Shown one piece after another: positions 1-64,000 of a DNA stretch of 64,000 nucleotides; positions within the stretch are counted from its first letter, which is position 1, and every line of letters starts with the position of its first letter. The stretch comes from Phialocephala subalpina. Lineage: Eukaryota; Ascomycota; Leotiomycetes; Helotiales; Mollisiaceae. The translations under genes were made by a program, and so were the position numbers. The notes under the pieces are model-generated. The model was not told the DNA's origin, searched no databases, and was given only the letters and a program-made list of their open reading frames with translations. The stretch covers positions 1,444,119 through 1,508,118 of the forward strand of contig FJOG01000015.1 in assembly GCA_900073065.1 (NCBI GenBank). Direction: 5' to 3'.

Positions 1-1928
1 ACAGACTTCTTTCTTACACATTTGAGAATCTCTCCGGCTTCATTACCAACACTTGTGGAAGCACTTTGTTCTTTGGGAGAAAGACGGTCCTCAGTGAGGA
101 GTGTCAAGAAAATGATCAAAGCAATTAGCAGAAAGGATCCGACACGGCAAGATCTAGAGTCTCTTGCAACCTGCAATATCCTACCAATCAGAAGACACGC
201 CTCACATGGTAATATAACTCTAGGAAACCTTCAGGAAACCTTTGCTATCATTGATAACACAAAATTTTCAGCCATCTTCTGGGACTATGTCGATCTTCTG
301 GACTTCTCTCTGGAAGAGGTCCACGGACTGGCACCGTTTTTAGAGGGTCTGGGGCTGCAAAGCAAGTACTTGTCGCGACTATGCACAACACAAACTGCTT
401 GTGATGAAGATGGCATGATTGATGAGAGGTTGACACGAGAATTCACAGACAGGGCATACGAGATCTTGCGGTAAGAGTTAAAGTTGTCAGTTCATAAAAT
501 CACACTAACAGTTGTACAGCATTGCTGTCTCCCATCGAACTCCAAAGGCCCCCCGGCCGCTATATGACCGGCTTCTGGCTTCTTCAGTCCTGAAAACAGA
601 CAGTATTTCGACAACGTACACCCTACACCATACTAATGGGGATACAACTGGACCCATACCCCGAAGTACTGGTCATGTGCACATCCGAAATCAGGAAAAT
701 GGTTGGCAGATCTTTGTTCCGAGGCTAGGATCTAACAGGGAAGTCTGCTACAAGATGTATCTTCCGGAGGCTCTGGCTAAAGCAATCGAAATACCCACAT
801 CTTGCAGAGAGCATATCAGCCTCGTTTTGACTAGCAGCATCTCCGTCATAGATGACCTCTTGGAAACCGTCGGCGTTGGATATGTCCCAGGCATTCAGGC
901 AATTCCTCGAAGAGTGGTTGACGATTCGGATGAAGAGGAAGAAGAGGAAGAAGAAGTAGCAGTAATAACCCCGGAGGGAACGTCTAGAGTCATTACCAAC
1001 GAGTTCTTTGGCGTGCCCCAAGTGAGTCGAGCAAGTATCGCGATATCCGAAGGCGAGTCTACTCCGCCATCGAACGTCTCATCTCCACAGATATTCCCCG
1101 AGCCAGAGCCGGATAATATCCCAAATATACCCATCCAGGGTATATTCGGTAACGTCGACGCATACACGCAGCTTCTTGGCCATGTCATCCGCATCGCAAG
1201 ACAGACGAGCTTACCACAAAGTGATTTCCCAGCAGCACCTGGCAATGGACAATATCTTCCTGGATACGATCACCAAGCTGCATTTGGTGTTCGAGCTTTA
1301 AATCAGATGAGACATGACAGTAAGATTGGGGCTGCTGGAGAGCTATTTGTCAGTATTCCACCCAAAAAATCAATACAACAGCTTTGACATGAAACTTTGT
1401 AGGTGTATGAAATACTCCTGAGCGCCCTCGAGCCGCATTTTGGCGTAGGGAATTGGAGAAGTACAATCCGCCGCCTAGTGACAGTCCACCCCAATTACCG
1501 TGGTATGCCTTCTTGGGATGAGCGCGAGACATCCGACATCGTCTATAGAGACACCAACAGCCACTTGACAAGACTGCTTATCCATCTTGGCTACCTGGAT
1601 ATCATTTGGATTGGATCCGAACCAGAATACCTCATTGAAGTCAAAACGACTACAGGAAACTGCGCAGATCGGTTTTTCATGAGTTACAATCAGTACAATA
1701 TGGTACGTTCGACATTTTCCTATCCTTGGAATGAGCTAATGATTACAGATGCAAGAAAATGCGCTCCGGCCAGGACATACTTCTGCCCAGATTTATATTA
1801 TTTGCAGAGTATATGATCTTGGTAAGGACAGTATGAACTTGAAGATTTATGTCGATCCGGAGGCACACCGGCAAAGGAATGCATTGCTGTTTGCTCCGAG
1901 GAGTTGGACTGTGAGACCCCGTGCTTGA
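1..1928 (+). CDS. NO VEIN/sacsin-like protein, 3' part (DUF3883-type C-terminus)
   Basis: Partial gene; the reading frame is already open at base 1, so the 5' end lies outside the window. Four exons fit one frame: 1-470, 520-1348, 1403-1702 and 1749-1928, with GT-AG introns of 49, 54 and 46 bases; together 593 codons including the stop. The C-terminal part has the pattern of the DUF3883 domain (the protein NO VEIN C-terminus): YLIEVKTT followed by FFMSYNQYNM, which looks like a restriction-endonuclease-like fold. Upstream are a helical segment with FSLEEVHGLAPFLEGLGL and an acidic glutamate run near 930-960. Known relatives are very large proteins whose N-terminus carries a histidine-kinase-like ATPase domain; that part would lie upstream and is not seen here. 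Cellular role in fungi is unknown to me. Family assignment is fairly secure, function is not. Confidence 0.75.
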
Positions 1929-2257
1929 GCAGAGAATCCGATCTTGAGACAATACATGAAGTGGATTTTCCCCGATGAACATAAAGTATGCTAGAAGTCT
2001 GCGTGGGGACGCTTCAACTGCTCGGAACATATTCTTAATACAAACAAATTCGAAAAAAATCTCTATCAGGCAGGTGCATTTGACTTAGCATTGGACTATA
2101 TCACTGTAAAGGCACCACGGTGCACTGGGGTCATAAAACAGGGTCTGAATGTTGATTGATTTCTTGAACTATCCGAAGCCAGGTAAGGTTCCATCCACCA
2201 TGGTTCTGGAAGAGCCAAGCCGCCAGGGAAAATAAAACACCGAAGGAATTGGCAAGG
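1929..2257. other. intergenic, no feature seen
   Basis: About 330 bases downstream of the NO VEIN-like gene. I see no credible ORF, RNA gene or repeat in it. Confidence 0.5.
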
Positions 2258-2660
2258 ATGGATTACCAGGTAGTGGCTTCAAGAAGGGCAAGGAGGCGAA
2301 AGAGGAGAGCAAAGGCATTCAAAAAGGCTCTTGCGAAACAGCAGGCTGTAGCCGAGGCACTCTCGGCATTGGATGCAGCACGGGACAATAGATTCAGAAA
2401 TTGACGGAATCCAAGGACAGACTGTGGCAAGGGATTTGTGAACGGCTTTCGACTTTGGTTTTCGCAGGAGCAGCTGCTGGAGGCGTTGGGAAGCATCGAT
2501 TCGGAATACTCAGAAAGGAATTGGGCAGTAGCATTAACTGTGGGACGAAAACATTGATATGGAGAGAGGACCAAGTATGGATAGAGCGAAGTGTTGATGC
2601 ATTGGGACTGGTTGCAGTTCCGTAGTTCCGTAGTGCAATTCAATGTACCGTGCACACACT
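2258..2660 (+). pseudogene. possible decayed coding remnant
   Basis: An ATG opens a 48-codon frame coding for a very basic, alanine-rich helical stretch (RRARRRKRRAKAFKKALAKQ). The frame ends with TGA at 2402-2404 but stays codon-like beyond that stop for about 85 codons, interrupted by further TGA and TAG codons. That is the pattern of a decayed exon rather than a short gene. Family not recognised. It lies directly ahead of the repeat tract at 2751-3250. Confidence 0.3.
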
Positions 2661-2750
2661 GAATGAAGCCCAACTCTCAATGTCCTAGCCTTGACAAGAC
2701 AATCGACCAAGAAATCCCAACACCGCACAGTTTCCCTTGCTCGGAGACAG

Positions 2751-3250
2751 TGAGCCGAGAAAGTCCAGACAAAGGAGGGACATTGAGGCGTTGGTCCACA
2801 GCCAGTGGTGACACTTGCAGATATGGTGGGCGACTCCGTCCTCACATTCCCCAATCTTCTCCAGTCTCATGAAAAATTTTATGGATTTGCTTTCGAATCT
2901 ATCTCCAAGTATATTTTTCTCCATCGCGCACCCTTGACTGGACTTTCTCGGCTGGCTTTCTCGGAGCAGCAGAGACATTCGAATGTCCTACCAAAGCTGG
3001 GGAATCGAGAACGCTGTTTAAAGTCATATACTATAGCAGCGAATATCCAGATTTAGTAGTCTAAAGCAATATCTCAAATCACTAAACACGAGCAATATAT
3101 TTAAAAAAGAGAGCCTATTTTAATATAATTAGTAAAGATATTCTCTAAGTATTATTCGAGTTATAAATAGATAATAGTAATACTAGAAAGTTCTAGCTTC
3201 GGTCAAAGATATAATTAAGCCGAAGTCTTTAATAAAGCCTTTAAATACGC
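2751..3250. repeat. RIP-decayed copy of the repeat at 13741-14130
   Basis: Parts of this stretch align by eye with 13741-14130. The best segment starts at 3039 and matches 13913 onward; the shared run CATCTCAAATCACT appears here as TATCTCAAATCACT. Differences are mostly G-to-A and C-to-T with the AT-rich partner here, as expected of RIP. In both copies the neighbouring minus-strand frame relates to the FunK1 relic. An insertion of roughly 130 bases (about 2905-3035) seems to separate the two matching blocks. The 3' part is too decayed to read a frame. Confidence 0.6.
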
Positions 3251-3430
3251 TATATAAATGTATACGATTCGATTTGTCTTTACTTCCCAATCTGGATACA
3301 CGAGATATATATAGGAATCTTCTAAATATACTAAGATAATAGCACTCGGCGCTAATTCTAGCCAGATAGTAATCAAAGATCTCGAATATAAAGATAGGCT
3401 TCCTCGCTTAACAAACTCATCTTCATCTAC
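3251..3430. other. AT-rich tract
   Basis: Low-GC sequence with no frame or repeat that I can support beyond its decayed look. Confidence 0.4.
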
Positions 3431-3622
3431 GTAAATACTCGATCACTTCGCAGACCTAGGAGAGTTAAGCAAAGAGAGGAGGCAAAAGCTGCTAGCAAGA
3501 TATTTGCAAAGCCATTGACAGAAAAGGAAGACGTCGAAGATACACTCCGAGAGATGGAAAATTCTATGTTGATACATGCATTCAATACAGAAAATACTGT
3601 GCTTGGAAAGCGTAAAGAGTAG
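3431..3622 (+). pseudogene. C-terminal fragment of an unknown protein
   Basis: About 58 codons of charged, helical sequence (KQREEAKAASKIFAKPL, then an acidic run) end with TAG at 3620-3622. No start or upstream exon is visible because the preceding DNA is AT-rich and full of stops. It could be the end of a gene destroyed by repeat decay. Family not recognised. Confidence 0.25.
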
Positions 3623-3926
3623 ACGGCGTTGACGGATTCGATTTCATAGATATGTAGTAGCATGCATACGCCCTAGGTAATCTGAAGGCATTTTCAGACC
3701 TTTTTGGACATTATTTTCATCGGAATTATACGTGATTATACCGTGTGACTCATCACATGCATTGTAATATTACAGCTCAAAAGACTTGGTTACAAATATT
3801 GTAAAAGTCGACTTTGTTACGGTAAATTACGTAAAGTCAAAATTGGCCATCCCTACCGAAAACCCACACGATGTCACCTGATTCCTTGATTATTCTCCAA
3901 CTGCCATTAATTCGCTTCTTACTTTT

Positions 3927-4778
3927 TTATTCGAGGTCATCATGAGCAACACATACCACCGCGACATCTTCTGCGCCTTCTTCCACACCGTTCGCCTCGT
4001 TGATATCCCAAGCTTCCCTTAGCCTCTCCGCCCCGACGTCCTCTTCCTCAACCTCCTCGCCGTCCCCGTCGTTGTAGAGAGCGCCCTTATTATAATCCTC
4101 CTCTTTGAACTCGCCGTCTTTACCCCTCAGCTTGACCCTCAGCAACCGATACGCAAACACAAAATCTTCATTTCCCTCCCAGCTTACTCCCTCCTTTCTT
4201 TCCAATTTGCCTTCCACCTTCGGCCCTCCCGACACCGGCACCCCTACCAAAACAACTGTTGCATCAATACCCACCTTCACCGCACTTCCATAATTCATTT
4301 TCTCCTCACTATCCGCGCTCACACCCCTCGCAATCTTTAGCCCCGTGACCAAATACACCGGCTTTCCCCACCATGTCTTCTCCATATAACTCTTCACAGC
4401 CGTGCTCTTCAGACTCGCCGCAATAAATTCATCATCAGGCTGAAAGTATGTTGTTTCAAGATCGTCACACTTGTAAACCCCACTGACATCGTGAGAGCGG
4501 TTCACATCAACATCTGCAGTGATGCCAAGAATCACCTGCAGGAAGCTTGTCCAGACGCCTACTTTAGCTTCTTTGAGTGCGCTGCGCGTACTGGACCATT
4601 TTGTTTGATGTATAGTGTAGATTGAGGGGTTGGGGACGGGCACGAGGGTTGTTTTATTGAGGATGCGTTCGGGAGTGCTGGGTGAGGTGATGATGCTGCC
4701 TAACGCTAACGGGCCTTTCGGTGGTGGGATTAGGTGGAAGTTTGGGGCTAGGAAATAAGTTTTGATTTGATTGCTCAT
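3927..4778 (-). CDS. gasdermin-like pore-forming protein (HET-Q1/RCD-1 type)
   Basis: Single-exon gene of 283 codons. The ATG at 4778-4776 is chosen because the frame upstream offers only a TTG. The N-terminus (YFLAPNFHLIPPPKGPLALG) and the later YLVTGLKIARG and DFVFAYRLLRVKL segments have the layout I associate with fungal gasdermin-like proteins such as Neurospora RCD-1 and Podospora HET-Q1, which insert into membranes and kill the cell. Length fits (about 245-280 in known members). From about residue 222 the protein changes to a strongly acidic tail; in HET-Q1 a short C-terminal segment of this kind keeps the protein inactive until removed by a subtilisin-like protease. A subtilase gene lies 199 bases upstream on the same strand, matching the known pairing. 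Family call rests on pattern and neighbourhood; no alignment was run. Confidence 0.75.
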   Translation of the reverse strand: MSNQIKTYFLAPNFHLIPPPKGPLALGSIITSPSTPERILNKTTLVPVPNPSIYTIHQTKWSSTRSALKEAKVGVWTSFLQVILGITADVDVNRSHDVSGVYKCDDLETTYFQPDDEFIAASLKSTAVKSYMEKTWWGKPVYLVTGLKIARGVSADSEEKMNYGSAVKVGIDATVVLVGVPVSGGPKVEGKLERKEGVSWEGNEDFVFAYRLLRVKLRGKDGEFKEEDYNKGALYNDGDGEEVEEEDVGAERLREAWDINEANGVEEGAEDVAVVCVAHDDLE

Positions 4779-4977
4779 GATGGGCTGCAATTTTGATACT
4801 GGGGAAGTGCAGCGAGAGTTTTGATGCTGTGGTTCCTGTTTTGGTTCAGCTCTTCAGGTGAAGTGTTATTTTTGTGAGGCACTGCAAATCACATGATCAG
4901 TGCCGCATGATAGTTCCTTTGCTTCTGATAGGTCAATGATGGGGAACGATGCTGCATATTGATTTCAGATGTAGCTG

Positions 4978-7900
4978 CTACAAAGCTTTCAGATCTCCGA
5001 GTATAATATCGCAGACAGTTGATCCCTTGTACTTCTTAGTATCCAAGAAGTCCCAAGGGACGACGTAATCATATCCTCCCCTATTCCTCTTCGCCATCTG
5101 CCTGAAAACAGTGCTCATACCAGCAGATGAACGCAATTTTCTCAACATCTCTGCATCATTTTTTGAAAGCTCGCGGTCCCATTGGGGCAATACAAGATTT
5201 ACATATTCCAGCACGATAGCCGCAATTCCAGCTGCAATTGGGGTTGCTGTCGATGTTCCCGACTTTCGAACTTCACCTGCCTGTCTCTTGTGAGGTGGCC
5301 AGCATGATTTCACTGCTTCTCCAAGCACAGCGAAGTTATCATCGCGAGGAGAGTCTGTGGGCGTGAAGTCACATCGGTTGCCGAGGCTGTCGGTGGCATA
5401 GATGCAGATCACTTGGGCAAGTCTCGCAGGCCAGGCAATGTTGTTATTTCCGCCCTCGTTTGAGGCTGCAGCGAGCATGATGACTTTCTTGTCGTCTGCA
5501 AGTCGAATAGCTTCGTCAATAACGTCCACTGATTGCTCAAAGCCGAAAGACATGGAGATGATATCGACCTCCCATTCCTTGACCGCATGCTTGATAGCCT
5601 GCAGGGTTGTCAGTGGCGACAAATATTTTCCAACTGCGAAGGACCTACATCAGCAATACGTTGGTGGATCATTTCTGCCATGACAATTCCCTTACTCTCT
5701 TTCCGGTCTTTAAAAACTCGGGCGATGTAGACATCTGCTTCAGGAGCAACTTGGAGAAGCAATGATGCAGCATGAGTACCATGGCCATCTAGATCTCTGT
5801 CACCTCTATTCAAATGTTCCTTGCAATCCTCATCGTGGCTCAACCAGCTTTTCTGATCTCGTAGTCGGTCCCCGTATGCACATTCTGCTTCTTCGGGGAG
5901 CTCCAATCCAGTATCAAGAATTGCTATTCTTATCCTTCTAGGCCGGACGAATACATTATACCCTGAGAATCGACAGGCCTGGTTTCGGTTTTTTGTATGA
6001 GAGGGTGGACGCGGTCATGCAGGTCGGCAAACCACTTATCAGTGCGTTTTGAACTGTTAGTTGTCAGCATTTTGAGCAGGCCGAGGTAGAGCCACGCTAT
6101 ATACATTTTTTCGCTGACAATGCTGCTCTCTTCACTATCGTCATATAGACACACTTGGTGACTGAGGCCTTTCTCTGCCTGTCCCACTACTACAGATTTG
6201 GATTCCTCCATTACCGGTAAAGTCTTCACATGTGGTGCCACCTGAGCAGGATGGGAGGGCAATTGTCTTCTTTGGGAGCCTGCTCGGTCAGGTAGTGATA
6301 GAGCTGCAGGAGCGAGAGCGTCGAGTTTCTCCACAGACATTCCAAACACCTTCTGAAGAGCATCCTCCAAAGGCTTTACGATCACCTCAAAAATTTGGCG
6401 GCGAAATGCTAGATCATTGAAAGATGCATCTCGACCAAACTCGCCAGTAAAAGTTCTGTCATCGAGGCAGGCTTCAACAGCGTTGATGAAATCGATTGAG
6501 CTGTCATCTCTGCATTTTTCTAGCATTTCCATCGCCACTGGGCGATCCGCATCAATGTGGAAAATTTTACCATTGTTTGGACTGTCGTCTGGCCTGTCAC
6601 ACTCGATTGGTTGACCTAATTCGATTTCTAAGAGCAATATTCCGAGGGCCAATATTCCGGGATATGGGTGAACTCGGAGGTGTGAGTCTTCCTCCTCGCT
6701 ACTGTCATCCAGAGGGCTGCATTGTGTAGAGAGGTATGGCCTCGTCAGATCAGGGATCAGCTGGCTTCTGGCCTGATAGAAGCAAATATGTGCCTTATTC
6801 CACTCTCTTAGCAGCCATGGGCCTTTATAGAAATGCAGGAGGCCGTTTGCCAGCATCACTTGGAGGATACACCTGTCTCGTTTTTTAGCTCGTTCAAATG
6901 GAAATGGTGATTCAAGCTTTAGAAAATCACCCAAACAAACGGGATCTTTTCTTTGGATATTCTCAGTGGCGGATCCAGGGCTTAAATACCACAATTCGTC
7001 GTCCTCAACGAGAAGCTTCAGCTGACAGGAAGTTCGTGCGGCAACTGCTTCGACCAGTTTGCAAATACCCTCAACCCTCCACCGGTCCTCGGACTTGGTC
7101 GAGGCAGGTGGCTGCTCTTTAATAGGGACAGCAAATGTAACACTTTTGGCTTTGGCTGCTGTCGGGGCGGCGGCCAACGATTTGCTTCGGGAAGAAAAGG
7201 GCCGCGTCAGCAAAGAGATAAATCAATGTGTCACCAGATACCATACCTTTTTTGTGGGACAAGACGAACCTCACTTTCCTGCCATTTTGTCGAAATACCA
7301 GAAGTGCTGCAAAACACCATTTCAAATCGAGCTTCACTCTCGTCCTTGCGATGTGTGGCCAGCCGTAACTTTGTTGCGGTGTGAGGACTGTGGCCGTTAC
7401 AGTTCCAGTTTTGGGCGAGAATTTTATAGAGCAAAGTCGCATGATCCCTGATCTGAGAAGAGGGTAAAGCACTTGACACTCTCGTTTGGACAGAGTCTCG
7501 CTCCGGCTTCGCTCGTGGTGTGCTCCTCCGCTGTCTTGGTGCAGCCTTGCGCGCAAGTTGCCCTAGCTCAGTGTTGCACTTGGTCAGCCGACTGACCATG
7601 TGTGTGCGATATTCCTTCCGTTTATCCTCCAGGTGTATCATTCTCTGGAGTTCTTGCACATCCAGGCTCGAATTCGAGTCTTGCGCGGTATCGATTCGGC
7701 ATCGTAGATCTCGCAACCGGGGGTATTTGCTTTTCACAGCAACGGTTCGCTGATAATTCCTTCGATCCTAAGATTCAAGATATTAGAAATAGATCAGAAG
7801 GTATACGGGAAGAAATGGGGGGATTTCTCAGCAAAGTACGAAGAATGAGACTTCTTACTTGAATCTTGACGAAACGACTCTCAAGCACATCCAAAGCCTT

Positions 7901-8131
7901 TGTCAACGTGTGCTCTATCGGACCTGGTATTTCAATTTTATTGTCCCAAACTGACAGAATCTCTTCAAGACCCTTAAACTCCACATGAAGCTTCGTATAG
8001 AAAGGCTCTTTGTCGAGGTTTTGTCGCGTCGATAGTGCAGCCTTGTCGTCTCCGGTAAAGAAGGCTGCGAGTTTCAGATACTCTGGAATGACCGCGGAAA
8101 GAAGCTCCAAGAGATCCTGGCATGGAGCCAT
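4978..8131 (-). CDS. DUF7580-like/subtilisin (S8) protease, HET-Q2 type, frameshifted
   Basis: Four exons: 8131-7859, 7767-7247, 7184-5649 and 5598-4978, with introns of 91, 62 and 50 bases. The first ~650 residues form a helical N-terminus and a region I read as DUF7580 (HTATKLRLA, later HPYPGILALGILLLEIELG), as seen in fungal cell-death proteases. The S8 domain keeps the whole triad: Asp in IAILDTG, His in GHGTHAA, Ser in GTSTATP, and the oxyanion Asn in AAASNEGG. No signal peptide, so it should act inside the cell, as HET-Q2 does on the gasdermin HET-Q1. Anomaly: the frame holding the N-terminal region stops at 5930-5932 while the catalytic frame is shifted; total exon length is one base short of a multiple of three. 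The six-T run at 5989-5994 is the likeliest site. I found no intron that would fix this. Confidence 0.8.
5989..5994 (-). other. probable one-base frameshift site in protease gene
   Basis: A run of six T (A on the coding strand) lies where the frame coding for the DKWFADLHDRVHPLI segment must change to the frame coding for the catalytic Asp motif. One more base here would keep both sides in frame. It may be an assembly or sequencing error in a homopolymer, or a true inactivating mutation. Confidence 0.55.
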
Positions 8132-8408
8132 GGAAGCGAGCGCTCTAAGCTCGAGGAAGAGACCGAGTCTTAAGTGAGTGCGTTTTTATCACGTCCCTGA
8201 ATGTCCGAATTGACGCTACCGACGTGACAGGGGATCCGACGCTAGCCTGAAACGACAACGTGGAGGTTCAGCCGGGGACATCTGCTTACAAATCAAGGAT
8301 TTTCCCGAATCTGTTGCGTTGACATCTTTTCGGGTTTGGAATTGTGAAACCCCACACATCAATAGTCATCGCTGATCATGCTCCGTCCCTCTTGTTGGAG
8401 AAAGGAAG
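8132..8408. promoter_or_regulatory. shared divergent promoter of protease and NLR genes
   Basis: Only 277 bases separate the start codons of the protease (minus strand) and the C2H2-NACHT-ankyrin receptor (plus strand), so both must be driven from this stretch. I see no clear TATA box or known operator. Co-regulation of the two genes is an inference from spacing. Confidence 0.5.
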
Positions 8409-11400
8409 ATGGAGGATCCGACTATCGAAGATATGACGATTGCTGGACATGCGGCTGCTTGCGTTCGAGCGTTCGACCAGTGCCTATCAAGGGATGTAAT
8501 GCCTAGTCATGACAATGGATGGACAGAAGACCAACTGGCGGGATTTAATATCTGGGTGACTAATCTCGGAGTCTTTGCTCATGGCCATGCTTCTGTAGAC
8601 CATCGTCTACGGGATTGCGAGGACATCCGCAACTTGATGTTGCAACTACTGGATGCTTTGCGTGAAAATCTTCTATACAGTAAGTTACGAAGTACCCCAT
8701 GCTAATTAGCTAGAAGTCGAATATATCCCAGATTCACTGACCTCTTCTCTAGCGATGAAGAACGGTACCTACGAACATGGGTCCTCTGGTGATGAAAGTG
8801 AAGCCAGCGAAGATCATTCGCCAACTTCGTCTACATCATCCTTCACCTTTTCTTCTATCTCCTCATCTAAGGATGCAGATGATGAGACGATTCCAGCCAT
8901 AATTCTGGAGGCCCGCACTGAGGTGCAGGATGCGATCAGCAGACTGAATAGATTATCAACTTCTATCAGAAATTCTGGCCTCCATTACCGAGATTTGAAA
9001 GCCGCCACTTTCGTTGATAGAGACGAGGACGATGACTGGACTGCATTCTATGCACGTTTATCAACCTTGGTTGTGAACCATAAGTTTCCTGACGCAAACG
9101 AAGTACTTCGTCTGCGTGCGGCCAAGTCACTTGCTCAACGACGTAATCAGCTTGCATACCGCCGCAGGCACCAACAGAAATTGGCAAGAAAATATACGAA
9201 CGATCGTCCACTATTTGGGGGTTTCCAACAAGAAGGCAAGATATCGTTAGAGGCTCCCAAAACAAGTCCCGAGCAAAAGATCCAAGCGCCTGAGCCACTC
9301 AACATCAAGCAGCACGTGATGTCGAACACTTCAGCTTCCATACTTGATCCCAGGCGGTTTGTGAATCGGCCAAGGTCTACAACATCCAAAGCCCCATCAA
9401 CGGTTATGCTTGGAACCCCCTCCCAAGTAGCCGCATTGAATTTCCCCCCAGAGCCCAAATTGGAACGAGTAGACTTCTTCGAGTGTCCTTATTGTTTCAT
9501 TTTATGTCCTGCTAAAGAATCCCGAGGCAAACATTGGCAGTGAGTGACTCGGTGGACGCAATTTCCAACTCTCTATTTTCTTTTGGAGTTTCGCTCTGAC
9601 TTTAGATTTTAGGCATCACGTCATGAAAGATCTCGCACCCTACATATGTGTCTTTGAAGAGTGCACAAAACCGCAAGAATGTTTTCAGACCTTCTCGGAG
9701 TGGATTTCCCATATTCAGCTTGAACATGCACCATTACACTGGGACTGCTTTGCACCAGTTCACGACCCAGAGTCGTTTGATAGTCAAGATCTCTACATAG
9801 ACCACATGAGGAGTGCTCATCCAGGCACATTTGCAGACTCGCAGCTGCTTGCACTCGCACAAATGAGCGCCCGTGCTGATTCTCTGTTGTTTGACAAATG
9901 TCCATTTTGCAATAGTCTGCCTCAAGACGTCCCTGGTATCAATCCCGACCAGCTCCCGGATATGTATCAGAATGCGTTACAAAGGCATGTTGCTCAGCAT
10001 CTGCAATCCCTTGCTTTGATGTCTCTTGCTTGGCTGTATAACTCCGAAGATGATGATAATTCCGAAAATGATGATTCCAATACGAGAGACAGCGTCTTCG
10101 GTCGAAGAGACAGCGTCCTTGCTCTCAAGGACCACGAGGAGGGAGCATTGGTCTTTCAAGACCCTCCGGATCTGGGTATAAGAAACGACTCTGATCTGGA
10201 CCCGGATTGGAATTTCGAAGGATGCCTCCAATCTTTATACTTCGATGGAATGAATCAGCAAGAAAGCGACATACAGAAAGAGTGTGAGGGTACCTGTGGG
10301 TGGTTACTTGCACACGAGAAATATCTTGCCTGGAAGGGGGAAAGCTCTGGATTGCTGTGGATCAAGGGGAGTCCTGGAACTGGAAAGTCAACGTTGATGA
10401 AATATGCTTTGGAAAAAGAGAAGCTAAATACGAACTATACCATAGCGTCTTTCTTCTTCCATGGAAGAGGGAACAATCTGCAAAAACAAGCTCTTGGCCT
10501 TTGGCGATCCCTACTACATCAAATCCTCGCCCAGATTCGCCCTTTACTCCTGAAGTTCACGCTCAATTATGAGAAAAACTTGAACGAACGAGGACAACCG
10601 AGAACAGCCTGGTATTGGCATGAAAGGGAGCTGCAAGACTTCTTCGAAGACCATATCGTAAAGCACCACCCAGTCAGGATCTTCATCGACGCTTTGAACG
10701 AATGCGACGAGACAGTTACCAGAGAGCTTGTCAAATACTTCCGAAATTTGGTCAGCAGCGATCAATCTAAACTAAGCATATGTTTCTCCTGCCGTCATTA
10801 TCCTACCTTCGAAGACTATCCCAACTTCACTACGACAATTCGCGTCGAGGAGGAAAACGAACAGGACATCTTAACTTACATCCAGGAGAACCTGGGGCCT
10901 ACATTTGCAGATGACCAGGAGAATTTTGATGCTCTCCAAAACGAAATATCGAGCAAAGCTTCCGGTTGCTTCCAATGGGTCAATCTTCTGGTTCAAGCTG
11001 AAACTGAGCTTTATTCAAATGGGAGCTCTATGAAGGAAATCCGGGCCGAGTTCTTGGAGGCACCAGTCAAGCTAATGGACCTCTATCGGACCGCTCTAGA
11101 CTTGGTTAGCCATCGAGATCGACCAAAAGCCGTGCATCTAATGCAATGGCTATACTTGGCCGCAAGACCTCTATCGTTGACAGAACTGCGCTATGCGATG
11201 GCTTCTGACTGGTCTAATGTTTCTAAACAACCTTATCAGACTCATCAAGAACTAGAGGATTCTAATGACTACGAGGTTGAGCAAATGGAAAAGTTGGTGA
11301 GGAATTTATCGGGCGGCCTTGCCGAGATCGTTTCTCAAGAAGACGAACGAATTGTGCAGCTGATTCATGAATCAGTTCGTGACTTTCTGGTTCAGGACGG

Positions 11401-12280
11401 CCTACGGATTCTTTCCGGCTCTAATGACAACTTACTCCTTCAAGGCCATTATCGACTTGCAAGGGCTTGCCTTAATTATGCCACCTTGGACGACATCTGC
11501 GACAGGATCAGGGCTAACCAGATCCAGCAGCTCCCTTTCCTAAAATACGCCGTGACGTACTGGGGTTTTCACGCAGAAAAAGCAGGGCTTAATGCAGTTT
11601 CCCAAAATGATCTTCCGGCACCATTCTGGTTGCCTTCTGACGTCATGTTGCAGCGATGGATTCATGCGTACAGACTCATCGATAATGAGCCAGCAACCCT
11701 CGTCCATTACTCCTCAGAACATGGTCTCCAGGACGCTATTAGGCTGCTTCTCGGGGAGGATGTCGATGTTGACTCTGAAGACAAAGAAGGCCAAACACCG
11801 CTATTACTTGCCGCAAGAAACGGGCATACAGCAGTAGTAGAGCTATTACTCGAGAGAGTCGCCAAGCCAGATTGCAAGAACAAGCGCGGTCAGACCCCAC
11901 TGATATATGCTGCGCGAAATGGGCACGAGGAAGTAGTGGAGTTACTGCTGGGCACAAACAATGTCGATGCCAATTCTAGAAATCAATCCGGTCAGACGGC
12001 TTTATGGTATGCAGCAAGGAACGGACACGATGGTGTAGTAAAGTTGCTACTCGAAAGGGACATCATTATAGATTCAAGAGATAATGATGGCCAAACACCA
12101 TTATCGTGGGCTGCAAATAATGGGCACGAGAGACTTGTAAAGCTACTACTTGAAAGGAAGGCCGATGCAAGCTCTAGGGACGCATTTGGTCGAACACCGC
12201 TTTGGTATGCTGCGGAAAACGGGTACAAAGAGGTGGTGAAATTACTGCTGGAGGCAGGTACTGGAATCAACGCTACATAA
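8409..12280 (+). CDS. C2H2 zinc finger-NACHT-ankyrin STAND receptor (NLR-like)
   Basis: Three exons, 8409-8679, 8753-9539 and 9613-12280, give 1241 residues. Order: a helical N-terminal domain (1-90); a serine-rich, low-complexity linker; C2H2-like fingers at roughly 330-490 (CPYCFILCP with a later HWQHHV, and CVFEEC, CPFC); a NACHT ATPase with P-loop GSPGTGKST near residue 606 and Walker B IFIDALNECDE; and ankyrin repeats from about residue 1060 (GQTPLLLAARNGHTAVVELL and five more). Such STAND proteins detect non-self or effector signals and trigger cell death in fungi. It is transcribed divergently from the subtilase, suggesting it could control the protease-gasdermin pair. The frame ends at TAA 12278-12280 in mid-repeat; further ankyrin codons follow in another frame (see 12282-12521), so this C-terminus looks shortened. 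Confidence 0.85.
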
Positions 12281-12281
12281 G

Positions 12282-12521
12282 GGGGTAGTAAAGCTACTAT
12301 TCAGTAAGAACATCGACATAGATGCCAAGGATAACGAAGGAAAGACACCATTATCGTGGGCTGTAACTGAGGGGATGGAGAAAGTAGTAAAAGAACTACT
12401 TGAAGGGAACGCTGACTTGGAGTGCAGGGATGATCTCGGCAATACACCGTTGGCTTATGCTGCAGACGGAATGTTAGCGTTATTACTTGAGAAGCATCTC
12501 AACCTCAAGGATGAGCCATGA
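12282..12521 (+). pseudogene. out-of-frame ankyrin repeat remnant of the NLR gene
   Basis: Directly after the receptor's stop codon about 78 codons in another frame code for two and a half more ankyrin repeats (GKTPLSWAVTEGMEKVV, GNTPLAYAA), ending with TGA at 12519-12521. Comparing with the preceding repeats, the junction lacks most of one repeat's first half, so a deletion with frame loss best explains it. Confidence 0.7.
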
Positions 12522-13152
12522 GTTAAGGAAGGTGGACTCCCATCGTTGCGGAGTGCGGATACTGAGAAAGATTGGTAAACCATCCATTTCTTTCTGGACA
12601 TAGATACAGGAGGCTCTCTTATATATATATTCTCTTTATTTGCTACCTCTACTACAGACGTCGAGAATGTAGATCCTTTTGAAGTTTTCCGCATATGGAG
12701 AGTTCGAAAATCTAACCAAGCCTCACGTGATATCCTCACATACTGTCAAAAACTGCTCTAATACAAAACTTGCTTACAAAACCGCTTTAGTGCACAAAGG
12801 CTTGCTTGTAGACGAGTTTCTTGAAGACCGATTTCTTGCTACTGAGTTGTGGCTAATGAGGTTGTGCAACCAAGTCAGCGGCGTTCAAGGCGAGGCGGGT
12901 GGATCAGGTGCATGGGTAAAACACTAGAAAAGAAAATGATGAGGTTGACATCGGAAGAAGACAAGGGGTGGAATGTCTTTATCGGGAACAATTGGTGTAT
13001 TATACAATAGGTCGCGCGTTCATTGGACGCTCCTGGTATTATTGTATCGTACAGTTTTCCCCAGATCCATTGTGCCCAAAAAGAGAAAGAACTTCAACGC
13101 CCCCAAAACACGCCTCCCAATGCTGCAGGCCTGGCCACAATTATGCAATTGC
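12522..13152. other. intergenic, no supported gene
   Basis: Contains an ORF of 82 codons (12679-12927, plus) without recognisable features, and a short TATATATATAT run near 12620. I see no supported gene or RNA. Confidence 0.4.
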
Positions 13153-13838
13153 TTATTCCTCTTTCCTCAGGCGGTCTATTGCTCTGCTGAATGCATCTGT
13201 TATCTCATCGTACATTATATCGTTGTCATGGAACGTTCCCGTAATGTCAGTTGCTGGTCACGTGTAGTGGGTCAAACTCTCATTCCATATGTAGTATAGT
13301 TCAGGGGTAATCTTGCAGACTCTTATATCCTCACTCTCCTCCCTAGCTAGCTCATTAGACTTAACAATACGATCTTTTACCCACAGAATGATGCCCAGAT
13401 CTCGTAGCATCTCATACGTAAAGATATCCCTAATTAGAAAGAGAGCGGATCAGAGTTCGCGAGCCAACGGCTTGAGGTTCTCGAACTTCGGCGCAAACTC
13501 CGCGATAACGTTCTCAAATCGATTTTTGCTTATAGGCCTTGCTTTGTATTAGCAATTTCTATATACACTCCAGTATACCAACCTCGCAGTATATTTATCT
13601 TCGGTCTTATTAGCTTATTAGGTTTTTGCTCGCCCGTACCTTCGTAGCCATATCGAATACGCATCCATGTAAAAACGTAAAAAAATGACTCAAGGTCGTG
13701 CCGATATGTGTGGCTATTGCCTTTAAGAACCTCGATCGCCATAAAGTCCAGGCAAGGCTGGGAGGTTGAAAGAGCTGGCAAGCCAACAGCCAGTGCTGAT
13801 ACAGATGTAGTGCGGGTCAGTTTCCCCACGTTTCCTAA
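13153..13838 (-). pseudogene. FunK1 protein kinase relic, C-terminal part
   Basis: Minus-strand codons retain hallmark segments of the fungal-type kinase family FunK1: FMAIEVLKGNSHTYRHDLES, FYVFTWM, GWYTGVYIEIANTK, then in a second frame FENVIAEFAPKFENLKPLA and a tail GTFHDNDIMYDEITDAF ending at TAA (13155-13153). The frame changes after IANTKQG and is cut by TGA codons (one within LARELxSALF, one after HYT). The N-lobe, including the ATP-binding loop, is missing. So this is a truncated, inactivated gene. FunK1 genes are often multicopy and transposon-associated in fungi. Confidence 0.75.
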
Positions 13839-14130
13839 TCTTCTCCTGTCTTAAAGAAATGTCCATGTATTTGTTTTCCAATCCAGCTCTGCTCTCTTTC
13901 GACATCGCATCGAATTTCCAGATTGAGTAGTCTGAAACAACATCTCAAATCACTGGGCACGAGCAGTATACTTCAAGAAGAAAGCCTGCCTTAACATGAT
14001 TGGTAGAGGATATTCTATGGGCATTGTCCGAGCCATGAATGGGCAATGGGCGGCACCAGGAGGTTGTAGCTTTGGCCAGAGATGTGATTGAGCGATTGAG
14101 CCGAAGAGTCCAACAGGTAGACATAGAAAT
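13741..14130. repeat. GC-richer partner of the repeat at 2751-3250
   Basis: Matches 2751-3250 by eye over several blocks; this copy keeps more C and G. It overlaps the 5' side of the FunK1 relic and extends past it. A plus-strand frame (13861-14160) is open apart from one TAG and two TGA codons and includes VVALARDVIERLSRRVQQVD, hinting at a second lost gene. Confidence 0.6.
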
Positions 14131-15332
14131 GAGCGCAACACTGAACATGCGGATTTGTACGAGAGCAGGAAGTTCAAGTTGTTCTTGATTTGCAATAAAT
14201 CCTTTTACAGAGCAAGAAGTTCTCCAGTGACGGCGGCTAGCCCTTGGCCTCGCGACGGTATGCTTGTTAATTCGAAGCTTCGAATCGTCTTCCGATCAGC
14301 CGAGTTGAGTGGTGGCTTCTCGGGACACTTCGCAAAGCCTGGCATGAGGTGAACCGACTCCAGAATCTCCAGTGAGATTGTGAGCCATGAGATGATGAAG
14401 AGAATGCAGGCAGTGCGGGGTAGCAGAATTCTTACTAAAGATTACGAGAAGATACGACATTTCAACAACTTTGCATACCGAAACTAAATGATCAGTGGAC
14501 CAATGAACAGAAGATAAATGAACAGAAAACCAACAACCAACGACCAACAACCAACAACCCAGAAACCAACGAGCAGGAAGAAGGGCGACGTCGCAGCTCA
14601 GCATAGATTCCCGAGTCTGGCCTTTCAAGTGCCAAGATGGTGGACGTCAAACGAAAGCTTCCTGGTGTTTCGATCTTCGTCACCACACAATTATCATCAT
14701 CAACAGAATAGAATAGCGAAGACGTGGCGAGCTATTTACTCAATCCGTCGTTTCCGCATCCTCAATCGTGTGTTATGTTGGAGGAGGTTCGGCCAATTAT
14801 GAGATTTGGTGAAGAGCATCATGCTAAGTCAGCGTCGGGGCTGTGCAGCCCAAAATAGGCTGCAGAAATGTCGCCTTCACTCGGCTACAGTGAGGCTCGT
14901 AGAGACCACCAACCATCTCTCAGCCCTAAAGCCACCACCACGGAAACCCGCCGCCTCGACCTTCCACAGTGCTTCTTCCCCTGAACCCCCCAGCCCACAG
15001 ATAAGCACTTCGGCGGGCTGGGTCGCCGTCAGAGCCTTACACGGGCCTTGCGCGCAAGGTTTGGGACCACCAGGGCCTAGGGTCCCCACATCTCCTCCTC
15101 GAGGATCTTCTCCCGTCAGCGACTGCGACTTCATCCCAACTCTTCCCAATAATCACCTTCCTTCGTCTACAGGGCTATCTTCGCCTTGCCTCTACCTTTC
15201 CCACGTCATCTTGTCCCGTCTAAGCAATTGATGCAGTGTCAATTGACTGGCGGAGTCTAGTCGACTTTGTGCGGTGGCACAGCTAGCAGCAGCGTTGACC
15301 GCTTCTACAAGAGCTCAATTCAATTGAGCAAG
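14131..15332. other. intergenic; CCAACAA-rich low-complexity stretch
   Basis: About 1.2 kb. A short repeat-like run of ACCAACAACCAACGACCAAC type lies at 14525-14570. The part from about 14850 is GC-richer and presumably includes promoter and 5' leader of the membrane protein gene. No supported coding region. Confidence 0.45.
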
Positions 15333-18214
15333 ATGTCGAACACTCCGGCAGATGAACAGAGTCTGCTCAGGAACGCAGGATATGTGCCAGAAAGCCCACC
15401 GACCCTTGGTTCACCGACATTACTACCCCAGAATCAACGAAAAGGATACCAGAGAATGGACTCGTCAGGGCCTGCAGGATACAATGATCCAGCACCTGGA
15501 TATTCGTCGCCGATATCTGCGATTAGCAACTTCGAAACGTTCGAGACGGCGACAGCTGGGCTGGGAATAATTCAACGACCGCAATCGATACAGCGAGTTC
15601 CAGTGGGAAGCCGAACTTCGACGACCAATCCTTTCTTACCCCACCAACCCCCTCCGAATACTCCTGGCTTAGGAACGCCAGGCTCCTCGTCAGATCGATT
15701 TCAAGACAGATACAACCAAAGCGCGTCAGGGACACCGAGATCGATTGAAGAAGAGGACATATCGAGGGGGAAAAACATCTATTCAGAGACCTCGAGTCCT
15801 GAGGTGCCGTTTTTGACGGTTGATGAAGTGCCACGAAGCAGACCGATATCTATAATGAATAATGAGAATAATAATGATAATGATAATTTGAGTATGGCAA
15901 TCAATGGCTGGAGTGGGAGCTTTGCTGACGGGTGTAGAACCATTTCCGGAACGATTTCAACGACCTGAAGCGGGGTGCCCAGCGAAACACGACATACATG
16001 CACATAGAGGGAGCTGGTTGTCTATCTCAATTTTAGCGCTTTCAATATACTCGACCATCTTCTCCGGAATCTGGTTGGTTCTTGCTCTTGCACAACCTCG
16101 ATATGGCCGAGCGATACATTCGGGAGGAAAGCTCACGCCGTCCACAGCTTCAATCATATTCGCACTGTTTGCAAAGACAATCGAATTGTCATTCGTCACG
16201 GTATTCATTACATTCCTGGGCCAGGTCCTGAGCAGGCGGTCATTGATCAAGTCGTCAAGAGGGGTCACAATTGCTGAGATGACCATGCGAACTTGGGTCA
16301 TTCAGCCTGGTTTTATGATCACCCACTTCCAGAATCTTCAGCATTCAGGGCTGACCTTCCTCGGCTTGATTTCTCTCACTGCAGCTTTGATGTCAATGTT
16401 CTACACTACAGCTTCCGATGCCATAGTTTCTCCTCAGCTGAGATTTGGCAATACGGAGAATATGTTGATGTATGGTCTCGTTCAAGCGAGTTATGCCAAC
16501 CCAAAGTACATCAATCAGAACTGCCAAACACCAATCACAACGGACGTGGATCCAGACAATGCAGGATTGACCTGTTTGGCTTACGAGCATGCCGGAGAAG
16601 GTATGTCTTTCGATCTCTCACGTCTTGACACGTTTTGACAGCCGCAGCCTACCACAATGCCGTCTCGTTCCTCGATACATGGGCGAAGATCAACAAAGAT
16701 GGAGGAGGGGTTTCTTCTGACATTGCTCAACGTCCCTCTGCACCCGGAATGCTCTTCGATAATACGACTGTGGTTGGCCAATGGGTCGCAACCAACTCGA
16801 GCAATTTGACCGCGAGTTATGCCAAGTACAACCGGATTGTGAATAATGTCACAGTTTCCATGCCCCATGCGGGAGTTTTCGCCGCGGCAAGGGCAGGAAA
16901 GAATGGCATTCTGCAACCAGAGGAACTTGCCGGGGTTGGCGAATACAACATTGAAGCTTCAGTCGTTAGTCCTACGATGAATGTCCTTTGTGCGAACATG
17001 AACAAGACAGAACTCGCACCTCTCATCTACACGACTTGGCCAAACGCAACCTTGGCGAATTCTAGCACCATGCCTAATCAAGTCCTGGCCTTCCCTGGCT
17101 ACCAGGATGAGATCCAGCTTTTGCCAGGACAGCTCTATCTCAACAGCACAGTTGTCGACGATATATTCGAATGGGGAGCAACATACAAGCGCCAACCTCC
17201 TGTCTTTCCCATGGTAAGCTGTCTACCAATTTCCAGTTTCTCTATTCCAGCTGACATTATCAGTACCCAATTGAGTACAATTCTCTTACGAATATCTCGG
17301 TGGTACAAAGCGATTCAGTCTATATGCTCATCAAGGCCCCGGATGCTTCTACAGCAGACTTTACGATGTGTCAACTGCGGTCGTACCTATCACCATCTTG
17401 CAGCACTTTCTACAATGTCTCTGGCCTAAGCGGGGGTCAGTTGGAAGCTCGCTGTGACGATCCAAAGAATTCAATGGCATACGATAAATCCGTCCCGGAT
17501 GTGCCACTAATCTGGAACACCGACTGGAGGAACGTTGCTCAGGAATGGATGTTGTCTATGTCGCTCAATACTGGCCTCTCCAACGCCAATTCTTCCACAT
17601 CGAGATTGCTCGCTCAGCTGATCCCCACTGTTCCGAGTTGGGGGGCCGTGAAGCTGAACCCTTTGACGCCGAGCATTTCCGAGCTGATGGCTGTCATGGC
17701 AGGAAACACTCTCATGCTCAGCACCACAGATGCGACCTTCTACCATTACTGGGACTACGATGCGACCATCTTGAACCCAGGACGATGGGAACCTTTCAAC
17801 GCCTCGATTTCCTCCCAACAATATACCTCGGGCATGCAACAGAGGTGGCAAGGCATGTTTTACGTTGTGCTGTTCCTCGTGTTTATGACCAACGTCTTCT
17901 GCCTGGTCTACTTCATTGTCCGACATGGACTTGTGACGGATTTCACGGAGCCGTCGAATCTGTTTGCGTTGGCTGTGAACAGTCCTCCATCGCAACGCCT
18001 GGATGGAAGCTGTGGATCTGGGCCTGAAGGTCATCAATTGGATGTCGATTGGCATGTGTTGGCTGAGGATTCTTCTGGGCATTTCTTCATCCAGGAAGGA
18101 CAACCGAATCAGCGGCAAGGTGATGAATATGAGTTGCGGAGAAGAACACCGCAGAATCTGAAGAGTATCACGAGTTATAGCAAGTTGAGCGGGAAAAGTG
18201 GCTCGTTCTTATAG
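15333..18214 (+). CDS. multi-pass membrane glycoprotein, function unknown
   Basis: Four exons (15333-15891, 15938-16600, 16642-17213, 17264-18214; introns 46, 41 and 50 bases) code for 914 residues. The ATG at 15333 is preferred because it starts the conserved-looking MSNTPADEQSLL N-terminus. A long proline/serine-rich cytosolic head (1-~190) is followed by three hydrophobic segments (SWLSISILALSIYSTIFSGI; ASIIFALFAKTIELSFVTVF; LTFLGLISLTAALMSMFY), a large loop with many NxS/T sites and cysteines that is probably outside the cell, and one C-terminal segment (MFYVVLFLVFMTNVFCLVYF) before a polar tail. This layout is common among unnamed Pezizomycotina proteins, some mislabelled as purine enzymes in databases. 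I do not recognise a biochemical role. Confidence 0.8.
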
Positions 18215-18504
18215 ATAGATAATGTATATTGTGTATTTGAGGGTATGTTCTTCTCTTGCAAGTGATGCGTGGGGGTCCCGAGGTGGAGCCGCGGTGGAGC
18301 AAAAAGAGTGAAAGGGGCGGAAAGAAGTGGAGCAAGCTGATCATCCCACTCTTTTCCGCCTCAACACTATCCCACTCGGGACTGACAAAGCGAATTTTCT
18401 ATTACCGTATGTTGACTCCGAACTCCGTACTTACTTGTATTTTGACTCCTTGATGGTTCACAGAGGATTCTTCATCTTTCACCTCTTCATGAGTCTCACA
18501 CACA

Positions 18505-20339
18505 ATGGCATCAATAGCTGAGAACGACGGAGCACTCTCAAATCTTGAGATGGATTCTTCACCGCCACCTACAAACGAACTTCCCAATTCGATAGGAAGT
18601 CGACCGGAATGCTTCTCATCCACACTGCAAGAATGTCTCTTCGTCCTAACAGCAACGATGTCTATTGGGATGAGTTCATTCCTCGCCGGGATCTGTACTG
18701 TGATCACAGCTCCGATAGGGAGGACTCTCAATATGACCAGTGCTCAAATCACATGGATCAACGCCTCATCAGCGTAAGTACCCAACACCAAGGACAGGAC
18801 ATGACACTGATTAGTATAGCTTAACGTCAGGAACATTCCTCCTCTTCTTCGCCAAAGTAGCTGATACATTCGGCCGCCGCTCTTTGTTGATATTCGGCAT
18901 GGCCGCCTTCTCAATCTCCTCCCTCATCGCCGGCTTCGCCACAAACGCATTGTACCTCGACGTCTTCGCCGGCCTCCTCGGTCTCTGGTCCGCTGCCTCC
19001 GTGCCCCCAGCAATCGGCATCCTAGGAGCAGCCTACCACGTCCCTTCCAAACGCAAGAACTGGGCATTTGCTTGTTTCAGTGCAGGTAATCCGGTAGGTT
19101 TCGTGATGGGTACGATCTTTTCGGGGATAGCGGCGCATATCTTTAATTGGAGAGCGAGTTTTTATCTCTTGGCTATTATTTATGTCTTCTTTTTTGGGGC
19201 GGCGTGTTGGACGGTTCCGAGGACGCAGCAGGTTACCGAGAGGTTTACGGTGGGGACGCTGAAGAGGTTTGATCTTTTGGGGATTCTGTTGAGTATGGCG
19301 GGGATCGCGTTGTTTTGTTCGAGTTTGACGTGAGTGCTGCTGTTCCGTGGGAGATTCTGAAATTGACGGATATTAGGATTGCCGGAGGTGCTCCACATGG
19401 ATGGAAAACGAGCTATGTCCTGGTGCTACTCTTGCTTGGAATCGCTTTGATAGCGGGGTTCATTGGCTGGGAAGGGCTTTGCAAATATCCGTTGATGCCA
19501 CTGGCGACATGGAGAGACCGAAACTTCTCGCTTGTAAGTTGTCAACGTGCCTGATCAAAACCGTGCTGCGACTCACCTTCAACTAGATCAACATCATCGT
19601 CCTCCTCGGTTTCATGTCTTTCAGCACGAGTGCATTCTGGTTGTCTCTGTACATGCAAGATGTTCTCCGATTCTCCGCACTTCAAGTAGCGATTCATCTT
19701 CTCCCTCAAGCCATCGGAGGCATTCTTGTCAACATCGTAGCAGGACTGGTGCTTCACAGAGTCGACAACAAACTTCTTACCGGCATCGGGGCCCTTTCAT
19801 ATCTCGGCTCTGTGCTGCTCCTCGCAAACATCAAAGAAGGAAGCTCATACTGGGCATTCATCTTCCCCTCCCTCATCCTCTCAGTCATAGGCGCAGACCT
19901 CCAATTCAACGTCGCTAACGTAAGTCCCCTCCCCTTCCCCCTCCCCATCCCCTCACTAAACTCTTCACAGATGTACGTAATGTCCTCCCTGCCCCCACAC
20001 CAACAATCCCTCGCCGGCGGGATCTTCAACACAGTAACCAAAATCTGCTCCGCCATCGGCCTCGGCATCTCGGCCTCAATCTATAACGCGGAATCGACAG
20101 GAACGGAAGCGCTACAGACGACGATCAGACCGTATAAGATGGTCTTTTGGTTCTGTGTTGCGAGTGCGGGGTTGAGTTTGGCGTTTGTGCCGTTTTTGAC
20201 GATTGGGACGCAGGGGCAGAGTAAGGGGACGAGTTTGGTGAGTCTGGAGAAGGAGAAGAAGGGGGTTGAGGGGGAGGAGAAAGTAGGTGCTGGGGTTGAT
20301 GTTGGGGCGGTGGAGAAGGAGACGAAAGCGATAAGCTGA
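18505..20339 (+). CDS. MFS transporter, DHA2 (Atr1-like drug:H+ antiporter) type
   Basis: Five exons (18505-18773, 18820-19329, 19377-19533, 19587-19919, 19971-20339; introns 46-53 bases) give 545 residues. After a polar N-terminus of about 45 residues there are around 14 hydrophobic segments. The first segments (GMSSFLAGICTVITAPIG, ITWINASSALTSG) and the motif KVADTFGRRSLL resemble the DHA2 family containing the aminotriazole resistance protein Atr1. A plasma-membrane efflux role driven by protons is expected for the family. The substrate cannot be told from sequence. The C-terminus is short, lysine/glutamate-rich and cytosolic. It lies 290 bases downstream of the membrane glycoprotein gene, on the same strand; no functional link is evident. 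Confidence 0.85.
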
Positions 20340-20937
20340 CAGGAGAGATATTGGCAGGAAATGTTCGTAAATACTTGCTGCGCACATACGGAGAGTGCAA
20401 CTGGATGATAGATTGTACTTTGTCGATAGGGCAAAATTGATGTACGATTCATGCTGAAGATTCTAGCTTGGGGGACAGAAGGCTTCGATGTGCTTCTGAA
20501 GTCTGAAGATTCCGAACAACGAGCAAGTCTGTCTCGAACAGCACCGCGACTTTAATATCTCTGCAGTGCTAGGGCATTCTCAAAGCGAAATGGGCATATC
20601 GACCAGTGAATCCTCAGAAAAAAATGAGCAAGGAGGCCGAGAAAGTCCGGAGAGATCTGGGCGCAAACAAGAAAAAGGGAAAATTCAGGAGTATTTAAAG
20701 CACGAAATCGACTGGATCAAGGGGATCTTGTTTCATGAGTTATATGATTTATAAATATGGTCTAATGTCTGATTGCTGATCAACCCTAGAAGCAGTGTAT
20801 CTATGCCGTGAGACTCCAAATGCCAAACTCCAAGATCTCATGCGATCCCAAAATGCGAAGCAACCAATACCGTGCAGAGCCATGTTTTTTTTAACTCCAT
20901 TCCCGCTGATGCAATAAATGAAAACATGAAAATGAAA
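20340..20937. other. convergent intergenic region
   Basis: Lies between the 3' ends of the DHA2 transporter and the S28 peptidase. It has a 62-codon ORF (20566-20754, plus) of charged residues without relatives that I recognise. Otherwise nothing supported. Confidence 0.45.
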
Positions 20938-22733
20938 CTAAGCTTGGTAAGCTCTGGCGACCTTGGTCGGGTTCTGTCGTGCGTAGACAGAGTTATATGT
21001 CTCAGTCTCGCAATCAACAGTGGTTGTCTCCGAAACCCAGCTCGTCACCGTCGTGCTGCGAGGTGCAGTGGTGGTAGTCCAGGACTTCGTGCTCGTGGTG
21101 ATAGGAGCAGGCGTTGTAGTCTTGGACGTCGAGCTCGTTGTCGACGTTGGCTTCGAGGATGTGGAAGTGGCGGAGTGGTTTTTCGTGGTGGTGTTGCTTC
21201 CTTTCGTGTAGTACTCCTCAATCCAAGAGACCATCTGAGCAAGCTCCTGCTTTCGAAGATCCAAGATCGCGGGAGTGACGTTGTTCATGTACAAATCCTG
21301 AACATGGATTCCATCAGGGACAATGAAGACTGGAATCTCAGGCGTGCTGGCAAGTGGTCCTCCGGGTCTGAAAGCAGAAGACACACCAGCGCTGCGCCAA
21401 GGATCAAATTCCCCATTCGAGAACATCAATCGCTGCGTATTCTTGACACCCCATCCCTCGTAATCATCGTTGTGCTTCTCCTCCGTAAGACCAAACTGAA
21501 CACCGGGAAAGAAGAAGTTGCATTCCTGCTGCCAGTAATCGGCTGTCACGAATCGAGAAACGAGCGTGGTTTGGTTCGCTGGTGCTCCGGTTTGCCACCA
21601 CCCGAAGGCTTCGTTACAGAGCATCCATTGCCATTGTCGGCCCGCGCCACCTTTGGGGTCGAGAATGGTGGTTGTGTATTCGGAGTTGTCTTTGTTGTAG
21701 GAGTCGTAGCAGTCAGTTGCGGAGCAGCCGGAACTGCTGTTGATGTATGATGCGTAGTTTTCGAGAGCGACAGTGAGTCCGACTCCGTCTGGTCCTGGGA
21801 GCTTAGCGCCAGCTGTGACGCCCTCAAGATAATCGCAGAAGGGGAGGAAGTCAGCGATCGATGATTGCCAGAGATCGAGTGGGCCGACGAGGGTTCTGGC
21901 GAAGTCGGAATCGTGCTCAACTGTTCCGAGACCGAATTTCTGCTTCAGGGCTAGTTTGTCTGAGCTGCTACCGGTGGTTAAGACACCGTCGACGTACTCA
22001 ATGACAGTCGAGATGTCCTTGCTGCAGTTCTTAGGCATACCCTGGCCGATGGGGTAGAAGTATCCCCAGTAATCCTCGATGGCTTCAACTGGTGCACTGC
22101 TGGCATGGTACGCCCAGAAAGTTCCTGGAGCAGAGGTCGCAGTCCAAGCAGAGAGCGCTCCCGAATATGATCCACCAACAAGAACCCATGGTGCCTTGTC
22201 TGCATTGCTTCCTCCCGTCGTGTCGAAGGGGAGCTTGGCGTTCTTTGCGAAGTAGTTCATGTCAGCGACGGCTTGTTTGACGGTGTGGTATGTAAGATTT
22301 GCTGAAGTGAGATCGGTGAAAGGCGATGAGTTTCCCCAGTAGCGATGTTCAATCACAATGCCAGCGCCGCCGACAGCTTCGGCGTATTGCCCTGTGAGAG
22401 TTGCGGTCCCGAGATAGCCGGTGAAGTCATCTGCTGCTTCTTCGCCGGGATTGAAGACGATGACCTATCGATGTTAGAACATTCGCGTATCGAGGTGAAG
22501 ATACATACAGGTGATCCTGTTCCATTCCAGTACTGGGTGCTGTACCAATATCGTTGCTTGAAAGTCCCTAGCGATGGATTGGAGTGATCGATGAGTTGAT
22601 CGAAAGTCGCAGCTTGGACGGAACTTGTTGAATCTGCACTTGCTGGGACAGATGGATTACGTGGGTGTGATGGTGCAAATTTGCAGGAAACGACAGAAGC
22701 CAAGCAGGCTACAGCAAAAGAAACGGCCTTCAT
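20938..22733 (-). CDS. secreted serine carboxypeptidase, S28 family
   Basis: Two exons (22733-22509, 22464-20938; intron 44 bases) give 583 residues. The start MKAVSFAVACLASVVSC is a signal peptide. The S28 (prolyl/lysosomal Pro-X carboxypeptidase) core follows: DQLIDHSNPSLGTFKQRYW near the N-terminus, the catalytic serine in GGSYSGALSAW, NGEFDPWRSAG with the likely catalytic Asp, and PDGIHVQDL with the likely His. Members cleave after proline from peptide ends and in fungi are secreted for protein digestion at acid pH. The last ~85 residues are a Thr/Ser-rich linker typical of O-glycosylated fungal secreted proteins, ending without an evident GPI signal. Several N-glycosylation sites are visible. 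Gene intact. Confidence 0.88.
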
Positions 22734-23861
22734 GATGACTGATGGTGGGGTATCAATAGGAAAGTACAAACGAGATGTTGCGAATGGTGAGAATTGAGGT
22801 CGAGCATGATGCTTTTAAACATTATCTTGCTGACTATGTTTAGATGACCGGCGTTCATACACATGCAGCTTGAAGCTCGGGCTATTGTCATGGCTGGCGG
22901 AAAGGAGCTGTCATTGGACCTGGAGATCTTTCAGCAAACGCCGCATTTCCACAAGGCTGAGGCTGTGGGGTCTGACGGCACAGCTTCCACGGCCTGTAGC
23001 CTGCCCAGAGGGCCAATTCAAATTAAGCAGTAGTCAAGAAAATAAGCTTATTTGGCAAAGGGACTGCGAAAAAGCCTTCTTGGCATTTCCCTGCCACGAT
23101 GTTGTTTGCTGGCGGCGGGCTGTGCCTCGCTTGTGGCGCAAATCCTTGGGCGGGAGTGACCCGACACCAGCGCAAACCTAGAACCTGACATAAATCCGTC
23201 AGCCTCATCACTGGAACTAATGTTCGTCCGAAAATAAACTTGAGGCTTCAGGCTTCGATGAGAGAGATTCTTGGTTGGGAGGATGAACAAACCTTTGCTT
23301 CCTTCCGCAGGAGGCACAGTTCCCGTAATGTCAATACGCCGAGATGAGAAGAGCACTTTGCTCCGAGGAAGGAGGATTCAAGGCGAAATTGAAGAGTCGC
23401 TGTCGCTCAGGAGATGCTGGCTGGCTCGATCTCCTTCCACGCAAAGAAAACGCTTGCAATGCCTAGCATGACCGACGGAAGTTCACAACTCTTTCCAAGA
23501 TATGATTCCCAATCATCCCAACTAGATTGTAGAAGCCTTCAAGCCCAAGATCTTGTGTCATTGGCATCTCGCGATGACAGAAGCCTGCCGTTGAACTGTG
23601 AAGCAGGAAAAGACTATCAAGAATCCAGATTCACGTGATGAGTGACTGTATGCAAAAGTGACACGATCTATTACCTCCTTGAGCAGTGGAAACTGTTCGT
23701 GATGATTTTTGCTATCACTAGGTGTAAATTCTCACCGTCAGGATCGACGAGCAAGAAGTAATGGACAACCCTTCCTCCGAACAACCACACGTGACAGAAC
23801 CAAGCACTTCTGGTAGAATTATGCCATTGTAGGGGCGTGGCGCCCTTCCTAGCCCGAAACC
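22734..23861. other. intergenic, no supported gene
   Basis: Promoter side of the S28 gene plus about 800 bases with scattered ORFs up to 103 codons on both strands, none with recognisable composition or splicing. No RNA gene identified. Confidence 0.4.
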
Positions 23862-23900
23862 CAAAGTGCTTGGAAAATTCTGAAAATTTCTAAGATTATA
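23862..23900 (+). repeat. direct repeat, left copy
   Basis: The 39 bases beginning CAAAGTGCTTGGAAAATTCT match 27552-27590 (beginning CAAAGTGCTCGAAAAATTCT) in the same orientation, with mismatches that are all transitions. The two copies bracket the second receptor gene. Confidence 0.65.
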
Positions 23901-23914
23901 ATTATTCTTTTATA

Positions 23915-24025
23915 CACTACAATCGCTAATAAAATCGGCTTCCCCCTCAAACTCACTACGAAAGTTTTAGCCCTGCTCGCTAGACAGGGATACCTACAAG
24001 CACCTTACCAGAAGAGGCGAGACGC
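23915..24025 (-). repeat. inverted repeat, left arm, flanking NLR gene
   Basis: Its reverse complement matches 27796-27905 over about 110 bases, including TATCCCTGTCTAGCGAGCAG here against TATCCCTGTCTATCGAGCGG there, and GTGAGTTTGAGGG in both. Most differences are transitions. The arms lie about 3.8 kb apart, outside the coding region of the receptor gene. Confidence 0.75.
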
Positions 24026-24357
24026 CACATAAGGTCCTTGGCGAGCGACAGGTAGTTTTCACGATATAATACCATTTGAGCTATTCTATACCCGCACGCG
24101 CTCTTGCCATTCTCTTGGCTATATATTTGATATATGTTAACTGATAAGCACACTAAGATAAGTATAATTACTATCTAATAGGTTATCAGAAGTAGGTGGC
24201 TAAAAGAGTAAAAGTGAAGCGTCTAGAATCTTCTAGCCTAACTTATCCGGGATCTTGGAAATCACCTAACTAATATATAAAGTTCACCTCCCCTAAGCCC
24301 CTCTTTATCAAAGTTATAAAAATATATATAAAATAAAGTAAATGATCAATTGATATA
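24026..24357. other. AT-rich downstream flank of NLR gene
   Basis: Low-GC sequence between the left inverted-repeat arm and the receptor's stop codon. No coding frame seen. Confidence 0.5.
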
Positions 24358-25065
24358 TTAACGCAGTAGCTTGATGACGGCCTCGTGCCCGTTCCGAGCA
24401 GCTATCGATAGCGGCGTCTGACCCCACTCATCCTTCGAGTCGACCTCGACCTGGCCAGTCTCGAGCAGCAGCTTGACGACGGCCTCGTGCCCGTTCTCAG
24501 CAGCTATCGATAGCGGCGTCTGACTATCCTTATCCTTCGAGTCGACCTCGACCTGGCCAGTCTCGAGCAGCAGCTTGACGACGGCCTCATGCCCGTTCTC
24601 AGCAGCTATCAATAGCGGCGTCTGATCCCACTCATCCTTCGAGTCGACCTCGACCTGGCCAGTCTCGAGCAGCAGTTTGACGACGGCCTCGTGCCCGTTC
24701 TCAGCAGCTATCGATAGCGGCGTCCGACTATCCTTATCCTTCGAGTCGACCTCGACTTGGCTAGTCTCGAGCAGCAGCTTGACGATGGCCTCATGCCCGT
24801 TCTCAGCGGCTATCCATAGCGGCGTCCGACCCCCCATATCCTTCAGGTCGACCTCGACCTGGCTAGTCTCGAGCAGCAGTTTGACGACGGCCTCGTGCCC
24901 GTTCTCAGCAGCTATCCGTAGCGGCGTTTGACCCCACTCATCCTTCGAGTCGACCTCGACCTGGCCAGTCTCGACCAGCAGCTCGACGACGGCCTCATGC
25001 CCGTTCTCAGCAGCTATCCACAGCGGCGTCTGACCCCACTCATCCTTCGAGTCGACCTCGATCAA
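24358..25065 (-). repeat. tandem 102-base ankyrin-coding repeats
   Basis: Seven consecutive units with high nucleotide identity; the final unit is truncated by the stop codon after KLLR. Phrases such as CTCGTGCCCGTTCTCAGCAG recur in nearly every unit on the plus strand. Such units can expand, shrink or exchange by recombination. Confidence 0.85.
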
Positions 25066-27274
25066 AGACTCTTTACAGTCGACCGTTAATAGCATTCTTG
25101 ACAACAAAACCAGCCCGAACCTCGCTGAAAGATGAAGCCCTGTGGTAGCTTGCGGAAATCTTTGGCTATATCCTTGGTACTTGTAATCTCCCATCGATAT
25201 AATCTGGGTGCTACATAATACCAAGGCATCATCTTGAAGGAATGCGAGCGCTAGCTCAGATACCGTCGCTTCTACCGGACGTACATGCTCCGCCCAATGC
25301 CGTGCTGCGTAATCTAGAAAGATACTCTTCCCTACTCTCTCCTCAAAATCTTCGTCGCTACGGCAGCTGCCAGATCGAAACGTATCAAATGCTAGGTAGG
25401 TTAAACAGATCGACGCTATCTCTTCCAGAGCGCCAGGATTCCACTCCAAGCGGATGCTCTCAAAGTATTCCTGCGTTGTGTAGTGCACAAGGCGGATGAC
25501 GTTGCTCTCCTCGTCAACCGTTACAAGGCCGGCGCATACAGAGATAATGTCTTCCACGTCGTAAAAGTTGTCATCGTTTAGGGCTCTATCGCCTGGCACG
25601 ATAGCTAGCGCGTGGCAGAGCTCTTGTGTGATAAGTGGTCTCTGTGCATAAGATATCCAGGAAATAGTGCGTCTGGCAAGTGATCGGTCCTCAGCCAACT
25701 GCCCATCTATTCTCTCGATCGCGTCGCTATAAGCCTTGTCAAGTGTAGCTGTCCCATTGGATAGCTTCTCCAGTGTGGATAGCACTTTCTGCTTTGTTCT
25801 TTTGTCTAGAAACGAGTCGACGTAGAGGCGCGCAAGGAGGAACCTAACAGTATTGTAAGCTAGGTACCTTAATGCAAACATGCAAGAAGCAACCTACATG
25901 CCATCAATAGCTTTAACAATCTTACTCTGTACCGCCCTCGTTAGCTCATCGTCGCGTCTAATGCATCTCGGTAGACGTGGTATCTGGCCTGCCACAAATC
26001 GCTTCACGTCCTCTTCACTAGCTCGGACTTCCAGCACGGGATCCGAACGGAATTTCTCCGTTATTTCGGGGATGAGGCGGGAAGTGAACAGAAGCCATAC
26101 GTTTGTCCCCATCTGGAGTTCGCGAAGTTTTTCGATAAGTTGACTTCGAGTACTATCTTGATCCGTGCATTCGTCAAGCGCATCCATAACAATATATACT
26201 CTAGCGTGGTTCGAGCAGACAGTCAATAAAGCAGTAAATATTTCGTCTAGGGATGGCCTGCTTTTTTGCTTCGAGTGGTGATCATAGAGACGCGTTACCG
26301 GGATTGCAATGTCTGCCCGGCTCTGCACTAGCTGCTTCAAGAGAGCGCTCAGAAGACTATATAAGTTCTGATCAACTTGGGACTTGTAGTTGCAGAACAC
26401 GTATGCCAACCCAACGTCTGCTTGTGCCAATGTGCCGAGATGGTTAATAGCAATAGCCGCCATCATCGTCTTACCAGCTCCAGGTATTCCAGGACAGAAT
26501 AATGTTTTATGAGCTCCCTGCAGCCACCCCTTAAACTCTGGAGAGTCTAGAAGCCATTGTCCGGTGCCTTCCTGCCTGCGACAGATGATATCATGTTGTT
26601 GGGCTGGGAAGTCTGTAGGCGATAACCAGTCTAGGATAACCTGAAGCTGCTGGAGCTGCTGGCCGGCCCATTGCAGGTGTTGTGTATCTCGAATGGTAAG
26701 AACGTCGGTTTGTAAATTCGGTAGAGCATCGCGTAAAAAAGTGGTGTCAGCTTTGATTGCCTGGTCTGCATTTTGGAGGATCTGTAAGTGTGCTTTGATC
26801 GCTTCGGATAGTTTGCTTGATCATGTTAGCGATCCAGAATTAATATTCTTAGGGAAGGACTCACAAGTGATCCATCTCGAGCGCGATGTTCACGAGGCTT
26901 TTCAGCCGCTCTATTCTTGCCAGGATGCTTATAACTTCTTCCTTTCTGAACTTCCATAACAGTCGCCTCTTAACCTTCTGTACGCCATCTTGAATCTCCA
27001 CCTGTGACAGCAACTGCTCGAGGGCCTGTTTGTACTGGTCAAGAGGTCCATTTTCAATATTTAGAGCCCGAACCGCTGTGAACCAAGGATGGTCAGCCTG
27101 TCCCTGTTCGAGGCGATAACGAAGATTTATCAGGAGGTTTTGGATGTTAGATGCCTCGATCGTGCATTGCTGGCATTCTTTCGGAGCGTCCTTGACGTTG
27201 TTCAGATATCCGATCACTTCGCCTGTCAGCTGGAGCACGGCGATGATGCTAGCAGCAGCGCTAAGCCCGTCCAT
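24358..27274 (-). CDS. HeLo-like-N/NACHT/ankyrin STAND receptor
   Basis: Three exons (27274-26865, 26815-25898, 25843-24358; introns 49 and 54 bases) give 937 residues. The N-terminus (MDGLSAAASIIAVLQLTGEV) fits the fungal STAND N-terminal domain Helo_like_N, thought to execute membrane-directed death. The NACHT ATPase has P-loop GIPGAGKT and Walker B VYIVMDALDEC; a winged-helix-like part and VIRLVHYTTQEYF follow. The C-terminus is a run of seven ankyrin repeats of 34 residues (102 bases), nearly identical to each other (IAAENGHEAVVKLLLET in most), from about 25065 down to 24358. Differences cluster at the four residues before TPL and the one after it. Near-identical repeats of this sort in fungal NLRs are linked to rapid specificity change. 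The gene is intact and sits between inverted repeats. Confidence 0.88.
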
Positions 27275-27795
27275 ATTGCAAAAAGGCCAGATGCGAGGTA
27301 ATATGAATACCGCATTTCAACGAGTGATGTTGTTTGAGCATGGCGTGTCCGCATCGTCGCAGTCCTTTGTCAAGGCATAGGAGCTGCAAAGCACTCAGCC
27401 TCTCCCATCTTTGGACCATCGTGTGCGTCTTCAATTGGCTAGCTAAATGCACGTGCCAGTGCTTGAATCTGATAGAAGCGCTTACTGCCACCTAGGCCAC
27501 TCAGCCGCCCACTTATACCCTTGTCGGAACTCCAAAAATTTGGGATTTTTTCAAAGTGCTCGAAAAATTCTAGAAACTTCTAGGACTACTATATTGAGGT
27601 CGGTGATCACGAATATCCACTCAATTCTATGATTTCATGTCGTTAATGTCGTGAAATCACGGTTTGAGCGGTTGAGTAATAGGTGACTAGTGAACCTTTC
27701 TTTACGCTGCTACGGACGTTCAGCCCAGCCGCTGCGCTCAGCCTCATCTTGCGCCACGTTCGAATGTATAATTGAGTTGTACATTCCAGTGGACC
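27275..27795. other. 5' flank of the second NLR gene
   Basis: Presumed promoter region of the minus-strand receptor; it includes the direct repeat copy at 27552. No ORF of note. Confidence 0.4.
27552..27590 (+). repeat. direct repeat, right copy
   Basis: Same orientation as 23862-23900, all mismatches transitions. Lies about 280 bases upstream of the receptor's start codon and 200 bases before the right inverted-repeat arm. Confidence 0.65.
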
Positions 27796-27905
27796 CGCGC
27801 CTAGCCTATTTTAGTAAGGCGCTTGTGGGTATCCCTGTCTATCGAGCGGGGCTAGAACTTTCAAAGTGAGTTTGAGGGAAGCCGATTTCGTTAGCGACTA
27901 CTTCG
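27796..27905 (+). repeat. inverted repeat, right arm, flanking NLR gene
   Basis: Reverse-complement partner of 23915-24025; conserved runs include TATCCCTGTCTATCGAGCGG and GTGAGTTTGAGGGAAGCCGA. Whether a target-site duplication flanks the pair could not be settled by eye. Confidence 0.75.
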
Positions 27906-28202
27906 TATATGGCAGTTTATAAATAATGGCATTATAAGCTAGCGTATATAGTAATTTCAATTTGTCACATTGAAGTCTAGCCCTCACCGACGCCCCTTTG
28001 TTAGGCAGCAGTCAAAAAATCTACGCCCAGCCTGAAACACAATTTACAGACCAGACACCACCATACTTTCCTTGCAAACGGATCTATTAGCTGCAATGAT
28101 CGTGAGGGTGCTGTTTCCGCACACGTACTCGTTCGCGACTCGGCATCTAAATTACCATCTTTTGGCTCCCCTACATGCGCTTTTGTGTGATTAGGATGTA
28201 AT

Positions 28203-31101
28203 ATGGCCCCGCGGACGCCGAGCACGGTGACACAGATTTGCAGCATTTGTGCAAAAGTGCCGTGGCTGGATCTTAATTTCGAAGACTTGGAAGGATATCC
28301 CCATCACTCGTCACTCAATGCATTAGTCGTATCTGCTCAAACTTGCTTACTTTGCAAGTTCGTTCTGCATGCAGCAGTTTCCAATTATCGCCGCTCACTG
28401 AAGTCTTCAGTTGGCAAATATCGCCGGAGGAGGTTCGAGACTGTGCACACTCATGAGAGTCCCTCCGACCGCACCTTACGGAAGGCTGCATACGTGAAAG
28501 AGTTTGGGCAGTGCATGCCAACCCAGGAATCAGATACTGGGCCTAACCCGTGTGGGTTTATTACACCAATGGACATGGGCGAGTGGAACACAGAGAATGT
28601 TTATGGACGCCCAGTAGTCACCGCTATCACCAGAATGACCGACAACAGCAATGAACAACCAGTAGAGGACGCGCCCTTGGACTTGGCCGAATTGAAGAAG
28701 CAGATACCCAGCGGACATAGCATCTGGCTGTATGGCAACTACTGGACCTCTGAAGGGCATGGTAGCGGAGGCAAGTCCGAGTTGGGCCTCGTATTGGTGC
28801 ACGATTCAGGAGTACAAACCATATGTTTCACTCTGTCAACAACCCCAAAGGAAATATCCTCATCCGTGGTAGTGCCTTGTCAATAATTACCGACGATGGC
28901 AAGCTACTCCTTACCCCGCATCTAATGCGCCTGCTAAATGGAAGCAGAAATCCCTCCTCCGCATGTGTCACGTCGTGTGCGCAACATCAGCTCGGACTCG
29001 GATCTTGCATTTCGTCAACTCAAACGGTGGCTACAAGAGTGTGACAGTACCCACAAATGCCATCTCTCATTTCCCAACTCTCCTTTGCCTACCAGAGTAC
29101 TTCAAATCTTTGCCTCGGACCGCTCCGTGGCTCTGGTGGAGACTCGCCGTCAACGAGGGAAATACGTAGCGCTAAGTCACAGTTGGGGTAGATCACCGCT
29201 ACTAACAGCTACAAAATCCAATCTTGATGACCTAAAGTATGGAATTGACATATCGATCCTACCAAAGACATTTCAGGACGCAATAAGAATAACCAAAGTC
29301 TTGGCATAAGATATCTCTGGATAGGTATGAGCTCTTTCCTATGACTAGTCTGCCGGTTGACAAGTATTTGCATGCCACATGATTGTCTCTTTAGATTGCC
29401 TTTGCATTATCCAAGGCGATCAGCTCGACTGGGAAAGAGAGTCATCGGCCATGGGAGACGTATACCTCAACTCGTATATCACTATATCAGCTGTGAATTC
29501 CACAGATAGCAATAGCGGTTGTTTTCCGAAGCGGAACGAGGACTCCTATATCTCACCTGCCACCGTATCTCTAGGTTACAAAACAAAGACACAGGTATCA
29601 GGACCTGATAGCTGCTCGCTCGAGCTCATGGTCAAACAACGCTCTGCGATTATACACGTGACAAAAGAGTGACTACCTGGTTCATGTTCTTTGAGAGTTC
29701 AAAAGGCTACAATAGGGACCTTTGGGAAGCAATATGACCTTGTTTTAGATGAGCTTTTAAGTTCTAGAGGTATGGACTGATTCTAGCTAGTTGAGTTACA
29801 ATCGCGATGCAGGTAGTAGATCCACACTAATAAAAATAACATTCAGATTGGACTCTACAAGAGCGTCTATTATCCCCAAGGATTATACACTACGGCAAAG
29901 ATCAAATGTACTTCGAATGCGAGTCCATGCTGCGATCTGAAGACGGATTCCTGTTCCCAAGTCCCTTCAGTCTTGACAGGCTCTTGAGGACTCAGATGAT
30001 AACACATGAGCAGCACGGCATTCCGAAGCACGGAGGGGTGAATATGGCAATTGGCTGCAGCGACATTATGGGCGGAATGAGGTGGCAAGGAGGCTGGATC
30101 GGTCTTATTCAGGACTACTCTATGCGCAAACTGTCAGTAGCGCAGGACAAACTTCCTGCACTCTCTGGTTTGGCCAGAATCATCCCCCAAAGGACACAAG
30201 ATCGATATTTTGCGGGTCTGTGGGGAAGGCACTTTTACGAGGACCTGTTCTGGCGCGTTTATCTTCAAGAAGAAAGTTTCTCTAGCGGCATCCCGTTGAA
30301 AGGAAATATTCTTGGAGAGGCTATCACACCGGCCGAGTACTGAGCGCCGTCCTGGTCCTGGGCCTCACTCGACGCTCCTATCCGATTCATCCCTCTGACC
30401 TACGGAGACTTGGTCGCCGAAGTTATCAACTGCGAGACGACACCTAGCGGTAGCGACATGTACGGTAAAGTAAAGGCGGGTAAGCTTGTGATCGAAGTAA
30501 GGCCATTCATCATGATTTGAAATGCAGCTTGTTAATCGGAGATCATTAGGGTCCCGTGTTCAAGATTCTTCCGCACGAGCCGAAGGAGGAGTGGAAACGG
30601 CAGGGTATTCCAGTTAAGATCCAATTCGATGGCAGTGAGCGTATAGAGTCTATCGGGGCCCTGTATCTTGATCTCCCTAGAGAATCGTTGCAATTCCCCT
30701 GCTATGCCTTCTTCATCGATCCGGCAAATGCGCTCGTGCTTAGCACTTGTCCCAGTCACACGGATACTGTACTAGGCAAAATTTCAGGAGACGACTTATC
30801 ACCCCTACCACTCGTGACAAGTGAAGACGCCCGAAGACACATCCAGGGGCCTCCGAAGGTAATAGGGTTAGACTACACACGTGGCATGACATTCGAAGCG
30901 TTTGCCAGTGCCAAAAGGATTGGCGTTGCCTCATTCGTCAAAGGATTTGAACCGGACCCCAAGGAAGTTGGAAAGACAGAAGATAAGATACTCGACAACG
31001 CTGACGAGCTAGACTGGGACGACATAATCGAGCAGTCTGGGAGTAAGTCTTGGGGCCCCATAACCAAAGAAGACCTTAGAGTGAGAGTCACAATCATCTA
31101 A
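28203..31101 (+). pseudogene. HET (heterokaryon incompatibility) domain protein, broken
   Basis: Plus-strand exons show a complete HET-domain gene in decay. The N-terminal part starts at 28203 (CSICAKVPW, later GGKSELGLVLVHDSG). The HET core is KYVALSHSWG, LPKTFQDAIRITKVL, RYLWI and CLCIIQGDQLDWE; WTLQERLLSPR, YFECESMLRSEDG and APSWSWAS follow, with a beta-rich C-terminus ending at 31101. Introns fit at 29325-29394, 29770-29846 and 30497-30549. Breaks: frame changes near 28820 and 28935, loss of one base just before the RYLWI segment (about 29306), TGA at 29670-29672 in place of an expected tryptophan, and TGA at 30341-30343 just before APSWSWAS. HET domains trigger cell death when unlike strains fuse; this copy cannot encode a full protein. 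Confidence 0.85.
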
Positions 31102-31766
31102 TAAATATTACCGAGTTCTGTCACTCTTTCACCAATACTTACTGGAGATATTCCTTGTGAACGTTCTAACAATTCTAAGATCTCGCGGCTTCGTGAAGCA
31201 AGTTCATCGAGGCCGTTCCAAACATTTGATCTTTCAGTACTAACGGGCTACGCGCGGACATCTCGGCTCTCGCACCGCACAAAAATTGATATCGATTGTC
31301 GGTACCGAGAATAGTCTAGGGTTCACGAACTGGTTTGTAAAAAACGGGGGTGGTTCATGAACAAGGGAATGAGATGGCGCTTAATGGAGCTTAGCGACTG
31401 GCCCCTATATCAGCAGCTCTACTGTTTTGAGAAAAGAGACAAAACACTGTGATCATAGCTTCATTATTTCCTAATCGGGGCGATATCTACAGCTATCCTA
31501 AGATATAGGTCACTTGAGCTCGTTTCCGAGTAGGATAGAGGGGAGTGGAACCATATAGTCTATATATAAAATCCGTTTCATGAAATTCACGGTTCAAATG
31601 GATGCTAATGGACTGTGAGTTAGACTAGTGGCAATATAGGCTCGAACAGACCGATATTTGAATTGATACATACCAGCGGTTCGCTAAGCGAGCTAAGCAT
31701 GTAAGTGTATACGCTCTTATTGAGGTCAACCACCTGCTTCGTCATGAGTCATAGCCGTATACGCAG
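31102..31766. other. intergenic, decayed
   Basis: About 650 bases downstream of the HET pseudogene with no open frame; moderately AT-rich, probably the 5' side of the decayed retroelement that follows. Confidence 0.4.
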
Positions 31767-32021
31767 GCGATCGAGCTTCCTGCTTGTCTACGAGCCTATT
31801 TCAATATCTTCTCTATATCAAACGCTAAGAAGCTAGCGCCAGATTGTGATATAGACTTTGCCATCGAACTCAAGCTAAGTACAGAGCCTCCGTATGGACC
31901 TATTTACCCTCTATCGCCACGGCAGCTAGCGGCTCTCAAGGAGTTCCTCGAGTAAAATTTGTCTAAGGGATTCATCCGGGAATCAAAGAGCATCCTGCGG
32001 GCACCACTACCTTCGCTTAAA
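31767..32021 (+). mobile_element. Ty3/Gypsy retrotransposon pol fragment
   Basis: A plus-strand frame carries a stretch typical of the start of Ty3/Gypsy reverse transcriptase: DCDIDFAIELKLSTEPPYGP followed by IYPLSPRQLAALKEFL and, after a TAA at 31953-31955, NLSKGFIRESKS. The frame ends at TAA 32022-32024, and the catalytic YxDD part is absent, so it is a short relic. No LTRs were found near it. Confidence 0.75.
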
Positions 32022-32024
32022 TAA

Positions 32025-32479
32025 GTCAGGTGATATTTCGACTTAGAGGTGCTCTTTTTGATCTTCCCTGTAGTTTTCGTCGTGACCCCTTGACAAGGTT
32101 TCGGGCATGGCTTCAGGCATCGATACTCATACGGACGCATGCAAGCACTAAGCAGAACCTCACACAGGAAGCTAGAAGCTAGCAGGAAATGCAGAATTGG
32201 AGGCATTCACGTGAGCCGAAAAGGCGTGCTGACAGAATTTAACAAACCGAAGGTAAAATATTGAGGAAACAACGCAAACGATTGTGGGGGGAGGCGCTGG
32301 CGACAAATTCGAGATCCATCGAAGGGAGAAGCTGTTGTTGATAGAGTTGCCGAGGAGGATAACACGACGGGAAGATCTCACGTCGATTTGCATCAGGTTT
32401 AGCGTGACCCGTGACCTCCGCCAATGTCAGAGATTTTTCATCGTGCTCGTCGTCCCCTTCTCCTTCCATCACGAACTCG
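32025..32479. other. intergenic
   Basis: No supported gene. Opposing ORFs of 70-125 codons overlap here without recognisable features. Confidence 0.35.
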
Positions 32480-32776
32480 TCAACCTCGAACCTCATCCAC
32501 GACGCCCTCAACTTGAACGAAATTCCTATAGCTGGCCCCTGGATAGCTTCTAATCTCAGCCAAGCCCATGAGCATGCACGTGACGGGCATCTCCTTTTGT
32601 TTCCTCTTCGCACGACGGTCTACATGGAAGAGCGAGCGTGTTGATAATGCACACATCTCTTGGAACTTACCTGGTGTGTATTCCGATAGTTTATCGATTC
32701 GGGTGTAACCTGCCCAAGTGGGATCAATCAAAATCTGCGAATGGAAGCTGTCCATTTTCGACCCCTCATCACCCAT
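32480..32776 (-). CDS. possible small two-exon gene, unknown
   Basis: Minus strand: an ATG near 32776 opens a short exon (MGDEGSKMDSFHSQILIDP), a well-formed intron can be read (GTAAGT donor, TGTAG acceptor, about 32622-32672), and a second exon ends at TGA 32482-32480, giving roughly 80 residues. The splice signals are the only support; I recognise no domain. Could equally be non-coding. Confidence 0.25.
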   Translation of the reverse strand: MGDEGSKMDSFHSQILIDPTWAGYTRIDKLSEYTPGKFQEMCALSTRSLFHVDRRAKRKQKEMPVTCMLMGLAEIRSYPGASYRNFVQVEGVVDEVRG

Positions 32777-33534
32777 GCGTTTGCTGCAATCTTGACTCGC
32801 GGGATTCCTTGTACCGCACACTTTTTATATTGATTCATTTATTTATGCTGCAATGTCTCTGGTCGCTGGAAACCTTGATCAAATGGCATTCACGATGCGC
32901 AATCATGTGCGAGATTCTTCGTGGTTCATACAGCATTCAACTGCCGAACCCGGAAAGTCCCCAGTCTCCGATTGGTTTATATTCAGATCTAGCATTGCAG
33001 ACTGAGACCTCAAAGTAGCCGGATTAGCAGGAGGTTCGTAGGGAAGTTGCCCAATCTGTTTGTGGGCCGGCAGGTTCCCTCGTCGCCGCGCCTTCTTTCA
33101 CACAACCACCATTCTGAGTCTGTGGTACAGAAGTCATGGGCCTCAAAGCCAAGTCCGTGCTTATTCTGTACTTGCTCATCGACTCACAATCGTCCATGCG
33201 TCATGATGCACTTCGAAATCTGTCTGTATACTTGCGCAATAGTTCAGCTGCGACACAGGTCTCATGCTATCACCTTCCATTTTGTGCGTCACCTTCACCT
33301 GAAGGCTTATCATCTCATGAACAAATCTTTCACGTACTCACAAGAGTATGTCACGATTGGTTTGAGTCAGGTCCTGGGACAAGAGTTCATGATGCAGTGT
33401 CAGCGTGCGATAAGCCCGACAAGGGTGGTGCAATAGGAAGGAGAGTTCTGGTGGAGGTTTTTATGATGTTCTACATTACATGGGAGATTTCTTGTCAGAA
33501 TGGAAAGGAGTTTGATGGTCTCGCCGAGGAGAGG
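32777..33534. other. upstream region of the secreted subtilase
   Basis: An open frame extends 5' of the subtilase start codon, but it lacks protein-like character and the signal peptide at 33535 makes that ATG the better start. No other feature. Confidence 0.4.
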
Positions 33535-36313
33535 ATGCTTTTTCTATACGCTGTACTTGGGCTGATTGCCGTTGTATCTGGTGCATTGTTCAATGCCAGT
33601 AATGCTGCTGCTCTTCAAAAGGCCTACATCATTCAACTCTCCCCTCAAGGCGAACCAGAATCGCCCAAAAGATCTACAGAACATCTGAACCAATTCCACA
33701 GGAGAGCATTGAGTCTCGACTACTCGGTTCGACACGAATTCTCGAATGCGGATGTCTTTCTTGGTATATCCATTCAAGTCAACGGGGACATTACTGAGGA
33801 AGAAGCCTTGACACAGCTCCACGACATCCCAGGAGTGATTTCAGTCTCCAGTATTTACAACGTCAGTGTTTCAGTTCAACCAGGAATACCGCGACCAGAC
33901 ACTTCTACATCTTCCAATCTAGAATCACAGCCTCCGGTCATTGTCTCCGGAAATGGGAATCTCGCCTCGTCACTTGAAATGGGAGGTGTGGACAAGCTAC
34001 ATCAACTTGGTATCAAAGGGAAAGGAATCAAGATTGGTGTGATTGATACTGGTGTCGATTATCGGCATCCTGCTCTAGGTGGTGGGTTTGGACCTGGTCA
34101 CAAGATTGCTGGCGGCTACTCGTTTGTGCTGGACAATGGAACTCTCAGGAACACTCCCAATCCCCTTGCCACCTGCTACGGAGGAGGTCACGGCACCCAT
34201 GTGTCGGGTGAGTTCAGTCCGTCTCTGTTGAGGTAAAGCTGACTTTTCAGGAATCATTGGCATGGACAGTGTCCAAGATGGATTTGACATTGTTGGAGTT
34301 GCTCCAGAAGCCAGCATCTTCATGTACCGGGTTTTCGACTGCGCTGGCCATGCTGGAAGCGATACCATCATGGCGGCAATGTCAAAAGCAGCGGATGATG
34401 GCGTCGACCTCGTTAGTATGTCGCTTGGGATCGGCCTAGCATCTTTTAGCGGCGCATTGGATCCGTTGGCTGCCGTGACCCAGATGCTTACCGATCACGG
34501 GATTGCTGTGATCGTTGCGCAAGCGAATGACGCGAATGGAAGCATGACCACGCCTGAGCTCTACACAGAGGAATGGCCGAGCACAGAACCAACATCGATC
34601 AGTGTGGGCGCCATATCCAACACCCACTTCCCTCTTGTCTACTCTGCGACGGACTCTGTCGGCGCTCCCATTCAATATGCATCGGTGTATCCTTTGGACT
34701 TTCTAAATGGTGCTGATGTCTACATTATCAATGATGGATGCAGTTCTACGGCATGGACAGATGCTCTAGCAGCGATCAAGAATGTCAGTCAGACCATCAT
34801 CGCTTTCGGAGTTACAACTGGATGTCAAGCGACCTCTGCAGGCAGCTGGAATTCTGCGACCGTCGAGCCTGCACACATCATGGCATTGAATTCGGATACT
34901 TCTAATCCTTACCTTGCGGAGTACGATACTCCAAGTCAAGGATTCTTTGGTGCGACCCAATTCATCAACCTCAACGTCCCTGATGGGTCGATACTTAAGA
35001 AGAACTTTGCAGCTGCTGGAGGCTATCTGAAGTACAAACTCTTTTTCAACAACAAGAACTTCACTAGTGTTGCGCAGAAAAGCGGTGGGATGGTTGACTA
35101 CTACTCGAGCTTTGGTCCTACGTGGCACGAGTATGATCTGAAGCCTCAAATATCTGCTCCGGGAGGCCATGTTCTCTCGACTTGGCCATTGGGACCTCTG
35201 GGAGGGTATGCGATCTTGTCTGGGACGTCTATGGCAACTCCGTATTTGGCAGGATGCTTCGCTCTCGTCAAGTCTCAGTTTCCAACGGCTTCGATTGCGG
35301 AGATCAGAGCTAGACTACAGGTCAATGCTGAACCGGTTCCGTGGGTTTTCAACAAGTCGATGCTTTCAGCAACCGTTCAACAAGGCGCTGGACTTGTCAA
35401 TGTATACGACGCAATCTTTGCAGATACCAAAATCTCTCCTGGCCAACTCAAGGTTTCCGATGTCAGTAAAACGGCGTATGGTCTTGTCAACATCACCGTC
35501 GAGAATACTTCACCAAATTCAAAGACTTATTCAATGTCCCACCAAGGGGCAGGATATATGGACTACTATATACCCAGCGGCAAGAAAAATCAGGAGCCGA
35601 TGTTTGGCACGACCCACTTTCCCACACCGAGTTTGACAGTACCAGCGGGGACTTCGATCAATGTTCAATTCTCGATCATTCCTCCTCAAGGTGTCGTCCC
35701 ATCGAATCTTCCGGTCTTTGGTGGGTTCATCAAAGTCAGCGACAGCGATGGAAAGTCATTCTCAGTTCCATATGCCGGTCCACCGTATTCACTTTACAAC
35801 ACCCCGTATCTCCTCGTCCAGAATGCTTCCCAAGGAACACAGCTCCCGGAAGTCTACGCCTACAATGCCGATCAATCCCAAGTCACGTACGATACTGGCC
35901 TCCTCGAGATCAACGCCACGAATGGGTACGGTGCTTCGATTCCGACCCTGCAATGGACGCGCTCCTTCCGAGTTGATGTCTTGCCAGCCAATACGAACAT
36001 CACAGCAAATTACTACGGATTTGATACAATAGTAAAGAATGATTACCAACCGAGCAGAAGCGTCCCCTCAGATTCGATCTTTGGATATCCCTCGTTCGGC
36101 ACGGTGGTGAATTCTTCAGGATTCATCTGGCCAGGAGGTAGTTCACCTTTTGAATTGGATGATACGGTGATGCGAAGCAATGGCTCGAAGTACAGTGTTG
36201 GGAATGGAGATTATAGATGGTTTGCGAGCGTTTTGAGAGAGGGTGGGAGTCATGGCGTTCAGGAAGATCATGATACTTGGTTGGGTCCTGTCATGCGGTT
36301 CGTTGGTTCGTGA
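33535..36313 (+). CDS. secreted subtilisin-like protease (S8, with I9 propeptide)
   Basis: Two exons (33535-34207, 34251-36313; intron 43 bases) give 911 residues. Start chosen at 33535 because MLFLYAVLGLIAVVSGA forms a signal peptide. An I9-type inhibitor propeptide follows (AYIIQLSPQG to PGVISVSSI). The S8 triad is complete: Asp in GVIDTGVDYRHP, His in GGHGTHVSG, Ser in LSGTSMATPYLAG; the oxyanion Asn is probably in AQANDANG. A PA-like insert lies between His and Ser (about residues 360-460), and a beta-rich C-terminal third resembles the Fn3-like modules of large subtilases. Role: extracellular protein digestion. It is of a different kind from the intracellular subtilase at 4978-8131: it has a signal peptide and no DUF7580 region. 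Confidence 0.9.
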
Positions 36314-36897
36314 TTTGGGAGCCGTTCGTCTCGCGGAAGATCGCGAGGATGTCTGAGGTCGGAGTTTAGTCCATTCTAGCAAGTGGGATATCAAAGTTCT
36401 ACAGAACTTGGAACTTTTTCGTTGCCACAAGTGGTAGGTGCGGGACGGGACATGGGCGGCACATTCTGTCGAAGACTACCATGGCGATTGATCCAGATCA
36501 TACGGAGTTTAGGTTGCTTTGGCAAGTGCCAGCCATTGGGGGTTAATGACACTTTTCTCTTTAGATCTGTGTCGGGCAGTCCTTCTATTCCGAGAGACAT
36601 CCTTATAGATGTCAAGGTTTCTGTCGAGTTGCAATCAACTGGGTCATATGCGCTTCATTCTAACCTGCTCATTCAAGGCTTTCAATCATCAGCAGTTCAC
36701 CACGCCCACCGGGAAAGAATCCTGATTGATTTGAGATATCAAGGTGCTAGAGATCAATGTCTACGTGAGGCTGGGACATTCAATTGAGTTTCTCTCTGTT
36801 CGATAAAATCGCATTGCTACCCTACCCGCCCCGCCTTGCCAACAATACAAGCTTGCAAGTGCAATCATGAGTCATTAACCTGCTCCTCCATTGTCTT
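36314..36897. other. intergenic
   Basis: Between convergent genes. A 134-codon ORF at 36383-36787 (plus) shows no recognisable features and is not counted as a gene. Confidence 0.4.
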
Positions 36898-37757
36898 CTA
36901 CTCAGCCTCCTCGTCAATCGATTCACCTTGCTCATTTACAGTTCCGTGCTCGATGAGCTGTTGGACACACTCTCTCCCAACAGCATTGCCATCATCCAAT
37001 CCTATCTCCTCTATTGCGTTTCTCAACACGGAATTAATCTCCTGGGCCCTTCCTTTATTCTCCTCTGCGCTCATCATCTCCTCGCCATCTTCGCCCCCTT
37101 TCTCCGCAACGTCTCCTTCCGTCTCCGCATCATCTCCTTGGTCTGTGGTTTCTCTATCATCATCGCCGGCGGGTCCTGTATCATGTAATACCTACCATCT
37201 ACATCCTGGTGAACTTCCCCTGGCGCTTTCTCGTCAGGTCTGAGAGGTAGAGCAGAGTCAGTGCCGTGTTGAGATGATATCTGCCGGGGGTCCAGAAGAT
37301 CACATGCAGTTTTCAACATCCCCCAACACCAATTCAAATCGCTGGGATTGAGCGGAAAAGACTCCTCAATTTGTCGCTTCAACAATCTGAAAGTGGGACG
37401 ACATTTTCTCAGAGCTTCGACTGCCAAGGACGGTGTATGTGATGAGTTGATCAGGGTTGCCAATGCGTCGATGAAATGCGTGCTCGAGATGGCTGTTAGC
37501 TTTCGGGTCAAGATGTCAAGCTCTGATGAACCTTCAAAGACTTCATACCGAGCTAGTCGAATATGGGTGCGGGCAAGGGAGAAGAAGTCACCTTCGAAGA
37601 GTGGCATCATAGTTGATGTTGGAGTTAGAAGTTGGTCAAAGTTGGCTCGATTTGTTTTCAGCATCAGGTATCTTATGCGATCACTTTCAATGGATGCGAA
37701 AGCTGTCAATTCTACAACCTGCTCGAAGATGCCGGACGCACCTTTAGGTTGAGACAA
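36898..37757 (-). CDS. hypothetical protein with acidic C-terminus
   Basis: Two exons are supported: 37757-37196 and 37142-36898, joined across a 53-base intron (GTAGGT donor, CCACAG acceptor) that switches into an acidic, open frame ending at TAG 36900-36898. The N-terminal part is helical (LLKRQIEESFPLNPSDLNW near its end) and the C-terminal ~80 residues are Glu/Asp-rich. The true start is uncertain: no ATG begins this frame at 37757 (it is a TTG), and another exon probably lies upstream, up to about 37900, where an ATG opens MVLEWNEIAHIVFMLALSI. Family not recognised. Confidence 0.55.
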
Positions 37758-38227
37758 CTAGAACACGCCAGATACTGAAAGCTGCAGCCATTCATTTCGA
37801 GGTCCTGCACGATACTGAGCGCCAGCATAAAGACAATGTGTGCGATTTCGTTCCATTCCAATACCATTCTCAATGATTACGTCCAGTTATCACTTTCTTG
37901 TGCTGTATCTCACCAGTGATGATTGCACCCTTGAAAATTCTGTCGATCAAAGCCGTTTTCATCGAAAATCTACGAGTAGATTGATATCTGACTGTGACAC
38001 TGCAGGAGGTGGTTCCAGAGCGGGCGTGGGAAGAGACTAAATTCTGACTGCGCAGGCAAAGGTGAGCACCAGCCTTCAATTGGCTACCAACACGACTCAA
38101 GCATAGCGTCCCGTCTCTAGTCTCTCGTACAGCGTTAAGTAGGAAAGAATCTTTGGGGCTGAGTTTGTTAAAGGTGGCCAAATCCTTTTCGCTTTTGTCT
38201 TCCAATGCTGACACAGGGCTGCCAAAC
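37758..38227. other. divergent intergenic region
   Basis: Lies between the 5' ends of the unknown gene and the P450 gene. It may contain a first exon of the unknown gene near 37770-37900. No other feature. Confidence 0.4.
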
Positions 38228-39933
38228 ATGGCGGAAACCTTCTGGAATCAAGCCACGAGGCTTTTCACCTTCCCAAACCTCTACGCTCTCATCATTATTT
38301 GCGCTTTCCTGAAATTTCTGCGCCAGGTCATTCACTATCGCTTTGTTCACCCACTGAAAGAATTTCCAGGACCTCTTTGGTGGGGCGTGACGAGGGTTCC
38401 ACTGGCGTGGAGCAACTTCTGGGGTCGGGAAATCCAAAGAGAAACAGAACTTGCAAGGGAATACGGTATGCTCGAAGCTTTTGAAAGATCTCGGCTAATT
38501 TAACAGGTAACATTGTGAGAATATCTCCCGACGATGTTGCTTGTCTCTTCGGCAAAGACGCTTCCTCTCATCTACCATCGGACGGCGAAGAAGACTCCTC
38601 ATTACACCCTTTTCAGCTTCGGTCCAGAGAAGACTGTCTTTCACATGTGGGAGCATTCCGAATATGCGGAGCGAGCCAAAATTGTTGCTGGAATCTACTC
38701 CTCGAAAGCTCACATGCCTAGCACCGAGGAGACCATGGATCAGCACCTCATGGAGTGGATTGAGAAACTCAAGACATCGTACGCGAATCCTGGGAAAATG
38801 TTCGATGTTGGCGAATGGGTGCAGTACTACACCGTCGACACCACTCTGGAGCTTGCATTCGGTGATCAGTTCCAGCTTGGCTACGTGAAGAATGGGAAGG
38901 ATGTCCTTGGAATCAGCCATGGGTTCAAAAGTGCGTTGCCACTCTATGGAATAGTTTGTCGGCTGCATCCCTTCTTCACCTGGCTCAATACGACTGTCGT
39001 TGGAACATTCTTTGAGTGGTACATACTTCATGGAGATTTCCAGATTGGTAACATGACTCGGTATGTAGACAAATGCTTGAAGGCGAGACTGGCGGAGATG
39101 AAAGAAGGGAATACAGAGAAACGAAATGACATGCTTCAAAGGTGAGTTCAACTCCAAGTCTTGAGACCGTGCTGACTTTCCAGTTTCATCGACGCTCGAA
39201 CCCCGCAAGGTACGCCGCTCTCCTTCGAAACTCTTCGAGGAGAAGTTCAGATTGTTGTCATGGCTGGAGCAGACAACACGACAGCGGCAATCTGCACAAC
39301 TCTGTACCATATCCTCCAGTCTCCAATCGCACATTCGAAAGTTATGGAAGAATTGATTGCTGCAGAGCAAGCTGGTATCTTTGGGAAGCGTCCGCGATAC
39401 GCCGATATTCTCAGATATTGCCGTTTCTACGTTGCATGCGTCAGAGAAAGCCTTCGACTGAATCTAAGCCTACCTTCAATCATCCCTCGATATTCAACGT
39501 CAGACGTGGATCATCCATTAGTGATAGATGGGCGAACAATTCCGCCAAATACGGAAGTCGCTAGTAATCCTTGGATTACCCAGCGGGACCCAGAACTTTA
39601 TGGAGAGGATGCGGAGGAGTGGAAGCCTGAAAGATGGCTGAATGCTGAGAATGCTGCCCTGTTTGAGAAGCACAACTTCACTTTTGGATATGGCAGTCGC
39701 TTGTGCCTCAGACGGCAGCTTGGAATCATGAGCGTTATGAAGACTCCGTTGATGGCGAGTATCTATCGAACCGTAGATATTACATTTGCTGACATAAATA
39801 GTTCTTGCAAAACTTTCACGCAAGTTTGGACAAGCAAGGAGGGAAACCAAGGTTGAGTGTCAGAGCCGACTTCTCGTACTGGGAGAACTTTCGATTGGCG
39901 ATCGTGGAGAGGGACTTGGACTGTTGTTCTTAA
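38228..39933 (+). CDS. cytochrome P450 monooxygenase, with two one-base frame breaks
   Basis: Three exons (38228-38465, 38507-39141, 39184-39933; introns 41 and 42 bases). N-terminal membrane anchor (LYALIIICAFLKFL) and PLKEFPGPLWWG hinge; I-helix AGADNTTAA; K-helix ESLR; PERW-type segment WKPERWLN; haem loop FTFGYGSRLCLRRQLG with the cysteine ligand intact but Arg where Gly is usual two residues on. Frame breaks: near 38538-38546 one extra base separates YGNIVRISPDDVA from the frame of SSAKTLPLIYHR, and near 39842 one base is missing before PRLSVRADFSYW. Summed exon length is still a multiple of three, so the two indels cancel. Either a pseudogene or sequencing errors; an alternative acceptor at 38518 would avoid the first break but lose a conserved motif. 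Substrate unknown. Confidence 0.75.
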
Positions 39934-40491
39934 TCTTCCAACCCAGACTGGACTTTCTCGATCCCATATTCTCTGACCAAGGAGTCTCATTGGTACCGGA
40001 TCTGGCGTTCGCTTGGCCTAGCCGCGACAAAGTCCAAGCGAAGTTGGAACATTTTGCTGGACTTGGATGTCCCGAGAACAACTATTGGGGCATTCATTGC
40101 TGTCGTTAGCACACGGAAGCCTCTGAATCAATTGTTTCTCCTTTTGAGGTGATTACCCCGCCAACTTCCCAAATGCTGATCTGTCAACTTTGACACCTGC
40201 GGATTGGAGGAAAATCAAACCCACAGAACCGCAAGGTTCAGGCAAAGTTGAAACGGCACCACATACCCCACCAAAACACGAAGATCTTCCATCGCGGCTC
40301 TCATTCTCCGAGAACAAGCTTCCACTTGTCCTGGTTTGGATTGTTTTTCGAGCATTTGCCCCGCCTCTCCCCTAGTCAGTGTTCAGTGTGTTGACCCTGC
40401 AACATTATTATAAATATACCGATGCTCTTTCCTCGACGATGCGAGAGCAGCCAGTCTTTTGGTCAATTCGCTCTTCGATTGACCGTACACG
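39934..40491. other. promoter region of the pectate-lyase-like gene
   Basis: No coding frame. Contains TATAAATATA at about 40410, roughly 80 bases before the start codon, a plausible TATA element. Confidence 0.45.
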
Positions 40492-41592
40492 ATGATTCTG
40501 TTTCTTCAATCTCTTACAATTGCTGCGGTCACACTCACCTTCGGAGCACATGCGCAGAATGCATTCTCAGGAGCTGTCGGATTTGGAGCTATCGCAACTG
40601 GAGGGAACAGTGGTACGACGTATCATGTCACCAATCTGAACGACTCCGGCACTGGCTCCTTTCGGGATGCTGTCAGCGCTTCGAATCGCAACATCGTTTT
40701 CGACGTCGGCGGCTACATCGTGCTGAACTCTGCCGTCTCGCTGTCAAGCAGCATCACGATCAACGGCCAGACAGCTCCTGGTGATGGGATCGGAATCATG
40801 GCTGGAGAAGTCTCTGCTAGCGGGAAGAGTAACATTATTATCCGAAATTTGCGTATGAGACAGGGCAACTTGGATTCAGACACTGGGAAAAGCGCGTTCA
40901 ATATGGGTTCAGCTTCGAACGTCATTCTTGACCACTGTTCCTTCGCTTACGGACAGTGGGACACAGTTGATGCTGTCGGAGCGGTCAATATCACTGTGTC
41001 AAACTCCATCATTGCCTTTCCAATCGGTCAGCAATTCGGAGCACACGTCGAAACTGGTCCTTCGACCTTTTACGGAAACCTTTGGGTCAGCGCACACAAT
41101 CGGCAACCACTCTCCAAAGACGACACCCAGTTCATAAACAATGTGGTGTACAATTACCAGGCTGCTTATACTTCTGGGAACACTGCAGGGTACTTCTCGC
41201 ATGATATTATCAACAATTACTTCATTGCTGGACCAAGCACAACGAGTGCTAGTGACGCTTACTACCAGATGGCCGCCGATCAGAGTGTTTACGCTACAGG
41301 CAATTATCTTGACAGCAACAAAGATGGCGTATTGAATGGCGCTGCTTCCAACACGGTTGGAAGCTCAACGGTGCTCAGCAATCCATGGGCTGGTACATCA
41401 CTTGGTTTGGCCACCCTCACTGCCGCTCAAGCTGTCACTGCTGTATTTGACAATGCAGGCGCTTCTCCTCGGGATGAAGTTGATGCATTTGCTGTGAGCA
41501 CTGCGCAGTCTCTTGGGACATCTGGGAAGATATACACCAATCAAGCCAGCACGGGGCTGTCGAATGGCGGATATGGTACGCTGACAGGTTGA
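40492..41592 (+). CDS. secreted pectate lyase-like enzyme (PL1 type)
   Basis: Single-exon gene, 366 residues. Signal peptide MILFLQSLTIAAVTLTFGAHA. The segment FSGAVGFGAIATGGNSG, YHVTNLNDSGTGSFRDAV, then VFDVGGYI and ITINGQTAPGDGI, matches the start of the right-handed parallel beta-helix of pectate lyases in PL1, specifically the bacterial-like subgroup with the GFGAxATGG opening. Repeated short Asn-rich strands (NIIIRNLRMRQGN, VILDHCSFAYGQ, FINNVVYNY) are the beta-helix coils. Such enzymes cut polygalacturonan by beta-elimination, with calcium. Catalytic residues were not individually assigned. Gene intact; suggests plant cell-wall breakdown. Confidence 0.85.
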   Translation: MILFLQSLTIAAVTLTFGAHAQNAFSGAVGFGAIATGGNSGTTYHVTNLNDSGTGSFRDAVSASNRNIVFDVGGYIVLNSAVSLSSSITINGQTAPGDGIGIMAGEVSASGKSNIIIRNLRMRQGNLDSDTGKSAFNMGSASNVILDHCSFAYGQWDTVDAVGAVNITVSNSIIAFPIGQQFGAHVETGPSTFYGNLWVSAHNRQPLSKDDTQFINNVVYNYQAAYTSGNTAGYFSHDIINNYFIAGPSTTSASDAYYQMAADQSVYATGNYLDSNKDGVLNGAASNTVGSSTVLSNPWAGTSLGLATLTAAQAVTAVFDNAGASPRDEVDAFAVSTAQSLGTSGKIYTNQASTGLSNGGYGTLTG

Positions 41593-43629
41593 TTACCACG
41601 AACTCCAAATCTTGACTTGGCTGAGAAGGGAGGTTGAAGTAAAGTCATGCGAAGATCGGAGGCTTTGCCTTGATATCTCACGTGTTTGAAACAGTGTACA
41701 TACGATAGAACAGTGCTGTTGTGTAATCAATACTTCAGAGGTTGAAGGTTGTCTCAGGAATCAAGGATGATCTTCAGTGTCGACATTATTTGAGACCCAT
41801 GAAACTAGAGCACAAAATGCTTATTGTATCACTCTTTGGTATAGCAACAATAGATTCTCGACGAAAAAGTTATTTAAGCTACCGATAGCCGGCTGCAAAG
41901 CTGCTACAAGGGAAATTGTGGGGTAGAGCTTGCTTCGCGAGATGAGCTGCAGCATGCCCCCCTTTGTTGCCGCCCAATATCAAAAGTAAGGTTGGATTAA
42001 TCCAAAACCGTTTGAAAGCACTTGCAACACTTGAAACGATATCGATAGCAGGAATTTTGAATACACAGGATTCGGCTTTACCTGGCAAGTGGGACATCAA
42101 TGTCCTAGAGTACTTTGGCACATTTCAGTAGCAAAAGTTGCCAGGAGGAATAGGACATTTTCGAGCTGGCTAGAGAGCTCAATAAAGGAGGTCTCGGTCA
42201 GACTTTAGAAATATCAAAAATTCAGAATTGACCACCCGAGTCTTTCTTTTGGTCGTCTGGAATATGAATATCCGAGTTTGAGGGGTGGAATGTAGTTTAA
42301 TATCAATGTCCCTCTGCAAGAACTTTCTCAGCTTAATCTCTTTCTATACTATGTATATGATTTAAATAATCACTTTTCTTGCTATAAAGTGGTTAAGCTG
42401 TCGTACCGAGTTTATATCTTGAGCTATAACTAACAATGATATAATTGAAGTTATAATACCAAAAAAAAAAAAAAAAAAACCTTTACAACGCATAATTTTC
42501 GAGTTGTGTGCATCAGGGAATCCTTCATTGGGCTCCGATTCTTTAACCTCTCTAGGAACTCTTCACGGAGCTCTTTACTAGCTTCGCATTAACCTCGCTT
42601 CTTTAGGCTCTGGTATCTCATTCTCTTTGGTGCAAGGCCTTCAAATGTCTTATGCATCAAGGATCCTTCATAGCAGTAAATATATCTTCTTGTTTTCTTT
42701 CTGGCAGCTTGACCACCAGTTTTTTTCTTCTCTTTTTCCATTTTAATTCTATTATTTTGAACCGTTAAACTACCTATATACTCAAGATGGCCGGTTGAAT
42801 CACTATATCAATTTATGCAGCTTGAAACAAGATTATTCTCGAAGAAAAGGTAGGTCGAAAGTGCTTCTACTATAGTAACCATTTGGCGAACCCCTATTTT
42901 AGCAAGCCCCTTCAAATCTCCTATCCTTCTTCGAACTTTGCTGCTTTTGGCGATCCCAAATCTTTATTGATAATCTTGGAAAAGGCATATCGCAATAGCC
43001 AAGTAGTCGTCGAGAGAGCTTGCAGTAGTGATCGAATGCGCTTATTCAACTTATACCCGTAGATTTCAAGATAAAAAGATTAGCGGTTATAGATTAATGC
43101 CTTATGCCATGTTCTCTGCGTTGCCACCCCTAAAAGCCCCGCTACGGTTTCGCAGTAAAGGGCATAACCACAGCATGAACATTATAATGCGACTATCGTT
43201 TAATTTAGCTCGTGCTATAATGCTATAATAGCTAATCTCTCCCAACGTTATCGCGAGCTCTACTAATGCCATAATTCCGAAGTCTTTAAGCTCTTTAGAT
43301 ATTATCGCAAGTTCTATTAATACTTTAATACGGAACCTATTGGACTTTCCTGAAACTACTAGAACCTTAAGGGCTAATAATCCTAAATCGCGGGAATCAA
43401 ATAGCGGGGCAAAAGGTATTCCAATAAAATAAGATGCCTCTAAGTCTAGTAGTTTTATAGCCATAAATAAGCCGGAGAATATAATTAGTAATTCATAAGA
43501 AGATTCTTAAGACCTTATTTAAGGTACGCCCTAAAAGTCCCTTAGAATAATAATTACTAATAATAACGAAGCTCCTAAGAGATAACCTAACGATTATTAA
43601 GATAATTCCCAAGTTAACGCCTATAATAT
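41593..43629. other. AT-rich decayed region with A19 run
   Basis: About 2 kb, increasingly AT-rich from 42170. It contains a run of 19 A at 42461-42479. Minus-strand codons around 42510-42760 are protein-like in places (KTGGQAARKKTRRYIYCY) but are interrupted by stops. Likely remains of transposable elements; no element could be named. Confidence 0.45.
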
Positions 43630-44014
43630 GCCCTATAAATCCCCCGTTTTACTAGATGTTAACGAAAAAGAGCTATTAGACCTAAACGATTTCGACTTAA
43701 ATATTATAGTACTCGAGTTACAATAAGATCTACAAGAATTATTTAACATAATATAAGAAGAAAAGCAGGAAGAAGATAATAAAAGGCAAAAAGACTTAAA
43801 TACCCAATTAAAAGCTCTTATTACTTCCTAACGCAATAAGGTAAAATTAAATACCGCGCAAAGAAATTTATATCTAATGATAAACCTAATTACTCGGAAA
43901 TCATAATACGAGGAGTATTCCGTAAATCTTATCGGTGCACTAAAGGAGGGAGAGGATTACCTGGTTCGAAGTACTTTGGACCAGAAGAATATATATTGCG
44001 ATCAATGGGTTTAA
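43630..44014 (+). pseudogene. RIP-decayed coding remnant
   Basis: A frame of about 128 codons stays protein-like (VNEKELLDLNDFDLNIIVLE; LIGALKEGEDYLVRSTL) but is cut by four TAA codons, each in a place where CAA (Gln) would fit; C-to-T in a CA context is the RIP signature. Possibly a retroelement Gag-like protein; family not recognised. Confidence 0.4.
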
Positions 44015-44071
44015 CGAAGAAAGACAAGCAAATTATGCTCGTTCGGGGATCTTATCGCCTAGCTCTAGTTC

Positions 44072-45119
44072 ATGATATTTACTTGGGATCCTTTGGTATT
44101 GAAACACACCGTGCGAGGAGATTTTCCACGAGCAGCATTTCTGGACCCAGAACTGAAGGCCAAGCTGCAGAAATTGCGCAACGTCGGCAACATGTCATAT
44201 CCTTCGACATACGCACACTACCTTGTCAATCAATTCGGTGTGTCACCCACTCCCCAACAGCTCATTGTCATCATTCAGGAACTTCTGGAATACCTGGAGT
44301 TCTTGGAAGCGACGACCCGAAATTTGCGGATTCGCATAAACTTGCAGCTCGAGTCGACAATGAAGTAACATCATCCTTCCTGCGGGGTGCGAATACTGGG
44401 AAGGGAGAGCGACCCTACGTTGAAGGTGCAGTCCAAGCACGATTTGCAGGAAATGGGCTCAGGCTGTCATTGACAGAATCCAGGGGCTTCCAATGGACAA
44501 GCCACTCAGTCGTCCTTAGGCGGAAGTTGGCTACGCGACATATCCGAACGAAAGAATCAGAAAACATGCCAAGCATGAGAGTTCAAACTATCTGATGAAT
44601 CTGGTCGAGTCCATCTGCATGATCACCCCCGAGCTAAAGCAATTCAAGACGAAGGCCTACGTGCTTCACCATCTCGTCCACCACAACAACGGGCCATTCG
44701 ATGAAACCCCGCAAGCAGGTCCACCCTGTCCCACGGACCTACACAACACAAGGGGAAGGATTCAATTACCATCTTACTGGGGTAGCAATTCGGGCGCAGA
44801 AAAGGCCGATGAGGGTCATTACCAACGCCTCCAAAAGATGCTTTGGGACGATGCTTCCTTCACACAGAGAATGGACGGAAATCTAGAGCAGATGAAGAAG
44901 AGAGCAGAGTTTTACGAGAAGTTTGTGGAGACGTCAGAGAAGCAGGACAAGGCGTTAGACGATTTGACATCCGCGGTTGCGAAACTGGAGGGGGCGATCG
45001 AGGACCATCAAGGGCTAAAGGCTTCGCACATTGAGTTTATGGAGAATACACAAGCTGCTGTGGACTTGATGGATGCGGCAAAGAAGTTGGCAGAGGAAGA
45101 AGTCGAAGAAGAGCTTTGA
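44072..45119 (+). pseudogene. unknown coiled-coil protein gene with in-frame TAG
   Basis: Two exons, 44072-44364 and 44450-45119 (intron 85 bases, GTAACA donor, TTTGCAG acceptor), give one continuous frame of 321 codons, interrupted by a single TAG at 44517-44519 (after MDKPLSRP). A CAG-to-TAG change would explain it. The C-terminal half is Glu/Lys-rich with heptad-like spacing, probably coiled coil (FYEKFVETSEKQDKALDDL), and ends in an acidic run. The DNA immediately upstream is decayed, so the original 5' end may be lost. If translation starts at the first ATG after the stop (44595), a 174-residue protein would remain. No family recognised. Confidence 0.5.
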
Positions 45120-45500
45120 CTGTTTTGTAGAGTAGATAAAGAATTCAAAGATCTTTTGCAACAAGTAGACTGAAATGGAGCAATGATGTTCACCGGATCT
45201 GATATCCTCGCGGTCACTAGCACGTATCACACTCCGTTCGGAAGTTGGGAAGCCACAATCTATTTAGGAGAATAAAAGATTCGTGAAACTGCCGTACACA
45301 AAAGGACATTCTATCGCTGCTACTAGAAGAACTTGAAACTTTTGAACCAACACAGAATAGACAGAATTCACAACAAACCCCAATAAACAGACCAAACTAG
45401 GAGAATGAAAAGTGAATCCCAAGAAAAGACCTGAATCTCCCTTCGAAGTTGGCACATTAACCGGGCAGAGATAATAGAACATCGCCATATCTCATGCAAT
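45120..45500. other. convergent intergenic region
   Basis: Nothing supported; likely the 3' untranslated regions of the two flanking genes. Confidence 0.4.
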
Positions 45501-48500
45501 CTATCCATGATATTCCTCCAGCATTCTACTCAAGGCAAGATGTCCGTTTCTCCTTGCGATGTACAAAGCACGCTCATATTGCTCCTGCCCCGCACCATGA
45601 ACCCTTGCGCCAGAATTGAGCAGCATTCGCACCATGTCAATCCTGCCGTGTTCTGCTGCTCCTTCCAATGCTGTCCTTCCGTCGTCTTCAGCGCGAGGAG
45701 CGTTGACATTCGCGCCGTTCTCGAGGAGTGCGAATGCGATGCCGAGGTAGCCGCGGATCGCTGCGTATTGGAGCGCAGTCGCTCCGCATTCCTTCGCCGG
45801 TGCAGCGTTGACGTCTGCTCCGTATTCGAGGAGGAGGTCGACTACGTCTTTGTGTCCGTCCCTACATGCTATTTGAAGAGCAGTATGTGATGCATTATTT
45901 GTGATAGTATCGCGCTTGGCCTTGTGCTGAAGAGGTCGGAACATCTTAGCATTTCCAGAGTTCGTTGCCTCCTGAACCGGGGCTCCCCTACCTCCATGAG
46001 GCGATACCGCCTCTGGATCTGCGCCATGATCTAGAAGTACTCGCACCATTTCAGGGGTGCTATAACGGATGGCTTGTTGCAAGGGAGGCCCACATCGCGG
46101 CCAAAAGAATTCGTCAAAGTTGCTTTTTAGCGCTGCGTTTGTAATATCTATAGCGCCGCGAGAATTTTCCGGCAGCGTTGTATACAGATCAGCCATGCAT
46201 CGCGGATATGCATTGACATCTACCACATCGCTTGCAAGAAGGATTTCAACCATCGCCACATCGTTCGTTGCTATTTCGATATCGAGCGCAAGTCTTCCAA
46301 AATTTGCCCCATGCGGAAGGATCCAATGAGTCTTGATCTTAGCAAGAAGAAGCTGAAGCATTGTCGTATCCTCTGCTGCGGTCCTGAGAGCCAGCGGATG
46401 CCAAGGATATGCTCCAGAGTCGAGCAGCAAGCGTACCCAAGATTCGTTTCTTCTCTCATACCGAAGAGCAGCCGTAAGTGGTGTTGTATTCATGAGGATT
46501 TCGGGAGGATTCTCGACAGCAGCTCCTTTGGAAAGAAGGCATTTGACACAAGGCCAATCTTGCATCTCAAGAGCTATCGTGAGTGGCAATCTGCACCCAG
46601 ATCCTTTGAATCTTTTGCTCTGCCCATGTTCATTGACCTTTGCCCCTCGTTCTATGAGAATATTGACGATTGCGGGATCAGAGAGTCCGACGGCGCAGAC
46701 CAGCGGATTTCCAGATATTTTATGCGGTGCATATCGGCAGTCATTATAGTGGTTCTTAGTGCAGCCCAATTCTGGATTCAAGTCTGCGCCAGCGTTCAAA
46801 AGCATCTCCACAAGGACATAATTTTGAGCTTCGATTGCAAGAATCAAAGCTGTGGTATTTGTAGCTGATCTGATATTGACATCTGCATTGGCTGAAATGA
46901 GCATTTTGGTAAGCTTTACATTCCGATTTCTGACTGCAGCCAACAAGGCAGTTTCGAATTCGAGTTTGTCAGAGGTTGCGTTAACGTCTGCACCGGCAGA
47001 CAATAATGTCCCAACAAGTTCATAGACATCATACTGGTACATATATCGTCCGCTGCCATTGAAAGATCTTGACGATACTGCAGCATGAATCGAACCTCCG
47101 AGCATTTGTGAAAGTGATAGGCCGTACACCAAGGCTTTGTCTATGACGTGGCGAATCATATCAATATGACAGGACCGGCAGCAATCCTCACAAGCTGTAA
47201 CAAGATCAGTGCCACCGTTAAGCCAAATCGAATCGTTTGCCCCGTTTGTATCGATCTCTTCAAGCATGGATAGGTTTCCGCATTTTATTGCCGCAAACAT
47301 GATGAGCTTTCTGGTTTCGGTATCATTGTGACGTCTGAGAAGTAGCTTGATAGTCGGCCACCAAGCTATATTCGACTGCGCTTTTCGAATAGCAGCATGA
47401 ATGACTTTCCTTGAAGCTGGGAAACCTGCGTTACACAGATATACAAGAGATTTGGGACATTGCGTAGCAACTGCGCAAGACCAAGAATGCTCCGTTACAC
47501 AAACGCCTGCAGATAAAAGCAATTTAATCACCTCAGGCGTTCCAGAGAGAATTGCAAGATCAAAAACCGAGAACTGTGATCGGTACAGAAACGATGAGTC
47601 GCTGTCTGTTTTATCGACACAATGATCGGTTCTGTAGAGTGCAGAATATTTCGGGTCTGATCCTGCATCAAGAAGGCTGCGAATTACATCAACCAGCCTT
47701 GATGCTTGGAAGCAGCCAGGATACGTATCGTTCCGTTCAAACATTGTCTTGGGTGTTTTCGTGTATTTGACGTCATCAAACATCTGTTCCGAGCTGTAAA
47801 GACATTCTTGTAAAGCCGAATAGCCACCAAGACTTGGGAGATTCACATTTGCCCCTTCCTTGATTAGAACGTCTACAACAGCTTTCAGCCGATACTTTGC
47901 TGCAGCAGTAAGTGGCGAATGTCCCTCCGCGAGAAAAAACCGTGCCGAATGATCTGTACCAAGTTGAGCTTGAAGGTTGACATCGCATCCGGCGGCAATC
48001 AGAGCCATAATCAAGTCAACAAGCAAGCTGACAAGACCATTTTCAATTCGGCTCTGATCAGGAAATTCGCTTTCTCCTACATAGACCCTTCCGTTGAGCT
48101 TTATGCTATCGATGGCTGTACTTGACAGCAAGTCTCTGCTCCCAGGCGATTTGTAGAGTTCATAAGCACCGCAAATGGCTAACACCAACGCGCTACTCTT
48201 CCATCCACCTCCAGGCTGGTCAGTCCTAGATCCGGCCTTGATCAATTCTCTAACCAGTGCAAGGTTGCGGGTAATGCAAGCGAATTGCATCGGGGTTAAA
48301 GTGTCTGAAATCGTCCGGATCCTACAGATATGGCCGTTCGGATTTAGCCCCGCGTCGAGGAAATGCTTGACAATCGGTACGTCCTCGGCTTCAACCGCAG
48401 AACGAAATAGTTTCTCGACAACTGCTTCAGCAGTGGGGCCTTTCATGGATACCATGCCACGTAAGACATGAGCAGTGCCGTGACCCTTGAGCCATCTGTA

Positions 48501-49374
48501 GATCGTCTCAGAGTTGGCCTCGCCGGGGAAGTTGTTCGAAGCCAAATAGACCGTGAGATTGAACAACACAGGCCTCTTGAGGTCTTCCGCTGATGTCGCA
48601 GCAAGACCAGAAGCGGCTGTTTCGTCTAGCAGGGCGGAATTCGGCAAGAGCGATTCGACGATAGGAAAAACCCGGCTGCCACGGGCCTTTTTAAGGAATT
48701 GGGCGAGAGAGGGTTCATGAGAGTCGACAAGGGCAGGAGTTTCAGAAAATTCTGCAGCACATTATTACTCTGCATCACGCCATCGATTCACAAAAGAATG
48801 ACAAGCAAGACTTACGACTAAGTGATTGCTGCTGAAACTTCAAAATGGGTAGGTTGTTAAACATCCAATGGATTGTTGATTGTTCGGATGGCGTGCAAAC
48901 AATGAAGCCAGGGGGTGTCCGAGGGGAGGGCGCTCCAACATGTCAGTCAAACGAGAATGATTCTAGGCAGCCTTCATGGAGCCGAACCTTGTGCTTGCTC
49001 CAATTTCTGCACGGTCGATACTGGATGTCTCGATATCTCCTTTCGCAATTTCTTTCTTGGCATCAATTGACCATCGAGATAAACATCACTTTCTCTGCCC
49101 TTTCTCTTTCGGTTCTCGACTTTTTGGCCCACAATCTCCCAGTCCTGACTGGTGTGATTTTTACGACTGCCACATTTCTCAAGCAGCTTCTCGTATTGTG
49201 CTTTCCTAGTCTAAGTTAGCGGCGTGTTATTGTATTCCGGATATGAGGCAGAGAAACTCACGTCGCAGTGAATCCGTGACGCTCCTTCATCAATCTCATC
49301 ACAACCTCCAACGTGTTGTTTGGGGCTAGAAATCTTATCTGGTTCAAGCGCTGAGAATCAATGGATTGAGACAT
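45501..49374 (-). CDS. Clr5-domain ankyrin-repeat protein
   Basis: Four exons on the minus strand: 49374-49262, 49205-48988, 48932-48816 and 48751-45501 (introns 56, 55 and 64 bases) sum to 1233 codons. The N-terminus (TLEVVMRLMKERHGFTAT, KAQYEKLLEKCGSRKN) fits the Clr5 domain, a small helical domain common at the start of fungal proteins. A basic linker (RKRKGRESD) and a proline-rich bridge (APSPRTPPGFIVCTPSEQ) lead into about 1,050 residues of ankyrin repeats, many diverged, ending with a regular set (HTALQIACRDGHKDVVDLL, GATALQYAAIRGYLGIAF). The second donor is GTTCGG, weaker than usual, but the frame continues perfectly across it. Partners and role unknown; ankyrin arrays bind proteins. 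Splitting it into separate genes would be an annotation error. Confidence 0.8.
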
Positions 49375-49740
49375 CGTTGGAGTAGCGCTGAAGAGTCGCA
49401 CTTGTGGTCTGTAGAGGCAAGGAGATGGGATGTAGATTTGCAATTGAGAAGGGCATCCCGAAGATCATATGTAAGGCTGAGGTCTAAGAACAAATATTCG
49501 TTGTTGAGTCGTGATTGGGTGATCCCAGAATCCTGACGCCTTCCACGAGTCGCCTGGTGGCGCACACTCGGTGCAGCAGGTGTGCCAACGAGCAGCTTCG
49601 CCTCTCTAAAAAAATGGAATTTTGATTCGTCATTCCCCAAATCTTGTGTTACAGCAAGAACGCAGCTTCCTTGGTCCCTGCCCAACTTTCCTTACCGCAA
49701 TCTCCCCGTGGTTTGGCTTGTGTCGCTGCGGAATCTGCTC
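49375..49740. other. upstream region of the Clr5-ankyrin gene
   Basis: Presumed promoter and leader; no coding frame supported. Confidence 0.4.
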
Positions 49741-49844
49741 TACGGAGGTGCAGGCTTAAATGATTAGCACACCGCCTTTGTTCTGCCCAAACTCTTACTG
49801 GCAGATTAGGCGGTGTGCCAATCATTTGGGCCTGCACCTCCGTA
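49741..49844. repeat. foldback (MITE-like) inverted repeat
   Basis: Two 37-base arms (49741-49777 and 49808-49844) are inverted complements with three mismatches, all transitions, around a 30-base loop. The left arm begins TACGGAGGTGCAGG and the right arm ends CCTGCACCTCCGTA. It would form a strong hairpin in RNA or single-stranded DNA. No target-site duplication is obvious. Confidence 0.8.
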
Positions 49845-52116
49845 TACGGCTGACGTGGTCGCAACATTTCGGCCTTCCTTCACATACCAGGGCAGGTAAT
49901 GGATTTAAGAGTCGCAAAGCCTCTTGCCAATTCTGCCTCGCCCAACCGGACGAGATTTTACTGCGACCCGGGATTTCGAGTCGGTCGGTATAGGTCTCTA
50001 TGAGCATGATAATTGGAAGGTCCCAAAATCGGTCTTCCAGCGGCTGGGAAACATTTTGTGAACACCAGTCCATGCTCTTTCCGCCATTGGGAATGCCAAG
50101 ATTAAGGGTTTGGTCCCCTTTCTGGTTGGACATCCACCGAATTGAAGGCTGAGGACCCAGGAACATAGGCGTGGCTGATATCAAGTATCGGCCACACCGA
50201 GGATAGGCAATACTGCCCGTGATCCCTGGTGTTTGATGCCTTTGTAGTCAACAAATGGCCCGCTGCGACCGGCACCTGGTACACGAAAACCCACTTTCGG
50301 GCGTTCGGCGTCGGTTCTGGTGTTTACCAAGTCAAGCGGCGAACGGGGCTTCGCGATCGCGGAAGCAACGACGATTTTCCTGGATCCTCGGCCTTCAGGT
50401 CGATCAATGGCGTTGGAATTAACATCTCGGATAGAACTCCCATTTCGAGTATGTCAATTTGCCTCCCGCGTGTCCAAAGTCGAAGCAAACAGTCATTGGA
50501 ATGGCACAAAGGACGATGTTCGTTGCTCCTCAGCGTTCAGATGCATGGTAATTCCGAGGAGTTTGAGTCCGGACGAGCATTTGAGAGGCGTTGGTGTTGA
50601 TGGAGCTGTGTCTTCGTGGACGATATAATGCCTGTCCGCCTTGGTGACGATAGCTTGGGTCTCCTCTTTAGAGCTCCGTTGAAGATAGCCTTCGATTCTC
50701 CAGTCCTTCCTCAGATAATGCATGCCGAGAAAGTCGAGGCTAGGCTGTGAAATCGAATATTCAAGGGGAAGAAAGCTGGGGAGCGGGAGGACTGGATCTT
50801 TTGATGCTTCTCCTCCACGTCGAAGATGGAAAAGGTCGAATGGGTGGCAAAGGAGGTTATGCTTTGTTGGAAGCCTGCAATTGAAGCGCGGATGGAGAGC
50901 ACGTTGACCTCTCAAACACGAATTCGAAAGACATCTGATTCGGGATCGGTCGACCACTGCGTTTCCATCTCTTCCCTTCACCAGACCAAAGGACACCAAT
51001 CTTTCCTAGCTATCCCTACATCGCTCATCAGGATCACCATCGAATTCACATCTGGCGCAGAATATCGACATCAGCACAGAGAAGCGAAATTAGTCGCCTG
51101 CTTGAAGCTTCCGCTCCGAGCCATGTGTTGAAAGCGAGGCCTCTGGCTTTGACTCGGGATGTCGTGGTCGATAGCGAGATGTGGGAGAAAGGTTCTTTCA
51201 TGCATATGGTATGCCTGCTGTCCTGACAAAGGCTGGACTCCACCGACTTCAGCAACAGACTTGCAGATCGACACAGACATTAACACAATGGCTGTAACCT
51301 ATCCTCTCCAAGACCCAGAACCTGCAATAATTACCATCACAAAAGCAAAGGGCTGGATCAACTTCGACTCGGATGCTGTGAGAACTTGAGGAGAATATAT
51401 ACCCGCGAGGTACGGAGATTGAAGAATCAAGGGCAAGCTTAAGGATAGCCATACACAGTCCCATACCTTCAACAGGTATTACTCGAATGACTTGAATCCA
51501 AAACCCTATAAAGCCGTGCCTCACACCTACACATGCAATAACAGACTTTTTGGATTTCAAAAACAAACTTGATTTGGTTACAGAAAAAACACCTTGGAAT
51601 GTGAATAGAAACTCTTCATTGGTTACAAATTGTAATTATGAATTAATAAGGATTATATATTTGGACTCTTGTTTAGGAAAAGTTCATATCGACACTCGTT
51701 ACTTGCTGAGTTCTCTCACCATATTCCGGCCTTGATCGATAGACTCAGCCGTAGTCCTGGTATTGTTAATTTGATCTTCCTCGGCTTGGCTGTGATGGGT
51801 TTCCCAGCTGCTATCAAAATCTGACATCATCTCAACACCTGTTCGTGGACGGCTCGGTTAGTGATTATCCGGGAAGAGCATGCATTTAAAAATCATCCAC
51901 GTACCATAGACTGCCTCGCCTCCTAAGAAGCCAATAGGTCGTGCGTCACGTTTCTGACCCTAGGGATTGAAGTTTACTGTGCAACTGGAGGAAATAATAT
52001 TAGCACCTGCAGAAACATGGTACTTATCTCACAAAGTGTCACGCGACCTGCGTGGCACTTAATGAAGTGAGCGGGCCACTTGGCAAATGTGTAAAATGGG
52101 GCAGGTTTAGCACGTA
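49845..52116. other. low-coding region
   Basis: ORFs up to 168 codons on the minus strand (50493-50999; 49822-50184) have locally protein-like stretches (SLDFLGMHYLRKDWRIEGYL), but no consistent exon set could be built. Possibly a decayed minus-strand gene between about 51300 and 50430. The part from 51,540 is AT-rich. Confidence 0.35.
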
Positions 52117-52640
52117 CTATCTCCATGCCGGCCTGTTAGGACTCCAAGCTTGGTTATTGTAAGCCTGATCATTACCATAACTGCAGATTGCATTTGGTTG
52201 TCCGGCGGTGATTCTGAAGCAGTCTCGTCTCATGGTGCTCATTGCGCACATGACTTGAGACAATTGGTTGATCGTTGGTGATGCTCCTTGGCCGGTCTGC
52301 CGAGATCCCGAAGCGACACTATAAGGATAACACATGAGCCGTCAGTTTTTTTGCGCTTATGATGCATGACTGTCACAGAATTCAAATGCTCACCTCCCAA
52401 CTCCAGGAAATTTGAGAGCATTGTTGGTTCCGATGTTATCCCCCAGAAAGACTCTGTAATATCTCTTATGGTACCTAGACGAAACTCGGTGTCAGTGCCG
52501 CTAGAGAGCTTTCAATTCCGAATGTCCCTGGAAAGGAGAATGATTTCCACCGAGATAACTCACCAGCTTCTTTTCATATCACCTCTCCAATCCTGGTGCA
52601 GTGTGCAGGAAGTAGAGAAGTCTTTCTGTTCTCAGAGCAT
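52117..52640 (-). CDS. possible small spliced gene, 3' part
   Basis: Three minus-strand segments join with good splice signals: about 52640-52564, 52474-52394 and 52318-52117, over introns of 89 and 75 bases (GTGAGT/GTCTAG and GTGAGC/TATAG). The joined frame includes DWRGDMKRSW, FLGDNIGTNNALKFPGVG and NQLSQVMCAMSTMRRDCF and ends at TAG 52119-52117. Four cysteines are visible. The 5' end was not found; a stop lies in frame just upstream of the first segment. No family recognised; could be a small secreted protein. Confidence 0.4.
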
Positions 52641-52692
52641 GTAGTTTTGGGTATCCGTAGTGTGGCATGTCGATTATCTACGTACCGGTAGC

Positions 52693-53343
52693 TCAAATGA
52701 ATAACTCGCAACCATTCTCCTGAGAGGACGAGAAGCAGGCATTGATCTCAGCCAAGCTCATAGAATTCCAAGCGCCATTATATTCTAGTATATTGTCGGC
52801 GCTGAACTTGTGGTGCCATATGGTATCGCCGTGGATATCGAGGTAGAAAACCTTGATTTTGCCACTTTCCACGGCTTCGCGATCGGTGACATAGAGCCGA
52901 ATGGCGACGTTGCGAGACCACAGCCACCGCTCCAATGCCTCGCGATCGCTAGCTGGGGGGGCTTCGGTGTCTTCTTCATGTCCGCTCTCGCGGTAGTCCT
53001 CCTCACCGGAGTGACGCTCTTGATCACACAGCTCCGGCACGCGGAGCAGCAAGCGCTGCCAATCGTCGCCAAAGTCGTAGAGAGCCTTGTCATTCCACGT
53101 CCCATCCTTGTCAACAAAGTTATTAAGTATCGCATTCCCAGTCATGGCCTTGTGAGCCTCATCCTGATCCTGCCCATTGACGTCGCTATAGTACGTCCTC
53201 AGCAAAGCCGGGGGATGGGATTCATGAGTCATCTTGCGGCCACAGAAAATGCGCTCCTGGACTGTCTGAAAATGGGGCAGGATACGGGTTGTAATGATGG
53301 CTTCTGGGCCTGTTGTTGCTGTTGCATCGTAGTTGCTGGCCAT
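52693..53343 (-). CDS. hypothetical protein, 216 residues
   Basis: Single open frame from a true ATG (53343-53341) to a TGA/TAA-type stop at 52693. It has an acidic middle (HSGEEDYRESGHEEDTE) and a C-terminal half with RLYVTDREAVESGKIKVFYL and SLAEINACF. No signal peptide or membrane segment. Composition is protein-like and the long open frame supports a real gene. Family not recognised. Confidence 0.6.
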   Translation of the reverse strand: MASNYDATATTGPEAIITTRILPHFQTVQERIFCGRKMTHESHPPALLRTYYSDVNGQDQDEAHKAMTGNAILNNFVDKDGTWNDKALYDFGDDWQRLLLRVPELCDQERHSGEEDYRESGHEEDTEAPPASDREALERWLWSRNVAIRLYVTDREAVESGKIKVFYLDIHGDTIWHHKFSADNILEYNGAWNSMSLAEINACFSSSQENGCELFI

Positions 53344-54140
53344 GCGCCGCGCGGATTTTATATGATATGGCTTTTATTATCTTCAAGTTAGCGCCAGGCT
53401 TAGAGGACGAAACGGGGCAGAACAAGAGGCCCTGGAGAATGGATATATGTGAAAGTACAGTGAAATTACGCACATATCGCTCCCTGGGCGCCATGGCGAG
53501 ATACTGGCGCGCGAACGAGTCCCATTGCTGCTTGTCTTATGTCGTGTCGGCGGCATAATCCCATCGCTCCTACACCGCGTACAATATTAATAAGTTTCTG
53601 GACTTTAAACGTGCACTTTTATGTTCCATCGAAGCGAATGCTTACCGCGAGAAACACGTCGAACGCCATATGGCCATATTTCGCCGGCGGGGTCAAGTCA
53701 CGCGTTTGGGTTGGGGTTGGGGTTGCCATAGTCTGTGCGATAAAATGAAGGGCGAAATATCACATGTACTGTATCCCAAAATTGAAAGGGTTGCGGTGAA
53801 GGAGTTGCGCTCTACCTACGTAGTGATCCTGATGGATTGACAGAAAGGAGTGAAGCTTGATTTCTGAGTCGAAATAAGGTTATTATAGAGCCCTTAGCGC
53901 TAGACTAAGCCCAAAGCAGCGACTTAATCGAGACGCAGTCTTCAACCATTTGTATACGAGCACGTATGGATAACTAAATACACACCCCATAAGTAGGTAA
54001 AAGAGAGACTTGAATATAAACATCAGAATATCAAAGCGAGGTTCTCAACTCAATTCCTCAACAACTACCGAAAACTGACTCCTTCACCCGAGAGGACCTG
54101 GACACGAGGGACCCATTCCCGCATGCTCGGCAAGGGCTCT
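53344..54140. other. intergenic
   Basis: About 800 bases with no supported coding region. A short GGTTGGGGTTGGGGTT run sits near 53708. Confidence 0.4.
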
Positions 54141-55202
54141 TCACCAACTCATTGTGCTGCTGATCATGCTGGACCAGGAGATCGTTGAACTTGTCGTGCT
54201 AGTGGTCATGTTGTCGCAAGAGCTCGTAGAGCTTGTTATGCTGGCAGTCATATTGCAGAGTCGGCAGTGCGGAATTGAGATTGTGTGCGGTGAAGTCAGA
54301 ATAGAGCTAGATGAGGACGTTGTGCAAGGCTGCGTCTCTGTTATTGTCTGCCATATCGTTGAGAGCATGGCCGAGATCACCTTGAGAAACTCGGGGTTAG
54401 TTCATTGACCTTCGAACAGAGTTCAGATGCATTGAAGAGGGAGAACAAGTGTTCCAGATTCCAACTTTTGAGGATACAACTCCCGCCGTAACAATGCAAA
54501 GATACCATAAAAAGGCAGAAATGGACCCGAGAGATGCTTACCGTTTGTGTCCATGTTTTGCTATCACTCCCGGTTTCGGTCTCGGTTGCGGTTTCAGTCA
54601 TTATAGAGGAGTTTCCCGTGATTGTCTGCAACTGGGTGATCGTCGATGTCACGGTCGATGCAGCGCAGGTCGAAGAAGTTTGCGCTTGACATCCACTCGC
54701 TTGCAGAGTAATGGGAAAGCACTTGGTCTGCCCGAAGTTGGGCGCCACATATACATTGTACTCTGTGCCCGTGGCCGGGCAAGCGAAGAAGGATGAAGAG
54801 CCTTTGTACTGTACTCAAGATTTCCGGAGCTGTCAATGGAGAAGCTGTCATCCGGAGAAGTGTTTGGGTCTCATTGGACCTGCGTGGTTGGCGGTGCTAA
54901 AACCCGCAGCTTAGACGATATTTCTAGTGTCCACGGGATTCTGCTGGAAACTTACCAGTCACAATGCAACCATAGCCATTCTCGTCAGTGATGCCTCCCT
55001 TACTGTCGATACAGAACGTCGACTCCGGCTCTGAACCATTGAGATGGATCTGTCCATCGAGCAACTGCTCTACTGGGCAGGAAAAAGAGCCTTTAGAGGA
55101 GAGGATGAATTTACAACAATCGCCTCCACCGGCAGAGGCCGTAGGGAGTACGGTAACACCAGCAAGAGCGAGCTGAAGGAGCAGACTGCTGTAGAGCTTC
55201 AT
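54141..55202 (-). pseudogene. PIR-like cell-wall protein, broken
   Basis: Minus-strand exons 55202-54956, 54896-54542 and 54380-54141. Signal peptide MKLYSSLLLQLALAGVTVLP, then a cysteine-bearing domain typical of fungal PIR1-like C-terminal (formerly But2-like) surface proteins: GGDCCKFILSS, STFCIDSKGGITDENGYGC, PDDSFSIDSSGNLEY, FFACPATGTEYNVYVAPN, KCFPITL. A Thr/Ser-rich tail follows. Two breaks: an in-frame TGA early in exon 2 where a cysteine codon is expected (just before DPNTSPDDSF), and a tandem five-base duplication AGTAC AGTAC after GNLEY that shifts the frame. Exon lengths become a multiple of three only if those five bases are removed. A complete protein is not possible from this copy. 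Confidence 0.7.
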
Positions 55203-56341
55203 GGCTCTCTCGAAGTGGGTCATAGGTGTTCGAGTTTAGGAAATGGATGGCACTAAGGACAGCTCGGCTGCAGAAGAATTGGTAGCAATCTTACCACAAG
55301 ACGCCGCGCCTTACGGGGGATGTGATGTCTTTCAGGGAAGATAGGGAACGCTTGAAGGTGGGAATCGTGAGATATACCTTGATCTCGCTGTCTCGGCATG
55401 AAGACGACTCAGGCCAGCTCTCGGTATCTCACCTCCTCGGTCTCAGACAGCTTCCTCACAGAACCCTGCGATTCTCAAATTGAAGTTGTGACTGTTCGCG
55501 AAAAATTTCCCTGGCAAAGGTCTAGGTAGGCATGCCAGGTCATAGACCGCCATCATGGTGGTCTTCTGATGAAAAGAAGGATTCATCTACTAATCTCCCC
55601 TCGTGAGGACCTCGGGGGAAAGCAGGCTGTGGCTGGTGGAAAGTCCGACTCAACTGCCAACTGCCAACTTCTAATCATGCCGTCTGATGCAGCTGCAATT
55701 AGTGTTGGGAAATTGCGTGGTATTGAACAATACATTCAGAGGTATCTGTATTGATTGATGTCGTACATTTATATCGGCTCCCGTCACGAGTTATAATTTA
55801 TACTCGGCATACTTGAGTGTGGCTATTCTTAGTAAGATTCCATGGAAATCCCGGTATATACTGAATTATTACTCAGAGCAAACGTTAATGCAGGTACTAT
55901 ATCGAAAGCTCTAGGGTAGCTGTGCAAAATCCTTTGCGTTTTCCTTGTAAGGATCTCAGGGGTCAGCTGCTTGTGATTGGTGGGAGACCTGACGCATGTT
56001 TGTCACGGGCATCAGCTATACACTTGAGTGTGGGTGGAACCTACCACCATATATGTGCTAATCGCTAAGGGTAAACTCTAATGAGGTGATATGCAGAAAA
56101 CTCAGGGGCAATTGTGGAAAGCTTCTGATGGAGGGGTAGTCAATGAAGAGGTGGGTAAGCAGGCCACAACCTCATGCTCCGTTTGATGGGTAGATCGATA
56201 TCCCCCCTTCGAGTCGCCTTGATGGTGCTCACTGCCTCTTCTATTCACAGCAAGCAGCTAGCTACTCAAGAACTTCTCAAGCTTCTGTTGTGCTTCGCTG
56301 CTTCATTCCGACGGTTTTGACTTATCTTTCTGTTGAAAGCC
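55203..56341. other. intergenic
   Basis: About 1.1 kb without supported genes; scattered ORFs of about 60 codons only. Confidence 0.4.
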
Positions 56342-57451
56342 ATGGGTGCCCAATTGAATCAAAGCACGTCATCCGACGTTCTAGGGAGCATTTTCGCGAC
56401 GCTTCAGAGTCTCGAGATGCGCTTCGAGGATCAGAACATGCGTTTGGGCACAATTAAGTCATCGATCGTCTCTTTAGCCTACTCTGATACTAGCGGCTCG
56501 CCCAAGCCTCTTTGCTCCCATCACCTCTCCCTCGTGAGCAATGGCAAGACTCCAACACCTGCTGTAAAGGCACTAGAATCAACGATGAACCACTCAGCCG
56601 CATCCGCCTACATGGCTTCTGTGATGGAGTTGCGGAAACGGTTTTCTTTTGAGGGGCGCTCCAACCTCGCACTCAACCGGGAGGTAATTGAGCACTCCGC
56701 TCCCCACGTCGGTGAGCGCTACGAAAGAGTCCAAGCACATGAAGGTGTTGAGTATGTAGATGACGACAACGACTGGTACTCTCAGTCAGTTTATTCATCC
56801 CGACCTCTGTCTCACTTGGAGCTTGATGTTCCACCAACTTCTGCACTTCCTCAGAAGAACACCTTACGAACAAACTCAAATTGCGAGCCTGTCTTATACA
56901 GTCCGGCACTACATGGAGCCCAACATGATTTAGCCATGTGGTGCAAAAAACCCGCCGAAAATTCAATGAACTCCATGCCCGGCACCCCGCCGCACTCCTT
57001 CAGCGCTTAGTCCCAGAACAGAACTTCCTTTTCTGTCAGCCGCCACTCTGCGAGCACAGCACAGACCTCTATCTCAATAGAGAGCGCACCATCTCCCACC
57101 AGCAGTAAGCGACGCGTGAGCAGTGATCTCTGCGGTGCATACAACAACCTCAAACAGTCCTTGCCCTAAGCGTCGCACTTCATCAAACGGTCCTTCTCCA
57201 TCAAAACCACAAGCAGCACAGGGAAGGGCAAAAGCAAGGAGACAATCTCTGAGTCAGAACAAGTACAGTCTGTCGGAATTGCCGTGGACTGCCTAGTCCC
57301 AGTCACAAACCTTGAGGAACCTGACGCAACCGCTGGCAAATTGGGGCTTCCATTCTTTCAGCTGGCAGAGAGGACAGCCAGAGCTTGTCGCTCGGCTCTG
57401 CCTAATATGTTTTCGCTTTCGAGAAGAGAGTCGTATTTCATTCCCATTTGA
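56342..57451 (+). pseudogene. unknown protein gene with two in-frame stops
   Basis: One frame of 370 codons runs from ATG 56342 to TGA 57449-57451, interrupted by TAG at 57008-57010 and TAA at about 57167. Beyond both stops the sequence keeps the same Ser-rich, protein-like composition (KRSFSIKTTSSTGKGKSK; GLPFFQLAERTARACRSAL). CAG-to-TAG and CAA-to-TAA changes, both C-to-T in CA context, explain them. The N-terminal part (LGSIFATLQSLEMRFEDQN) is helical. Family not recognised. As it stands a 222-residue product could still be made. Confidence 0.5.
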
Positions 57452-57920
57452 AATAGCCACTATGTTTAGTGAGCGGGCAATGCCAGGTTAGGCCTGGAGA
57501 AGGAAGGAGTTTATCCCTGTCGCCTTAAACTCTCCCATTCATTCCTGTTCTCTCCTTTTCCTTTGTATATTTCATGTATTTATCGTTCTACTTATAGTCA
57601 TATCAGTTATCAAGAATATGCTATGCTACTTCAAAAACTATTCCGTACAAAAATCAGAAAAAAAATTGAAACTTGGCTAGTGATTTTGTCTTTAATGAAA
57701 AGGAAAATTAAATTTTATCAATACATCAAGACCAAGACCATATGCAAACATACTGCAGCACTAGAAACCGAGGAATGAAGTATTGCAAATATCCTTAAAA
57801 ACTAAACTAAAAAGCTACTTTAGACCTCTTAAACAAAATAGAAACTTTTCCAAATACAAATCGTTATTTAACAATACTAAAACAACATCCCCCATTTCTA
57901 CCAAGATTTCATTAGACCTT
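57452..57920. other. AT-rich intergenic
   Basis: Low-GC sequence from about 57560; short ORFs rich in Lys/Ile reflect base composition. No supported gene. Confidence 0.5.
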
Positions 57921-59443
57921 TCATCCTTTAACCTCCATGGAAGTCTGGAAACCGTTTGTATCTAGTGATTCCGGAGAGTTTTTCGTTGGCTCCGCTACAA
58001 ACGTTTCGAATAAGAAATAGAGAAACAAATCAACGTCGCCCATTGTGCTCATAGCTCCCAAGCTGGCTCTTACTACACCTATTGGCTTCCCACGGAAAGG
58101 TGTAGAATTGCCGCAGTTGCATCCGGCAGCCCACGCACGCTTGAACTGCCAGGGCTTAATGTCAAGAGAGCTAGCAATTCCACCAGGGTTACAAAGTCCA
58201 CCAGATCGGAGATAAATGCCCTTTTCGCTTGCTAACTTCTCCACCTGTGAGTGCTCGACGTAAGTGCCGTCGGCTGTCATGACACTAAAGGCTATGGTTG
58301 CCCCTTGAGTTGTCGGATCAGAGTAGGGGTTTTTCCCTGGAACACTATCGTGATAGATTGCACAAAGTGGGCGACCATTCGAATAGGAAAGCTTTGAAAG
58401 GCCAACGTATAGACGTTGTACGAGAAATGATGTGTGCTGGGAGACTGTTTTCATAGATCCATAGAGCCTTTTGTGGTCGCTAATTGCACAGCCTAAAGCC
58501 ATAATGCTGTGGAATGGCAGCGTCCCATCTTCGAGTCCATCGTGTATCGTAGCATCCTTCCGTTTGACTGTCGGTTCGTGAAGTACTGTCAACATATCGA
58601 CAGTCCCACCACCAAAGTACTTTCTCCAGGATAGGATATAGCTCGATTGCTTGCGTACAATCAGCGCTCCTAGGTCCGGAAAGCCAAAGATCTTATAAAA
58701 TGCCACTACTGTAAAGTCTGGGGCAAATTCTGGATCACTGAAGTCTAACTGAGCAGTGGTCGCCAGGGCTGCAGCGTCAAGGAGTGAATACGTATCTTGG
58801 TGGAAAGACTGACGGAGCTGGCGTGTCCACGAGAACGGCAATCGTCGTCCTGTCATGTTCGATTGTCCTGGATATGCGAAAAGTCCCGGAATTCCACTAG
58901 CATTTGATAGTGTTTTAGGCGACTCGCGTCCTTGTAGCCAGTTTTCGACTTCCTCATCACTACTGAAGCAATGAGAACTTCCTTCCGCATACTCTCGTAC
59001 TCCTACCAAGCTAGTGTGCGAATCTTTGTGATAGCCATACCAAAAGGTTTTAGCAACTGAGCTGGCCAAAGCGAGATCTCGAAAGCTCTCTGCAACAAGC
59101 TTGATAGCAGCCGTGGTGTTGGCTGTGAAAACAAGTTCAAAATGCTCCGGATCGGCTCCGAGAAATTGTAACGCCTCTTCTCTCACTGCGTCTACCATGT
59201 GGCCTGACAATTTGGCTGGATAAGATCCGGAATGGGGATTCCCATACAAATTGGCGACCATCTTTGCAGAAAACTGTTCGACTAGTGTTTTCGAGTATAC
59301 AGTAGTCCCAGCATGGTCCAAGTATACGTTTCCTGCTGGCAGTCATCAGTAATTGAACATACTATCAAGATAAAGAGGCACAGACCCTTCATCATAGGAT
59401 ATTCATTATCGCGAAATACTTCCACAGAATTATTATACGCCAT
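57921..59443 (-). CDS. NifS-like PLP enzyme, molybdenum cofactor sulfurase N-domain
   Basis: Two exons (59443-59386, 59332-57921; intron 53 bases, GTCTGT donor, CAGCAG acceptor) give 489 residues. YLDHAGTTVYS at the start, ANTTAAIKLVAESF, VVAFYKIFGFPDLGALIV with the PLP-binding lysine, and RSGGLCNPGG with the likely persulfide cysteine match the aminotransferase-class-V domain of eukaryotic MoCo sulfurases. These enzymes take sulfur from cysteine and add it to the molybdenum cofactor of xanthine dehydrogenase and aldehyde oxidase. Full MoCo sulfurases are roughly 800 residues with a C-terminal MOSC domain; none is present here and the DNA downstream is AT-rich. So this is either a single-domain paralogue or a truncated gene. 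Reading frame intact. Confidence 0.85.
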
Positions 59444-61037
59444 GGCAATGGAGGAAAACGAAGATGTGGAAATGTATCGAAAATTGGCAACTACTTATTC
59501 CCGACACGGAAGATGTTGCTACAAAGGCTGAAGGGCGTAGAAAGAGGAAAAATGAGAAATAGGGATTTTTGAAATGAATAATTGTGAGAACTGATGAAGG
59601 GAGTTGATAGCGAATATCTCTACTTTAATATCAAAAAGAAACCATAGGAGGATTCCAGGCTACCGAGGTTCTTAATATTCAATAACTCTATATAGAAACT
59701 ATAATATAAATATACCGAGATATATTGAGTACAAATCTAATAAATTAAATAGCCTAAGAACGGTTAAAGGGATATATTATTCTAACTTTAATTTGTTTAA
59801 AAAAAGTACCGAAACGTTATCGAAGATGCAAAGGAAAATTATGAGGCATTTTGTAGATTAGTTATTATCGCAAACTCTGGTTTAGCTTTGCGGGGTAGAT
59901 AAGGTTTAAATACGCCGACTTTAAAAAAAGCACCGAAACACTATTGAAAAAGCAAGGGAAAATTGTGAGGTATTTTGTGGAAGACCATGCCAGTTTTGCG
60001 ATGATTGGGATTCTTTCCTAGTTGCCATTACGGAGTAAAGCGGGTCAAGCCGATCCCCTCCGCAAGTTTATCACGGCCCGATTTGATGTGAATCAGATAT
60101 AAAGACATGAAACGCTTACCCTGTACTTTGAGGCGCTAAACGAATACGATATTCTCAATAATAATATCGATATGAGTACCCGGTTGGTAATTGAAAACCT
60201 GGTTATTAGTTTCCGCGAACTTCCGAAAGCTCTATTGTAAGCTGCGTTTAAGGGCCTCAAACTTGTTCCCACAAAAGCTCGGTTAAATAGAAAGTCACGA
60301 GCAAATTCCCAAAAACTTACGAAATAGCTTTCCGAGATTTAGGCGATTCCCGTACATTTTCCCGAACTTTATACTACTTGATTGTAGCTCGAACGCACAT
60401 CTAAATAGGGCCTTATAAGGTTAATATGCGCAACTTACTCTATCATCCATACTAACTACGAATATTACCGCACCTACTAATTGAAACTATGATAGCGAGT
60501 TCTACAGTTAGTCAATAGCTTTATGATAATCATAATTCTGATTAGATTTTACATAAAACCTTTGTACAAGTGAGGACACGGGCAGAAATACGGCACCTAG
60601 CCCTGTACCTGCAACAGAATACAGGATCTTTAGTGACGGGATAATTTTTGTTGACAGGCCGCTTACGCAGCAATAGCTGCCACTCTTTGCCTAGGCTCAA
60701 TGCTTATCATGAAGCAAGCACTAATGGCTCATACTTAACTATGCTCTAGGTTTCGGTGGGTCGGAAGATGCCATGCACTTTGACAAAAGGTTGACGCATC
60801 AAAAAATCATCAGGACAGGAACCAAGAACCTTCTCCCTATCCTTCTCCATACGGTGATCTGCTGGTGCGGCAAGTCAGCCTGGAGACGGGACTTGGTCAA
60901 GGGGTACTTTAGAGGCCAGTAATGCAGAGTTTTGCTTAAAGGCTACATCTTGTCCCACATTTTGAGAAGACTTCTCCACTCCTCTGTTGTTAAGGCATTT
61001 CCCACTGTAACGTATACGTTCTTCTCTCCAGTAAAAC
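59444..61037. other. decayed repeat-rich region and sugar transporter promoter
   Basis: 59600-60560 is AT-rich and RIP-like, with a direct repeat (59797-59856 and 59920-59982) and a fragmentary frame around 60100-60240 (FEALNEYDILNNNIDM). From about 60700 the DNA is of normal composition and probably includes the transporter's promoter. Confidence 0.5.
59797..59982. repeat. two-copy direct repeat
   Basis: About 60 bases at 59797-59856 recur at 59920-59982 (both hold TTTAAAAAAAG then ACCGAAAC, GGAAAATT and GAGG followed by ATTTTGT), differing mainly by transitions. Spacing about 124 bases. Confidence 0.6.
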
Positions 61038-62872
61038 ATGTCTCTTCTTCGTGGACATAAGCTGTCCGTGGCTCAGATTGCCTTGATTGTAGCTCCCAGC
61101 TTTGTTTTATTTGGCTACAACCAGGCTGGTGTTGGTGGACTGTTGTCGGTAAGCTACGAACAGAGAGATCCCTTCTTTTTGGCTGGGCGAAAGAAAGGCC
61201 TAACTTGTTGAAAGCTCCCGGACTGGACCAAGACTTTCCCTGAGATCGACACTACCCACACTACTGGTGCTGTCAAAAGCCACAATGCGACAATTCAAGG
61301 CGTTGTGGTTGCTACCTTTGTACTTGGCGCCCTGACTGGCGCCTTGTGTTGCATGTACACTGGCGACATGTTTGGTCGCCGCAAGAATATTTTCATGGCA
61401 GCCGCTTTTACACTTATCGGTGAAATACTGTGCTCATCTTCTCATGCACTCCCACAATTCATTGTAGGTCGGACAACTATCGGACTTGGGACTGGTGTTC
61501 TCAGTGCCACGGTCCCTGTCTGGCAAGCTGAGTGTAGTTCTGCGGCCAATCGTGGAAAGCATGTTGTGCTTGATGGGCTGTTTATAACGTGAGTCTTAGT
61601 CTTTCTGCGACAGCTTTTGAGCGTAATTTCTAACTCTCTTTACTTAGGTTGGGATATACGCTCGAGTCATGGATCAATCTCGGAGCATCTCAAATCAAAG
61701 GGCCACATGAAGAAGCATCTTGGAGAATGCCGTTGGCAATTCCTATAGCATCCTCCATCATGCTGATGTCCTGCATCTTTCTTATGCCGGAGTCCCCTCG
61801 CTGTAAGCACGCGTTATGCAGGGTGATATCACCTAAGTAATCATCTAATCGTGAAAATAGGGCTCATTAAGGTCGGTCGTGTTGAGGAAGCGCGTGTTAA
61901 TCTATCGAAATTGAAGGATCTCCCTCTCAATAACTCCACTGTCATAGCGGAAGTAGAAGGCATCCAGTATTCATTGGAAGAGTCGACGGTGAAGAAAGCC
62001 AACATGGCAGCCATGTTTACCATGGGCCCAGAAAAGCTCTTCTACCGTTTCTGCCTCTGCATCGTGTTGCAATTCTACCAGCAGATGTCTGGAAGCAACT
62101 TGATCTCTGTCTATGCACCTGTCATCTTCCAGCAAAATCTCAAACTTAATGGCCAAACCTCGAGGATTCTGGCCGGAGGTACTCTGACGTGGAAATTCCT
62201 TTCGTCTTTTGTGGCATTCTTCACCATTGATCGATTTGGGCGCCGCGCCTTATTTATGTTCAGTGGTGTTGGGTGAGTTTCTATTATTGATTAATTCGTT
62301 TCTAGAAATACTAACTTCAAAATAGCATGGGTAGCTGTATGCTGGCCTTGGCTGTTGCGACTTCATTCCCTACTGACAACAAATCCGCGTCGATTGCGAG
62401 TGTATTCTTTATTTTCATGGTTAATCTCTTTCGAGCACCACAAATGGGAAATGGCTAAGAACATCTCACAGTTTAATTTCTTCGTACCCATTGGTTTCCT
62501 TGGGGCAAATTTCCTCTACTGTGCTGAGGTAGCACCAGTAAAGTTGCGTGTAAGTATGGCTTCCATCTCAACAGCCAACCACTGGCTCTGGTAAGTTCTT
62601 CCTTTTTCCGCAGCAGGTATTCCCTCACTTACCAACTCTCCTTTAGGAACTTCGTCGTGGTAATGGCCACACCGGTCGCCATCACCGATATTGGCTATCG
62701 CTACTTCATCCTCTTTGCGACCATCGGTTACTGCATTCCTCTCTCGGTCTATTTCTTCTACCCCGAGACTATGGGCCAGAGTCTAGAACAGATTGATGCT
62801 GTGTTCAGGGATAATAAAGGCCCCTTAGCAATTGTGAAGATGTCGAAATTGCTTCCGAAGAACGACATGTAG
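61038..62872 (+). CDS. MFS sugar transporter
   Basis: Seven exons (61038-61148, 61215-61588, 61648-61802, 61861-62272, 62326-62419, 62472-62590, 62647-62872; introns 52-66 bases) sum to 497 codons. Twelve membrane segments are expected; motifs of the sugar porter family are all in order: GYNQAGVGGLL, GDMFGRRKNIF, GRTTIGLGTG, PESPRW at a splice junction, FYQQMSGSNLISVYAP, DRFGRR, and PETMGQSLEQIDAVF near the C-terminus. The intron at 62420-62471 has an unusual GTTAAT donor but restores the conserved frame. It resembles fungal plasma-membrane hexose/disaccharide permeases; the sugar is not known. Gene intact. Confidence 0.88.
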
Positions 62873-64000
62873 AAGATTTTTGGTGAGAAGAATCAGGATT
62901 ATGCGAAGTAAATTATAGTATACGGAATATACTATCTAATCCCAATCCATCCCCTTGGATAGGCTATTATGGCAGGGCTATACGAGTTTCTCAAAAATCC
63001 TTATTTGTATTAAGTAGTTTCGGGGTTTATATTAGCCAAGTATCCTCTAATATATTAGGAGCGTTTTATTCTCTGAAAAACAATTAAATATCTTTGCCTA
63101 TTCTATTTATAAGCTTATTTTATATATAATTGATTATTTTACGTAATAATTATCGAATTAATTTAATTTATTAATTATAACAAAATAATTTATTATTAAG
63201 TACTCGTTTATTACTTTTTTATATTAAAACTAATTAATATTTGAATTAAATAAGAATAAATTAGGTTTTTTTTTGATAAATTGGATTAATTAGAATAAGA
63301 ATAAATTAGGAAATTTGAAGTTCAAATATTCAATTTTAATAATTTCTTTTTTGTAATTAAGAAAAGATAAAGTTATTATTATAATATTATTGGAATTTCT
63401 TTGATATAATTTATTAATTAATCGTATATATTTCAAAATATATATTCAAAATATTTATACCTAATTATATATTTCAATAATATATTAATAAAAATTTACA
63501 AAATTAATTTTCAATTTTTATTATTATGTAAATAATTTATATTTGTAATTTTAAGCTTTTTTATTAATAAATTAAAAAAATTATTCGAATATATTTTATA
63601 TATATTTTAAATATATAATTTGTTAATAAATTAAATTATATATAATATTTATAATTTTAATATATTTTCAAAATAAAATTTATTACGAATTTTAAAGTTC
63701 TTTATTCTTAATAATAATATTAAAATTTAATTAATAATAAGTTGGTAGATTGTTTGGGGAGAGTATATTTCTATGATGCTAAGTACCATAGTTCAGTTTC
63801 TCCATACCAACGATACCTCTGTTCGCTATTGGCAACTGCTGCAACTCATTGAACCACAACGATCGGACGATAGCCAATAAGCAGAGGAGCACAAGAGCAG
63901 AGAAAATTCATCGCATCTGACTTGCCTGGACGTGGTTCTTGTGTCCTCGGCTTTCAAGTTGATGAACATCTCGCTAGTTTTGGCAGGTGGTGATCGCATC
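62873..64000. other. very AT-rich tract and window end
   Basis: 63060-63740 is extremely AT-rich with only short runs of G or C and no frame; a likely RIP-consumed repeat block. From about 63,760 the composition becomes normal, but no gene is evident before the window ends. Confidence 0.6.

Follow-up and report, generated by a model that had tools for sequence, protein, structure and literature searches.

The stretch of DNA analysed here (the window, 64,000 nucleotides) comes from Phialocephala subalpina (Helotiales) and contains three neighboring genes: a single-ORF gasdermin, a spliced protease (PAC_10213) and a spliced C2H2-NACHT-ankyrin gene (PAC_10214), all lying where the initial annotation had placed them. 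The gasdermin gene (3927..4778, minus strand) encodes 283 aa, and the identity proposed for its product was confirmed by phmmer searches against the PDB, in which residues 20-213 matched the solved HET-Q1 structure 9uv9 (E = 8e-9) and the RCD-1 structure 8jyz was matched at E = 9.3e-8 and 1.4e-7, i.e., homology to the fungal gasdermins HET-Q1 and RCD-1 extends over the pore-forming domain. A protein search produced 88 relatives at E <= 0.001, the window's own copy counted. Residue 235 ends a conserved K-G-A-L-Y motif, present in 61 of the 80 relatives of at least 230 aa, and the 48 residues beyond it form an acidic tail (19 D/E, 2 K/R). About 200 bases separate the gasdermin from the protease gene (4778 to 4978), inside the <10 kb by which Q2L gene clusters are recognised.

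That the adjoining gene encodes an S8 protease was likewise borne out. The DUF7580-subtilase gene (4978..8131, minus strand; exons about 8131-7859, 7767-7247, 7184-~6000, ~5930-5649 and 5598-4978) specifies 970 aa with Pfam matches to DUF7580 (E = 1.2e-47) and Peptidase_S8 (E = 3e-21), and the spliced model, read from 8131 to 4978, was 97% identical to PAC_10213 over 100%. Most of the DUF7580 domain, as judged from the ORF and Pfam, falls in an open frame at 5933..7222. The S8 domain spans two exons (5056..5936) and, as in Q2L proteases, has its catalytic motifs (DTG, GHGTH, SNEGG and GTSTATP); it gave profile matches to subtilisins, and the orthologue P0090 returned a subtilisin fold, its fold-search matches being filled by the S8 domain. 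Just before this domain, the gene is open in two overlapping frames (5930..6014), an apparent frame break or an unusual intron, where PAC_10213 joins the frames by the equivalent of a 38-nt intron and the orthologues run on uninterrupted.

The claim that a C2H2-NACHT-ankyrin gene is transcribed divergently from the protease also stood, as did the 277-base intergenic region (8132..8408) between the two start codons. The model of this gene (8409..12521, plus strand; exons 8409-8679, 8753-9539 and 9613-12280) was identical to PAC_10214 (100% over the 900 residues compared). Its proposed end at 12521 holds only in part: PAC_10214 implies it, but the ORF stops at 12280, and one further intron of about 60 nt would be needed. 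The front half (8409..10250), delimited by its conservation in outside relatives, consists of an N-terminal helical domain and C2H2 fingers (9469..10036, with one intron within) whose Cys and His residues are invariant; a basic segment, RR..L.YR.RH, is common to three of the four C2H2 proteins compared. The half that differs in relatives includes a NACHT domain (Pfam NPHP3_N, E = 4.9e-32) with the region following it (10346..11224), and also ankyrin repeats (11675..12280, E = 2.7e-59) whose frame is interrupted at 12280; a NACHT or NB-ARC domain with Walker motifs and C-terminal ANK, TPR or WD40 repeats are what characterise fungal NLRs. The sequences GSPGTGKST and IFIDALNE are present, and we take them to be the Walker motifs of the NACHT domain. 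The front half stands in the place of the N-terminal region found in NLR relatives and gave a weak HeLo-like fold match. The 19 Pfam domains that PMC9815663 gives for the N-termini of fungal NLRs do not include C2H2. A HeLo Pfam match was sought for the N-termini of both the C2H2 and the DUF7580 proteins and neither had one, the N-terminal segments of P0147 and P0148 returning no HeLo family at a limit of E = 10 with filters that remove most matches above 0.1. Homotypic coupling, in which the C2H2 and DUF7580 proteins would be homologous to each other, was also considered, and comparing their profiles gave nothing (probability 0.2).

Genes with the same front half were identified outside P. 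subalpina: in Cadophora and Cudoniella, they adjoin the orthologous protease by locus tag, and in Leptodontidium, the two lie on the same contig. In each of these relatives, conservation of the front half extends to residue ~490, and in Cudoniella as far as ~570; what follows it differs, with DUF7514 and DUF7025 among the C-termini. The initial annotation had staked its reading on an NLR standing beside homologous pairs; the gene itself is present in these genomes, but in the annotated proteins its NACHT-ankyrin half is absent from all three (3/3), and the NLR portion is thus not the conserved part of the partner. Synteny of the whole trio, which had been proposed as a check, was found complete in Cadophora M221, the one genome outside P. 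subalpina with all three genes. The Cudoniella and Leptodontidium contigs yielded no gasdermin, and those of Hyaloscypha and Mollisia yielded no C2H2 gene in a search that reached partners of at least about 683 aa.

A census of the P. subalpina genome itself, in which all locus counts are lower bounds, revealed that 20 of 26 C2H2 loci are paired with one of 33 DUF7580 loci (one of the latter, C63, falling below the Pfam cut-off), where 0.13 pairs were expected. Every pair, i.e., the window and 19 others, is head-to-head, and six C2H2 and 13 DUF7580 loci had no detected partner. Nine of the 12 gasdermin loci have the three-gene unit, and 11 of the 20 pairs have no detected gasdermin. A divergent C2H2 partner stands beside all 12 detected DUF7580-S8 genes versus 8 of the 21 remaining DUF7580 loci, a contrast that could weaken if S8 domains were missed in part of the DUF7580 loci, since the S8 status of some rests on one scan, which missed the domain in the interrupted C8 and C90. 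Because the locus tags in relatives and this census agree in placing the third gene beside the protease, its adjacency by chance was ruled out, and the linkage of a divergent partner, if not of an NLR as such, was upheld.

The back halves of the C2H2 genes vary within the genome as well. Among the nine gasdermin units, the one in the window has NACHT-ankyrin, and in the other eight the C2H2 gene terminates in a kinase, ankyrin repeats, an S8 domain or a region that matched nothing known. NB-ARC/DUF7779-TPR also occurs among C2H2 back halves. This survey covered the paired loci other than the second C55 locus, C119, C47, C115, C46 and C82 (6 of the 20), with the C64 C-terminus seen through one comparison only. 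The C14 and C55 C-termini, without a Pfam match, gave nothing usable against the PDB. Past the end of the C96 gene lies a 591-aa ORF that is similar to Snf5 and seems to be a gene of its own. Divergence of the C2H2 paralogues tracked that of their DUF7580 partners (r = 0.74 in 11 of 13 units, C8 and C68 being dropped for matches that were too short). DUF7580 and S8, although in the same gene, were weakly correlated (r = 0.19, p = 0.16), the highest value in any variant of the comparison being 0.30 (p = 0.02). When the two interrupted units are removed, the correlation of S8 with gasdermin drops to r = 0.51 (p = 0.06).

At the level of sequence, what recurs is a gasdermin, a DUF7580-S8 protease and a divergent gene with a constant front and an exchangeable back half, and we lean toward reading the locus as one copy of a recurrent cell-death unit of exchangeable sensor, DUF7580-S8 transducer and gasdermin executioner. 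We infer that the back half of the C2H2 gene is the sensor and that it governs the protease; control by the receptor, as initially suggested, is plausible. Upon a trigger that would likely be non-self or infection, the back half would be activated, for the NACHT module by nucleotide-driven oligomerisation, and the constant front half would engage the DUF7580 part of the partner protein, freeing or crowding the S8 protease. The protease would then cut the gasdermin just after K-G-A-L-Y235, removing the acidic tail, and the N-terminal domain would form plasma-membrane pores that kill the hyphal compartment. Several observations weigh against this reading: the full trio occurs in a single outside genome, with gasdermin or C2H2 gene missing from the contigs of the other four; 11 of the 20 pairs have no detected gasdermin; the DUF7580-S8 correlation is weak, as is that of S8 with gasdermin once the interrupted units are removed; and the window copy has two apparent frame breaks, one ahead of the S8 domain and one in the ankyrin array.

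Other readings of the third gene have to be weighed. It could encode a transcription factor that sets the expression of both divergent genes through the intergenic region they share, with the back half only modulating it. The invariant finger residues, the basic segment and the short intergenic regions (277 bases here and 0.42-0.67 kb in six other units, where the distance runs from the probable start of DUF7580 to the first match to C2H2) speak for this; we nonetheless consider it unlikely, as NACHT-ankyrin, NB-ARC/DUF7779-TPR, kinase and ankyrin back halves are typical of cytosolic sensors, and the front half occupies the position of an NLR N-terminal region. Less likely again is that the C2H2 protein inhibits the DUF7580-S8 protease or serves as its antidote, the locus then being of the toxin-antidote or incompatibility type, with separation or mismatch of the pair leading to death. 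The strict divergent co-linkage (20/20) and co-divergence of both partners would suit it, and a gasdermin-S8 pair governs allorecognition in Podospora according to PMC12881547 and PMC10989679, but the 6/26 C2H2 and 13/33 DUF7580 loci without a detected partner speak against it, and back halves so varied and receptor-like are more easily reconciled with sensing than with plain inhibition. Descent of all units from one anciently duplicated block, leaving neighbors without joint function, is conceivable. However, short DNA matches were present in only 7 of 78 unit pairs and median protein identities between units were 23-38%, yet the head-to-head order was kept in 20/20, and the gasdermin was flipped repeatedly while that order stayed constant, so that this relic is already disfavoured and very improbable.

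A separate matter is whether the unit, real elsewhere, is decaying in the window, its protease and receptor no longer being full proteins. The frame overlap at 5930-6014 where orthologues run through and the ankyrin frame ending at 12280 point in that direction, and stops occur in several genes of the C8 and C90 units and once in the C87 gasdermin match; the remaining exons are, however, open, the S8 motifs are present, intron models exist for both genes (PAC_10213 and PAC_10214), and an assembly error is possible. We regard decay as rather unlikely, but the activity of the window copy is uncertain because its protease frame and ankyrin array look interrupted.

The sensor-transducer-executioner reading could be widened. 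Tentatively, and with less conviction than for the unit itself, the head-to-head C2H2/DUF7580 pair may serve fungi generally as an immune chassis in which the C2H2 arm can take different sensors (NACHT-ankyrin, NB-ARC-TPR, kinase, ankyrin, DUF7514 and DUF7025) and the DUF7580 arm different killers, either S8 plus gasdermin or, where both are lacking, the protein's own hydrophobic N-terminal helix, so feeding pyroptosis-like or necroptosis-like death. Where DUF7580 N-termini could be read, they were hydrophobic in proteins without S8 (C31, C96, C47, C68 and C73) and less so in those with it (C39, C6, C51 and C87), which is suggestive. The split is not clean, and it is kept only within this wider reading because C55 and C64 have S8 and yet show candidate N-termini that are hydrophobic, and for the remaining proteins no start could be assigned.

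The gasdermin-S8 pair itself is of an already known kind. HET-Q1/HET-Q2 of Podospora anserina and the Q2L two-gene clusters likewise have a gasdermin beside an S8 protease, and a short gasdermin C-terminal tail that is probably cleaved close to where it begins. According to PMC10989679, HET-Q2 has 388 aa, whereas the protease here is far longer, has DUF7580 and faces a divergent C2H2 gene. The control of gasdermin-activating fungal proteases was assigned to future work in a 2025 review (PMC12881547), and a coupling gene that keeps its front half and exchanges its back half would be a concrete candidate for it, the P. subalpina units forming a naturally replicated set for testing. NLR-type sensing is also linked to a gasdermin protease in fungal NLRs that have an N-terminal S8 or CHAT protease and lie beside gasdermin genes, but here NLR and protease are two divergent genes, and an NLR part is just one among the various back halves that occur. 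The NWD2/HET-S and PNT1/HELLP pairs similarly place an NLR gene beside an effector gene, with an N-terminal module as the coupling part; in our case, the module is C2H2/helical rather than an amyloid motif, and protease and gasdermin replace the HeLo pore former. In plants, NLR pairs arranged head-to-head, RPS4/RRS1 for example, are also immune genes that diverge from a common promoter, and one arm of the pair is a variable sensor; the proteins are unrelated, and in the P. subalpina units read the NLR module is only on the C2H2 arm. Bacterial gasdermin-protease operons and the animal inflammasome-caspase-gasdermin pathway follow the same logic of sensor, protease and gasdermin, with a subtilase here rather than a caspase and the genes in a divergent fungal unit. 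Such a unit would represent in fungi the logic of inflammasomes and paired receptors, with the exchange of sensors visible in the genome sequence itself.

The divergent arrangement in the window proposed by the initial annotation, with a receptor gene and a subtilase gene transcribed away from each other, was borne out once start codons were placed: the receptor gene PAC_10214 begins at 8409 on the plus strand, and 277 bases separate its start codon from that of the DUF7580-S8 protease gene PAC_10213 (8131-4978, minus strand). Exon 3 of the receptor gene encodes C2H2 fingers, a NACHT domain and ankyrin repeats within a single open frame and, because it is uninterrupted across all three, the C2H2-NACHT-ankyrin fusion is real at the DNA level. 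The open frame ends at 12280, and the PAC_10214 model extends to 12521 via one extra intron. The proposed gasdermin identity of the remaining gene, a 283-aa ORF at 3927-4778 (minus strand), also held, since its product aligns with the solved fungal gasdermin structures in the PDB (HET-Q1 pore 9uv9, E = 8e-9; RCD-1-2, E = 9.3e-8; RCD-1-1, E = 1.4e-7); a Pfam scan of the product found no family.

In the parts of PMC10989679 covered, HET-Q1 is cleaved at F238 with the loss of 40 residues. At the corresponding place the window gasdermin has K-G-A-L-Y235, a candidate cleavage site, followed by a 48-residue tail with 19 acidic and 2 basic residues. A protein search (2023 candidates) returned 88 proteins at E ≤ 0.001, the query included. 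A motif of this type lies beyond residue 180 in 61 of the 80 relatives no shorter than 230 aa; the tails after the motif were net acidic in all 62 counted.

In the genome of the helotialean ascomycete Phialocephala subalpina the window is C39:1444119-1508118. Searches of this genome, whose counts are lower bounds, showed that the window trio is one example of a recurrent unit. The C2H2 region detected 26 loci (27 matches), to which two extra C2H2 queries added none, and DUF7580 detected 33 (36 matches), one of them under the Pfam cut-off. Pairs no more than 5 kb apart accounted for 20 of the 26 C2H2 loci and 20 of the 33 DUF7580 loci, and all 20 were head-to-head. Loci placed uniformly would be expected to form 0.13 pairs, and none of 20,000 random placements gave more than four. 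In the six other units in which both ends could be placed, the likely start of DUF7580 was 0.42-0.67 kb away from the first C2H2 match. Two queries detected 12 gasdermin loci, nine of which have the unit of gasdermin, DUF7580-S8 and divergent C2H2 gene (contigs C39, the window, and C55, C14, C8, C6, C51, C90, C87 and C45); the other three (C39:1399942, C47:8468 and C15:128485) have an adjoining S8 match and neither DUF7580 nor C2H2. The first of these, the gasdermin P0077 (PAC_10194) about 44 kb ahead of the window start, is flanked within C39:1396522-1404941 by an S8 match and, on the opposite side, a NACHT match, with DUF7580 and C2H2 matches absent nearby. Stops interrupt the gasdermin, DUF7580 and C2H2 matches of the C8 and C90 units, and one lies inside the C87 gasdermin match. 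The order of C2H2 and DUF7580 is constant across units, unlike the orientation of the gasdermin, which is in tandem with S8 in four units and not in five. A C2H2 partner was present at 12 of 12 DUF7580 genes with a detected S8 (ten from the genome-wide S8 search, two from a domain scan of unit sequence) versus 8 of 21 without (Fisher p = 5e-4), S8 status at loci whose sequence was not read coming from the genome-wide search alone. No gasdermin was detected at three of those 12 (C119, C46 and C64).

What varies is the back half of the C2H2 partner, as read by domain scans of its ORFs in 13 units, the window and 12 others. The window has NACHT-winged helix-ankyrin; C68 has DUF7779-TPR with NB-ARC, and C31 has DUF7779-TPR with an NB-ARC score under the cut-off; C6, C87 and C45 have a protein kinase, as does C73 weakly and under the cut-off; C51 has ankyrin repeats only; and C8 has an interrupted S8. 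Nothing was recognised by the scan in the ORFs of C14, C90, C96 or C55, the last of which adjoins a withheld stretch. The C2H2 and back-half modules share an open frame in C39, C31, C6, C51 and, in part, C8; in the other units they occupy adjoining ORFs, which we treated as probably one gene. The stretch L022 (C8:421434-422979), from a unit with interrupted frames, encodes a C2H2 partner with its own S8 domain, so that S8 can be found on both arms of the C2H2/DUF7580 pair. NLR-type partners occur in C39, C31 and C68, and also in C64 by NACHT search only. With 134 of its 171 candidates scored, the NACHT part of the window receptor had 122 matches in the genome, the best at C51:3564795 with 47% identity. 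Only one of the matches, C64:1230749, lay less than 5 kb from another C2H2 locus. The initial description of the third gene as an NLR fits the window, which alone of the nine gasdermin units was seen to have an NLR-type partner.

Outside P. subalpina, synteny was inferred from locus tags and shared contigs of protein-search matches. Among the genomes with matches, only Cadophora sp. M221 had the complete trio (IFR05_005652 gasdermin, 60%; _005653 S8, 57%; _005654 C2H2 protein, 52%; one 71,629-base contig). Cudoniella acicularis has g12760 S8 (59%) and g12761 C2H2 (53%) on a 15,118-base contig, and in Leptodontidium sp. 2 PMI_412 the two proteins share a 355,881-base contig, a linkage that does not imply adjacency; the gasdermin search placed none on either contig. 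In Hyaloscypha bicolor and Mollisia scopiformis a gasdermin and S8 share a contig, from which the C2H2 protein was absent in a search spanning proteins of at least about 683 aa. For the NACHT-ankyrin half, the annotated C2H2 proteins of Cadophora, Cudoniella and Leptodontidium gave no match. Their similarity to the window receptor runs to about residue 490, continuing in Cudoniella to about residue 570 (DPPD...DPDW), and past the conserved part are DUF7025 in Cudoniella and DUF7514 in the other two. The closest NACHT-ankyrin relatives (about 52% identity) match that half only, and C2H2 was absent from all four inspected, three being metagenome-derived with gene calls that possibly miss exons. 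Two of them, P0152 and P0155, have a short N-terminal segment in place of the C2H2 front half; that of P0152, which stands alone, is GNVTNQAGRQTIHGG, which may be an amyloid signalling motif.

DNA similarity between units is near nil (short matches in 7 of 78 unit pairs), and median protein identities are 31% for C2H2, 23% for DUF7580, 38% for S8 and 26% for gasdermin. C2H2 and DUF7580 have the most strongly coupled protein distances (r = 0.74, p = 2e-4, 11 units; 0.65 without two interrupted units; 0.86 within gasdermin units alone). S8 and gasdermin (0.61, p = 0.009, nine units; 0.51, p = 0.06 without interrupted units) are only suggested as a second coupled pair, because samples are small and segments incomplete. 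The remaining correlations were 0.45 for C2H2 and gasdermin (p = 0.008; 0.55 without interrupted units), 0.24 for C2H2 and S8 (p = 0.10), 0.28 for DUF7580 and gasdermin (p = 0.07) and 0.19 for DUF7580 and S8 (p = 0.16), the DUF7580 domain alone giving 0.30 with S8 (p = 0.02) without interrupted units. The most likely, if unproven, reading is that the C2H2 partner would act as sensor and control the protease.

DUF7580 proteins without a detected S8 (stretches L033/L034 on C96, L023/L024 on C31, L042 on C47, L031/L032 on C68 and L035 on C73) have a hydrophobic helix at the N-terminus, of GFEVVGVVLG..PLVI type. It is reminiscent of HeLo/MLKL-like domains, although a Pfam search for that identity gave no match. 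At C31:612587-613449 (plus strand) there is a NACHT match about 5 kb past the pair's DUF7580 gene and on the same strand as it. Elsewhere in the window, domain scans revealed a subtilase that differs from the DUF7580-S8 type and has an Fn3-like domain (34232-36310, plus strand), a 1086-aa ORF with ankyrin repeats toward its C-terminus (45504-48761, minus), a Class V aminotransferase gene (57924-59342, minus) and a weak NO VEIN C-terminal domain match under its cut-off (1403-1813, plus; E = 0.001). A second NACHT-ankyrin gene (24361-26820, minus) consists of in-frame NACHT and ankyrin ORFs with one stop codon between them.

In the parts of PMC10197012, PMC12881547 and PMC10989679 covered, protease genes are clustered with about 80% of fungal gasdermin genes, and S8 genes with some 60-63%. 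Among the Q2L proteases are NLRs that carry S8 or CHAT domains, as well as fusions to repeats or to kinase-like domains. A three-gene example, the PP-amyloid cluster of Chaetomium globosum, appears in the covered part of PMC12881547, and the word gasdermin is absent from that of PMC12258605. Literature searches on DUF7580, and on fungal gasdermin with divergently transcribed, found nothing, and a divergent C2H2 partner is undescribed in the portions of the literature covered. The gasdermin-S8 pair itself is of a kind already known; having a divergent C2H2 partner whose back half is exchangeable makes it, provisionally and as far as checked, a new variant.
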